A DNA stretch of 64,000 nt from positions 3,770,665 through 3,834,664 of the forward strand of contig FN649758.1 in assembly GCA_000310025.1 (NCBI GenBank), given 5' to 3'. Both the position numbers and the translations under genes were made by a program. Below the pieces are notes generated by a model. That model made no database searches. It worked only from the letters and a program-made list of their open reading frames with translations, and was not told where the DNA came from. Position 1 is the stretch's first letter. Every line of letters starts with the position of its first letter. Positions 1-64,000 of this stretch are shown here, one piece after another. This DNA is from Ectocarpus siliculosus. Lineage: Eukaryota > Sar > Phaeophyceae > Ectocarpales > Ectocarpaceae.

Positions 1-491
1 CCGAACAAACTTTCGGTGCACCAAGTCGTCTAAAGGATGCCCAGCAGCACCCCCTCCCACCACCCAACGTTTTACCAGGTATATCTGGAGCGCAAAGAAG
101 TTGTACCCACTTGCTCCCCAATTGGGGCCCGGTTTCAACCAAGCCTCTTCTCTCTCTTCCGCTCTACCGGAAGCCTGCTACGATGCCGTATGGCAACTAT
201 CCTTCGACCCTGTGGGCTACAACAAGGTGTAACTCGAAGTGTACAGAATATTGCCACAGAGACGTTCTCTACGTACATGTCCCATCATGAGCGGTAGAGA
301 TCCATGCAGTAGTACAAAACAGAAACCCGCGTGCCACGGGGAAAAAAGACCCAGCATGGGGAACAGTACTACACAGAGAGCCCGACGGCAAGCGCCACTG
401 CGGCAGGTCTTCCTCCGGACACAACTCGGGAACAAGCAGCCGCAGGCTTTGCATCACGTCAAGCCAGAAGACCCAATGAAACTACATATCT

Positions 492-1627
492 TTAACGGTT
501 GTCACACTCTTTGACAAGAAGAGATCGGCCGCGACCAGTCGGGTACAACTCCTTGTACGCGCGTCTGAGATCGTTTTTCGAGCACGCCATGAAGTCGCTT
601 CCGGCCAGATTAGCTTTCCTGTACTGGGTGCAATCGGCCCGGGATACCTCTGGCATCTCTTCCAAGCAGTGGCACACTGGAGCCCCCGGAATGCTGGGTT
701 GGAGAAAAGTTGAAAACATGGCGGGAGGCGGAGCGGATGGGGCCGGGTGTCAACGAGATGTATGTGGGTATCGCAGAAGGGACGGCGCATGTGGGTGGAC
801 AGTTGGGTATCGAACGATTCGACCAGAATTGGCAACACGCGCCTACCTGCTGATTGCTTGTGAAAGTATAGGTTCAATGTAGTAAACCCGACGCACCACA
901 TACTCATCAACATAACCTGTGCAGACTCACTTTCCGGTGTAGGCCTTCTCGTCCACGTGGTTGATGAAAGCGACGTCCAGCGCCAAATATTTGATGAAGT
1001 CGTCGCTCGCGTTCTCAGGCCACACAAACCCGTGGCAGTGCACAGGCCCTTCGGAATCCCCGGGGAACTCTTCGCCTCTGTAGCTACAGACATCCTGCGC
1101 GTAGAAATGCGGGAGAAAACATCAGCAATTGAGCACCATATTCACATGAACGTCCTGTGCTTGCGCGTGACGACGTACATCAAGGGTGGGTGTCATTGTC
1201 ACTATGGTGGCGTTGACATGTATTTGTAGAATTCCGAATATAAACACGAACAGCGAGAATCATCGCTATTGGTGGTGGGGGGGTACGGCGTCTCATCGAG
1301 CCTGTGGCTCGTTCAACGCGACGAAGTCTACAAAGGGTGTGTGGCAAGCGCCGCCCTGAAAACGGATGGCATTTTGTCACGTCTTACCGTGTTGTCTTTT
1401 ACAGCTAGTCCATTCCTGCCGTCCCAGCAGCACATCCACGTGTTGTAGTCGCACTGGTTGAAGTCGAAATTCTTGACTCGTTCAAATTCGTCGCCGCTGT
1501 AGTCGTAGAACGAGTTTTCGGCGTCGGCGAAGGCCGAGGAGGTCCTAGCGGAGACGGTGGGAGCCAGAAGCAGCGGTCCGATGCAGACGGCGAGGATGGC
1601 CTTGATGATGTTAGCTGCCAGCTTCAT
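492..1627 (-). CDS. Secreted cysteine-rich protein of unknown function (3 exons, 201 aa)
   Basis: Exons 1388-1627, 931-1094 and 492-693 (minus) join in phase to 201 codons plus stop. The ATG at 1627 opens a classic signal peptide: Lys at position 2, a hydrophobic core rich in Leu/Ile/Val to about residue 25, then a V-S-A-R cleavage region. The mature part has about ten Cys, including a W-M-C-C-W cluster (residues about 65-69), a D-N-T-D-V-C motif that crosses the exon 1/2 junction, and C-H-C near the exon 3 start. Junctions are GT-AG (G|GTAAG, A|GTGAGT; acceptors CGCAG and CCCAG). Continuity of the Cys motif over a junction supports the model. The spaced cysteines suggest a disulfide-stabilised extracellular or endomembrane protein. 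I do not recognise a named family; similar CCW-type secreted proteins may exist in diatoms, but that is a recollection I could not check. Confidence 0.8.
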
Positions 1628-1840
1628 GGTTCTCTGCCGATAGGACAAGGAAGCGGGCGCGCGAGGCCAGGGTTGCAAAATGGCTTGTGGGCGGTCACGG
1701 AACGAACTTCATTCTGCATACGGTAAAGTGAACGATGCGAGGAACGTCCACCGGCCTTCTGGACCTCCTGGAATGTCTTGTTGCTAATTGACGTCGAAAC
1801 CTTGTCGTTCCGCATACGACGTGCACCATCCAATAATGCG

Positions 1841-1880
1841 CCCATGGGCGGCCCATGGGTGTCCCATTGGTGTCCCATGG
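1841..1880. repeat. Short CCCATGG-type direct repeat array
   Basis: Four near-identical units carrying CCCATGG or CCCATTGG follow each other within 40 bp. CCATGG is itself palindromic, so the units can also pair with one another. A related array rich in CCATGG and TCATGGTG occurs at 49448-49562. Confidence 0.6.
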
Positions 1881-1934
1881 CGGGTTAGTGGTGTTGAGAA
1901 TGCGCATTTATCGAAAATAATTTGCCAGGGTTGG

Positions 1935-2785
1935 GTCTGGTTCGGTAGTATGCATCAAACCTGGGGTGATACTGCTGCTTTGGGTTTGCATAGTAGTAAA
2001 CCTCGGGTTGATAGAGTGACCAATGCGTTCACTCAATCAGCACAACACCCCTCAGCCACTTAGTGTAGTTACGTACCTCGCACACTCAATACCGACTCTT
2101 CTTTCGTTTACTTCATCCCCATGGGGACCACGAATGTTTGTATATATATCCCTTCTTTCTTCGTTTCTCGGGTCATACTTATTCTCTTCTTCCTGCAGCA
2201 GTTACCGCTGTACATCATGATACAGTCGGTGCTATCGTCAAAAATCTTCCGCGAGAAGAGGGATATGTGAATCGTGCGGGATGAATTAGTGACGTGCGTC
2301 TTGGTTGTACGGGACGAATGAATTCCTTGAACACAACTATACATTACGCACACGAAATGAAATGGTGGAAAGGCCCCGCACAAATTGATTGTCAGCATCG
2401 ACCATAGACGCGCGGCACACGTCGACTGTTCTCGCAGAACTACTCGACCTCATTCACCCTTGCCCCCCCCCGCCCCAGTGGGTGGGGGGGGCGATGCTTC
2501 ACCCTACTTGAGTTCTTGACGGGAAAGATAGATGCACCAGACATTGGTCAAGCAACCATTTTGGTTTTCCATCTACTGAACGATGGGCTGCTGATGGAAG
2601 GCAATCATGGTTGATGTGGCTTTTGATTATTTGAGAGAGCGGCGACGCTTGGCACCTGAGGCCTTATCAGTGCTCTGGTTGGGTAGTTTGAATCGAACCT
2701 GGGTTGATACTGCTACTCTGTTTTAGTGTGGCAGTAGAGCTTGGGATGATATAGTGACATTTACGTAGGTTCACTCAATCAGCAA
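1935..2785 (+). repeat. Two diverged copies of a ~110-bp dispersed repeat (1935-2046 and 2675-2785)
   Basis: Both copies read in the same order: a [G/C]AAACCTGGG- or GAACCTGGG-like block, TGATACTGCT, a Cys/Phe-like TTTG stretch, a GTAG block, ATAGAGTGAC or ATATAGTGAC, then TTCACTCAATCAGCA. The last 15 bases are identical. Spacing is conserved and the sequence between them is unrelated, which fits an old dispersed element rather than chance. No coding potential is seen. Confidence 0.6.
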
Positions 2786-3128
2786 GGAGTCGGCATCGAT
2801 GTGGTGCTCCGAATTGATCCCAACGCGTCGATATGGCCGTAAGCTAGTCAATATAATCGATGAGGGCTTGTCGACAGTCTATATATTCATGAGATGAACA
2901 CGCATGCCGTTCCAACTTCATACGTAAATTGATACAGGTGCTTTGCGACCAGGCGATACGCTACAAGACACTCCCACACAAGGAACCGATCGGGGATAAA
3001 ATGCCCCAAGGGTTCGATTCTCTCTCCATAGGGCTTTTTTCCCGGGATATCCTATGTTTCCGGCAACCTGTAGTGGAAAGCGATAAAAATATAGTCTAGG
3101 TCGTGAGTGAACACACTTCGGCTTCACC

Positions 3129-3260
3129 GTCGACGATGGAAAGGGATAGCTGAACCCTGCTCGCGACAAAAACTAAGGCAAGCACCGCAGGAGAGAGGTG
3201 AGGCAAATAACACAAGAACATGAAAAAGCTCCTTCGTGACCTTTTCCTTGTGTAACTCCG
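3129..3260 (+). repeat. Dispersed repeat, copy 1 (partner at about 59944-60090)
   Basis: The stretch beginning ATGGAAAGGGA, followed by GGACCC/GAACCC, CTCGCGA, an A-rich spacer, GCACCGCAG, a GAGG-rich block and GGGGCA or GAGGCA, is shared in the same order with the copy near 59944. The copies are roughly 70-80% alike by eye with short indels. No reading frame is conserved between them, so a non-coding mobile or derived sequence is likelier than a shared exon. Confidence 0.55.
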
Positions 3261-4159
3261 GCTGATGCGTCAGGAATATACATGTACCCCGGCAGGCCTG
3301 TACACCGGGGCCAGAATAGATGGGACGAACAAACACAAGCCACATTACACAGCACTGGGTAAGTGAACTCACCGCTCTCTGGTCGATGCTCGGCCCGGGA
3401 ACAGGTGTGGAGGCGAGCGACCAGTGTGCGGCGGGTGGGGCTGGAAGGAGGGTGACGAGTGGGTGTGGAGGAGAGTGAGGAGTGGTGATCAGTGTGGGCA
3501 GCGTGCGGGAAGTGGGTGATGGTCTTCATTTGATAACTCTTGGAATGCAACATGGATCTTTGGAAAATCTAGAAGATGTGAGCACCCGTATCATTATCGT
3601 ATCCAAGGTTCTCCCACAGCTACAGCCCATGATATTGGTATGTATGCACATAGATAGGATGTAATTGTTCCGCAAGTAACACATTTTCGGAATATTTCGC
3701 GTACCTACGATATTGTCATACATTTAAAGGTCATGTGCGCATGGTGGGTCGGCATGGCGCAACTCAGTCAGGCCTTCTCTCCCGACAAAGACAACATCCC
3801 ATTCTACACCACGATCGGTTGTGGATCACAAGCACAATGTTGGCGCCTCTACTCCTTCATTTCTGACATCGTAGTCTGCACGAGTACATGCAGTCTACAA
3901 AATAGCTCGATCCTTTCCGAGTTTCCCAAAGAGTTCGAAAAACAATATGTGGAGGACACATCGTTCTGCTGCCGATACAAGATCGTCCTCCTTTACAAAG
4001 TATGTGTTGTGTTCCGAAGACTCCCCATGACATTGAATAAATGAACGCGTCTTCGGAACATAATCATGCACCGGCCAACAACCTGAGATTCCTCTTCGGA
4101 AAAATCGACACGAAAAGTAGGAACAGTGAGATTCATTTCTTGAACTATTCCTCAATGTA

Positions 4160-4336
4160 CATGCCTTGCTGTCGTGCACGTCGACGAGTTTTCACGGTTT
4201 CTGTGTCACCGTTACGTGCAGTGGCCAACACGTAAAAGGGCGTGATGCCCATCTGCTGCACAGCAGAGGGAGGCTGTTGTGTGTGTGTATCATCCCGCAA
4301 CGACTATTTATCATCATCGCGCATTCCGGGCTGGCC
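4160..4336 (-). pseudogene. Decayed ankyrin-repeat-like fragment, copy 1
   Basis: Read on the minus strand, this segment encodes G-I-T-P-F-Y-V-L-A-T-A followed by N-G-D-T-x-T-V-K, which resembles an ankyrin repeat (G-x-T-P-L-x-x-A-A-x-x-G-H-x-x-x-V). The expected helix after it is lost to Arg-rich sequence, and no splice sites or long frame flank it. A second copy at about 50228-50400 (opposite orientation) has the same nucleotide blocks, including CGCGCATTCCGGG and GTCGACGAGTTTTCACGG, so the two share an ancestor. The ankyrin assignment is an inference from motif shape. Confidence 0.45.
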
Positions 4337-4672
4337 TTTCTCGGACACTGATATTGTTGTATGGTTGTGCACATCACCCAGTAGCATATTTAGACCAACT
4401 TTGTCCCGTGCATTGCATCCGTGACCTGCAAGGACGCACAGACAGGTACATAACATGACTAAGGTAGAGCAGTGGAAGGCGGTGTGGATCGCGCAGTCCC
4501 CGTTATTGCGTCACCGCAGACAGACCTCGTTTTTTTTTTATTGATATTTTGCATGCATATCTTCAGAAAATTAATGGGCAACAGTCTTCTCACAATTTAA
4601 GTTTTCTCTGAGAACGCTTCATTTCGCCTCTTTCGGCTTCTGTGAGCGCTCTATTCCGGTCTTCTCGGGCTC

Positions 4673-5490
4673 TCACAGAGCAGCATTTCCTCTGGAAATT
4701 TGGCACTTTGTTTGGTGGACTTTCCACTTCTTTTGTCTTCCGCTTTCATCTCTTTCGCCTGCTGCTGTCACCCCGCTCTGTGCCATCATACCACGCATTC
4801 CACTCGAAGTACGGCCCTCTCCTCTGTGTGTGCCTCCTCCTCCTCCGTTCCTCCGTCTCTATATGTCTCTGACGGTCTGTCTATCCACATTCTCTTTTCA
4901 TTTTCGCCTTCTCTCTTGACCGCTCTCGCGTCGGAATGGTCTGTTGTTTGCGCCGATGCCGCCTGCTACTGCGAGCTGTCACAGAGCAGCATTTCCTCTG
5001 GAAATTTGGCACTTTGGTGGACTTTCCACTTTTTTTTGTCTTCCGCTTTTTTTAGACTATCTCTCTCCCATGCTGCTGTCACCCCTCTCTGTACCATCAT
5101 ACCACGCATCCCACTCGAAGTGCGGCCCTCTCTGTGTGCGCCTCCTTCTCCTCCGTTCCTCCGTCTCTCCATGTCTCGGACGGTCTGTCTATCCACATTC
5201 TCTTTTCATTTGCTTTCTCTCTTGACCGCTCTCCCTCGCGTCGTAATGGTCTGTTGTTTGTTCCGATTCCGTGTGCTACTGCTGTGCATTTTTTTTTATT
5301 TCTACCACCTTCACACGGTATGCACTCAACTCCTGTCACCTTGGTACCGTATTCTCTCTCTCTCTCCTCTCGGTGTGTGTGTGTCTGTGTATCCACGTTG
5401 TCTTTAAATGTTTGATTTTCTCTCTTCACCGCTCTCGGGTCGGAATGGTCTGTTGTTTGTTCCGATTCCGGCAACGGTGTTGTGTGCTCC
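4673..5490. repeat. ~305-bp tandem repeat, about 2.5 units
   Basis: Unit 1 (about 4673-4978) and unit 2 (about 4979-5288) both start TCACAGAGCAGCATTTCC and carry, in order, GGAAATTTGGCACTTTG, a TTTTGTCTTCCGC block, a CATCATACCACGCAT block, the CCTCCGTTCCTCCGTCTCT block, GGTCTGTCTATCCACATTC and GGTCTGTTGTTTG. A third partial unit (about 5350-5490) keeps only the distal blocks. The sequence is strongly CT-biased on the plus strand. Frames run through it without stops in places because of this bias, not because it is coding. Confidence 0.85.
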
Positions 5491-8400
5491 GGTTCCGATA
5501 ATCCCTCCTAAAGGTCCGGAAAATACGAAACTACACTCCTTTCTACCTCCACTCTCGATGGCTACCCCGGCCGACTCCCCCCAATTCACTTGTTCAGAAT
5601 TCAAGTAATGCGTCCAATTCTTCGTGCTGTCTTTATTCTTTTTTTGCAGTTCAGTAGTGCGTTAAATTGATAATAGATAGTGCTGTATTTCTTCATTCGC
5701 AGTTCAGCCGACAATTTTGTCTATTTTTTGCAGTTCTGAGTTAGTTCTGGATGTGTGTCAGATAATGGAGAGGTACTGGGGAGTACTGGGCACGGCGATG
5801 GGAAACAAATAATGGACCTTTAGACTACATCTCCAAATCACACACGAACCTCCATCATGGGAACTCCACCTTCACGGAAACTTTAACTGCCATCGGTGCC
5901 TACCTTCATTTTAACAACAACATCCTACACCCACTTCAGAGAAAACATTGCCTGCCTTGGAATCGCTTCAAATGAAGCGGGGGCGCGCAGCGCCCAAAAT
6001 CTTGTACGCAGTACATGTGTTGTGTACTGCTGTATGCATAGCACACGCAAAAGAACTTGTTTTGAAAAATACCTTCACTATTTCGTAGTGATACGACGGA
6101 CGATGTATTAGACTACAGTACATATTGTTGTCTGAGGCAATGACCAATAATAATCCCAAACAGTTGTGATGATTCTACAGCTTGATGCTCCACACCCCTT
6201 CCATCTGTTGAACAAGCGCGACAACCGATGCGCCCTATTGCTGTAGGCAATGTTCCCAACACTTGTGAATGTTCACGCTCTGAAAAAAATATGGCGTAGC
6301 GTACAGCAGTGCCGGCTACGATATGTCATATAGATAGGTTGTAAGAGAAGTACATATAGTCTATGAGAACAAGAGCAGAAAAAGGGGCTTGTCACAGCTA
6401 AAACTGACAGAAGAAAAAAATTGTCATATTCCTGAGGAATTCGAGCCGAGAAATCGCTCTACAGCAGTCGCACAACACGCAGCACACTAAACACGCACAC
6501 GACTGCAGACACCATGCATGCATGCCCTGCGCAGCGGGAAGCCTCTGCTTGGCCGTACCCGATCATACATGAGCATTTCCTGTCATCTTCGTAAGGCCAA
6601 GCTCGCTTGGAGAATAAGCAATCACTGGTCGAGAGACGCCAAGCAAGCTCTGACATCCATTTTGGAAGGATCCCTGCTCAAATACCACTGGTGGTACTCT
6701 TCTAACGGCTATACAAATCAATACGCAGGATACCCAAAGAAGAAATCTGTTTAAAATAACAAGCGAACTGGAAGACCGGATGGTATCATGTCATGCCCGT
6801 GAATCCCCCCGTTCTTGGGCGATAGGATGGGGGATTTCGTTTCTTGTAAGGGTTGTCTTGTACGGGCTCATATATGAACTCTTGTTCTATTCTAGATTTT
6901 GAGTCTATCGAGGCTTTATTTTCTTGACAGCAATGTTCTTAAGTGCGTGCGCTATTCGACAGCTTGACAGCTAGCAAATTTTCATTCACCATTCACGATT
7001 TCGGCTAACAACGCCGAGCTTGTGATGATGCGTCCTGTTCAAGTCAACCCTTGAGCTTGGACAGTTGGAAACTTTTACATGTAGCCCATCATCGAGATGC
7101 GTGCATGCGCAGCGTCTTTCGATATATAGCCGACAACACGCGGCGTGCGAAATTCGCAGCAATAAGCCAGGGTGATCACATCCAGGTTCGAATATTGATT
7201 CGCCCGCGAGAAGTGAAACACGATAATTGTAAGTCTAGACCAAACACTACAAATATCAGTCTTTTCCCTCCCGCTGTTGAGCCGCCCTTCTCAGCGTAGT
7301 CGATCGAAACACGTAGCCCTCTAAGAGGACGAGGTTGAGTGGCAGAGACCACCCTTTGCGTGGGTTATGCCTGCCTACTGTAAACATGTGGAACATAGTT
7401 TCCCGTCAAATTGGGCGAAGGTGCTATAGTCTGGTGAGAAATCAGTCCACTCTGTGAGTGAAATGCCTGCCACGATGGATAAACATTGTCAAGCCGGTCC
7501 TGCGATCGATTTCGCATGGTGGAAAATTTTCCACTGGCCTGTCCTTCCGCCTCTGTTCCGGTTGGTTTGTTGAATGGTCCGCTTGAGACACAATTTACAA
7601 TGTTATTCTTTCTATCCGCTTTTCCTCGGCCATGCAGGTCATGTCCTCCTCGTGTACGGTCTCAGACGTTAAGATTGCGGTATTAATCCACTCGGCATTC
7701 ACACACATTAAAGTATCTGTTCTATGGGGTTGCCGCTATTCTACTGCACCACGCCGAATGAATCCAAACTGAAAACAACTTCCAGGTGCATCATACGCTT
7801 ATCCATCTGGTCGGCTTGAGTATTTTGCTCCTGCTCCTTTTGTCACAAGCGGTTTTTACACCCATCGATTCTTCGTTTGCCCCTCCGTGTGAAAACGCAA
7901 ACAATTCATTCAACGAACCAACGAATATTTGATGATATCGGGCTACGCACCACCTGCAGCATGTGTGAGCAGACGGATACAACGTTGTGTAGAGCTTTCC
8001 TCTACAAGGTCCAGGCGTCAGCGAGTGAGGTTTCCTCATATGAAAGGAAGCAATTAGCTTGCTGCTGTCCATCAGCTCCACATAATTACGCAATTCATTG
8101 ACGAAAACGATATGGAATTGAAAGGCTGTGCTGTGATTTCCCCGCTCAGTATGACCCACCCCTCATCTTGATTGTATCCGCAGCTCCTCTCTCGCCTACC
8201 CTCCCCGTCTCGTCCGCACTCCTGAAGCCAGCGTCCCCACCAACATCCACGGCATCACCTACTACCCAGTACCGAATTTCCACTCACCCCGTCCCCCCTA
8301 ATGCTAACGCCGGAAGACCGGCAAAAATCTCCCCGGCACTCGTGGTATTCTCGGTCACAAAAAGTCTGGGAAGCCAGCTTCAGCCGCCATGTAAACGTCG

Positions 8401-9058
8401 CCGGCGCCTTCGGTGCTGGGGTTCCAATGGCGACGGCGTCGTCCTTCCTCTACCGCCCTCCCGCCGCCGCTGACACCACCGGCGGTGCTGCCGTCCGCGT
8501 TGGTGACGACAGCGCCGCTGCTACTGCTGCTGCTGTTCTTTGTGGGTAAAAGTGTGGTGGTTGTGGGGGTGGTGACTCGATTGCTACCGCTGCCGCTGCA
8601 GCTGAGGGTCCTTCGTGTGCATGACCGGGAGGACAAAGCTCCCGATGAACGGACCCTGGGAACGACCTTGTTGTTCTGGGGTGAGAAGTACCTGCCAAGG
8701 GGGTGTTTTGCCGGGAAAGACGGGGAGCGGTACAGGCAGGGAACGCGAATTTTGATCTGAACAGAGGCTGCTTGACACGAACTCATTGACTAAATCCGGC
8801 GGCTTGCTGCGCAGGAGCCGCATTATCTGACTTTTTTGGGAGCTTTGGCGGAGAATTTCAGACGACGAATTCCCAAAGAACCCCGGCCTCAGCGCGAGCT
8901 GCTTTTACTAGAATACAACAAAACGCAGATGTCGGGGTGATACCGGGGGAGAAAGAGTTATTCGGACTCTCAGGATTTTGCGCCAGGAACCCGGCCACCG
9001 ACGTTTTACGTCTTCAGCTCCGTTCCCAAAACGAAGGAGTGGAGGAAATTGTCGCCCT
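5491..9058. other. Gene-poor stretch; low-complexity Pro/Ala/Ser frames at 8355-8786
   Basis: No gene model could be supported. Around 8355-8786 several minus-strand frames stay open through GC-rich, CAG/CCG-rich sequence giving Ser/Pro/Ala-rich peptides. One could be a distal exon of the coiled-coil gene that ends at 9059, because an acceptor-like CTGTTCAG lies at about 8760, but no frame is clearly better than the others. The remainder (5500-8300) shows short random frames only. Confidence 0.4.
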
Positions 9059-12000
9059 TCAAGATGGACTCTGGGAGGCCGAAGAGCCGCCGCGCGGGCG
9101 TTTCTCTCTGCGAGTGCTGAGGAACAATACCATTTTCATCGATGACCGTCGTCGGTGGGACTGAAGTGTCATTTGTTCATCCTTGCCAAGTTTTTTTGTT
9201 CGGGGGGGGTGGTAGTGAGAGAGGGACATTGCGAAATGGGTCCGGGGGCTCTAGGGCCGGTCAACGGAAGCTAGTAGCGAAGTTTCAACCTCATAGTATC
9301 ATGCCTGGTGCCTTTTCACGTCCCCGTATCGCTCTATGGAATATGCTGATGCAGTTGAACGGCACATGTCGGCGGGGCAAAGGAAGACGAGGCGGGCATA
9401 GAATCAGTGAGCGAGTGAGGCCGGGAGGGGGGAGAGAGCTCTATCTGGGCCCTCACGTCCCATTCAAGACAACAGGAGTGCGCTCGTCTTCTTCCCAATC
9501 GAGCTTACGCTCTCGTAAATGCGTTTTTCCGGAGCCCCCCACACACAGGTAGGATTGCTTGACTTGTCACCCTTCACACCAAACCACGCCCATGATAGCT
9601 CCTTCCGCTACGCGATCCCAAGCGCGCCCACTTCCGTTCGGATCATTGTGCACCAGGGCAACAACAACACCACTGTATCCTTTACTTTATTTCAATGCTG
9701 CTCATTGAGGTGAATCTACACTGATGCGCGCTGGGGATAGTGGGGTGTCATATGGCGGTCATTCTGCTCCGTTCCGTTATTCTGGCGGAAAAAATTGCCT
9801 TCAAACGCGTAAGTACATACATGGTTTGCTGTTGATCTTGGACCCTAATGAAAGAGCGCATGCACCTCTGCAAACGTCGACAACCTCGCACGTGTTGATG
9901 GCACTGACTCACATCTAGAATTGATCGTGGTCGGAGGGTAGGACGTGTTCATCTGTACCTATCTATACCTGGGACATTTGCGGGGGGGGTCGGATGCTTC
10001 ACTCCTAAGCGTTTGCATCGAACCTGCCCGATTGTGGCAGGTACACCCAGTAGGTTCCTCGTTGCGTCACTATAGAGCTGATGACAATTTTGACGGGTAC
10101 GCTCAACCTCCACATTCTGGTCTCTTCGCCGACATAGACCTACACAAAGCCCCGCGTGTCAGTGTGAATCTCGCTCGGCTAGACCGCTACTGCTGCTTGC
10201 TACAGACACAGATCTTCGCCGATAATGGCAATCAGAAATATATGGGTCGCACGATCGTTGAACCGCTGTATCCCGCGACGCGCGCGGTTTGATTCAATCG
10301 TCGACTTTTGTCCAAGGAGCGGGTTCATAGACGCTGTTCAGGTACATGTAGAGGCAGTGGGTCACACCCGACTGCTTTTTAGAGCGGTGAGGAATGGACA
10401 AAATCACGTGCGCCCAAAATCCCTCTCTCGCGCTGGTGGTCCTACGTGCCTTTTACCCCCAAAAACACTCACGCTTCCTTGGAGGCGAGCCGGAGCCAGC
10501 GGCGGTAGGCCTTGAGCCCCTCCGCCTTTCTCCTCCGCTTTCGGTGTGCCTCCTCCGCCTGCTTTGCCTGCTCCACCCTCCTCGCCTTCCTTGCTTCCTT
10601 GCTCTTCTCCTTCGACCAGATGCGGTACCTTGTATTTCGACCACAGAGACACCACGCGACGAGACGGTGTTGTTATCACGGTTGATCTGGAACGGCTATT
10701 GTTACTCGAGGAGCAGAACTCAGGAGGCCTCCTTGTGCATATTTGCCCCCCAAAAGATCTGCCACTGTATACCCATCAATACACACCACGGGGTTTTCTT
10801 CGCAAGATCAGCGGCTGCTACTGTTCGGAGGCTCCGTCCTATTACCCAGCATTGCGTCTGCACGCCTCATGGTGCCGACTCACTGTTGAAGCGCCCGCTC
10901 CCTCTTCTCTTCGGCGTCTTTGTGTCCCCTTCCAAGGAGCAACGCCTCTTCCAGTCCGAACAGTTCTACGGCGAAAGGAACTCCGATCTCTTTCCCTGCG
11001 AGGGGAGAAGACATCTCCGTGTGGGACGCATCGACACCGTCCGCTTCTGCCCCTCCCCCTCTTCCCTCCTTGGCCCTGTTCACCCCCAAGTAGAGCAGGT
11101 GCAAGACATGAAAAGAGCGCGATTGGGTATTAAATAATTCATGGCCGCGATCTCGACGCTGCCAAGTTTCTGGCATCGAAGGATACGCCTCGGTCACCTA
11201 TTTTTGGCCGATGACAGGGAGGGCAGCTCAAATATTCAAATTTCCAACAAATGGACAGTCACATAACGGGACGACCCATTCAATTTCCAACCAGTGGACA
11301 GTCACAGAAGGAGACAGTCAATCAAATTTCAAACGCGGACGTCACAGAATGAGACAACCAACTGTTTGTTCCAACATATGGAAAGTCACATACCGAGGCA
11401 ATGAGAAATGTTTCCATTAAACAGAACCAGAGCCTAACCAACCACGGTCATGAGTGCAAGTCCGATGGAACATCTAGAAGGGATTAAGTGAAGCGTTCCG
11501 GCGACAATGCCGCGATATTGATCTCAAGGGTGTGTTGAGCATGCCGCTGATTCTGATTGCTACCTCCCTGGACCTTTCACGAAAGTGATTCCCCCTGACT
11601 AGCAGCATCTCCTCGTACGTATGGTGTAACAACGACTCCCTCCCGTACAAGTATTCGCTACCGTTGGTGACCGGTACAATAAGATACGGCCCTGATCCCA
11701 GGCACACACCATTTCTTGCGGAGGTCCGCGGCTATGAGAGGGACGCCGGCGAGCTCCCGGGCCCGCGCGGCCGCCGAACCGTCCGCAGTCAGTGAGAAGA
11801 GGACGTCGCCCATCTCGGCGTTGAACGCCCGCTTGGACAGAAGGAGGGACGGCGGCGATGGCGAAGAAGACGTCGCCGGCTTCTGCCGACCTCCTTTTGG
11901 CCGTCCGCCGCTACCGCCTGTGTCCAGCTTTAGCCAGTGAACAAACAGCAGCAGTGAACGCGCGCGGGCAAGCGAAACGAAGGTGTGGGAAGGCAGTCCT

Positions 12001-15000
12001 GACTACCAGTATTTGGTGGCCAAAGCGTCCCTCTTTTGAAGTCAAACAACACCTAGACTACGGAGATGTGTTCATACAGACGATTCCTAGCTTTGACGAT
12101 GTCGCACCTTTCTCGCCCTGTGTTCTTCAGCTGCGAGAGATTCGAGGCGCTTCAGCCGCCGATGGATGTCCAATCCCTCCCGCGACGATCGCAACACCTG
12201 AGCCGAATATCAAAACACGACAAGACAACCGAAAACACAGAACGTGTTTTGAGGTGGAGACGTTCAGAAAGACCGAGAGGTACGAGACTTCAAGAATATC
12301 AATTCACTTCGAGAGTTTAGTACAGGGACGAAAGAGAATGGCTGGGGATTCGGACTTTCACTACGCTACACCCCAGCACCGGGGACAAGCGCCAAGGACG
12401 ACATCACGGTTTGGCTGAGAAATGTGTCGTCCGAATCGTCTGTCCGTTGACGACCAAAAACGACACAACCTCTAGGAAAAGTTGCGTGTGATTTCCAAGA
12501 AAAAGGCGTTCCTCATGCAAGTGGTATACTTGTTTTCATGTGAAGAGGAGACGCTTGAGGTTTTCGTTTCCGCGGTCGGTTCACTCGCCTCCATGCCCGG
12601 GGCCTTGTCGACCTTCTGCGTCTTCTTGGTAGACCCGACGAGTCTCATCAGCTCCTCCTTCAGCTCACTCACGAGAGCCTGGTCGAATGAATGTCAGCGA
12701 CGACAAAGAAAGAAAGGCAGATAACGGCGGTCAGAAAATATATACCTGTTCGGCAAAGGGGCAGGAGATAGAGAGTGACGTCCGGGAACGAGAAATGGTG
12801 CACCACCGTGCAACGAATCAGGACAAAAAAGTGGTCCAACGAGTAGGAGCGGTAGGACGAGTTGACCAACTGAATGCAATGTTTGGTCGGTTCTTCGTGG
12901 CGTCTATTGAGCGGCGGAGATTTATTTGTACGAGGAAAAATCACTCTGTCACCTCATCTTTGGTTCGAAGAACATAGTATTTTTCGCTTCTGCGCCTTAG
13001 ATTGGGGAGGGGGCTTCAAGGCAATACTGATTAATGGTTCGTGTAATGTCAAACCATTGAAGAGCTCTTTGCCTTGCCAACCCTCTTTGGTCACACGTTG
13101 TAGACGAAGAAAGGGAAAAAGCTACTATCCCTAGCCCACGGGCCCCTAAAAGAGTTGTTCGTGTGGCCATATATCATGGGTGTTGTGACTCCACTGCTGG
13201 CATCGGCAGCTCCCTCCTGAGAGCAAGGCGATCGCTGATCGCCCCATTACTGAAAAATTCCTTGCCTTCCTCCCTGCTGTATCGGCCTTCGACAGCGCCT
13301 GAGCACGTTCTCGTCCGGCCTCTAGTTCACGTGCCTGTCCGAGGGTAAAACCAATCGCCCGGTCTGTGGTTGGGGCGCTCACGAAACAAATGGGTGTGAA
13401 TGTGTCCAACCAATTTGTTCCCTCTCTCCGCTGGGGTGCTCCCGGTCATGATGCCAGGGCAGAATACCAATATTTAGTACAATCCTAAATGTGCATTGAT
13501 TGGGAACCTCTACCCAAACGCATGCTAAACACGGACGAGCAATAATATTTTCTCTTATATCTGTAGTCTAGGGTGTATTTTGTTTTTGGGAAATTTATTA
13601 AATTTCAGTTTTGGGGGCGAAATATTTGCTACCGAGCGCTTGGTCCCGAGGAAGGACGACGATCACAAGCATAAACATATGTGTTCATGCTGCTGGGGAC
13701 ATGACGGTCGACACGATGTCGCTACCTTTGTTCCATCACAAGGAACGCGAACATCACCCCCAACGCTTCCTCCGCAAAACAAAGAGGCACACGACCTTTT
13801 CCATCGCTGCCTGCCTGTCCTCCAACCACCGCTGCAAGCTCACTCCTCCTCGTCCTCCCGCTTTGCCGCCGTGGGAATTCCTTATGTAGGCAAGGAACAG
13901 TCCGCGACTCACCGAAGCGGACGTGTCTTCGCTCTCCACTAGCTCCTGCAAACAATTACCGTCGGTGCAACTTGGCCTTCAAAAGTGCTGCATATTATAT
14001 CACGGAACATCGTGCTGGGCTTATCATGGGAGATGATGTCGTATCATAATATCATCACCACCTGAGACTGCCCTCGTATTGGTCAAAGGTGGAATAACCT
14101 ATCAGCGAAATCGCCGCAACTGTGACGAATACCTTCAAGCGCAGATATTATGCTTAACACCATCCTTCGCAAACGCCTCCCATCGCATGCCAGGCAAAAT
14201 TACTGTCGGCGCCAAAGATGGAAATGCAGGAAAAGGTTGTCCTGCTCTACACTTGTTCGTGTCATGCCGTGGATCATTCGGGGCATGTGGTCCATTTTGA
14301 CGTGTCCACTTGCACACATTGGTGTACTTATGTCTACGAACATTTGTCGAAGCGATAGGCACTACTCTACCCCCCTCCCTCAAAAGACGCCTGCGTTCCT
14401 CTGGGGGAATCGTTCGGTGTTCACCTCTTCCCTTTGTTTCGCCACGATCACACAAGCTCTAGCCCTGCGCTGCGCACCGCTGAGGGTCTGCACGTCTTCC
14501 CATACTTTCTGCTCAGGGCCGTCGGTGCCGCAGGCGTTTCGAGAGGCAGGGGACGCCTGTTGTCTCGCACAGCGAACGAACGCCCACAAATCATCCACAT
14601 GACACACGAGGAGGGTCGACCGTGGAGAATGGCATCAAAGCAGTGGATTGCCATGACGCTTTCGCTTCAGGTCTCAGCACAGCAGAACGCTCAAGTTGAC
14701 GCGTGATTCCTCGAGAATACATAGTCACAACAAGGCACCTACATACTTCACTGGCGAGCATGTAATGTTGTTGATGACACGCCTAACGGTTTTCGAGGTG
14801 TGTCGAAAACGACCCACATCCCTCGCGTTTTCGCAGCGGTAGCCATGGGAAGATGCCAGCACGGAGGATAGTGCTTGAAGGTTCGGAATCGATAATTTCC
14901 ACGAGGCCATGACATGGAGCCGCAAAGCCTACCGATGGTAGTTTGGCGTCGATGATCGCGGTGCTACCCATGTTCTTGGAACGAACCCAGGTTGGAGGAT

Positions 15001-16629
15001 CAGACGAAAACTGGGAGTAGAGGGTGACAAGGACGAGAGTCTTACCTGGCTCCACCGGCGAACGATTTCTCTGGCCCTGCGCGTCCCCTCCACGCTTTCC
15101 GAGAACGCCTTGCCCATCGCCCGCAACTCCCTCGACATCACCTTGTTGTGGTAGAGACAAAGTCAGCAGGTATCACGCTGACTCAATGCACCGAAAAGCA
15201 CGGGGTTTACAATGGACTACTGTGTTCATTTTACGCGACTTAATTTGGAGCGAAATCTCGAGTCTAGCGACGGCGGGGGCAAATCGGAAAATTCATACGG
15301 CCAACCATGCCCACTGATAATACCCGTGACGTTGTTGCGCGTAGGTTTCGTTTGCAACATGAAACATGGATCAGTGTGAGGTGTGCTGTGCATGCTTTAT
15401 CTGGGACACGCTTCATGGTCTTGGGTCAGAAACTGTCACATGTGAATCGCGTCGAACAATTGTTCATTCGATATCGTATTAGTCGTTGGCGATAATTGTA
15501 ATTCGGGTGAAAAAAACATGGATCGCACTACAGCAGTACTTCGCCTCCACCAGCAAGTATTGATATTGTTTTCACGTTGACGTTCCGTATCTTCTTCCCT
15601 TCTCGCCAAGGCAACAACATTCGAGGTTCTGCCGTGGTCACACGCTGACCTGGGTGCGGTTGAACGGAAACAAAAAAATATCCCCGAGAGTGAGTATTAC
15701 TATTGGCCAGACGCCGCCACAGGTCCTCGACCACCAGAGCTCCAAAGCACCCAAGGGCAAGGAACGGGAGAGCCCGTCGTTGCAGTCTGTCGGAAGCAGG
15801 AACATTGGAGGTTGCGTCTAGACTCGGCGAAAGGAATCAAAAAACGAACGACCGCAGGGCACCGCACGTGCATCATTAACGCACCTCAGGGGGCATGATC
15901 TCGAATCGATGGACGCACTCCAGAAGCTGTTCGAGCGTCAGGGAATGGGGCCGCCCTGCCAGGGCGCTCTGGAACTCCCTGAAAGGCCGGCAAACCCCGA
16001 GTGGATTGAGTACACGGTGGTTGACTGTGTCTGCCATCTATCCGAAGATTAGCATGGAATTGAAGGCGGCTATAGTCTACAATGGCAATGAATGCGTAAT
16101 TGTTTGTGATTTGCTGTCCCCATCAATCCTAGGCGCCAGCCTCTACCTTTAGGTGAATGTTTGACGCGTCAGGCGGGGTCACACAGACAGAGTTATCTTG
16201 GATGCTTTGTGTGAAATTTCCAGGCTTTCTCACTCCCGCAGATATCCGATTCCACAAACTGGAGCCAAAAGATTTTGCCAGATTACCAACTCAACCATAA
16301 ACCACTCTTCTTGTTGCATGGGCGTGATGGTTGTCCCGGGAAAAGCGAACGCGTCAAGAGCCGACACCTACGTCCAATAGAGTAAAAGCATACCTACAGA
16401 GGTGAGGACGAAACCCACAAATACTTTTACTTCCTCAACCACTATCGTAAAATAGCGAGAGTCTAGAATTTAGACAAACGCGAGCACCGAGTGTTGCCGC
16501 CGATTTCGATGAACCCGATGAATGACGGCTTGAGCGTACCTCCACAATGATCCGCGCACACCGAACTGAAACATATATCAGCTGCCTCAATCGATGATTC
16601 ACCTCTTCGTTGGAATTAAACGCATCCAT
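9059..16629 (-). CDS. Coiled-coil protein of unknown function (13 exons, 483 aa model)
   Basis: Exons (minus): 16540-16629, 16287-16367, 15885-16037, 15046-15141, 14425-14556, 13913-13945, 13796-13831, 13251-13334, 12530-12678, 11710-11910, 10884-11075, 10473-10628 and 9059-9107; phases add to 484 codons including stop. The first 140 residues are helical and uncharged-rich. Residues 109-140 carry a V-M-S-R-E-L-R segment. Residues 141-235 are Lys/Arg/Glu helix built partly from two tiny exons of 33 and 36 bp. Residues about 285-305 are Pro/Ser-rich. Residues about 416-468 form a strongly basic coiled coil (many K-E-A-R-K, Q-A-E-E-A units) ending in a W-L-R-L motif. This resembles cytoskeletal or ciliary coiled-coil proteins in general, but I do not recognise the family. 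The start could instead be the in-frame ATG at 16037. The last exon is the least certain; an alternative terminal exon is 10294-10333. The donor at 13796 (GTCGTG) is weak. Confidence 0.65.
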
Positions 16630-16880
16630 GAATCGATTCGTTCCTTCACATCACGGCGGGTGGATCCAAGCTCTGTATGGGAACCTCAATGTAGTGAAAG
16701 CTAACGTGAAGGCTTGCCGCCGTTCCCACTTGAAAAAATGACAACATGTTATCAACGACCCCGAGGGTTATCCACTTCATATTTCGGAGATTGTTTTGGG
16801 GGGGGGATACGAAGTGACCGCACACCCCAAACAACATAGAATGATCTTATACAGTTCCAGACCATACTAATTCGAATAAT

Positions 16881-17056
16881 GTGGCGGCTACGGTTTAAGA
16901 GAGGGTCAGGACAAGCCAGCATATCTCGTTGTGAATCGGTTTTCTCTTAAACCGTACTGTAAAATATATATGTTTCTCGTGGTCGTGACAAGCCAGTTCG
17001 ACTCCCTTAAACTGTTAGTTTCTCTTAAATACTCTCTCTTAAACCGTAGCTGCCAC
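16881..17056. mobile_element. MITE-like element with 23-bp terminal inverted repeats
   Basis: GTGGCGGCTACGGTTTAAGA begins the left end (16881-16903). The right end (17034-17056) is its reverse complement over 23 bases with one mismatch. The 176-bp interior is AT-rich, has no coding capacity and repeats GACAAGCCAG twice. This is the signature of a non-autonomous DNA transposon. No clear target-site duplication is visible, so the superfamily is not assigned. It lies between the start of the coiled-coil gene and the end of the RP2-like gene. Confidence 0.75.
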
Positions 17057-17187
17057 TGTACGTAAAGGGGCGCCGTGTGATGTAGGAATGATATATATGC
17101 CGTCCCGCTCGCCGACGACCCACAGTTTCCAGCCAATAAAGCATGACACATCACAAGTTCGGCCCCCACCCTCCCTCAGCCCCAGCC

Positions 17188-19171
17188 TCACCGTTTCCGC
17201 TCTCGCTCCCTCTCGGCGCGCTCCCACCGAATCCTCTTTCCCCAGGCGGCAAACACCGACAGCGCCGCCGCATCGTCTTCGTCGCCCTCGACCACTCCCC
17301 CCTCACCAGTCGCTCCTCCTCCTCCTCCTCCTCCTCCTCCTTCCCTCTCCTCTTCCGAACCCTCGCTGTCCTCGCACCCTTCCTCCTGACCGGTGGGATT
17401 GCAGCGGAGCCTCCTCCGGCGCTGGTCGCACCTCGCCTGCCTCGACTTGGACTCGCACCGCAGGCGCACGAGGTACCGGCGCAGGTCCCAGGCCGGGATT
17501 TCTGGCTCCCCGTGGCAGCTGTTCCTTTGCGGCGGCGACGACTGCGTGCGCAAAGGTGCTGGTGGTGTCGACCCCCACCGCGTTGTCGGTGACAGCACCG
17601 GGTGCGCTTGTCCGTTTCGCCGGGACGATAAGGATGGCGCTCTCTTCCCACCTCCGCCTTCACCGCGGGCGGCGGTTCGCCCCCGCGCCTCCTGCGGGCG
17701 CCGCCGCCGCCGGTTGCCACCCTTGTCCCGCTGCTGGCGCTGCTGTTGCGGGCGTTGCGGGCTGTTGCGTTGGAGGCTTGCCCGGCTACCGCCGCGGCGG
17801 CTGAGACGGTCGACGCTCCTGGGCTGGCCGCTCTTGGTGCCCATTCTTGAGCCACTGCTGCCGCTGCTGAGGCTGCTGCCTAACCTCGCGCTCCCCCCAC
17901 CCGCGTTGTTGTTGGGTCTTCGCCCTGCACGAGGCCGTCCGGTCCCGTCGTCGCCAATGGCGCTGTCGCTGAAGCGGTGCAAGGGCCCATAGGCACGAGT
18001 TGCTAGCGCAATAGCCTGCGTGGAAAAAAGTTGGAGGACGGTGGTGGGCACGGGAGTAGTGTCGATCGCTACGGCGCATGAGTGGGTGTTGCTGCTTAGG
18101 TCGGAGCACGCCGGGGTCTCACGACAGGGCGCAGGTATTGCGACAGGCGCAGGCACAAGTACCGAGAGGCCAATCAGCGAATCGCACGGAGGGGGGGATG
18201 GTACAGAAAAAGCACCAGCTATCTCAAGAGAGACCAGCGAGGACAGCGTGCTACAACGGTAGACTCTCTCGATCGAAACGAACGGTCTCTTGGAGCCTAG
18301 AGAACGGTCAGTCGAGCGACGAGGCCAAACCACCCACATGCCATGCGAAAATCAAGACCCCGACAAGAACATGCTGCGTCGTAACCACGAAGAATAAGCA
18401 TCTCACCCTAGTCCGGCTGAGGTGGAGGCCGACCTCCGCAAGGCCTTTCCGAAATGCCTCGAGGGGGACTGTGGAAACCCTCAGAGATGCTTCCCGGTCG
18501 GCGAGCGTTGACCCTTGGCTGGAACCAACGACGGGCTGCTTGAGCCCCAAGGACGCCTGACGTGGGCAATAGTAAGGGGGCGGATGGCACCAATATATAT
18601 CCAAGCTTGTGTTCCATGGTACTCGACGTAGCTGTTTTTCGAATATACAGCGTTGTGCCGCTACAATTTCGTCAGAAAACGAACCCTCGTCCCTTGCCCC
18701 CCCGAGGTTCCCATGCCATTTGTTGAGCGCGTCACTTGCGGGGGCGAACATCAGCGTTCAAGCTAAACAAATTCAACTTTTGACTGCCAAAAAACAGCAC
18801 CAACGGCAAAATCCTGCACCGAAATAATCTTGGTGCTCACCAGCACCCGGTCGAATAGATCTGCCTGTTGCACTATCCTTCGCAAGGCGGTCTCATCCGC
18901 CTCCACCTCCGCCTCCACCTCAGCCACCACTCGAGCCTTTGCCGCCGCCCCGCCCCCTCGGTTGTCGTAAACGCTCCCTCCCGGCGCACCCGGGCCTGCT
19001 TTTTCGACGATATCAGCTACCACGTCTTGACCGACGCTTTCCTGGGGATCGCTGTCACGCGGCGGGGGGGGTTCTGGGCATGCCGCCTCTGGAGGCAACA
19101 ATGTTGTTGGGGGGATGCCGCAGAGATCGAGGAGCCTTCCGACGTCTATCACGGAGCAGCCGTTGTTGCCC

Positions 19172-19202
<31 letters not shown>

Positions 19203-22200
19203 AGGCTCCGCTTCTCCCCGAGGTAGCCGACGCTGCCGCAACCGCGGCCTCGATTACCTGTGGCGCTATCGCTGTGTCGATCTCGTGCCGTTCTTCCTCC
19301 GAAAGGCCGGCCTGTTCGATCACGTTGTGTCAGGGCTGGTTGGCAATTCTGTAACGAAAACGATGGCTTCGGTTGTGTTCTTCACACCAAACTTGCGGCA
19401 ATGAAACCCCAACACGTTGACCGCGCACATTGGTCGTCCGTCGTCCAGTGCAGCATGGGCTTGGACTAGACCACTGGCAGAGGGGGTCTGTCTCGGGAGG
19501 TGGCGTGAACCTTTTGCACCCAACACGAGTTAATAATACCAGTAGGACTGCAGGAGGAACAGGGAAAACACAGAGTGCTCATCGAGATTTTTCCCGGCGT
19601 TTTTTTCCCACCCTGGTGGGCGGTCACGGTTACTGACGGTATTTTCCGGCATTTGGGGTGTTGCCGGGTATAGCCGAACATCGAACGCCGCTTTGCAATA
19701 CCGGCGAGTCTGTGTCTGCCCAAAAAAAACGATACCGACGAGTACCCTGAAAACAAAACAGACACACCATCAACACCACCGGTACCGTGGAAACCGTCCT
19801 CCCTTGTCTCATCTCATTTTCTTGAACCTACGGCATGATTTAGCCAAGCCACCAAGGCGTACCTTCAAGCCTTCCGCCAACCCGGCTAGCACGAGCTCGA
19901 ACTGGACCCTCGTCAGCAAGGCGGCTGCTGCAGTGGCAACGGAGCGTGACCGGGGGCGGGGGTTATCAACGGTGGCGCAGCAGCAGCAGCAGCAGCAGCA
20001 GCGGGGTAAATCCGTAGTAGCGAGAGCAACACAAAAAACATTCAAGAACGTCATGGATAACCCATCACCGACAACCCAACAGCAGCACATGGACGGACCT
20101 TTTTCGCCCGCCTGCCCTTCGTCCTCCATCTCTCCGTCGCCACCACCGCCTAGGTCGAACCACTTTCGGAGGTCGATCCCGCGCTGGGTAGACGCGTACA
20201 GCAACACCGCACGCAGGTGCAGCGGCACTTCCGCCCGCCGCACCACACCGCCGCCGCCGTCGCCATTGCCATTGCCAACAGTCACCACGCCCTCTCCTCC
20301 GCCCCCCCGCCTCGTAGCCCCCCGCCCCGCCACCGCGACAGCGGCCGTCACTGCCGTCGCCACCGCTGAGGCCGCCTCTGCCTCCTTAGCCCCAGACGCG
20401 CGGCAGTTCATCATGGGGGCAGGAATAGCCGGATTCCCAATCCGAGAAGGGTTCCAGCCAACCCTGGGCATAGGCTTGTGCGCTGCCGTCCCCGATGTTG
20501 CTGGCTCTGGTGCCGTGGGTGGTTCCGCCGTGCTATCGCCCGCCGCCAGCGGGGCGGGTACCGCCTGGTTTCCCACACGAGAGGCGTTCCAACCAACCCT
20601 CGGCTTAGCCGCCGGGTCCGTCGCTACCCCTGGGGTAGCAGAGGAAGAAGAATGGGGAGGAAGAGCACGAGCGTGTGGGGCGCCGTTGGCCTTCGCTGTG
20701 CTCTCCGGAGTGGCGACGGAGCCGCCGGCGTTGGGGGCGGCAGGGGCTGAAGCGGAAGCGCCGGCGGCGGCAGCTCGCGCCGACCTCGTCGTCGATTTCG
20801 ACGGTCGTGTTGGGTCCCAGCCTATCTTTTGACGCGGTTGCTGTTGCTGCACCTTAGGCTGCTGCTGCGGTTTCGACGCCCGTGTTGGGTCCCAGCCTAT
20901 CTTTTTGCGCGGTTCTTGCTGCTGCACCTTAGGCTGCTGCTGTTGCTGTTGCGCAGACGGTTGCTTCTCTCCTCTCTCCCCGGCTATAGAAGTAGGACGG
21001 AGCAGTGCTTGGTGTCGCCCTTCAACCGGGAGAGTCTCCGTCGGATCACCCCCACTTCCAGCGGCGCCGCTACGCGAGGAACTCCAGCCTACCTTTCCTC
21101 CGCCGGCTTCAAATTCGGCTTCCACTTGTTGCTGCGGCGACGACGGAGCAGCGTCTCCTCCGCCGCCTCCGGCGGCCGCAGGTTTCCCCGCCGTTGTCGC
21201 TACTGCCGCCGCCGCCGTTGCCGTTACTCGAGAGGGGTCCCAGCCTACTTTTCCGACGCTACCGGCATTGTCCCGTTCACTCGCGCCCACGTTTCCGACC
21301 CGTGCCGCTGCTGCCGTTGCTGTCGCCGCTCGAGACGGGTTCCAGCCGATTTTTCCGACGCTACCGGCACCCCCTTCACTCGCGCTCCCCCCCGCCAGGG
21401 TGGAAACGCCTCGAGGAGGGGCAGCACTGCTAGTCTCCTGCCCCGCCTTCCGGGAAGCCGCCGCCGCTGCCGCCTCGGCAACAGCAGTAGGGGGAGAGGA
21501 CCCCGTACCTCCTCCGGCAACGGCGGCGGCGGAGGCGGTGTCGGAAGAGGGGGCTCTCGCAACAGCGCCCGCAGCGTGATGCCCCGCCTGCACGGCAGCC
21601 TCCGCCTCGGTCGCGCTCGTAGCCAAGGAGAAGGCCATCGTTGTCGTCGTTGTCGCCGACGGTCCTTCCGAGGTCTCGCCCGTGCGGCCGCCGGTTCGTT
21701 TGCTGGGGAGGGGCACGGAACCGGGCGCCGTTGCCGGGATGGCCACCTCGGAGTTGTCGTTCAGGGGACGCCAAGGTTCGCCACCTTGTTCCTCTTCCGC
21801 CGGATGGAGGAGGATTGTGGGCGGGGGGGAGGAATGTCGGTGAAAAGGAAGAGCGAGAGTGGAGAACGTTCGAGGTTGTGCCGCAAAAGCGGCCGAATGG
21901 TTTTGAAGCCCGTGTGAAGACGGGAACATTTCAGAGCTTCACCGCAAACGCGGAGGCATGGTCCAAGCACGTGTGAAAGAGGCCGGGTGGCCAAGGGTGG
22001 GTTAGACGCCAGCCAGTTTTGTTCAGGAACGATTTGAGGGTTGCTGTGTGTATCAATAAACGCTTGTGGTGGAAGGGTGTTGCAGAAATTGAGCCCAAGC
22101 TGTTCAGCCCTACTGCCATCGAGCAAAGGGACGGTGCGAGCATCAGGGGACAATAAACACCGTCCATCTAGTCCTGGAAGTTCCTACAACTAGGACAAGG

Positions 22201-25200
22201 ACAGATCAGCAGCAACAACCGACACATAGCAACAACAAACGTCGTCACGGGTGACGCTCACACCTTCGGCGAGGAGGCGCCAGTTGTCGCCGGTCTTAGC
22301 CTCATCGTTGAAGTCGTACACGCCGAACCACAGGTTGGGTGTCATTAGGCCAGCCTCTCGGAGGTGCTGCCACGCCACGCCACGAAGAAGAAGAGGCGAG
22401 AGGTAGGGGAAAGAGGCCGATCGAATTCCGGTCGGGGCGCACGAAGTGATGCACGATTTGTCAATAAACAAAAATCAGTTCCGTCTCGACGACGGGAAAA
22501 AACTTCGGGACAGAAAAACTTTAATATTCCGCGGGACTCTCGAGCTACTGGAGAACACAGGAAGATGTGAAACTACTCGAGAGTACTGTATGCATACGTG
22601 AGGTAAAATTTAGCATCAAGCAATCTCAATACCCGAACGATATCAACACCCCCTTGAAAAATGCAAAAACGTAAAATTCTGGAAAAACTATTGGATCAAC
22701 TCCGTTTGAGGACGCGTTGGCATCAGAGGGGAGTTGAAATGTGTGGCCATTGTCGCTTTATTGGGTGGAAAACTCCTTGATTGAATAGCTCGTAGTTTAT
22801 TTGATAAAGATTGTCCTTTGCCTACATAAATCGGGCGTATCTGCTCACAGAAATAGTGTACACGATATGCTCCGACTTCAAAAAACAAGCCACCCTCGGA
22901 GACCGACGGGGGCACGGAAGGTGGCCTCCTCCTCCCCACGGCGGGCGAGAGCTCCGTCCGACTTGCATGTGAAGACTCCTACAGGAGCGGATATCATCTC
23001 AGACAAAAAATATATATCTTTCCACGGGCACAACGGACTACGTACACTAGGATCGTGGTCCGCCCTTCGATACCCTCTTCGACTCATTCCCTCGTACCCA
23101 CCGTACTTGCCACCCAAGCCCCCCCCCCCCCCCCCCCCCGCTGACTGACTGCACAAAGCACGGAAAACACTAAGAACTTCTCAATCAAGAGGAGCCAAAA
23201 CACTGGAACTATGTACTTGAAGTACACCCGATGCCTGCCACGCACACACCGAAAAAACACGAAACAAAAAAAACGAATGACCCCTAATACTGACCATAGC
23301 ACCCGTTTGCCGCTAATTTACTCTTATAGCATGCATGGTAACTACCGGCGTGTTTTCTGCCTCTATGCCGTGCGCTCCGGAGACTTGTGCCGTCGCTGCT
23401 GTGGAGTGGCGTCATCGAAGTCCGAACGAACGCCAACACCTTTCGTGCGAGCCTACAAAAAACGACATGTATATGTCCCTTCACGTCCCGAAAAACCAAA
23501 ATAGCAGCAGGAATGAGATGACATACTGCTGTAATACTGTTGTGTTTCCTACACTCAAATTTGCAACCAAGCCAAATGCGTCTAAATTTCGTAGCAGATG
23601 GTAGACCCGAACAGGGTTACCAAGCAGAGCGCATCCATCCGAAGTCGCCACAATGAGGTAGGATGTTTATCTGAGCTATTTAGCCTACGTGTGTATGCAG
23701 TCTAAGGAGGAAAAAAAAATCTAGTCCGCTCATCCGATATACGCAGATACGCTGTGTAAGGTCGTCTTACAAAAAAAGACTTACGGAGAGTAATCGACAA
23801 AAATGACAACAGCAAAGCTTTGACAAGGACTGGGACCGACGATCGCTTTGGTATGGGCGGCCGTCTACGGACAGCAAGGGACGCCAAGAAAAAAACACAA
23901 GAGACACTAAAAATTATCACGAATAATCTATATATCATTCCAGGGTGTGATATGCGATGCACCAAAAAAATCCCTACCCCTTCACGCACTTAAGTGTGCA
24001 AATCGACGTGTGCTAATTTACAAAGGCAAGTGCTCACTGGACTCTCGAGCGCGAAGCAAGGCGAAAAAAAAACAAGGTGACCAAAAAAAGCAAACTTGCC
24101 GCTTCGCCTCTGCTGCTGGATGCATCTGCTCTTTGGTCGTCGTCGTCGTCGTTTACGAGCTGAGCCAGGCACAGGCAAATAAAACGCCTAGCCGACAGCT
24201 GATGGGCAGAGTGCGAGCTCTGCAAGGCCCGATAAGCGTTGTATTCGTCGCTGTTGCTTCCGTCGCCGCCATAGCCATGACGCTAGCCAGCGCAAGGCGG
24301 TCCTGGGCTTGCTACTATTACTGCCTAGCAGCAGAGATGAGGTCCTGACCCTGTTATCGTTGCTGTGGTTGTGGTGGCGGTGGCGGCGGCGGCGGTTGTT
24401 GTCGTTGCTGCTGCTGCTGCTGCGGCTGCTGCTGCTGCAGCTGCGGCTGCGCAGCGGCGCGCGTGGATGAGGACCGGTTAAGGGTGCGCAGCTGTTGCAG
24501 CGGCGGTGGGAGGTGTTCAGGATTGCAAACCTTCTCGTTTGCAAAGACAGGGCGCGCGAGGTGAAAAACAGCAAGCAACCGGGGCAACGAAGGGGGGGGC
24601 GGGGGGGGGGGGGGTACTCTCATGTTTTGCATGCCTTAGCGGTTAGACCATTGACCACGCGTCCTCGAGAGGACGGAGCATTGTTCCCACAGGATCGATC
24701 ACCGATGGCCAATCGTTCCTTCCTAATTTGCCAAAGGTGGCTCAAAAATGTCTTCCCTAGTCTGTCTATCCTAAAGATATCCCTTCCCGCCTTTTCAAAC
24801 CACTTCCTACTCCCCAGTACAGCTACCGTNNNNNNNNNNNNNNNNNNNNNNNNNNNNNNNNNNNNNNNNNNNNNNNNNNNNNNNNNNNNNNNNNNNNNNN
24901 NNNNNNNNNNNNNNNNNNNNNNNNNNNNNCCCCCCCCCCCCCCCCCCCGCCGCCCCCCTTCCCGCCGTGCGAAGCCCCCAGCCCCCAAACAACCAACCAT
25001 AATATACACCGCAAGCAGGAAAAATATGCTGGTACACATGAACAGCCCCATCGCTTTCCCCTCCCTACTCCAACGACGGCTCACCTCGGCGTGTCCAACG
25101 TACGCCCCGTTGAAGGGCGCGAACGTCATCCCGTGGGAGGTCTCGATGATGGGCTCGGTCTTGCAGTACAGCCTGAACTCGCAGTCCTCGCAGTCGCGGG

Positions 25201-28200
25201 TCCTGAGCTGCTTGCAAGCCACCGTGAAGACGCAGCCGGTGCAGTTGCGGACGAACACCGAGTCCACGCAGGCGGCGATGAACACCCTGTGTTGCAGGAG
25301 AAGAACCAACCACGGTAAATACACGGCTAAAAGTTTAAAACCGGACGTAGGTTACGCAGGCAGTTTTGCGTGCTACGACGTGCAGACCAGCAGGGCTGAA
25401 CCTGCATGACCTGTGCATTTGAAGCGTTGCTGGCAACTCGAGCAACCGAAAAAAAAATGCCGAAGGTGGATGAGGACTGCTAGTAGTGCTGTGGTAGATG
25501 CTTCGTGTTGCCGGCGAACGGCCGCTTGCTCGTGGTGATTTCAGCACGATGATAACACCTTTGTCTTTGGCGGTGTTCAGATTGTGCTGGGGTGTCAACC
25601 GCGCTTGTTGCAGGTGTTCAAATACTCAAGATCGTTTCAGACGTGGATACAATGATGAGAAAAACCATAGGATTGTTCGTAATTGGTGCCAAGAAGGGAC
25701 ACGCGCATACCCCAAAAGCTCGAAGCAAGACAGAGAGAGAAGAAAATAGGGATGTTTGTGTTTCACCTGCCACCCGACAAAGGTCGACCTTCAGAAACAG
25801 GAACGCAGAACACACGAAATTAGTAAACGCATTCAGGCACGCAAAAAAGTTGTGTACCCGCTGAGAGCGCTGCTTGACGAGGACTGCCGGGCACAGCACC
25901 GTTGATAGCACCTGATGTATCTCCCACGAAATATTATGTACGAAGAATTTCCATCTTCCCTCGACGGGGTTGGGGGCGTCTGTACCTGAACGACAGGCTT
26001 TCGGGGGACTTTGGGAGTGCGTTGCTGGAGCCACCGAGAGAGGCACCAACACGGGGTTCTATTGGTCTTGGTGGGATCTAGCGTTGAGAAGCCAAGGAGG
26101 AGGTATCTTGTCCTCCGTGTGGTGCCGGTGGCTGAGCCCAAATTTCTTTTACGCCATTTGTGCTTTTTCTATGAACTCATCTTCTTGTGAATATTCGATA
26201 TGAGTGGGCCGGCACTGCACCCTCATGTATACCGTACATCGGCCCTTGTTATGCGCATGCAAGGATATAGGTTTGTGCGGTGGGTGAAAATTCAGCGGCC
26301 CGGAACCGGCGCGGCCGCGGCAATGTCGTCCCTCGACGTACGCCTGGAACCGTACAACACGGTTTGGCTATGTACAACCCCTATGGTGGTGTATTGCTAC
26401 TTCTGAGAAACCTGCCGTGCACCAGGGGTACGGCGGCAGTGCAGCTTCAAGGACAGAAAAACAAGCTGGGGTGGACTAATGATCTTGACGTCCCGTTGTG
26501 CATGATAATATCGAGTACAGCCTGCTAGTCTGCGTGTGGCGTCTTGAGCGAGCCATGACATGCAGCGAGTACTCCTGATCATTAAATAATGTGTGGTCAT
26601 GTGCCTGTGCCTTTAACATAAGCATCACCCCAATAGACTTATGCCCCTTTCATTGCCGTTAAAAACGGGGAGCGCATCTAGAGGTCATGATCCGGGGTCC
26701 CGCCACGAGGGGTCACGGGGGAGGTAAGGCTATTCTCGGGATTGAAGACTGAAACGGAGGGAGAGGAAGATAAATGCACGCGTCAAATAATATGTTCACT
26801 TTTGCTCATGTTCGATTTAGCTGCGTCCGTTAGTTGTTGCTGGTCCCGTCATCCTCTTTGTCTTCACTGCTCTCCTCACTATTTCTGGATAGTTCTCGTC
26901 ATCGACACGTTTTCAACCTCTTTTCCGTTACACTTGAAATCCTACCCAATTGACATTGGTAGGATTTGGTCAACCATCTTCCCATGGCTGTCAAGGACGT
27001 CGTCACGGGTATATACTGAAGTGGAAACAATCGAGCCCGAAGTTAATAAAAAACGTTTCCAGCGTGTTTTTCGGGAACAGCCTATAGCCGAAGGAAGAGC
27101 GACTCATCGTCATCAACAATACCGTTCGTCTTCGCAGGCCAAAGGACTTGAGGAACAGCGGTTACGGTCGAACGATTGGGCGACTCCGCCAAGAACACAA
27201 TACGTCGAAAAAGCGGCGGCGAGGAGGGTGGAGCTACGTACGGTTTGAACGTTCCCTCGTGGTGGTTATCCTTGCTGGCTGCTCATTCGTCGAGTGCAGG
27301 TCCTGGTGTTTGGGGGCGGCTGTGTTACTCTGCACAGTGGGCGGTGACGACATCTGTGACAATCGATTGAGTGGATAAGTATTGCACTCGAGGACTCCTC
27401 CCAATCCACCAGACGCAATGGTCGAGGAAACGGACCGTACATATTGTGGGTTTGGCCATCCCCCAGGTGTACGTGTGCGGTATCGAAGACGAGGAACGTG
27501 TTTGTACGTGTGTGTGGGTGTGTTTTGTTTTTCGTCCCATCGATCATTCCGCCTCAGTAACCGGGGATACACAGGACGGAGGAGGAAGGTACACGCAGGA
27601 GGATTTTTTTTTTTTGGCCATTTCGTCACGCCGTGCGTGCCTTCAGTTTTCAAACGCGGGAAGGACTTGGCAGTAGTAGTGCCTTCGGTCTTTTCTGTGG
27701 GTACTTCCGAGTTGCTAATAACCTTTTTCCCGGGAGAGTTCCGAACCCGCGACCTCGGACCTTACAAGGTCGCCAACTACACCACTCAAGCCACAGTTAG
27801 TTGTGTTACCGTGATCCACATTCGTGAACAACTATGGAGCGGTCTGCGTCCAATTTGGCGGTGCGGCGACTATGCAGATGAATCGATCTTATTGCGGAGA
27901 ATCCCGCCATAGCCAGGATCCTAGAATCGAGCGAATACCGCCTTAGCAGGGCTTCCAAAGCAACAAGGCGGAAACTGCAGTGCTTGGGGGAAATGTGCGC
28001 GTTACGATCACAGTATAACCGTGCATATCCAGCGCAGCAGGATGTGCGATTGATTGCGGAGGGACGAACTGTGACGACGGCACGCAGAATTCAGATGCTA
28101 CATGAACATTGTGACTGCTGTGCCGCAGGGTGGACGTGGAGAGAAGGAAAGGTAGAAAGGGTGCTACTAATGTAGTGTGGTGGCCTGCTATGCTCAGTTT

Positions 28201-29859
28201 TTTGTTTCTCGCCGTGCGCGAAACTCGCCACCCCCCCCATAAACGAAACAAGGGAGAAGGGATACTGTTGGGCTAGTCGCTGACAACCCATAAGAGAGCA
28301 CCCCGGCATGGTACCGGGGCGCGACGAGACTGCCTAGGGCAGAGCCCAGTACCATACACGAGGTGCTGGTAGATTTCTAGGTTTTTTTTTTTTCTCTTTT
28401 CCCGGGTTCTTTTCGCACACAAAATATGCTGTAGGTGGGCTGGGCCGGGCGGCGGAAAACCTGATGACACTCCACTCCCGGTACGAGGGTATAGTAGATT
28501 CGTGAGCGATGTCATCCTTGTTGACTTTGTAGGAATAATGCGCCTGTGGTGTGTTGAATTGAGACTCATCATTCAGGTTGATTGGTGGCTTGTCCTCCAA
28601 AACTCAACAATAAGTAGCTACATTAAATTACGTCCGTACCCTAGCTTTGTCCTTTTTCGTCGTCTGGGAGCAATAAGAATAAACTCATGCATTGTGCTTG
28701 TCGTCCCTCTTACAGGAAGTGTCATTTTCGTATGTTCTGCCCAGTTCTGTGGAGACTCTGCTTGACTGAACCAGGAAGTTGAGAAACCTGTAGTTTTAAC
28801 GAGTGGTGGGGCTTGTTGTGGGTCCTTTTTCTCTTCGCGCCTCTTTTTGGGTTAGCTTTTGGGAAAAATGGAAACTCTATTCTGCGGAGTCTAAAAGATC
28901 AGGAGGTACTGAATAGGCAGACCGGTGATGGAATGACGGCAACAACCACATCGAACAACAGCATCAACAAAAACAACAACAACCAGAAAAAACATCATCA
29001 ACAACAACAACAACCACAACAACGCACGCCCTTGCAAGCAAAATAACGTACGACTTTTCGCTGAGGTTGGTTGCACTTTGTTCGAGTGGTACGTGCTGCT
29101 ATGCATAATGTACTTGCTGAACCGCACCCGGGCCGAAACAATTTTTGGAGGTCTCGGAGAGTTCGTCTTACAGCACCGTCTCACTGAACAAGGCGGCGAC
29201 CTCCTTTTATTCCGGGATACCAATACCCTGAATCGTACGGTCCCGCCGTAGTTGGGGGGATCTCTACTGCCTTTTATAGAGGGACCCCACCGCCTTATTG
29301 CGGGACCATTCGTGTTTTCAACCTTTGTCGGATCTTTCTTTCAAGTCCCCGTCTCTTTTGTGCTACTGCAAATGTCTATTGGGTGAGTTGTACAACTTGA
29401 GAGCGCATGGCTCGTACCTGCAATCAGAGAGCTCATCCACTTGGACTGCTTCTGAGCGATCCAGCAACGCTACCTCGCAGCGGCGGAGAGAGGTGAGGTC
29501 GAACGGCTGACCATCGATGTCACCGGGAAGCTTGCGCAAGATCTCGCCCTCCCTGGACGCAAGAGTCGACAAGATTGCCGAGCCACGGGGCAAGCGCGAA
29601 CAGGGAGATCAAGGACCAACAAGGAGATTAAGAATGATCGACCTTGTTCAATCTATGTGGCGAGGCAACTTTGGGCGAGTGCGAGGCTCGAGGTGTGTGC
29701 GCGGCGGCCAGAGGTATCTTGCTGTTGTGGTAAACGGGTGCCGATCAAGACCCCGCACCCGGAAGTATCTCACCTGTCCTTAAAAGTGTACTGCGTGAGG
29801 AAGAGATACTTGCGATACTCGGCGCGATCGGTGAACTCAGTGCCGTCGGGTGCCCTCAT
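17188..29859 (-). CDS. RP2/TBCC-domain protein with long C-terminal tail bearing seven GW octapeptides (9 exons, about 1251 aa)
   Basis: Exons (minus): 29774-29859, 29418-29552, 25085-25286, 22264-22366, 20069-21784, 19863-19927, 18841-19311, 18407-18556 and 17188-18015; phases sum to 1252 codons with stop. Residues about 8-175 are a TBCC/C-CAP domain of the RP2 type: L-P-G-D-I-D-G-Q-P-F, D-C-x-V-F-I, V-R-N-C, C-K-Q-L-R-T-R-D-C and P-I-I-E follow in the known order, then an A-G-L...N-W-R-L-L strand/helix. Arg102 and Glu122 match human RP2 Arg118 (the ARL3 arginine finger) and Glu138, with equal spacing. The rest is Ala/Gly/Ser/Gln-rich, with seven [KR][IV]GW[DNS] octapeptides between residues about 320 and 623, a Ser run, and an acidic, Gly-rich C-terminus ending in Arg-rich helix. 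RP2 proteins act at basal bodies and membranes in ciliary cargo traffic. The first four exons are very secure. Linking of the later exons rests on matching phases; two genes are possible. No N-terminal Gly/Cys acylation site is seen from this ATG, and frames stay open upstream, so the start may be incomplete. Confidence 0.75.
19928..20068 (-). other. Probable small intron over a CAG tract (otherwise poly-Cys)
   Basis: Read through, this stretch would add eight consecutive Cys from a (CAG)n tract at about 19979-20004, unlike anything else in the protein. A donor G|GTGATG and acceptor CACTGCAG bound a 141-bp interval, and removing it keeps the frame. If it is not removed, the frame simply continues to a stop at 19809, which would end the protein early. 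Confidence 0.5.
20442..21353 (-). repeat. Seven-copy [KR][IV]GW[DNS][PSA][ST]R octapeptide array
   Basis: Within the large exon of the RP2-like gene the octapeptides KIGWNPSR, KVGWDPSR, KVGWSSSR, KIGWDPTR (twice), RVGWNASR and RVGWNPSR occur at nucleotide positions from 21353 down to 20442. Gly-Trp and the last Arg are invariant. Spacers are 17 to 69 residues, low-complexity and unlike each other except around the two KIGWDPTR copies, which share a Q-Q-Q-P-K-V-Q-Q-Q stretch and look like a recent duplication. Conservation of the octapeptide against diverged linkers suggests selection on a short linear motif. Confidence 0.85.
24601..24745 (+). mobile_element. tRNA-related SINE-like repeat, copy 1
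   Basis: A G-run and GTACTC...CATG head are followed by GCATGCC, a box-A-like TAGCGGTTAGACC, ATTGACC, GGACGGAGCA and a tail GGCCAATCGTTCCTTCC...TTTGCCAAAGGTGGC. Copies with the same block order lie at 32818-32960 (plus) and about 60470-60595 (minus). It sits in intron 4 of the RP2-like gene, just before an assembly gap. Confidence 0.6.
24830..24929. other. Assembly gap (100 N)
   Basis: Exactly 100 N, a placeholder of unknown true length, followed by a C-run. It lies inside intron 4 of the RP2-like gene, so no coding sequence is obviously lost. Confidence 0.99.
27728..27795 (-). other. Degenerate tRNA-like sequence
   Basis: On the minus strand a box-A-like TGGTGTAGTTGG (27773-27784) and a box-B-like GGGTTCGGAACTC (27736-27748) have normal tRNA spacing, with an anticodon-arm-like GACCTTGTAAGGTC between them. 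The T-stem and acceptor stem do not pair, so this is a tRNA relic or SINE head, not a working tRNA gene. It lies in the 4.1-kb intron 2 of the RP2-like gene. Confidence 0.5.
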
Positions 29860-30358
29860 GGGAGCAGCGACGGCTAGACCGCGGGCAGGAGAAGGGCCAC
29901 CGGTGATAAAGGTGTAATAGCGGCTGTCGTACTGTTGTAAAAGCGCGCGAGCCGATCCACAGACAACATACACGCCGAAAGATCGGGTTGCAGCAGCCCA
30001 CGCACGCAGAAGCTGGCACTGGTGCCTCAGCTCCTCTTCAGTGTTCACGCATCCTGTAGGTTCTGCCGTACGTCGTCTAGGGGCGGGGAGCTGACCTATG
30101 CGCGTTGTGGCGGTTTGTGGATGCAGGGCTGCCTCAATGCAACGCACACCTAGATATTGGGGGGTCCGCGAAATGTATCGACGGATCCGCACGTATGAGG
30201 CTATGAGGCTACCACCCAATCATGCCACGGAGCATCTAATGCCACCGCCGCCGCCCCTGCCAACAGCAAGCTGACCCGCACACGACACGCACCACTTGAG
30301 TTGATCTCTCTCCCTGTGGGCTGTCTCTCCCTCGTCGTCCCGACCACACAGCACAACA
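29860..30358. promoter_or_regulatory. Shared intergenic region of a head-to-head gene pair
   Basis: About 500 bp separate the proposed start of the RP2-like gene (29859, minus) from the ATG of the glutaredoxin gene (30359, plus), so both promoters and 5' UTRs should lie here. I see no convincing TATA box. A minus-strand frame stays open through 29860-30050 after an acceptor-like CCTACAG at 30052-30054 and may be an extra 5' coding exon of the RP2-like gene, which would shorten the shared region. Confidence 0.4.
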
Positions 30359-33300
30359 ATGAACTTCTCCTTGAACCTCGTGGTGTTGGCGCTTGCCCTC
30401 TTGGCGGGATCGGCGTCCTCGTTTGTTCTCACCCCGAAGACAGCCCCTTTGGCATCATCCCCCACATCGTCCGCATCATGCAGCAAGACGGTGAGCGTAC
30501 CACCGTCTCTGTCTTAGCCCAGACGGCAGCAGTAGAGAGACGACACCCAAGATGAGAATACATCCTGCAGGAGCATGTGCCTGTGTTTCTCGAGCTACCG
30601 ACGGTTCCGCGATGGGCTAGTTCATGCGTAGAATACATGCACGCGATATGCCCCGCCTTGCTCCGAGGTGTGCGATGTGGCATGCACAGAGGGGCCTCGA
30701 GCCGCAGTTGCAAAAGGGCGTTTTGCCTCTTCGTGTGAAGCGGGGGTGCCGAACAGGATGCCTTGTCGACAAGGAGGCGGTAGAGAAAGAGGGAAACGAT
30801 GAAGTTGGTTAGGTCCCATCGCGAACCCCATGTGGGTTTGTTGGCATGCCTGAAGTTGAACGTGTGGAGCAGCTGTGGTGAACCCCTTCAGGCCCAACCG
30901 CAACCTCAACCGCCAACCACAACATTGGGCGCGGGAGGGTGTTGCAGGGTTTTTGTTACTGTTAGCAAGACCGGTGTCTTCGATTGACCGATGGAAGGAA
31001 GTCTGCTCTGCATGCGGTCCTCAAACAACACAATTTTCGAGCATGTGTTGAAATCAGCGGATGCCAATCTCCAGAACTCAGAGTTTTACTAGGAAAAATG
31101 AAAACACGCACAGAGAGAAACTACCCGTTCGAGATATATCTACATTCGAACGTTGTGTTAGAAGTATGCATTGTTTGTATACATACAACGGGAGAACACA
31201 AACACATTTCCCCGTGCAGCACCACAGCAGCAGCCCGCGTGTTACTTTAATTCCGGAACCAATGAGCACCGACCGTCGTGGTAACCGGCAAAGGCGATGA
31301 AGAGACATCGGCAGTCTGAAGCGGAATAGAAACACCACCGCAGCAAAAGTCACTCGATTACACAAAAGAAACCGTTGTCTACATTGCCGGACACGGCAAA
31401 AGGTAGACATGGTGGCGCTTCGTGCGGGTTGGGTTGTGTGGTAGAGCTGCTTGATTGACTCTTGCGTCACGCGTGCAACCTGGGTGGTTCATTAGCGCGC
31501 CGCCAGTTAACCAATCATCGCCGCGCTCTTTGACAGTCCTTGCGGGCATCGATGGACGGGGAGAACCTCCTGCCGAACGCTGCGGAAATCATGGACGAGA
31601 TGGCAGGAGAGGCCAAGTGAGTAGGGAGGTGTACGACAGGTCTGCTTAATTTGCTCTTATTATTGTAGACGTTGTGCGTTGTGTCGTCGTATGCCCGACA
31701 ATAGAGTTATGCCACACAGAGAACCGGACAGAAATGTGACGTGCGCTGGACGAAGAGTTGGGCCAGCAGTCAGCAGAGGGATGGTTTTTGGGTCGGCGCA
31801 AGAAGTGCATCGACCACCCGCTTGCGAAGATTTGGTAAATAGATCACCTGCGTCGTCGACGTACCAAGCTAACTGTCACAAGTGTTAGACTGGCCAGCTT
31901 GTGACTGATGAGCTTTTTTGTTTGAGGAAACAGGGGGCTTCAGGTCCATTTGTGGACCAATCGCGCAGATGGACAAAACAAGAATCGTCCAGATCTTGCG
32001 GGATGCACTTCAGCTTCTACAGCACAGATGGCATAGGCAACGTGTTTCGGGTTTCCTTTCTGTGTGAATATCCACATGATACTGTAGTGTCGAAACTTTA
32101 TCTTTCTGAAACCGCCCGTAGATCCGGTTCGCCAAGCCGACGGATTGAGTCCACACGATCATACTGTTCTGGCTTGGACACCTGCGTAGATAACGCTTCG
32201 TTGTTCGTTTGGTGTTCGCGATGCTTGTGCTCCCCACCTTGGACTTGACCATGTGTCATGTCCCGTTTCCCTGACAGCGCAGCGTAAGATATTGTCAGAC
32301 GTGTATCACCACGAGACTATGCCATCACCATGTCGCCTTTCGTGCACAGTATATGTCTACGTCTCATCAAGCACGAGAAATGTTGACCCTCGTGAATGCT
32401 GGTGTTGGATGATGGTCCGCCGTGGTGTGCTGGGCAGACAATGAACTTGGTATTTTCCCATGGCCCCGCCTCCCGCGCCGCCGCCCGCCCCACCCGCCCG
32501 CTCGCACGACGTTGGACGAGAGCAGGGGCGTTATCGAAAGCCTTGTCAAGGAGAACAAGGTAATGCTCTTCATGAAGGGCAACAAGATGTTTCCGCAGTG
32601 CGGCTTCTCCAACAGCGCTGTTCAGGTATGTCGCGCTTTGTTTTCTTCGGGCTTTCTTGTAGGCGGACGCGAGGCCGCGACCTCCAGCAATTTGGAAACA
32701 GCAACATAGCAAAAGCTGTCGTCAACGCCCCTTGCAGCCACGCGTTCAGTCAGGACCGCGGTAGGGAAAGAGGGTTGTGGCATCGAGACAGGGCTATTTC
32801 TATGTCGCTTCCTTCACAGGGGGGGGTGTACTCATAGTCGTGCATGCCCTAGTCGTTAGACCATTGACCTCGCATCCCTACAAAGCCGGGACGGAGCACG
32901 CCGGGTTCTCACCGGACCAGGCTCTCACATCACCAAGCGCGAAGCGCCGTGAGGTATTTGGCGAGTCGCATGAAGGGTGAGCTGCATCCTGCTAAGGGTG
33001 TTCGGCATCTTGTGCTTACTTCCTTGCGTACGGATGACAGCTACGTATGACTTAATTTATTTTCTGGTGCTTTCACTTCCAGAGACAGTTGTAAGCACTG
33101 TGTAACTGCCTCGAGGATGCTTGACCATTTTAACACAACGTGGTGCGATCATCCCCCGTTGCGCGGAGTGAGGGTTCTCGACCCCGCACAACATGATCTA
33201 CTCGACCACCATTATGGTTACCGCCAAAAAAAAAAACGGGGCAAAAAAAAAAAACGGTAACCAAGTTGCCGAGTTCACGAAGTGAATTGGCTTGTTTTAC

Positions 33301-33823
33301 AACGTCGTTGCCAAGCGACGAAAACCCAATCCGGGGGGGCGGACATTAATTCGAAACCTTCACCTGCCTCGCCCTCCGGGTGGCCTTATTCCGCGTGGTT
33401 AACTGCCTATTCCACCGTGCCCGCTTCGCTGGGATGCGGAGCTCATGGTTGTATACACTGAGCCCGATTTGCATGAAACGAACCTGAGACCCTGAACAGC
33501 AGGTGCGCCTGTACAGTGTGGCAGACTCATGTAAATTGAGCGCCATCAGAATGTTGCCGGCAGTTTCATGAGGTGGAGCGATATTCTGTCTCGCGTTACA
33601 GAAGTGATACCCAATCAATGGCCAAGAGGCTGGGGCAAGCAATCGATTGAGCCCCCGCGCGCACACGGCTGTTGCCTACGCGCGCACGCACCGCAGGTAC
33701 TCCGGGCGTGTGACGTAGAGTTCGAAACGTACGACGTGCTCACCAACCCTGGGGTGCGCGAGGCAGTCAAGGTAAGCCCATGGATGTATGCATGACTGGG
33801 AACCAATGGGACCCATCATCCAA

Positions 33824-33915
<92 letters not shown>

Positions 33916-34592
33916 AGTTTGAAAACGAGAAGGCGACCGTTGACGTCAGTAGTGTTGCCGCTTTTGGTCATGTTGTTGTTTCGTGGCCTGGCGTGTTGCA
34001 TCCACCACCACCGTTGTTTGATTTTTGCACCCGGTACACGTTCTGCTTGATAATCGTGTCGGGAGAAACGGCCGCGCACCTCTTAACCTAGGAGCTTCAG
34101 TGTCGCACCGTCGGATTACCTCTCCCCTTTCAACCTCCCCCACGTGTACCTCTTCGTGTTTCCATGCATTTTGTATTTTGTCGTATGTTGATGAAGTTCT
34201 TTCGTAAAGCTGCAGGAGCAACACCTCTCCCTGTGATGACTAATTCCCACCACCTTGTTTGGGAGTCATGCCCTACTGCTGTTCGTGATCACACGCCGAA
34301 ATTCGAGTACCTTAGATACGTGTATCGTCAGAGCGGGGGATGTAACCGTTTCGACTTGGCAGCCATGCCAATTTTGATGTAGAAATGAGTGTCAATTCTA
34401 ACAACAACAGCCACTGACACGCATCTACGACTCCGAAAACCGCAGGAGTTCTCCAGCTGGCCGACAATCCCGCAGCTGTACATCGACGGAGAGTTCACCG
34501 GGGGCGCGGACATCATGATCGAGTCTTTCCAGTCTGGAGAACTCAAGAAGACCCTCGAAGACGCAGGGTGCACGTTCGTACCATCAGAGTAA
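30359..34592 (+). CDS. Plastid-targeted CGFS-type monothiol glutaredoxin (5 exons, 177 aa)
   Basis: Exons 30359-30490, 31537-31616, 32526-32625, 33697-33771 and 34446-34592; phases sum to 178 codons with stop. Residues 1-21 are a signal peptide ending S-A-S-S-F, the heterokont plastid signature, followed by a Ser/Thr/Pro-rich transit segment to about residue 45. The glutaredoxin domain (about 72-172) has K-G (88-89), the single-Cys active site C96-G-F-S, T-I-P (136-138, cis-Pro for glutathione) and G-G-A-D (148-151). CGFS glutaredoxins bind a [2Fe-2S] cluster with glutathione and pass it to plastid Fe-S acceptors; this is family knowledge. The exon 3 acceptor is set by a long pyrimidine-rich tract ending in GAGCAG at 32525 and by phase. 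Intron 3 carries a SINE-like copy and intron 4 an ~80-bp CT tract. Confidence 0.93.
32818..32960 (+). mobile_element. tRNA-related SINE-like repeat, copy 2
   Basis: Starts with a G-run and GTACTCAT, then GCATGCCC, TAGTCGTTAGACCATTGACC (box-A-like), GGGACGGAGCA and GGGTTCTCACC (box-B-like). Order and spacing match the copy at 24601-24745. It lies in intron 3 of the glutaredoxin gene on the same strand. Confidence 0.6.
33828..33911. repeat. (CT)n microsatellite, about 42 units
   Basis: An essentially perfect CT dinucleotide run of over 80 bp in intron 4 of the glutaredoxin gene, starting about 57 bases after the donor site. The minus-strand frame through it (Arg-Glu repeats) is an artefact of the repeat. 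Confidence 0.95.
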
Positions 34593-36474
34593 ATTCGCTC
34601 TGCTGTCTATGATACGTCGCGTTTCGAAAGCGTTGTGATGAGAATATTCATTGTGTAGCCCAATCAGTTATTGCAAGGCGGCAGGGGAAACGAATGGAAA
34701 ATTTGAACCCGTTTTGTACATGTCTTGAACTAGGTTGTACGGTGGGCCAGCTATCAACAATCGAGATTTAGGGGGTTTGGTTCTCCCTGTTTCGCAGAAG
34801 ACACACATAGCGGCATGAAATATTTAGTGTAAAAACGTGTTGAAAAAGCATGTAGCGGGCGGGCGGTCATGACTATGATTTTGGTTTTGCCGGCCCGGCG
34901 AACTCAATTTGATGATGAGTAATGTGAGGACGCGCGAATTTTTGCGTTTGAACAACGGGATGCAGGAAGCTCCAAGTTGCGCAACTGAATACTCTCCCGA
35001 AGGTTATTGAAAATCGGGGCTGGTGCGTTTTTTTTAATGAGGCGTGATCACCATTGCCAGTGAAGACTTTGGGGGAAGCCGAATAATACAGACACCTGGG
35101 TGATGAAATTGCTTCGTGGCCCGTATTAAGCTCTGAAATTTTGAACCGGCCGTACGCGAGGTTGATACCCGGCCACACGTCGGAAGTCCAGCCACCGCTG
35201 TGGGCATTCACCCACGAGGCATGGCACTGGTGGTCTGGTTTTTTTCCAACCCTTTCTCCATCAGTCTTCGCTTTTTGGCCGATCGGTCGGAGATGATTGC
35301 CAGCACACCGCTCTCGGCCATGATTACATGGCGCGAGCTTCCTTGTGCCGGTCCGGTGAGGCAATGCGAGAGGGGGGGGGATCCAGGCAGCGAATGCAAG
35401 TTGACAACGCAGTGAATCTCTGTCGGCAGATCCACAACCGGCGTCTTGTTGGCGGTGACTGGGGAGGCGGGGAGAGAGCTTCCCCGTGGGGATAAGTGCA
35501 TCACGAAACCACTCCCTCGAGAACCTAATGATGCCCGAGAACACCTTCTGTGGTCTCGAAAAGAAAAAAGGTGGGCACGCCGTCAGGAGTCTCCGTGCTA
35601 GGCGAAAACTGGGCAGGGACCAGCAGAGTCTGCTTGCTCCTCGTGCCACCCTTGGCCGCTCATGTACCAGCGGACTGTGCGGGGTGCCTACTAGGCAAAA
35701 GGCCTCGGGGACGCGTTTCTAGTTTTGTGGTCTACAGAGGCTGTAACAGCAGGAGCAAAATCATCAGCTCTCAAACAGCAGTGGGCGCTTCCGCCCGAAA
35801 ACGATCCTGGCGCAAAGAACGCATGCCCCCACCAAACAGCGAATGGGTTTTTTTTTTGTCGTCACTTTATCTCAGGGCTCGTGGCATTTTTCTGCCGGGT
35901 ACTACTGTACGTGCTCCAATTCATGGTCACACACAGGATACAAAAGAAAAGGTCCCGGCCAACAGCATCGTCACGGGGTGAGCTTGAGCGAAAGAAGGCA
36001 CTGCTGTCGTGTGTTTTATCGTCGCTCCTCCCGAGCCAGTGTTACCAAGAACCCTGGTTGCCCTCACCAGGCCGCTCAGCATCGCCCGCCAAAAGAGTTG
36101 CCGTGAGAGCGAGAACCGGCGACCCTCAAAACCCGTCACAGATTACAATTCCACACACACGCTAAGTTGGTTCAGACCATGTACGAATACACCACGAAAT
36201 ATAGACCCACCGTCAGTTCGGGGCAATCCCCCCAGCGCGACGTGACTGTGATTTCCTCTCTGCTCACGAAATCCCAGACCATGATTTCCTCTCTGCTGAT
36301 GAAATCCCGAGCCGTATTCGTCTCTTGGCGGCAACCGCGCGTGACCCTCCCTGCACCGGGGCAGGACGCGCACTAGCCTCTCGTCGAGAAACTTGAAACT
36401 CGATTCATTTGGGGAAAAATCAGCCGTGGCGCATACACCACGATAAATAGCGATCGTTCTGTTCGTTGGTGCTA
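34593..36474. other. Intergenic, no gene supported
   Basis: A 258-codon minus-strand frame (34873-35649) and overlapping frames on both strands are present, but they lack splice consistency, a recognisable domain or a good start, and residue composition looks random. Likely 3' flank and decayed repeat sequence between the convergent glutaredoxin and membrane-protein genes. Confidence 0.45.
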
Positions 36475-38485
36475 TCACCAGAATCTCCACCATCGTCGTC
36501 TGGGCGTCCCCCCCTCCTCCTCAACCGCCGGCTTCTGCGACGGGATGGTCTTCGACCCCCAACCTGGTGGTCGCTTGTTCTCGGCCAACGGGGCGATTGT
36601 TGTTGTCGTTGTCGTTGTCGCCGCCGGTGCCGTCTGAGAGGAGGACGTGCCGGCAGGCTTGGAGATGAAGCCGAACTCCTCGATGTCCTTGGTCGTGGCG
36701 TGCCGACGCTTGGCGCTGTAGTGGGACCCTTTCCCCTTGTTGAGGAGGTCTCGCATGCGCTCCTCCTTTTTAAGGCGCCGGGAGTGTACGCAAAGGTTTC
36801 AATCACGAAAATAAGTCGCATAATTGGGCTTGCTTGTTCGAAACGGTTCTGGGATCGGAGAGAAGTCAACCAACTCGCGGGGGAAAACAAGCGCAAAAAG
36901 CGACCATACCCTCTCTGCACAGGACCAACATCTGTCATGCGGCGGTTGCTTCGACGTCGTCGGCGTTCGAGTTGAACTCTAAACCGCGAAGGGTCAACTC
37001 CGAGGAGTTGGTGACGAGGGGAGTCACCCTCCTTGGAGTGAAATCGTCGGGTCATCAGGACCCCACCCCACGGCCTTCCAATACAAGCCGAAATCAAAAA
37101 CCATAGTCTCGCCCTAGCCCAGCGCCGGCGAGACTAATGGTGTGATTCTTAAGGAGCAAGCATGTCTACATGTTGAATTGTTGTAGTCTGAGCAAGCAGC
37201 AGCGGCGCCGCCATCCGCGCCTGTGACGTTGAGGCCTAATAGTTTCTCACCTCTCTGGGGTCGTTGTTGTTGACCCGTTTGAAGAATTCCTTCATTCGGT
37301 CGTCCACTTCATGGCGGCCACGAACCACCTATCGCCCAAAAGAAACAGTGAACTCAAAATAGTCGCCGACTCTTGTGCCTTGTGCGTTTTCCTTCTTGAC
37401 TGCTGAAATATATATGAAAAAAACAGAGATGCCTTCGTCGAATGACTTTGCTCTAGTCCCCTCCCGAATCCCTGATCTGTCGGTTCCCGGAACAACTTCC
37501 TACCCCACAGGAAAAACGCCCTGCAAGCAAGGCAATATTTGGCTTGTCACTCTACGTCGCTTTAACCATCCCATAAAATCGTTGCATCGTGTTGGAAAAA
37601 TGGCCCCGGCAATAATGGATCCCATCACCCTAATCGCCTCGTCTGCGTGTCTGCATTATAGCGGGGTGGTGTGGGGAGAGGGGGGGGGGGGGGGGTGCGA
37701 ACTCCTTCCGGCTTGCAAGTTCGGCTTCCGCGGTAACTGAACTCTTCACCGCGACCCGCGCAAAGTCTGCTTCTCAGCCAATTACCATGATCACGCACAC
37801 CGTCATTGCTTTCGAGAAACACTCCCCCCCTGTCGCAACAAACGCTTCACTGCTCGAACTGTCCAAACAAATGCCTGCAGCTAGCGCCAGAACCTATGAA
37901 CCTCTACTATTGGCCGAGGGTGGGGTTCTTACAGCAGTAGTTCCTAGTGATATGGTACAATGACCGCTATACAGGTTTTAGTGTAGAGCTTAACCGCGCT
38001 CACCCACGGTGCTCAAGTTCTTATATCTTGCATTCTTCTACAATGACCGCTCTATAGGTTTTAGTGTAGAGGTTCTTAACCGCGCTCACCAACGGTGCTC
38101 AAGTTCTTATATTTTGCATTTTTCGAGACTCAATTTCTTGGCTGCCCGGTCCGTAAGTGCGGGCGCTATAATAGCTGTATACGTGACTCCGCGCCAAAAG
38201 CGCGGCCCAACCACGAAAGCCCCCTCGCACAAACGCAGCAACCGAGTGGCCGGCCGGCCATGCGCGCGCCCCGAAGATTGGTGGTAACCCTAAGCCTACA
38301 AGCCAGCGGCATCCACGAAGCGAAAAACTCACGTCGGGAAACTCCTTGCCAATGTTGCTGTTGAGCTCGTCTTCGGAAGGCTTGTCCAAGGAAAAGTAGT
38401 ACACGATGCCGCCGACGAGAAACAGCGATGCGGGCGACACCAATGCCGCGGGCACCCTGAATCGTGGCACTCTCGGCTCCGGCAT
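36475..38485 (-). CDS. Small single-pass membrane protein of unknown function (3 exons, 173 aa)
   Basis: Exons (minus) 38333-38485, 37251-37328 and 36475-36765 give 51, 26 and 97 codons, all phase 0. An Arg-containing N-terminus is followed by one hydrophobic segment (residues about 13-31: V-P-A-A-L-V...G-G-I-V-Y-Y-F), then a charged soluble part with F-F-K-R-V-N-N-N-D-P-R, a basic K-G-K-G-S-H-Y-S-A-K-R-R stretch and E-E-F-G-F. The tail is Thr/Pro-rich and ends in R-R-R-W-W-R-F-W. Short size with an N-terminal anchor preceded by Arg fits an organelle inner-membrane or ER protein, but this is inference and no family is recognised. Donors are GTGAGT and GTGAGA. The exon 3 acceptor (TTAAAAAG) has a poor pyrimidine tract and is the weakest point. 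Confidence 0.65.
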
Positions 38486-41064
38486 CGTCCTCTCCCACCC
38501 GTCGTTCCTGCCGCCCCTACTCCCCCCCTCCGCCCAAAAAAACTCCGTGGGAGTTGCCGAACAGATGCGTCTGGCAACGCTGTGCGGCAGGTCTGCTGTT
38601 GGACGGAATCAATCAACCCTGTGTCGGTTGTCTTTGTATTTCCGCGGCGACGTGTTCACCTCTGCCTGGCTTTCTTCGTGTGGAAAAATAAGAAGTCGGG
38701 GCAGGGCACTTGGTCACAGGCTTGTTTGTGCTAGAAGAGGAGCGGCGGAGAGAGCTGCTGCGTGGTGGGGGTCATGCGAAACGGGGTATGTAGCTCTGGA
38801 CCTGTCTACCGCGGGTGGGTTCGGTAACTGGCTCTTCTAACTTGGCCGTTCCATTGCCTACGGCATTGGATTACAACCGGTCTCCTTGAGAGCAGCAGTG
38901 TAGCACCAACTACAGTAGGATGCAAAAGACCATATGAAACTTAATACAGCAGACAGCTAGACTACACTGCTGTTGCGGTAGCGGTTGAGTGTTTTCGACG
39001 AGGGAGAAGGTGGAGCCGTTGCAAGCACTCATGATACCATTGAACCGGCACTCTTGTTGGGGCCCCTATTGCTGTATCAGTGAATAATTGGGCTGTCTGT
39101 GTGTCGGAATGTCGGTATGCTCAGTTGGCACAGCAGTGGATCAGGCAAACAACGCCAAGCCACTATCATAATAGTGTCGCTGGCAGCAACGTCGAAAACA
39201 AGCGAAAACCCCGCAACTGCATGTTATGCAAACTCACTGATGACAGACTCGACATGAACATCAGTAACAACGTCTTGTGCGCTTCTTCGCTTACAAGAAA
39301 CATACCCAGCAGGGAGTTCGTGCAGTGCAGTAGTGCAGCACAAAAAACAAAGGAAAATATCCCCACCAATCACTGGCCAAGGTCGGGAATTCGGTTGGTA
39401 GGTAGTCAGAGCCGTTGCACTTAAGACCGAGCTTCGTCGGCTGAGTCACGAGGTCACGAGCACACTACACTCGTAGCGTGCAGATTTATGTACAGGTAGA
39501 CCTGCTACGAGAGTACACAACAGCTGCCTTTCGTACAGAAAGTACACACAACGTGTGTTCAGCGAACGTTTGGATTTAATGCTAGAGAAGGAGCGGAACG
39601 ACGCACAGAACTTTCTTCCCACATACCTCTTGCTCTTTCCAGCCCGAGTACCACACCCACCGCACTGCACACGTCGCGGCGAGTGCGGCGATCGGTGAGG
39701 GGCACAACAACTGGGAATTGCGGGAAAATTATGGTACCAGTGCACCGCATGCGAACTCCGGTCTGAAAAACCCCGATGCCTTGTTCTTCTGTGCGGCGTC
39801 GAACAAACCAACAGGCAGGCAGGCAGGCGCGAGAGGGAGAGAAAGGGAGCCAGGAGAAAGGCAACGCCACGTGTCCTGGAAGTGCTTGCAAAGGGATCAC
39901 CGCCGAGTTGCGTCTGCTGCAGGCTGTAATAAAAGGGCACGAAAAGAGGCTGCTGCTGAAGAATTCTTGGCAGAGAGAGAGAGAGAGAGACAGGCACGAA
40001 GCTTGGAGGTGGGGTTTAGGAACAAAAGCCAGAAGAGGGCCCGCACGCCCTGACGGAGAGAGGGGAGAGCCATCACAGAAAGGGCGAACTGCCGGAGTCC
40101 AGCCGTGAGCTGTGTGGGGCATTGACTCCCGGCTCTGATACCGAGGTCAGTTTTTTTTATCCGCGTGTTTGTTTGTGTGAGGATCCCGGCAGCAGCGAGT
40201 GATTGCGTTGTTGTTGGGAACGGACTTTCAGGGTGCTGTGTGTAAGACCAGGCTGAGGCTCCCATGACGTTGTACTTAGCGAAGGGCGGTTGCCCTAAGG
40301 TGGAACGTCGGCAGCGCACATTAATACAGTCCCGAGTAGATGGTAACAGGCCGCCAACTCGTCGACCTTCATGTCTGTCCGTTTTCATGGCCCCAACCCC
40401 TAGAAACACGTGATGCTTACCAGGTCGTGGAACCGTCATGTGTGCTGCATGTAGGAGCGCTAACAAGGCAGCCGGTCCCTCGTGTGTGGTTAGAGGAAAG
40501 CCTTCCCGTAATCGCTTATTATTTCGTCGAAATCGGGGGCCCTACTGTAGTAAATACAGCATACAAGGCTCTGGACAATCAAAATACCCCAAGAGTTGTT
40601 TGGTGGCGGCACGATTTGTACACCTATCACCGCATCTTCGTAGATCGCATGCATATACTGTTCGCCATCGCGGTCGCCTCACGCGAGCGAGAATCAGGCC
40701 AACAAGCTGGAGATGAGACTCCCTCGCCCGGATGCTTAGCTTGACCGATATATCTCCGCGTCCAACGTTTTTACTCGCCGTATGTATATACTGCTGTAGC
40801 ACTGCTGCGGTTTTTCACAAATTTGTTTTGTTCGCCCGACGAGACCCTGAGCGTCTCCGTTGCTTGCTTCTCTCGGACAAATTTGGGAGCACAAACATGC
40901 ATGGAGAGGGAGAACCTGATGGGGCAATGTGTGCCAGTCATTGGTCGCCGACCGTGATTCTAGTATAGGCAGCAGATAGACCCGACGGGGCTTGCTGCTG
41001 CCTGCGTCACGTGCGAAATCCGAATAAAGCAGCCACATAGCGGTTTCGAGTGCTACAACAGACG
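38486..41064. other. Intergenic, no firm gene; possible short Glu/Arg-rich exon near 39890-40050
   Basis: Frames at about 39890-40050 (plus) give helical, Glu/Arg/Lys-rich peptides in two overlapping frames because of a GAGA tract, so neither can be chosen. Two near-identical ~75-bp blocks around 37962-38120 (each with GACCGCT, TAGAG, CCGCGCTCACC and GGTGCTCAAGTTCTTATAT) form a short direct duplication ending just 3' of exon 1 of the membrane-protein gene, inside its first intron. Nothing else is assigned. Confidence 0.4.
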
Positions 41065-41226
41065 CCCTCAGTAGTGCCGGTTGAAAAGTAGTGCCGACGG
41101 CCGGTATAATGCCGGCGTTTTGGGCGGGCACAGACTAATTACCAAGTCATTCAGTACTTTGAATAGTGCCGATCCCTCTGAATACTGCCAGTGTACTGGT
41201 CTGGTTCATACCGGCACTACTGAGGG
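41065..41226. mobile_element. MITE-like element with 17-bp perfect terminal inverted repeats
   Basis: CCCTCAGTAGTGCCGGT (41065-41081) is the exact reverse complement of 41210-41226. The 162-bp interior has no coding capacity and contains several AGTGCCG- or ACTGCC-like sub-repeats. No unambiguous target-site duplication is seen. It lies upstream of ARL1. Confidence 0.75.
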
Positions 41227-42352
41227 GCCCTGACTGCGACGGAGATACATGACACATACGCTGGTGCCCGGAGAAGCGTATTCCTGCGCATCGAGCTATT
41301 ATATCTAGTCCCCTTAATTAGTTCCGCCGCATGTGGATCGCCCGGTGTCTGCTTTGAGGCTTTCTCTTTTGCTTCGAAGACTGTAGATAGTACTGGGCAT
41401 GCCCTGCGGAGATTTTGCGTGTGCAGGTCATGATTCTGTTCTTGCAGTCGCGAAGCTTGTTCGAACAAAACAGATTCCTTCTCAGATCGATGTTCTCTTC
41501 GTAGCCGGCGAAGCTTGAGGTGTATGGTATGAAACTGACCGATCCCTTCTCAATTTTTAAAACTGTTCAGGCTTGGTTTTTCAGACGAGTGTTGAGGGCA
41601 CCTCGTTCTTGGCCTAGCTGTGAGAAATGCTCACCTTGCGCCCACACAATTTTGTAAGAACCATGAGGTCGACTGCGCCGTCAGCAGACGAGGAAAACGA
41701 ACAGGATAATCGCTCTCGCGGCAAAGCAAATGCGGCAACCGTGCCTGAAGGAAGCTGGCAACAACGAAACAAAAGCAATGCGTTAGGTCTTCCTCCTTCC
41801 TGTTGCGTCGCCCCCGGCTGACTCAACACTGAACAGCCGAATCAATAAGTGGGATGACTACAACACCTCGCACTTCGACGCCAGATGAGAACCATCTCGT
41901 ACAGTGATTCAGCCAGTACAACCACGAACCCCAGGTCTTCACGCCCTCTTCTATCCATTCGTGTCTATCCCTTGACGCTAAGCTTGCTTGGCAGTGCATG
42001 CCAGAGCCTGGCGGGCAAAGGAACAGCAGCACTCCTCCTTCCGCCTAGGTTTTGTAGGTGGTGCAAAAGGGGTCTTGTTCGTCTCAGTTTTTTGTGAAGA
42101 CTTCGGCCATGAAGTTGACCATACCAAAAAGTGGCTGCGAGTGCGCTTCTTGTTTCGTCATTTTCTGCACGCATCCCGGGTCGCTTCGAGAGGGCGGTCA
42201 CAACCTCCATCGACCTGAAAAGGATCCAACCGGTTTCACGGGGTCATCTTTTTGGCCGCTCTCAACCCCTCCGTCTCCTCTCTCTCTCTTTCTCTCCACG
42301 TGTGCAATCGCGCCGCAGAAGAGACCCAGGGCAAGCCAACCGCAAAGACACC
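41227..42352. other. Intergenic region and probable ARL1 promoter/5' UTR
   Basis: No gene is supported. The last ~100 bases before the ARL1 ATG are CT-rich (TCTCTCTCTTTCTCTCC), as is common in 5' leaders of such genomes. Confidence 0.4.
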
Positions 42353-44603
42353 ATGGGCATCGTCCTGAGCCGAGTCTTCCAGGCCCTGTTCGGGTCGAAG
42401 GAAGTCCGCATCCTCATCCTCGGTCTGGACAACGCGGGAAAGACGACGATCCTGTACCGCCTGCAGAACGAGGCCGACGACAACATCCAGACCATCCCGA
42501 CGATCGGCTTCAACGTCGAGACGCTACAGTACAAGAATATTAAGTTTCAGGTGTGTGTGTGTGTGTTTGTGAGGTATGCTAGGCCTTGCAGAGGCCCCTG
42601 CTGCTGGTTTTGCTGCTGCCTCTCTGCTTCATGGCGGGCAATGTTCTTCTCCTTGGTGGGCTTTTTTTCCTTGTTTTCCTCCCGTTTCGTGTCGTATCGT
42701 GTCTTTCTGTCTCTCTCGCTTCTACGGCACACGTTTGGTTTTGGGCGTTTCGAGTCGTTGTGTGTGACGGGGTTTAGCTGGTGAGTGTCGTTGCCCCCCT
42801 TCACACCGGCACCAAGTATCACAGAAGGGCACGCATGTTCTGGACCTAGGAGTGTCACGTCTTGTGTCTACCCCAAGCCGATGCCTGTCTTTTCCGAGTC
42901 TTGGCGTTATCAGAAGGACCCGACCTAACGCAACTGCTGTTGCACGGCTACAACAACCACCACAATGCACAACGATCAACGATTTCGCTTTTCTTCCATG
43001 GGGCACGGTAGCGCCGCCAGCTTGTCGAGGACGGTGTGGGATCTGGGTGGTACACAGGCACCCACCGGCCATGTCGCCCCCTGTCCGCACGACCACCCAC
43101 CCCGAAACCTTGTTGCCCGGGCTCCTCTCGTACCCACCCCTGTCTTCTGCACGAATCACGGCGTAGGTGTGGGATCTGGGCGGACAAACAAGCATTCGGC
43201 CTTACTGGAGATGCTACTACCCAAACACCGACGCGATCGTGTTCGTTGTGGACAGCTCGGACCGAGAGCGGATGGCCATCGCGAAGCAGGAGCTCATGGC
43301 CATGCTAGAGGTGAGAAATAGCATCACTTCATGACAGGATAGTGTTGGGTACGTGCTCAGCTACGTGCATGTGAGTGTCTGTGTGCCTTTTGAGCACGTA
43401 TTTGGATGTTTTACCCACCCTTTTTTCAGAAGCCGCACCGACTCCGAAAACAAATTGCCGCCACAGCCTTACGTTGCCATCCGGCCAAGTCCAAGAACCT
43501 CAGCAGTAGTTAGCGCCGCTACCCCGTCCCGATTGTGTGAATGTGTTATTTTGGACCCAGATATTGTTCTCAAGAGTATTCTGTTGCGTCTTTAGAGCCT
43601 GGCCGAGAGAGGGGAGGTGATGGTGGAAAGCCTTCCATTTTTGGGAGAGGAACGGTTGCGGACCTTGACGCGTGCGTGCGATATCTCTAGAATAGAGATG
43701 ATGCCCTCATGCTGTCTCCTTGACACTGGTGGATGAGCTAGGAGCAGCGGGGCACGGGGGCGGGAAATCGATCGTGATCTATAGCAGTTGTGCGTGCTCA
43801 ATTTTGCAGGCCGCTTCACCGAGTTAACCCCTGCTTGAACCGCTCCTTGAGTACGGGGGGGGGGGGCGTCGGATGGTACAACATTATGATCCGCGGTGGT
43901 ACCCCTGGATCATCCCCTCCAAGATCCCGACTCTTGCCTTCTTAGTGTCTGAATCCCGTTGTGACGCATTGTATTGGGCCCATCTTCTTGTTTCGAACAT
44001 GTTTGTGTGCCATGGAAGCCTTGTCTCCACGTTCGCCCACAACCCCGTAAAGGTCTCGGTGCTTCTCCTCGACCATTAACCGGGGGCTGACCATCTCCTG
44101 CCCGGTGTTCGGTGCGTTCTCGATCTTTGGCAGGAGGAGGAATTGAAGGACGCAATATTGTTGGTGTTTGCCAACAAGCAGGACCAGCCGGGATCCCTCA
44201 CCTCGACGGAGGTACAGCTGTGCGCAGCCAATAATGAAGAACGAGAGAATTAACACTCTTTGAGGGCAGACCCTCGGCTCTCGATTGTCCTGATCAATTG
44301 GTCTTAGCCCAGGATGTCTTCTTACAAGACCAACATCTTAAAATTGTTCTTCAACTTTGTTTTATTTTCTGAGCATCAAGATCGTAACTTCCGCGTTCTG
44401 AAGCGGTGGCGCGTTCAGCAACAGCCCTTTGACCACATCGCGTCAATCTCGTAACGTATACCCCTTAATTCGCATGACACCGCTCTGGCGTGGATTAGGT
44501 GTCGGAAGCACTGGGGCTGCCAGACATTCGCAACCGGCAATGGTCGATCCAAGAGGCGTCGGCACTTAAGGGGAAGGGGCTGTTCGAGGGCTTTGACTGG
44601 TGA
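42353..44603 (+). CDS. ARL1: ADP-ribosylation-factor-like GTPase ARL1 (4 or 5 exons)
   Basis: Exons 42353-42550, 43167-43310, 44134-44211 and 44499-44599/44603. Met-Gly at the N-terminus fits N-myristoylation. G1 is G24-L-D-N-A-G-K-T, switch I T50 in I-P-T-I-G-F-N, G3 W68-D-L-G-G-Q, G4 N128-K-Q-D, and S-A-L in the G5 position. The run [18 protein letters not shown] is the ARL1 hallmark. ARL1 acts at the trans-Golgi, recruiting GRIP-domain golgins and other effectors. Compared with yeast and animal ARL1 there are two extra residues between L-Q and T-I-P before switch I. The 3' end is ambiguous: after ...G-F-D the bases TGGTGAGC read either as Trp then stop (174 aa, end 44603) or as a GTGAGC donor. 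Spliced to 46274-46319 the tail would be W-L-L-L...R, 188 aa. ARL1 normally has about seven to nine residues after this Trp. Confidence 0.95.
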
Positions 44604-47519
44604 GCTTTTTGCAGTGGGTGCGGTCGGGCCTCTTTCCCTCGTTTGTTTTGTTTATTTATTTTTTGTTGTTGTCGTGGTGCTGCTGTAGTGGTGTCGTGGT
44701 CGGCCCTGCTAGGGAATGGGGTGCTGCTGTTTTTTGCTGTTGCTTATGTGTGGTTTCTGTTGTTGTTGCGGTTGTTCTGTCGGAGGTTTTAAGGCGCGTT
44801 TGTGAGTGTTGGTGGTTGTGGTGCTCTGGTGGTGGTGATGCGGCGGTTTTGTCCCTTGGCAACCCCCCGGCTCTCCGTGATGTCTCCAGTAACACGTGCA
44901 AGACCATTTCCTCGGATATGTCTGTTGCCTCCCGAGTTAATATGGCAGTTGACAGGGGTTGACAGGCTTGCGAAGGACGTCTGTTTGGGAAATATACTAG
45001 GTTTTTGTGTGGGCGGTCGTCCTTGACACGTCTGTCAAGCGGGAAAAACCCTGACAACTTCCACATTTGAAGCATATCAAGAACAAGTAAAGCCCACGGA
45101 GCGCTCCTGTCCTTTGCCTTGTAAAACACTCGCGTTCGCCCTCTCCAACCACAGACCCACACCCGACCCTTCCTCTTGCTTGTTTTTTTTATTGCGAAGG
45201 TTGGTAACTTGCATCAAGGGCGGAGAAGCCTGATTTGCCGCTACAGGCATCGTTGGTGGTACTGGGCTTTCTGTGGGCCGATTTAAAAGTGGAGGGGGCG
45301 CGGGGGCGAGAGTGCGACGGCAAGGACGTGGTCATCGTTCTTGGCAGAAGAATCTGAAGGCGTTTCCCTTAGTGCGGGGACGAGGGGGTGGGGGGAGTGC
45401 ATCCGTTCTCAAGCGAGATGGCAGTTTGTTCGGGTGATCGTGCGAAAGGCGTGCTGCTGCTGCTACTGCTGCTGCTGCTGCCACTCCTGCCGCCATTGGG
45501 GTAGCTTGTAGTGATGGAACTGCTACGGGTTTTGTTGGGGTAGCTTCTAATGGTGAAGAGCCGCTGCTGCTGCTCTTGTTGGGGTGACTCTGCTGCTGCA
45601 TGGTGATGCCGCGACCGCCACCCAAGTTGATTGGTTACTCAACTTGTGCTGCACAGAGAGAGAAGGAGTCGAACAGGCTGCCGCTGACCTCGTGCGGAGA
45701 CAGGTGGCGGCAGAACACTGGGATCAACGAATATTTGCGCATAGCATCTGTGCGACGACGGCTGCTGAAGCGCTCCTCTTTTGTACTGGTATTATATTGG
45801 GAGAGCTATTACTACGATTTGTTTGTTGTTGTCGTTGGAACTCCCCTCCTTTCAGACCTGAGTCTCTGGCAGCTTTTGAGGGGGGCATCCCCTGAGAAGC
45901 TCGGTTTTTGGTTCGGAATCGTTGTGGCGCTTTTTCGTACCAAATGTACCATAGTGTTGGGGCTCACTTTTAGAACAGGAAGACGTGTGTCGTTACGGGT
46001 TGGGTGGATCCGGGGAGCGCGTCGGGGTGTGCGCGCGGTTGCCAAGGTTAGCGCTGTCGGCGTCTGGATGTGTTCACCTCCAATGCCCTCCATTAGAGAG
46101 GAGGCGTGTAACGGCGCGTAGGCACTGAAGCGCATCCGACGAAGATCGTGCCTTTGAATTTTTCTCGAGAAAGGTCGGTCGTACACGCTGTACACGCGCT
46201 GTTGTTGTATGGTGTGCGGGTTATGTGCCTGCCTACGATTTTTTTTTTTTTTATTGCGTTCTGCCCCTTCCAGGCTGCTCCTCTTCCACCAGTCGTGGCG
46301 GCTTGTGGACCTAAGATAGGTGCCACGAAGTTCATAGTCTGGGGGGGTTTGCTGAAGAAAGTGTGCAATTGTCGGGCGTGCCTGCTACGGTTTGGTGTGG
46401 GGGGGTGTACTACGAATGGGGCCAGAACGGCTGTGCCTGGTCTGTTGAATGCGCACGTTGACTGTGGGTGTGCCGACGGCGTTTTTCCGAAACGAAGCGT
46501 TTTTTCTTTTGTTAAGCGGTACGTTCATTTGGTGTTGAGAGTCGACACCCCCGCCGCTCGCTGTGCTTCACAAGGCCGAGTCGTGCGTGGGTGCTGATGG
46601 CACGAAGATTGAACGAAAACAATAATGTGCATCATTGTCCTCTTTTTGAGGCCCAGAGCCCGACCAACATCGATCTTGGAGTTGTCGACCTGTTGCTCAG
46701 TCTACGCAGAAAGACGGCAGGCAAGACGAATATGGCTGTCTTCACCTGCATAGGAGTACTAACTAGGAGCGCGTGCTACAGCTGCCTATATGAAGTTTGA
46801 TTTTTTGAGCGCCTACCCAGTAGAGCCGGCCTGCTCGTAGGGTTAGGCTCCACGGCCTGGTTTCTTGCGAGCCGGCCGTTGTGTTCCTGCACGGCCCAAC
46901 CTTTCATCTCTAGATGCGCCATATGTACCCATAACCCCTGCACATGTACTGTAGACCACACAGCTGGGAATGGATGAGTTTATCCGAACTCTGCCTTGTT
47001 GCTCTGCCTCGATACGGCGGTGTGGTGTCATCTTCCTTTTCCAGCGCCAGCTCGGCAAAGTACAACAAGCTTCGACAAGAACACTGCCAAGAGACCAGAG
47101 CACACGTTGTTGGTGACGGGTTGCGATGGACAACGCAAGCAAGTCAAGAAGTTTGAAACACACCAAAGTTAAAAATGGGGGCTCCGTACGATCAACTCTG
47201 CAACAACGGGGGGTGATGTGAACAGGGATGGTAAATGGTAAACGTCATCGCGAACCAAAGCCAGCGACTTGGGATTGAAGGAAAGCAGAAGGTGCGTGAG
47301 TGAAGATTGAGACCCGACGTAACACGCTGTGGCTCTGATCGACGTGGAGGTACGGAGTTCACACCAAAGCGGTACTCCTCTGGAAGACGTCCTCGTTTGG
47401 TCGCCCTCGTAATGCGCGTTATGATGTCAGCACGTTGTTGGGTCGCTTGGTGCCAATTAACTCAGCGATAAATTCGCCGTGTTCCCTTCGCCGGGCGCTG
47501 TTCGTACCTTCGCCGTAGG
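44604..47519. other. ARL1 3' UTR or last intron, plus intergenic sequence
   Basis: Contains the possible last ARL1 exon (46274-46319) and a CTG/CCA-rich low-complexity region (45450-45600). The region's minus-strand frame from about 45600 to 45332 encodes a Ser/Pro/Ala-rich peptide with H-P-N-K occurring twice; it could be a short gene but has no domain or splice support. The rest shows only random frames. Confidence 0.4.
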
Positions 47520-47751
47520 TGAGAAGCGTCAGGGCGCGCTTGGACAAGCAAAGGCTCGAGGACGCGGGAGGTGCGAACGACGCCGAGCAGTTACTGGAGC
47601 GCCTCCAGCTGGAAGGTTGTTGGATGAGGTTCGCACTAGACGAGGCCGGGCGCGTGAAGCGCATCGCTTGGGCGCTCGTCGAGCAGCAGAAGAATGCACT
47701 GCGGTACCATTCCGTCATCATCCAGGACAACACGTTCAACACGAACACGTG
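47520..47751 (+). CDS. MULE-type transposase exon (partial, interrupted by assembly gap)
   Basis: Between acceptor GCCGTAG (47519) and donor AC|GTGAGT lies a 232-bp exon. Its C-terminal half reads R-V-K-R-I-A-W-A-L...R-Y-H-S-V-I-I-Q-D-N-T-F-N-T-N, matching the start of the MULE/FAR1-related DDE transposase domain (first catalytic Asp in I-Q-D-N-T-F, normally followed by N-R-Y-x-M-P-L). The N-terminal half is a Lys/Glu/Leu helix. The next exon is missing; a 100-N gap begins 118 bp downstream. Upstream exons were not found. It may be a transposon, a fragment, or a domesticated FAR1-like gene. Confidence 0.55.
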
Positions 47752-47869
47752 AGTTTTTAGCAGGGCTGCGCCCTTGAGATCTCTGCGACGTCCGGCCTGG
47801 TTTGAGCATTCCCGCTCGAAGTGAAAGCGTCGCCCGCCTACAGCATTCTGAATATCTTCCTCGTACCAC

Positions 47870-47969
47870 NNNNNNNNNNNNNNNNNNNNNNNNNNNNNNN
47901 NNNNNNNNNNNNNNNNNNNNNNNNNNNNNNNNNNNNNNNNNNNNNNNNNNNNNNNNNNNNNNNNNNNNN
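47870..47969. other. Assembly gap (100 N)
   Basis: Exactly 100 N of unknown real length, directly 3' of the MULE-like exon and probably hiding the rest of the transposase domain. Confidence 0.99.
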
Positions 47970-49447
47970 AAATCGCCAGAAATATGTCGCGTTTATGCGT
48001 GCCACATACATTTTATCTGGCAAGACCCATTTACGTCTGCTTGCATAATCATCAACACGTACGTATGCATTGTGTCGATATCGTTATCTTGTCAATATTC
48101 GCGGTACCACCCGATCCGTTAGGTCGACACATCGTGTCGAATGTCGGGGGTCGAAGGGCAGGTATATCGACGTAATATCGTGGCCTTGTTCAGCTGTGAT
48201 ACCCACCACACTGGGAACATTCAGATGCGACAACCCATCATTGGGAACACGCGTTCCTTTCTCGGTGCAACTTACAGGACAACTCATGCTCATGGTTGAT
48301 GGGCTGAACACTACCACCTCGAGCTCGTGCGTTCTAGAAACGCCTCCGGTGCGCGCTTGCTGCGCGTCCATCAACCGCGGTGAAACAGTTATCTCCCAAC
48401 GGTGTCCTCTAGGAAGGGATACACTGTACCAAAAAAGCGTCGTTCGACGTTTGGACTGACTGTGGAGGTCGTATGTTGTTGCGGAGTAATTCATGACGAC
48501 CTGGCCGTCTTGTGAGTATCTGTGCAATATCTGAGATGCGAGTGTGAGTTTGTTCGCATCCTCGCACTGGTTTCTGCACACGCGAGAGGTCACAAGCAAA
48601 ACGAACGTCAACGTCCACGCGCCTGTCTGTCTCGTGTGTGTCCCCACCTCTCTCGAGAAGCAAATGGACCCGTTCATGCGAGGTTACAAGAGTACCGTTT
48701 CAAACCGAGGCCGAAATGACCTGCGCGGAGCTACACCATACCGCACAACCACGAGAGCATAACGCGGTCATCGAGGCTGTGGTTACTGCCCTTCGTCTTC
48801 CAAGGACTACAACCTTGTCTCGGACATCTTTTTATCGACGCTCGAAAGACTTCAAAACATCCCCCGGTGAGAATTACCGCTGGAACTCGAACGGGTACAA
48901 AGGTCAAGTGTGACTATTTTGTCAACGGACGTTACGTCTACTGTGTACCAATGTCTACACCTTTTATCTCTCGCACGGGTGCCAACACAAATTCTCTCAC
49001 CTTTTATGGCAAGAGAAGGAGGAGGAAGACGAGGAAGGGTGGTCTGTAGCCACTCTTTGCTGTGTGGTGGGGGGGGCACAGAATTTGTGCGACAGAGGAA
49101 GACAGGAGGAAGATTCAGGGCGAGGGGAGACACAGACAAATGAATGTGGGGGGGGGTATTTATTTTTCTTCTGTCGTATGCCGCGCCCTGCATCCCGTGT
49201 CAAGAATCGCGCTCCGCGAGCCGTGGCACCACCTGCGCGCGCGACCGCATGTTGCTCAAGAGATTCACGAGCGTGTGCGTGACTTTGGACGGAGCCTGAC
49301 GTACAGAAAGGATGTGACAGTATTTGTTTCACGTCGTGGAAAATTTCATCTCCATTTTTGTTGGCGCGCCATGAGATGTACAGCACGGTAGCAGTAGAAC
49401 TCATGGCCAATCTGATGGGAACCAATAAAATGCAAGCACTTTCACGC

Positions 49448-49562
49448 TTCCCATGGGAGTTTTCGTGGGGACCATGACCATTTTCTCATGGTGTTTCACA
49501 GAGCACCATGGGAACTGTTGGTGCGTCATGGTGTCCCATGGTGCGCCATGGGAATCATGGGA
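49448..49562. repeat. CCATGG/TCATGGTG-rich array
   Basis: Ten or so ATGG-centred units (CCCATGGGA, ACCATGACC, TCATGGTG, ACCATGGG, CCCATGGTG, CCATGGGAATCATGGGAAT) lie within 115 bp, many palindromic. The composition matches the smaller array at 1841-1880. Confidence 0.65.
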
Positions 49563-49652
49563 ATCTTGAGTTTTTTCAGTTCAGTACCTAAAATACGTGA
49601 ATTTGGGCCCCCCGCCCGATGCCATTCGACCGTGTTGCATACTACGAACAAC

Positions 49653-49967
49653 GAGATGGCCGCTCTTGTGTCGTTGGTTCAACGTTTCAACTCTACACGC
49701 CTTGCCCATGCTCCTTCGCACCGCCGTAATTTCGTGCTAGAGCTCCACGATAAGGCGACCTGTGCCACATTCGAATACATATGTAGCGTCGACGGAGGAA
49801 GTGAAAGTGAAATATTGCTTGATTTACTCTTCGAAGACATGGAGGCACCCTCAGCCCGTGTTATTTTCCATACGCTCATGAGAGCTTGCGTTGTTTGTTT
49901 CGAAGGTACCCTGTCTGTGACGATGCTGAAAGGCGTTGTTCATCAAATGAAAGTTGCCACCATGTAG
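49653..49967 (+). CDS. Hypothetical intronless protein, 104 aa
   Basis: ATG at 49653 opens a frame to TAG at 49965-49967. The peptide is ordinary in composition, with a helical N-terminus, an F-V-L-E-L-H strand, an acidic S-E-S-E-I-L-L-D-L-L-F-E-D-M-E segment and a hydrophobic C-V-V-C-F-E part. It has no transmembrane segment, signal peptide or domain I recognise. It follows the CCATGG array directly. It could be a short gene, an exon, or the remnant of an element; no splice sites were needed to read it. Confidence 0.35.
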   Translation, partial: EMAALVSLVQRFNSTRLAHAPSHRRNFVLELHDKATCATFEYICSVDGGSESEILLDLLFEDMEAPSARVIFHTLMRACVVCFEGTLSVTMLKGVVHQMKVATM

Positions 49968-50227
49968 TATGTGTCATCCAGCGTGTGAATTCAAAACCGG
50001 GAGTAGTGCGGCACGGTTTCGCCAGGTTTGTCAGGGAACTCTTCTGCCTGGATCGCACCCGGGTAGCAGTAGCTCACTGCCCGCGAAATAGTCCTAGACG
50101 GTCGCACCACGTCGCACAGTACTGTGAGCACTCTGTGTTCACAAACATCCAAACAGGACAAAGCTTGTCAAATAATCTACCGTGCGATGTGCACAATCAC
50201 AACAATATCATATCAGCGTCGGAGGTA

Positions 50228-50400
50228 AAGTCAACCCGGAATGCGCGGTACACGTTGTTGCATGATGCACATATATAGCCTCCTTTTTCTGTGCAGCAGG
50301 CGGGCATTGCGCCCTTTTACACTGCAGGCAACGGTGACACATCCACCGTGAAAACTCGTCGACGTGCACGACAGCAAGACATGTTTATGCTCTGCTGTCC
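50228..50400 (+). pseudogene. Decayed ankyrin-repeat-like fragment, copy 2
   Basis: On the plus strand this reads Q-Q-A-G-I-A-P-F-Y-T-A-G-N-G-D-T-S-T-V-K, again ankyrin-like, followed by the same Arg-rich stretch as copy 1 (4160-4336, minus). Shared nucleotide blocks extend over about 170 bp. It has no intact frame or splice sites on its flanks. Confidence 0.45.
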
Positions 50401-50722
50401 CAAGCAAACCGCCGTCAGGGATACCTAACGTCGACCGCCCCGCGATACACACAGCTTCACACTGCTGTGTGATGCACACAGCCCCCCACCCTGCTGTCTC
50501 ACCACTGCTGTGGAGAAGACATACGAGTGAATCCATACGTGTATGTCACCCGCAGCAACATCACATATGTCCTTCTGAAAGTCCCTGCGTGTCCCCGCGT
50601 GCCTACCCTGTATCCACCTCACAGCAGGCACTCGTCCAAGTACACCCACTTGACTGCACGCGGCTGCGCGAAGTTTCGAATGTTCGGGGCACGAACTGGA
50701 TGCCCGTGTTTGCCACTCCAGC

Positions 50723-53700
50723 TCACCCCACCGAGACCGCACTTTCTGCCAAGAGCCGGTTTAGGCCTTCCAACTCTTCGCTGCCTTCGCACCCTCCCAA
50801 CGTCTCCACCTTGGCTAACGCCGCTTTGGCTCCGGCAAAGTCTCCTCGAGCGCGCCGTACGATCGCCAGGTACTTGTAGAGATCAGTGAGGGTTCCCTGT
50901 GGCGTCAATCACGTGGGGTCAGGTTAACTGTCCCAGGTTCGGGATAGGCAGGGAACGAGGTATGCCGTACATACGCGAGAAAACAAAAAATGACGATTGA
51001 CGAAGAAGCGACACTCTGGGGGCTTCAAAATGTCGTGCGCAAAACGACGTGTCAGGCTTCCTGGTCGGGATATCGATGTGCTTAACGGCAAGTTCTACAA
51101 GGGGATCAGATGCGATTTCGTGAAGATAAGCTCCAGGTGACTCACCACTAGTCCTGTCGAGGGGCGTGAGCGGCGGGGCATGCGAATATATTCACAGCTG
51201 CCCAGGAAACAACTGCCGTTGACAAGTACACGTATCGACAAATTATAACGAGCGAGGTCCGCCCGACCTCTACCGGGGTGGTAGGGACAGTTGAAATCCA
51301 TGTCTATGAAGAGAAACTCCCGCTCGCCTTGTGCACACACGCTTCAGCTATAGAGTCGACCCCGTCAAGCTGTTGCAGCTCTCGGATGGCTTCCAGCAGC
51401 TTGTTCTCGGCCATCGCGTGCTCTCCGCTTCGCGCCAGAGCCAACGCCAGGCTGTGCAAGACCCCGACCTTCCGAAGCGTCCAGCGTTCGTCTTTGTCCG
51501 ACACAGACGCGTGATCCTTCGCGTGTGGCGACAACATCAAACGGCCAAGATTGAGGATTTACTCCTTTTTTGGGTAAGTTAGACTGTGACCACGGGAATC
51601 GACCCCGTCAAGTGTTAGACTATAATAGTACAGACAGATGGAGGTACTGGGCAGAGAGAACGGAACGGTTTTTAATGCGAAGACAACAACAACAACATTG
51701 GTGAACGAGAGGAAGCGAACGATTGCCAGATATTCACGGATATAAACAAAACCCTTTGCCCCTTTGCTACACTGCCCTTCTTTGCTTGAGAGCGAAAAGA
51801 AGCTCGCGCTCAACGTCAACGATTCGCTCTAGCGTCACCCAGATGAGCAAAAACGCTGGCAAAAGACCGGCATGGAAGGGCCTTCCGCGCAATCTACGAC
51901 GGGGAACGGCACCATCCGCTACGCGGTGGAGAAACCGATTAAACGAGCACCACGAAGTGGGGCACACGCTATCAAGTTGTCGCAGAGAACAGATACGTCC
52001 GGGCGTCGAAGATGGACAAGTTACAGAAAATAAAAAAAAGTTAATACGCTTGTGCAATACCACTACCAACTACCCACATGCCTCGTCGTTGGATTTTGAC
52101 CAAAAAAAACTTCGTGTTCGCGCTTGTACACAATACTAAGAATCAACCAACAACACCACGTATTTCCAAACCGCGCACCAGCAGCTTTTCGGCCTTGGCC
52201 AGAGCTGTGACAGCCGCTTCATGGTCTTCCCCTGCAGCCCCCGCGTATCCCTCCCATGCGAACGCCTCTTGCTCCGCCAGTTCCTGGGACGCGCACAGGG
52301 GGTTCAGACGGGCAAACGTCGACGGCTCTGAACGGACTACACACGTGGAAGACAATACGCCAAGCAGCTGACCAATCGCCTTGAAGAGGAGGAAACTCAA
52401 GCAATTCGCGCTTGATGCATTACGACTGCCACGAGCATGTCCCGACGAAGCCTCTCCGCAAGACCACTACTCGTATCCGACACCCGTAAGCACGGGTCGC
52501 CACTTTAAGCACCTGTGCGACTCTCAACCGACTGATGCAGGCAAACCTGTCGCACAGGACCAAGCGTGCGGGTAACTGTCTCCCTCGCGTGGCTTCAGAG
52601 GGCCACAACGACAGCCTCTTCACATCAAGGTCAAAGTCAAAACCGAATAAAGTCCCCGGCCCTCCCGGATCGAAGCCCACTCACCCAGCGCGACCTCCCA
52701 TCAGGCTCGAGCGAATCCACCAACGGAGGGGGCAGTGGTGGCACGGGCTCCGCGCTCCCCGAACCTTCTGCCGTCTTGTCCCGTGGCGCCTGCGCTGCTG
52801 CCACGGCCTCAGCGGCCCGTTTCAGGGAGCTCGTCTTTTCGTCCCGCTCGCGAGCGAATAGAACGGCCGCTTCCGAGTAATGGGCTGAGATTTTCCCCTC
52901 TAGAGACTGCTGTCAGGCGAGGTTCGGGGAGTTCGATCGCAGGCGTTCCGCCCAGGCGACATACAGGCACCGGTAGGGAAGAGGTTGGGGCAATAACCAT
53001 GGTATTCATTCCATGGTATTCACTCTCTCAGCGAGATTCCGAAGAGTAAACGAGGCCCACGTAACCAATTCACACTACTCGCAGGTCAGAGCGCTCAACG
53101 GCGAATGTACAAAAGAGATATGCATGTTACAAATCTTTGTGCGGGACGACAGCTCAAAGCGATGTGGTCGAAAAAAAACGGGTGCATCCCAACGTAGTTC
53201 AACACCGCGTACACCCGCGAACACAACACACGAAAACAGATTTCGCGACAACCGCGCGTGTGACGTGAAGAAGGCACTCCCGGACACGTGTATCTGACTA
53301 CATGACACTGCGTGCCGAATGGTCCCTGAACAGCAGCGGCCTCACCTCTAGGCGCGCAGGGTCGGAACGCGCCACCTTGGTGTAGTAGCCGGCAATCTTG
53401 AGCCGAACCTCTGCCTCAACTGATGGGCGCTCCGCGCAACCTTTGAAACACGTCGCCGCCTCCTCCCATCGAGCGCTACACACGTGAACAAGAGTTCGGA
53501 GCATCAAGCCACACAACGACGACGGTTTCCAGAGGAGGCCTCCCTCCTACTTGCAAAATCGCCCTCCTACTTGCAAAATCGACGGGTCCGAACTTCGAAG
53601 GCTTCCCGTGAGACATACCTTGTGTCATCGGGTGGAAATTCACACCAAGGGCGACGACCTATTTGTGGCCTAGACGGCCAGCGACCGAAACTCGATCGAC

Positions 53701-56700
53701 GGCAGAAATTGGTGGTCGGGAACTGACATGTTCCGCACGCCCTGCAGGCACCCGTAGAAACCCCGCTTCGGGGCTCCGCAAGAGCAAACGCCAATAGCGC
53801 CGGAAGCATCTTGGCTCACGGCTTAGTGACATGCGTCCTTGAAATGGTATACTGCTGTGGACACACACACACACACATCTGTCTGTAATCCGGAGAGTAG
53901 CATAGCCTACCCCTGACGGGGTCCCAGACCGTGGCCTTTTGAAGCCTTTTGTGTTTTCAACGGCACTGACGTATATTCTTTGGTCAGCCGGTTAGCGCTG
54001 TCGGTGCCAACAAAAAAACACACACACACAAAACGAAGGAAGCTCGGGGTCAGCGTACCTCGCCTCTTCGAAGCCAGCCCCTACCCCATGCAGCTGCAGC
54101 AGGAGGTGCCCCAGCGACAGAAGGCTTGCAGCCGCACCGACCCTGCCGGCCACCCCGAGGCTTCGCCAGGCCGTCAGAGACTGTTCCGCGGCCAACCTAG
54201 AAAACCCACAGCCCAGCACGTGAGAAAAAACGCCGATGAAGTACGGGGAGTGAGAATCAACACGGCGTCCAACCTGACGGCAACCATCATCAATCGCTGC
54301 GGAAGTCTACACATCTCGGTAGGTCGATATTTTACGCGTGACCTGACGGGTGGTTGTGCAGATGAACACCGGCTTGCAGGGTGTGCGTCAGAGGCGCACA
54401 CGATCATTGTAGGGCTGGCTTTTCCGCATTCTCAACCTAGCGCCAAGAGAGCGACTGCTTGTTCCACAGCCCCAAGAAGAGAAGTTGACGAAATGCACAC
54501 GACACAGGCGGCACGCACCAAGTGACAAAGCCTTAACACTCCCCCCGAAAGCCAGGGGCTCCCTGCCCTCTGCGAGACGCACCTGGCACGTTCCCAGCGT
54601 TTCTCGCGACCGTAGGCCTCCGAAAGCGTGTCGAGGACTTTGGCCGTCTGCTTCCTCACGTCCGCTTCCCCGCGGCTCTCTCCGACCGCAGAGTAAACCC
54701 CGGCCAGGCCGCCTTTTTGGCCTGGCCCCGCCGTCGCCATTGCCACCGTTTCAGCCTTGAGCATTTCATGGGCTCTTTTGAGCACATCGATGGCTTCGTC
54801 TGCTTCCTTGGAACTCCCTGCTTCCCCTGAGTCTGCGACTATAGGCCCTTTGTCGTCGCAAGAAAAGCCTGGCGCCGGGACTGTCACTTTCTCTGCTCCT
54901 CCCTTCATGACGCCGGGGGTGACGCCACCACTACTGGTGGTGGTGGTGCTGCTGCCGTTGCTGCCGTAATTGGCGCTCGGTTGCACCTCTGGGGCCAGAA
55001 GCGATGTTCCTAAGAAAGCCAGCGTTCCGGTAAGGGTGCGCGTCAGGGCCGTAATCCTGCCCTCGGTGATCGAGGGCGTTGGTGGAGAGCTCCTGGCATT
55101 CGTGCCGGCGCTGCTGAACATTCGTGAGACGACGGCGTGCATCGGAGCCGGTTGACGAGGGGGGCAGAAGGCAGCACAGGATAGCGTGGTAAGTTGCGTG
55201 GAATCTGTCGACGGCGACACGCGACCGAGCAAAGAAGATGTACGACGTGGCGCTTGTTTACCCCAAATTTCGCGGGGGTTCTTCCTGTGCATTGACCGAC
55301 CATAGGGCGAATCCCTCTCGAGAATTGAGCCGGAAACTCGAACCTGTTTGCCACGCCACCCTCATTTGCCGACACTCCCGCAATTGCTTCATCGAGCACT
55401 GCCACGGCCTCTCGAAGCGGCTCCAGGGCGTCGGCGTGCTTGCTGTTGAGACACAGAAGCGGAGGCGGCACGGCATGAGTGGTAGGAAAGCAAACGGATG
55501 AAAAGCGCAGCAAGAGACGGGGGACGAGGGGCCACTGTAGAGTTTCCTGCGTGGTTGGGACAGAACGTAGCGAGCTGCGTAATGGCACCACGAGCGGAGG
55601 GCTTCGAGGCGCGTTGGTCGTAGTAACCCGAAGCCACAGAGAAGTGCCGATTAGGGCAAATGTGTACCCAGTAGCTGTGCTAGTTCAAACAGCACCCGAC
55701 TGAGCATGGTTCTCTATCGAGACGGCCACCCGGCACGCCGAAAACCCCTGCGAGCCCCCAACATTTCCGATGAACGGCCACCATATATGCCAAAGGCTTC
55801 GCTGTTTCGCTCACCCTCGCTGAGCGAGCAAGCTTCCAAGAGCGGCGAGGGTCAACCCCTCTTCCTCCACCGCACCACCACCACCTCCGTCCACCCTGCC
55901 ACCGCCTCCTCCAACCCTCAAGTCCCTCAACGCGGTCCTCAGCAGCATCTCCGCCGACGGGGGGTCCCCCGCCATGGCGACGGCAATGCCCTCCAAGCGC
56001 AGGTTTCGGGAGAGCGCCACCGTCGTCGCAACAGCGCCTTCGCCGGCCTCTGCGCCGGCGGCATCTTTTCGACGGCGGGCCCGAGAAGCGGCGTCCCGAA
56101 AGCTCTTCGCCGCCTCGCGGCCGCGCCCTTGCCGCAGATGCTCTGCGCGCGATTGGGGGCGCACGAAACGGAGAACAAAAACACGCGGGTGTGTGTTACG
56201 AAAGCCCTCCTTGTTCTGTGTCCCAAAAACACGTTTTTTCGTAGCAACGTCGTTCGTTTACAGCAGTCTTTCCAAAACCACGGTCCTGGTTCTCATCCGT
56301 ACTGTAGAGCGACTCGCCAAACGAAGGGGGGGTGAGGTATTGCGCTAGGGTAGAAGAGTCGGCAGAGATTTCGAGACCATGGTGCAAACAATCGCAAGCG
56401 CTACAGCAGCCGGCCCGGCGGTCGCGCGAGCGGCACGGCAACTGTCACCTCGGTGGGGGGGTGCGACGAAACATCAATACCAAGATAAGAAGGGATATCG
56501 CATCAGGCGCATCCAGACCCAAGGATCAATCTGATGAAACTAGCCATATGTCTCATCGACGGGTTCCCATTCAGAGTACTGTTTGGTTTCTGGGAGGTAA
56601 TCTTAGCGAATAATGCCGGTAGCAGTAACAACCAGAGCTACGCTCGATGTATACAGATGCTGTCGGAATACTGGCAGCGAGAGCGTCCCACCTCTTCCTT

Positions 56701-58397
56701 CGGCCTCGGGGTCTGGGCAGGACGACATGGCCGCCCCCGCCTCTGCTTCCAGAAGCAAGGCTCTGGCCTCGTCGCCGCTTGATGTGCCTGCCGCGAGCGA
56801 GCTCCTGAGATCAGAGCACGCCCCGTCGAAAAGCCCCAGCCGAAACCTGCGGTGGAGGAGGGGAGCGGGAGTCGGGGGTTGGTTTCCTTACAGAGCAAAA
56901 AAACAAAAAAAAGTACTGCGTGTGCCGGAAAAGCCCAAGGGCGATTTTTCTCTCCGCGTGACCGCAAAAGAGCAACAGCGGGCTAACACCACGTCGCCGT
57001 TGTAGATACGATTCTTCGGAAGAATGGGATGAAAGGCACACCGAGTCAATCGACCCCGCCGACAACTTCACGCCTTGATGCACCATCTGGTCCATCCCCT
57101 TCGCCCTGATTCGACGGTGCAGACACGCAGAAGGCCGTTGGCAGCAGACAGCGGCAAGACTTTCACCTCGCGAAACCCCTGAAATGGAGAGCTCTGGTGC
57201 GCGCCTCGGCGCCACCGTACGCCTTAGTCCCGCCCCTGGGCGTCGCGCTAGCCAGGAGCCGCGAGCAGCGCGCTTCCGCCTCTTTGAACTTCTTGAGGCT
57301 GATGAAACCCGAGGCCTGGTTGAGGAGGGCTCCGCAGGTCATCTCCACCGCTGCTTCATCTGCATCAAAAGAGCGTTTTCATGTGTGGGTTAAAAGCGTA
57401 TGGTCAGCACAACAGATGTATTGTACCTTTGTAGCAAAGCGGTTCGATTGCGTTGCACCTCACAGCGGCAGGGCTGTCCTTCAGTAGATTTTCTCGTGCT
57501 TGGCCCCTCACCACACAACAGAGCGAGGAAATGGTCGCAAGGCGAAGGGAAGTGAACGTGATGTAAAACGAGTACTTACTACCGTAGATCGCGGGAAACT
57601 GGGCGCCGGAGACGGGGTTGTAGGGTTGAAACAACGCCAATACGGTTTATGTATGTAGCAGTGTGTACCTTTACGACCTTCCAGGACCCGTAGCTGGGCG
57701 TCGTACGCCGCTATCGCCTTGGACACATCGCCAAGTTCGTACGCAGAATTGCCCTGGAGCCTGAGGGTATCAAGGCAGCAAGGTCACAGCAGAGGCAAGG
57801 AGATGAGAGTCACACACCGCCTGTTGGTTGGTTGGTTGGTTGCCCTTGGTGTATTTCGCCGGTGATGTGAGCTGGCATGCTGGGTGTTTCCCCGCATCGA
57901 TGTTGTCCCGCAACTTGCTTGTCCGCGTGCCTACTACGTTTTTATTGAGAGAAAGGTGCCGAAGTGCTCCGGTACTCCTAAATAGCCACGTGTAGCACAG
58001 GCGCACAGCGCCATTCCGGATAGAACGGAAGCGGACCTTGGGTGTGAAACCTGGCTTGAGTGGTTCAAAGAACAAGACCGTTGAACTCGGTGGCCGCAGG
58101 ATCTCCATATCAAGTCAGTAGGCAGAAATGCCATACCCAACCACCACGTGTCTCGCTATAAGTCACGGTGCTGTATGCCACCGTCAACTTCTCCAACTTT
58201 GCATCTGTGTGGTGTTGAAAGCATGGAAGAAGCACCCTGTACCTCAGGGCCTCTGCCTGGTCCAGCTGGCGCTTGTCGTCTGCGGCCTTCCGGGCCGACG
58301 GTGGCTGCTGCTTCGTTTTGGCCGCCGCCGCTGCACCATCGGAGCCAGAGCCAGAGTCGTCGGAATCGAGGTTGTCCCACTTGCTGTAGTCGACCAT
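50723..58397 (-). CDS. Tetratricopeptide-repeat protein with N-terminal D-Y-S-K-W-D motif (13 exons, 830 aa)
   Basis: Exons (minus): 58243-58397, 57669-57760, 57167-57359, 56692-56846, 55815-56142, 55344-55442, 54583-55113, 54059-54196, 53346-53475, 52685-52897, 52179-52283, 51337-51516 and 50723-50896; phases sum to 831 codons with stop. It begins M-V-D-Y-S-K-W-D-N, like the start of Cdc37 and several co-chaperones, then an acidic Asp/Ser stretch. A clear TPR follows at residues about 52-84 (Q-G-N-S-A-Y-E-L-G-D, K-A-I-A-A-Y), with further TPR-like helix pairs at about 95-140, 200-290, 490-680 (R-W-E-R-A-R, R-W-E-E-A-A) and 720-810 (L-A-L-A-R-S-G-E-H, R-A-R-G-D-F-A-G-A-K). Residues about 345-470 are Ser/Thr/Gly-rich linker. 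TPRs bind partner peptides, and a co-chaperone or scaffold role is inferred from the N-terminal motif only. Weakest donors are at 55344 (GTTCGA) and 51337 (GTGCAC). Confidence 0.82.
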
Positions 58398-59168
58398 GGC
58401 TTCGATTGGGCTATAAGTTGCTCCACATGTACCGCCTGCCGCACCTTGTTTGCACAGCCAGCAGGCACAAGGCAGGGAACAAGAGCACCGGGCCGGTCAC
58501 TGCCTCTGGAGACCTACAGCAGGGTAGTCCGGTTAGCGGGGCCCCCACGCCTTGTTGTGGTTTAGCCCGCCTCCCGCCGCCTAGCAAACAATCCTACCAG
58601 AGAGGAGGTGGGCCTTGTCGTACCCGCACAAAGGGCCTTGGTAGTACCGAAGGGCGTGATGATGTATAACGCGATCGCCAAGTGCGGGGTGCTCAAGAAG
58701 AAGTCGGGCATGCTCCGAAGAAAAGAGTCGCGGTGAGAGCGGAGGAAATAGCGCAGCCTACCTACAACCTTGCTTGCTGCTCCGCCATTTGTATGTAGCA
58801 TACGCTGCTGTGCTACGTATTGTTGACAAAGCCGGGATTGGTGCACGGCTGCTGGTAAACCTCTGACGAAGCGTGTGGGCATGCAATGGACCAAGTGGAG
58901 TGGGTTAGGATCAGATACAATAGCTGCTGTTTCAGTGGCTTTGCAGAATGTTCCTTGCACTGCTCCCGGGAACGGCTGTTTCCGTGGCGAGTTTGCCCAC
59001 CCGACGTGTTTGCAGCAGCAGTCCCGCCACCCCACCCTTCATGGTTTGGAGTCTGGAGTGGTAACGAGTGACCCTCAATACTGGTTTACCCCTCAAGTAG
59101 TTCTGCGTCCGCACAAGGGAGGGATAATATTTGTCTAAAGATTGAACCCCCTTCATGCATCAGGCAAA

Positions 59169-59169
59169 G

Positions 59170-59207
<38 letters not shown>
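59169..59207. repeat. (CTG)n microsatellite, about 13 units
   Basis: An uninterrupted CTG run in the intergenic region upstream of both the TPR and PH-domain genes. It is not in any supported exon. Confidence 0.95.
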
Positions 59208-59209
<2 letters not shown>

Positions 59210-59943
59210 CGCCATTGTATGCGTACCAGGAATAGCCATGCCCCCCCCCGCCAGCATCACAGCAGCTTGTGTGTGTGTTTGCGCCGTTTCACTGCTGTGA
59301 GCTTCATGTTGCCATGAACGTATCGGCCGTAGAAGAAGGAACCACTCATGCTTGGGCCATATCGTTGGAGAAATAATTTAGACTAATGCATTTTAAGCAT
59401 TGTAGTCTATGCGTTCGAGGTCTGTATTTTTGTTCTCCCCCCTCCGTCTGAATCCCCCCGCTCTTGATGCCGTACAAATACTATACTCGGACCATCATGG
59501 GGACGCACAGAATACTTTGGTGCTGTTGCGAACTTTCCTCCCCAAGACGATAAAATAAACACAGAAACACAATAAGCCTCTGATTAGATGATGCGCGCAG
59601 TTCTACACCTGGGCTCAGGGGGGGGGAATCCGTACTTGAGCCGTCTACAATTGTACCTCATGTGTAAGATCCCCAATCTACAGGGGACAATCGGGAATTT
59701 AGCAACACCCGACAAGAGTGTTGTAAACGCGGCCAAACAGTGAGTGTTCGAGATATCCTTCTAGAGATAACAGCGAGACCTCGACGTCCAAGCTTTATGT
59801 AGGTTGCACGGCGGTGGCTCCTTTCCTCGGTAGGTAAGGTGCTTCTTTCGCTGTTGCCCCTCGTGGCATCCTGGTAGCGCTTTCCACCCAAGCGACGCGG
59901 CGCAACTTCTCTTGTTCGACCTGCGGTATCGTCCGGCGATTCT

Positions 59944-60090
59944 CGCTGCCATGGAAAGGGAGGGCTGGACCCTTCTCGCGATAAAAAAAAGAAAAAATCA
60001 GCACGCACCGCAGAGGAAGGTGGGGCACGAAAATCAAATTAACAAGAAGAGAAAAGCCCCGGTGTTTACCCTCTCCTGTGTGACCCTGGA
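59944..60090 (+). repeat. Dispersed repeat, copy 2 (partner at about 3129-3260)
   Basis: Shares ATGGAAAGGGA, CTCGCGA, an A-rich spacer, GCACCGCAG and a GGGGCA block in order with the copy at 3129-3260, both on the plus strand. The minus-strand frames differ between copies, so coding is not conserved. Confidence 0.55.
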
Positions 60091-60469
60091 TAGTTGTACT
60101 TGTACATACGAAAGGATACACTGCAAAGTGCATGTAGTACTCGACATACACTGAAACACGTGTGGTACACGTCTCACCTCGAAAAAAAATAGGACGAAAA
60201 CAACAATTGCCCTCATACCCCGCACCCATTTAGCGCTCACGCCGGCACCTCCTTGTCGAAGAGTTAGATTATAGGGTTGAGACAGCCATGCCATTCTGCG
60301 CCAGCAGCGAAAACAGTCGAAGAAGGGTGGGCGAAAAAGAAGCCCCCGAAATCCGATCTAAACGATGCTCGAACCACTGCTGTGGTTCGAGCTCGCACAG
60401 GTGAGAGTGCACCGGCTCGCTGAGCGATCACAATCGGCCACGCTTACTTACACACAAGTAAACCACTTT

Positions 60470-60595
60470 GTTGCAGGCTCTGTGCGTCCGCCACCTTTGG
60501 CGAAGCAGGAAGGAACGATTGGCCGCCGGTGATCGATTACGTGGGAACAATGCCCCAACCTCTCGAGGTTAATGGTCTAAACAGCATCTCTAGCA
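60470..60595 (-). mobile_element. tRNA-related SINE-like repeat, copy 3
   Basis: On the minus strand it reads TTTAGACCATTAACC, CTCGAGAGG, GCATTGTTCCCAC, ATCGATCACCG, GGCCAATCGTTCCTTCC and TTTGCCAAAGGTGGC or the close variant CGCCAAAGGTGGC, colinear with the copy at 24601-24745. It sits 100 bp before the first recognised exon of the PH gene. Confidence 0.6.
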
Positions 60596-60702
60596 ATGCA
60601 ACAACATGAGTGCGTCCCCCGACGCGTATCGCTTGCATGTGAGCTCACCTTCTTTTTTCTCTACCTGACTCTCTACTGTCGACCTACCCGGCGGAGGAGC
60701 AG

Positions 60703-63700
60703 ATTTTACGTGCTGACGAACACGGGCGGGATCTTCTTCGCGAAAGGCTTTGCCGCCGAGTTCGACTCTCTCAAGCCGTTGCTCACGCTCACGGGTTCAT
60801 CGGAGGTCTCTCTGGAAAGGGGAGGTTCAGGTAGGCGAGAGGAGGCCGCCCACGCTTTCCATGCCGTGCACATGTGCGTTTTTCTTTCGCGTAAGCAGTT
60901 CGGTATTGTCACGCTCGGGACGATGTTAAGACACCCAACCGGTTTCCGCGTGCGGCAGGATATCGCAGCGTTTGTTCTTGGGTCTCATCGGGGTAAGTGC
61001 ACAACAGCGGTGTCGGCGTCGTCTTCGGCAGGCAAAGCGCCACCGTAGCCTGGGGTCGAGACAAACCAGTATGGGGTACGTAAAAGCTTACCTGCGAGGG
61101 GTAATCCTGCTGTCGCTGTTATTGCAATCCTCAGCCGACCGCCCTGCCTTCACCGCCGTTTCTTTGACACCCCCCCCCCCCGTGTGGCCCGCGCGCGCGC
61201 TTGTACTGTCGTGCTTGCCTCTTGATTTCTCTCTCTAGCCGACTCGGGGTACGTCATGAGGATAACCACGAGGGGGAACAAGCCACCGCCTCTGGAGCTA
61301 GAGGCGTCAAGGTAAAGCGAGCTTGACGCAGTCGCCGTGTGCACGTTGCACTAGCGTTCCCTGCGAGCCGGTTGAAATATATGTATGCCCAAAGCGATCA
61401 GTATTCAGGTAGTATGCTTGAATTACGTGCCAGCAAGCACGCAAGGTGGCGTCCTGAGCCGTGCCTACTTGCTTGCCTGCCTTTGAGTGAGCATGCGGCG
61501 TTAGAGACCTTCTGGGTGCAAACACGCATCCCGGGTTTTTTTCAACGTGGAACGGGCTTCGTGATACATGTGTTTCTCTGTCGGCCGGAGAACGCGTAGG
61601 ACGCGTTGCGCTCGCGCGAAGTGTGTTGGCCTAGCTTATGAGCCGGTGCCGGCTGTCTGCTCCGAGGTGTGATTTTGTGATGTTACTAGATTTTCCGGGA
61701 TGTAGGGCGCAATAACCTTCGAAACGAGGATTCTGCCGCTCCACTGGTGTCGATGTCCACAATGCTCCAGAGTCATCACGAAACTTATGGTTGTGTGCCC
61801 TTTTGATGCCGCAGTGAGCCCGAAACTGTGGCTTGGTCTCAAGTGGTTCACGACGTTATCGAGCTGGTCGGGACTATTAACGGAGACCAGTACGCGGCAC
61901 AGCCTCGGCCGCTTGGAGGTGAGCGCAGGGACAAGTGGTGGTGGGGGGGGGGGGTCAGACACAAATATCCTCTCCGTTCAGCACGTTCACGCTCACGTAT
62001 GGCCTCATCTCGGCGTGATATATTTTTTCGTTTGCTACTGCTGTACCCCGGTCGTTTCTTTTTGATCGGGTGTTGTTGTGCAGGGATGTGTCTAGGCCTC
62101 GCTTTCTTTGTTGAAGTACTCCCGGTCGTGTGTTGTGCACTCGATACTTACCAGCTTGTTGCTTGGGTGCGTTGGTAATGAGGTGTCGGTGACATGCCTA
62201 AACTTAAAGCTCATTGACACAGACTATGCCGCCGTTTTCGAGTTCGCGAGTCGTCATGCCTTTCTGTCTCACTTCTTCAGTCTGTCTCGTGTGGCGGGCG
62301 CGTTCACTCTGGCGGTTTTATTTGCGGGCGCCCTAGTCCCGTGCGATATTCTAATGAGCAAGCCTGTTTTGTGTGTTTTTTGCTGCGCCGAGTGTACCCA
62401 GCGTTTGATGTAGTTTATGGTCCTCCACGTGCTCACGTGTAGCACCCGCACTCGCGTACCCCCTCCCCATGGACACACCGGCAGGCTTGAGGGTTGGAGA
62501 TGAGGGGTGGTACTTGGAACCGACCGGCCGCATGGCGCTCTACACGGTGAGGTTACCCAGCCGGTCGTTTTTGTTGCTGGTACAGCGAGGTGCACAGCAA
62601 TTGCGATGTCGGCTCACCACGTATGCGCCTGTTTTGGGCACGTGGGTTGGTGCCCCTGTGTCCACGTCTCTCTCACCCTCCCTCTACCTGGCGTGTTTCG
62701 GTTTACCCTGAGTTGAATCGTGGTGTTTTGGCGTGGCGTATGTACTATTATACCGATCGAGGAATGTATGGCGTCCGAGTTGTGAAAGGGAATAGACGAA
62801 AATACATTCAAATTAGAGCCCTCGCACTTTGGACGATTCTGTCACGAAAGCGAATGTCAGTTTTGAAGGAAACACGGAACCTCGAGCCAGAACCAGTACA
62901 AGATGGTGGTTTTCATGGACGACTTATCTATGTTCACTACAGCACCAAATACTGCTGGATGTAAATTTGCGGTAGTTTGCAGTAGAGGGTCTGCGAATAG
63001 AATGTGCCCTGTGGATCTCGGGATCATCGTTTGAGACGGAGACTTGCGAGCGCGTTGTATCTAGTCAATGTACGGGTATGTGTCTCTGACACAACCTCGA
63101 GATCTTTCGCCGGAACAACCCAGAATTTATAGACCGGGACACCTTCGTGTTATCATCCGCCCCCCATCAAAAGGGTAAGGATCGATCACTTCACGGCAAG
63201 CGACAAACGAGTACCTACCCCCCCCCCCTCCCCCGCGTTCCATTTCGCCTCTCGCGCCGGGAAAAGCTCAACTCGCACCGAAGGTGGGCAGTACAAGACA
63301 GGAGGGAGTACGACGAGCCCACGGTGCTGAACTGGATCGCTGGCGACAGAGTGAGCAGGACCAGCAGCAGCGGCAGCAACAGCGCGAGGCTGGGCTACCC
63401 CTCGCAAAGCGGGGCTTCTGCTACTGGTTCTTCTGCGGACCAGGTACGTTGTTCCGCCGTACCGTATGTATTTGTACGGGTGGCGCCGCCGCGCCCCTCC
63501 GTGCTGTCCCCCGCTTGCTCCTGCTGCTCGCTCTCTCACGAGGTAGATGCAGCAAGGGACAAGTTTACGTCCCCCCTTTTTGCTTTGCTCCTTTCTTTTC
63601 CGTCGTTCAGGATCGTCCTATGATACCAACAAACGTTGTCGTCCATCCCGATCGTTTTCCTGTGTGTGTTGTGGGGCCTGAAACCTCGCACGTCGCCGCA

Positions 63701-63856
63701 CCGGGGCGCGCGCTCTTGCCCCCTCCTGGCACTCTCGCGCGCATGAAGCAGGGCTCTGGGAGCCCAGATTATCCGGTCAACAGCGGCCGCGGGTCCCCAG
63801 ACCCCGCGCCGCCCGCCCACCCGGCCGACTACCCGAGCCAACATTCCCACTCGCAG
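60703..63856 (+). CDS. PH-domain protein, partial (7 exons seen; both ends missing)
   Basis: Exons 60703-60830, 61239-61311, 61815-61918, 62485-62546, 63102-63174, 63292-63443 and 63611-63856 join in phase with GT-AG ends, 279 codons. The first three code for a pleckstrin-homology fold: F-Y-V-L-T-N strand, a strand-rich middle, R-G-N-K-P-P-P-L-E-L-E-A then E-P-E-T-V-A-W-S-Q-V-V-H-D-V-I-E-L, the C-terminal helix with its invariant Trp. PH domains usually bind phosphoinositides or small GTPases; which one is not visible. Next come G-D-E-G-W-Y, F-R-R-N-N-P-E-F-I-D-R-D and D-E-P-T-V-L-N-W, a region I do not recognise, then a Ser-rich and a Pro-rich disordered part. The last donor (CAG|GTAGG, 63857) shows the gene runs on past the window. 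The 5' exons are unresolved; a tiny ATG exon at 60365-60400 is possible but its phase needs one more exon between. Confidence 0.72.
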
Positions 63857-64000
63857 GTAGGTTGTTGAGCCGAAACGTGTTCGTGTTGACCAATCAAACG
63901 TTGTAGCAGTCGGGCAGGCACGTGAGACAAGCGCTTGATATGGGCCAGGCGTTTGTGTTGCTTCCCTAGGCCCGAACCCGCTTTTTTGTTGACATCCACT

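Follow-up and report, generated by a model that had tools for sequence, protein, structure and literature searches.

In the window, the whole 64,000-nucleotide stretch of Ectocarpus siliculosus DNA that was analysed, the minus strand carries exons for a predicted TBCC domain, the GTPase-activating fold for ARL GTPases or tubulin, and downstream of them an exon encoding seven copies of a tryptophan-containing octapeptide. The exons of the proposed gene, with the basis for each, are as follows.

29774-29859, minus strand: exon 1, MRAPDGTEFTDRAEYRKYLFLTQYTFKD, with the putative start (open frame, GT donor and a phase that fits exon 2)
29418-29552, minus strand: exon 2, first part of the TBCC domain (GT-AG and phase; within the Pfam TBCC match)
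25085-25286, minus strand: exon 3, TBCC core, including the counterpart of human RP2 Arg118 in the alignment (XRP2 structure match and Pfam TBCC)
22264-22366, minus strand: exon 4, end of the TBCC domain (XRP2 alignment; Pfam TBCC to the profile end, 120/120)
20147-21784, minus strand: exon 5, whose 545 complete codons include the array with its linkers (open frame; phase-1 junction with exon 4)
19863-19927, minus strand: possible exon 6, tentative (GT-AG and phase only)
18766-19311, minus strand: possible exon 7, tentative, ending at the TAG at 18763-18765 (only an open frame, an AG acceptor and a fitting phase; Pfam gives no match)

The introns measure, in model order, 221, 4131, 2718, 479, 219 and 551 nt, and all six are GT-AG, a regularity that is partly by construction as the sites were picked by eye for phase. 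Judged by homology, the TBCC domain predicted upstream of the array exon is complete, the joined exons 1-4 matching Pfam TBCC (2.1e-35) over profile positions 1-120 of 120. The best solved structures for this part are human XRP2 (2.5e-18) and then tubulin cofactor C (6.5e-12), a ranking by which it appears closer to RP2 than to cofactor C, and the claim of a sequence-only reading that the array goes with an RP2/TBCC protein has support in this RP2-type TBCC domain, which lies just upstream on the same strand and with which the array exon is in phase. In the XRP2 alignment the residues at Gln116, Arg118, Glu138 and Phe177 are kept and the Gln115 position is Lys; the aligned Gln116, Glu138 and Phe177 positions are ones that we take to be residues that matter. 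PMC2568879 gives Arg118 of RP2 as the proposed arginine finger.

With human RP2 the protein shares the TBCC domain and these kept positions, and it differs in several respects. The model begins MRAP at its putative start codon and so has no MG start as an N-terminal acylation signal, which is described as a vertebrate feature in PMC3879569, and neither exon 5 nor the tentative C-terminal exons have a Pfam match to the NDK-like C-terminal domain, also a vertebrate feature. Here there is Lys at the Gln115 position and a 545-codon low-complexity octapeptide exon instead. As the NDK-like domain was not detected, the protein is classed only as an RP2-like TBCC protein. A parallel in architecture is TbRP2 of Trypanosoma brucei, which likewise has a TBCC domain without acyl anchor or NDK-like domain and a lineage-specific targeting part (PMC3879569). 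That part is an N-terminal TOF-LisH, for which the predicted protein has no match in Pfam, whereas here the extra part follows the TBCC domain and consists of a repeated Trp octapeptide. According to PMC3879569, most flagellated eukaryotes have RP2-like proteins, whose targeting parts vary by lineage, and the acyl anchor of human RP2 and the TOF-LisH of trypanosome RP2 are cases of such lineage-specific targeting (PMC3879569 and PMC2568879). Because the human and trypanosome proteins use different parts for it, a third targeting solution in this lineage is plausible. Comparison of the array exon and the TBCC part with viral contigs, and of the TBCC part with prokaryotic genome contigs, confirmed no relative, an absence that says little.

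The end of exon 4 and the start of exon 5, the latter behind an AG, are both in phase 1, the junction reading ...NWRLLAEGGEPWRPLND...; a second acceptor a few bases upstream of the exon 5 start is, by eye, also phase-compatible. On these splice-site features the array exon likely belongs to the TBCC gene, and domain and array would then stand in one protein. Alternatively, the exon could be a separate gene for a disordered motif protein downstream of a short RP2-like gene, with the TBCC domain unrelated to the array. The TBCC profile is, after all, already complete at exon 4, the frame is open upstream of the exon 5 acceptor, with ATGs in the same frame 192 and 95 residues ahead of copy 1, and purines directly precede that acceptor. 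A two-gene arrangement is nevertheless unlikely given the shared strand, the gap of 479 nt between exons 4 and 5 with its GT-AG ends and matching phase, and, with the reservation already made about how they were chosen, the GT-AG ends of the whole set of introns.

The octapeptides encoded in exon 5, located by pattern search, are these.

21330-21353, minus strand: octapeptide copy 1, KIGWNPSR
21228-21251, minus strand: octapeptide copy 2, KVGWDPSR
21072-21095, minus strand: octapeptide copy 3, KVGWSSSR
20880-20903, minus strand: octapeptide copy 4, KIGWDPTR, inside a 75-bp tandem repeat
20805-20828, minus strand: octapeptide copy 5, KIGWDPTR, inside the same 75-bp tandem repeat
20577-20600, minus strand: octapeptide copy 6, RVGWNASR
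20442-20465, minus strand: octapeptide copy 7, RVGWNPSR

When the window is translated in six frames, the strict pattern [KR][IV]GW[DNS][PSA][ST]R matches seven times, always on the minus strand in a single frame and at exactly the 20442-21353 where seven copies had been reported earlier; none of the frames has a match elsewhere in the window. Shuffling the residues of the 545-residue exon 5 translation gave no match in 19,999 of 20,000 trials and one match in the remaining trial, and the expected number is 5.7e-6. The pattern was chosen post hoc, and as a control 8-mers were grouped by similarity whatever their sequence; the largest group has seven members in the exon 5 translation and at most four in 200 shuffles. 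The seven octapeptides are far above chance. Their Gly-Trp and final Arg are, as had been noticed at the outset, invariant in all seven, and variation elsewhere is conservative, with K/R, I/V, mostly D/N (one S) and S/T exchanges, position 6 being P, A or S; seven of the nine Trp residues of exon 5 lie within octapeptides. Fixed G, W and R together with conservative K/R, I/V and S/T exchange among copies points to chemical character as the target of selection. All seven copies have Ser or Thr at position 7, before the final Arg, and the octapeptides could be read mainly as kinase targets at that residue, forming a graded switch instead of docking, but this leaves the invariant Gly-Trp unexplained and is very improbable.

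Over 20147-21784 the array frame has no stop, against 14 and 14 in the other minus frames and 14, 3 and 2 in the plus frames, and a fully open forward frame did not occur in any of 1000 first-order Markov sequences with the dinucleotide make-up of exon 5. The copy pairs 1/2, 4/5 and 6/7 were aligned as DNA, with the protein translation left out of the alignment. Pooled, they differ at 10, 4 and 20 sites in codon positions 1, 2 and 3 (third-position excess, p 0.002), the separate counts being 3/2/6 for pair 1/2, 4/0/4 for pair 4/5, which by itself has no third-position excess, and 3/2/10 for pair 6/7. All aligned columns are in frame, and the sole two gaps, both in pair 1/2, are of 3 nt. Because the pooled differences favour third positions and the gaps keep the frame, the array sequence has evolved as protein. 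Within the motif, the 21 copy pairs pooled give pS 0.667 and pN 0.161 in the true frame, pS/pN of 0.341/0.273 and 0.134/0.317 in the shifted sense frames and of 0.273/0.291, 0.500/0.183 and 0.139/0.344 in the antisense frames; the copies were selected by amino-acid match, which biases motif pN low, and for this reason the coding argument leans on the DNA-aligned pairs. Third-position GC counts against a coding and docking reading, being 0.66 in exon 5, with no excess, against 0.96 in exon 3; in the first 70 codons of exon 5 it is 0.78-0.80. The array frame is both open and evolving as protein. That the exon might not be translated in this frame had been named at the outset as a finding that would tell against the array, and the codon-position pattern and in-frame gaps favour translation, as far as can be told from sequence.

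Past the motif, DNA alignment scores exceed the maximum of 200 shuffles for pairs 1/2 (96 versus 40), 4/5 (90 versus 28) and 6/7 (56 versus 32), and do not for the other pairs tried, 2/3 (32 versus 34), 3/4 (30 versus 30) and 1/6 (24 versus 28). The adjacent pairs 1/2, 4/5 and 6/7 are recognisable tandem duplicates, copies 4 and 5 also being reported by Tandem Repeats Finder as two copies of a 75-bp repeat at 20796-20942. The earlier description of linkers that do not align thus applies to 2/3, 3/4 and 1/6 and not to these three, and the single recently duplicated adjacent pair that had been noted is a real duplication but one of three. Over all copies the mean pairwise DNA identity is 0.71 in the motif and 0.31 and 0.36 in the 36-nt flanks, and since identity falls at the motif edges, the three pairs arose by later duplication of units that were older and had diverged. 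In pair 6/7 both copies have [VI]GN[QP]A[VI]PAP after the motif (pS 0.78, pN 0.21); this shared extension, in which change is mostly synonymous, perhaps marks a longer version of the motif (20434-20465 and 20569-20600, minus strand).

Such a history also suits a coding minisatellite, in which repeated duplication within a GC-rich, low-complexity exon is tolerated and largely neutral and the motif is kept only because of the youth of the copies. The three tandem pairs, one of them with a 75-bp unit, and the low-complexity surroundings agree with it, as does the upstream flank of pair 1/2, which looks unconstrained (pS 0.44, pN 0.48). The three recent pairs, moreover, differ at 9 of 72 motif sites and 25 of 127 flank sites (Fisher p 0.24), a lack of significant contrast that speaks against docking as well as for neutrality. 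The flanks of distant copies, however, are at background identity, yet G, W and R persist while third positions have changed, which counts against a minisatellite because young neutral copies would share flanks; the third-position excess in the tandem pairs is a further point against it. On balance neutral duplication is a rather unlikely account of the array.

Successive copies are separated by linkers of 26, 44, 56, 17, 68 and 37 residues; A, P, G, Q, S and T together make up 181 of the 248. Uneven low-complexity linkers of this kind are compatible with flexible tethers but not with a repeat fold in fixed register, and the uneven spacing would favour independent docking peptides over a solenoid or a lattice-registered binder. 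The reading that we prefer, though its prospects are about evenly balanced, takes the array for a multivalent short linear motif lying in disordered sequence, and for a docking or clustering module, specific to this lineage, with which an RP2-like GTPase-activating protein is equipped. It starts from what is observed of the repeats, their conservation among copies, their open frame evolving as protein and the adjoining TBCC domain. Each octapeptide combines a buried-type Trp with basic residues at both ends and a conserved Ser/Thr, and would be a single weak docking site, and seven of them on flexible, unequal linkers would give avidity by which the TBCC domain is held at a partner or clusters it. 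The octapeptides would accordingly have to bind something, and their binding would set the site at which the GTPase-activating domain acts; the basal body or vesicles as the cellular site are guesses. The multivalent motif put forward in the sequence-only reading fares unevenly, the motif and linker pattern among copies being as expected and the recent pairs lacking a significant motif/flank contrast.

No match was found when the array, including a profile of its seven copies, was compared with Pfam profiles and solved structures, and therefore no partner can be named. Multivalent arrays of Trp linear motifs are known in the GW/Argonaute hooks and the kinesin W-acidic motifs, which have in common with this array several short Trp peptides in disordered sequence. 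Among these Trp linear motifs we know of no counterpart to an octapeptide that carries P[ST]R and is basic at both ends. In the full text of openly licensed papers, four hexapeptide forms of the motif retrieved only unrelated-looking insect TRPML work, and the Trp linear-motif literature there gave no lead to this octapeptide. Openly licensed papers also yielded none on RP2/TBCC with brown algae or EF-hand; one paper retrieved with Ectocarpus has RP2 only in a reference, and in PMC4736243 both RP2 and brown algae are confined to references. Trp linear-motif arrays and TBCC proteins are each known, and their combination was not found in these searches of openly licensed papers.

A fuller and doubtful version of the docking reading is that an RP2-type GTPase-activating protein has here lost acyl and TOF-LisH anchoring and is concentrated at its site by the seven Trp octapeptides instead. 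On this version tandem duplication would still be altering their number, which would tune the place and the strength of switching off in the GTPase cycle of an ARL or of tubulin. A repeated docking motif, if true, would be a further and evolvable solution to RP2 targeting, and the array, if it docks, a simple test bed for how linear-motif copy number relates to the localisation of a GTPase regulator.

The exon 5 translation continues for 98 residues past the last octapeptide, and with further exons possible the array is probably in the middle of the predicted protein rather than at its extreme tail, where it had earlier been placed. The region after the array has no family or solved-structure match in Pfam or among solved structures. 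Three stretches in it, RGIDLRKWFDLG..., RVQFELVLAGL... and VPLEAFRKGLAEVGLHLS..., have an EF-hand resemblance that neither collection supports, their weak matches being at chance level (e.g. HTH_38, 0.023). Behind the proposed gene an Arg/Ser-rich frame is open on the minus strand at 17191-18038, with a possible acceptor near 18017 and no Pfam match, and it may be an additional exon or a different gene.

Elsewhere in the window a spliced ARF-family GTPase gene lies on the plus strand at 42353-44599, its five joined pieces encoding 174 residues. Its best match is ARL1 (yeast ARL1 structure 1moz, 4.7e-71), and its first exon matches Pfam Arf at 2.8e-21. Some 12 kb separate it from the TBCC gene, which is on the opposite strand, and since ARL1 is, to our knowledge, not the usual RP2 substrate, the linkage is probably chance. 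Simple repeats in the window include a 43-bp tandem unit in 3.0 copies at 11236-11361, an 86-bp tandem unit in 2.0 copies with 90% matches at 37956-38124, and a perfect CT dinucleotide run of 43 units at 33827-33912.
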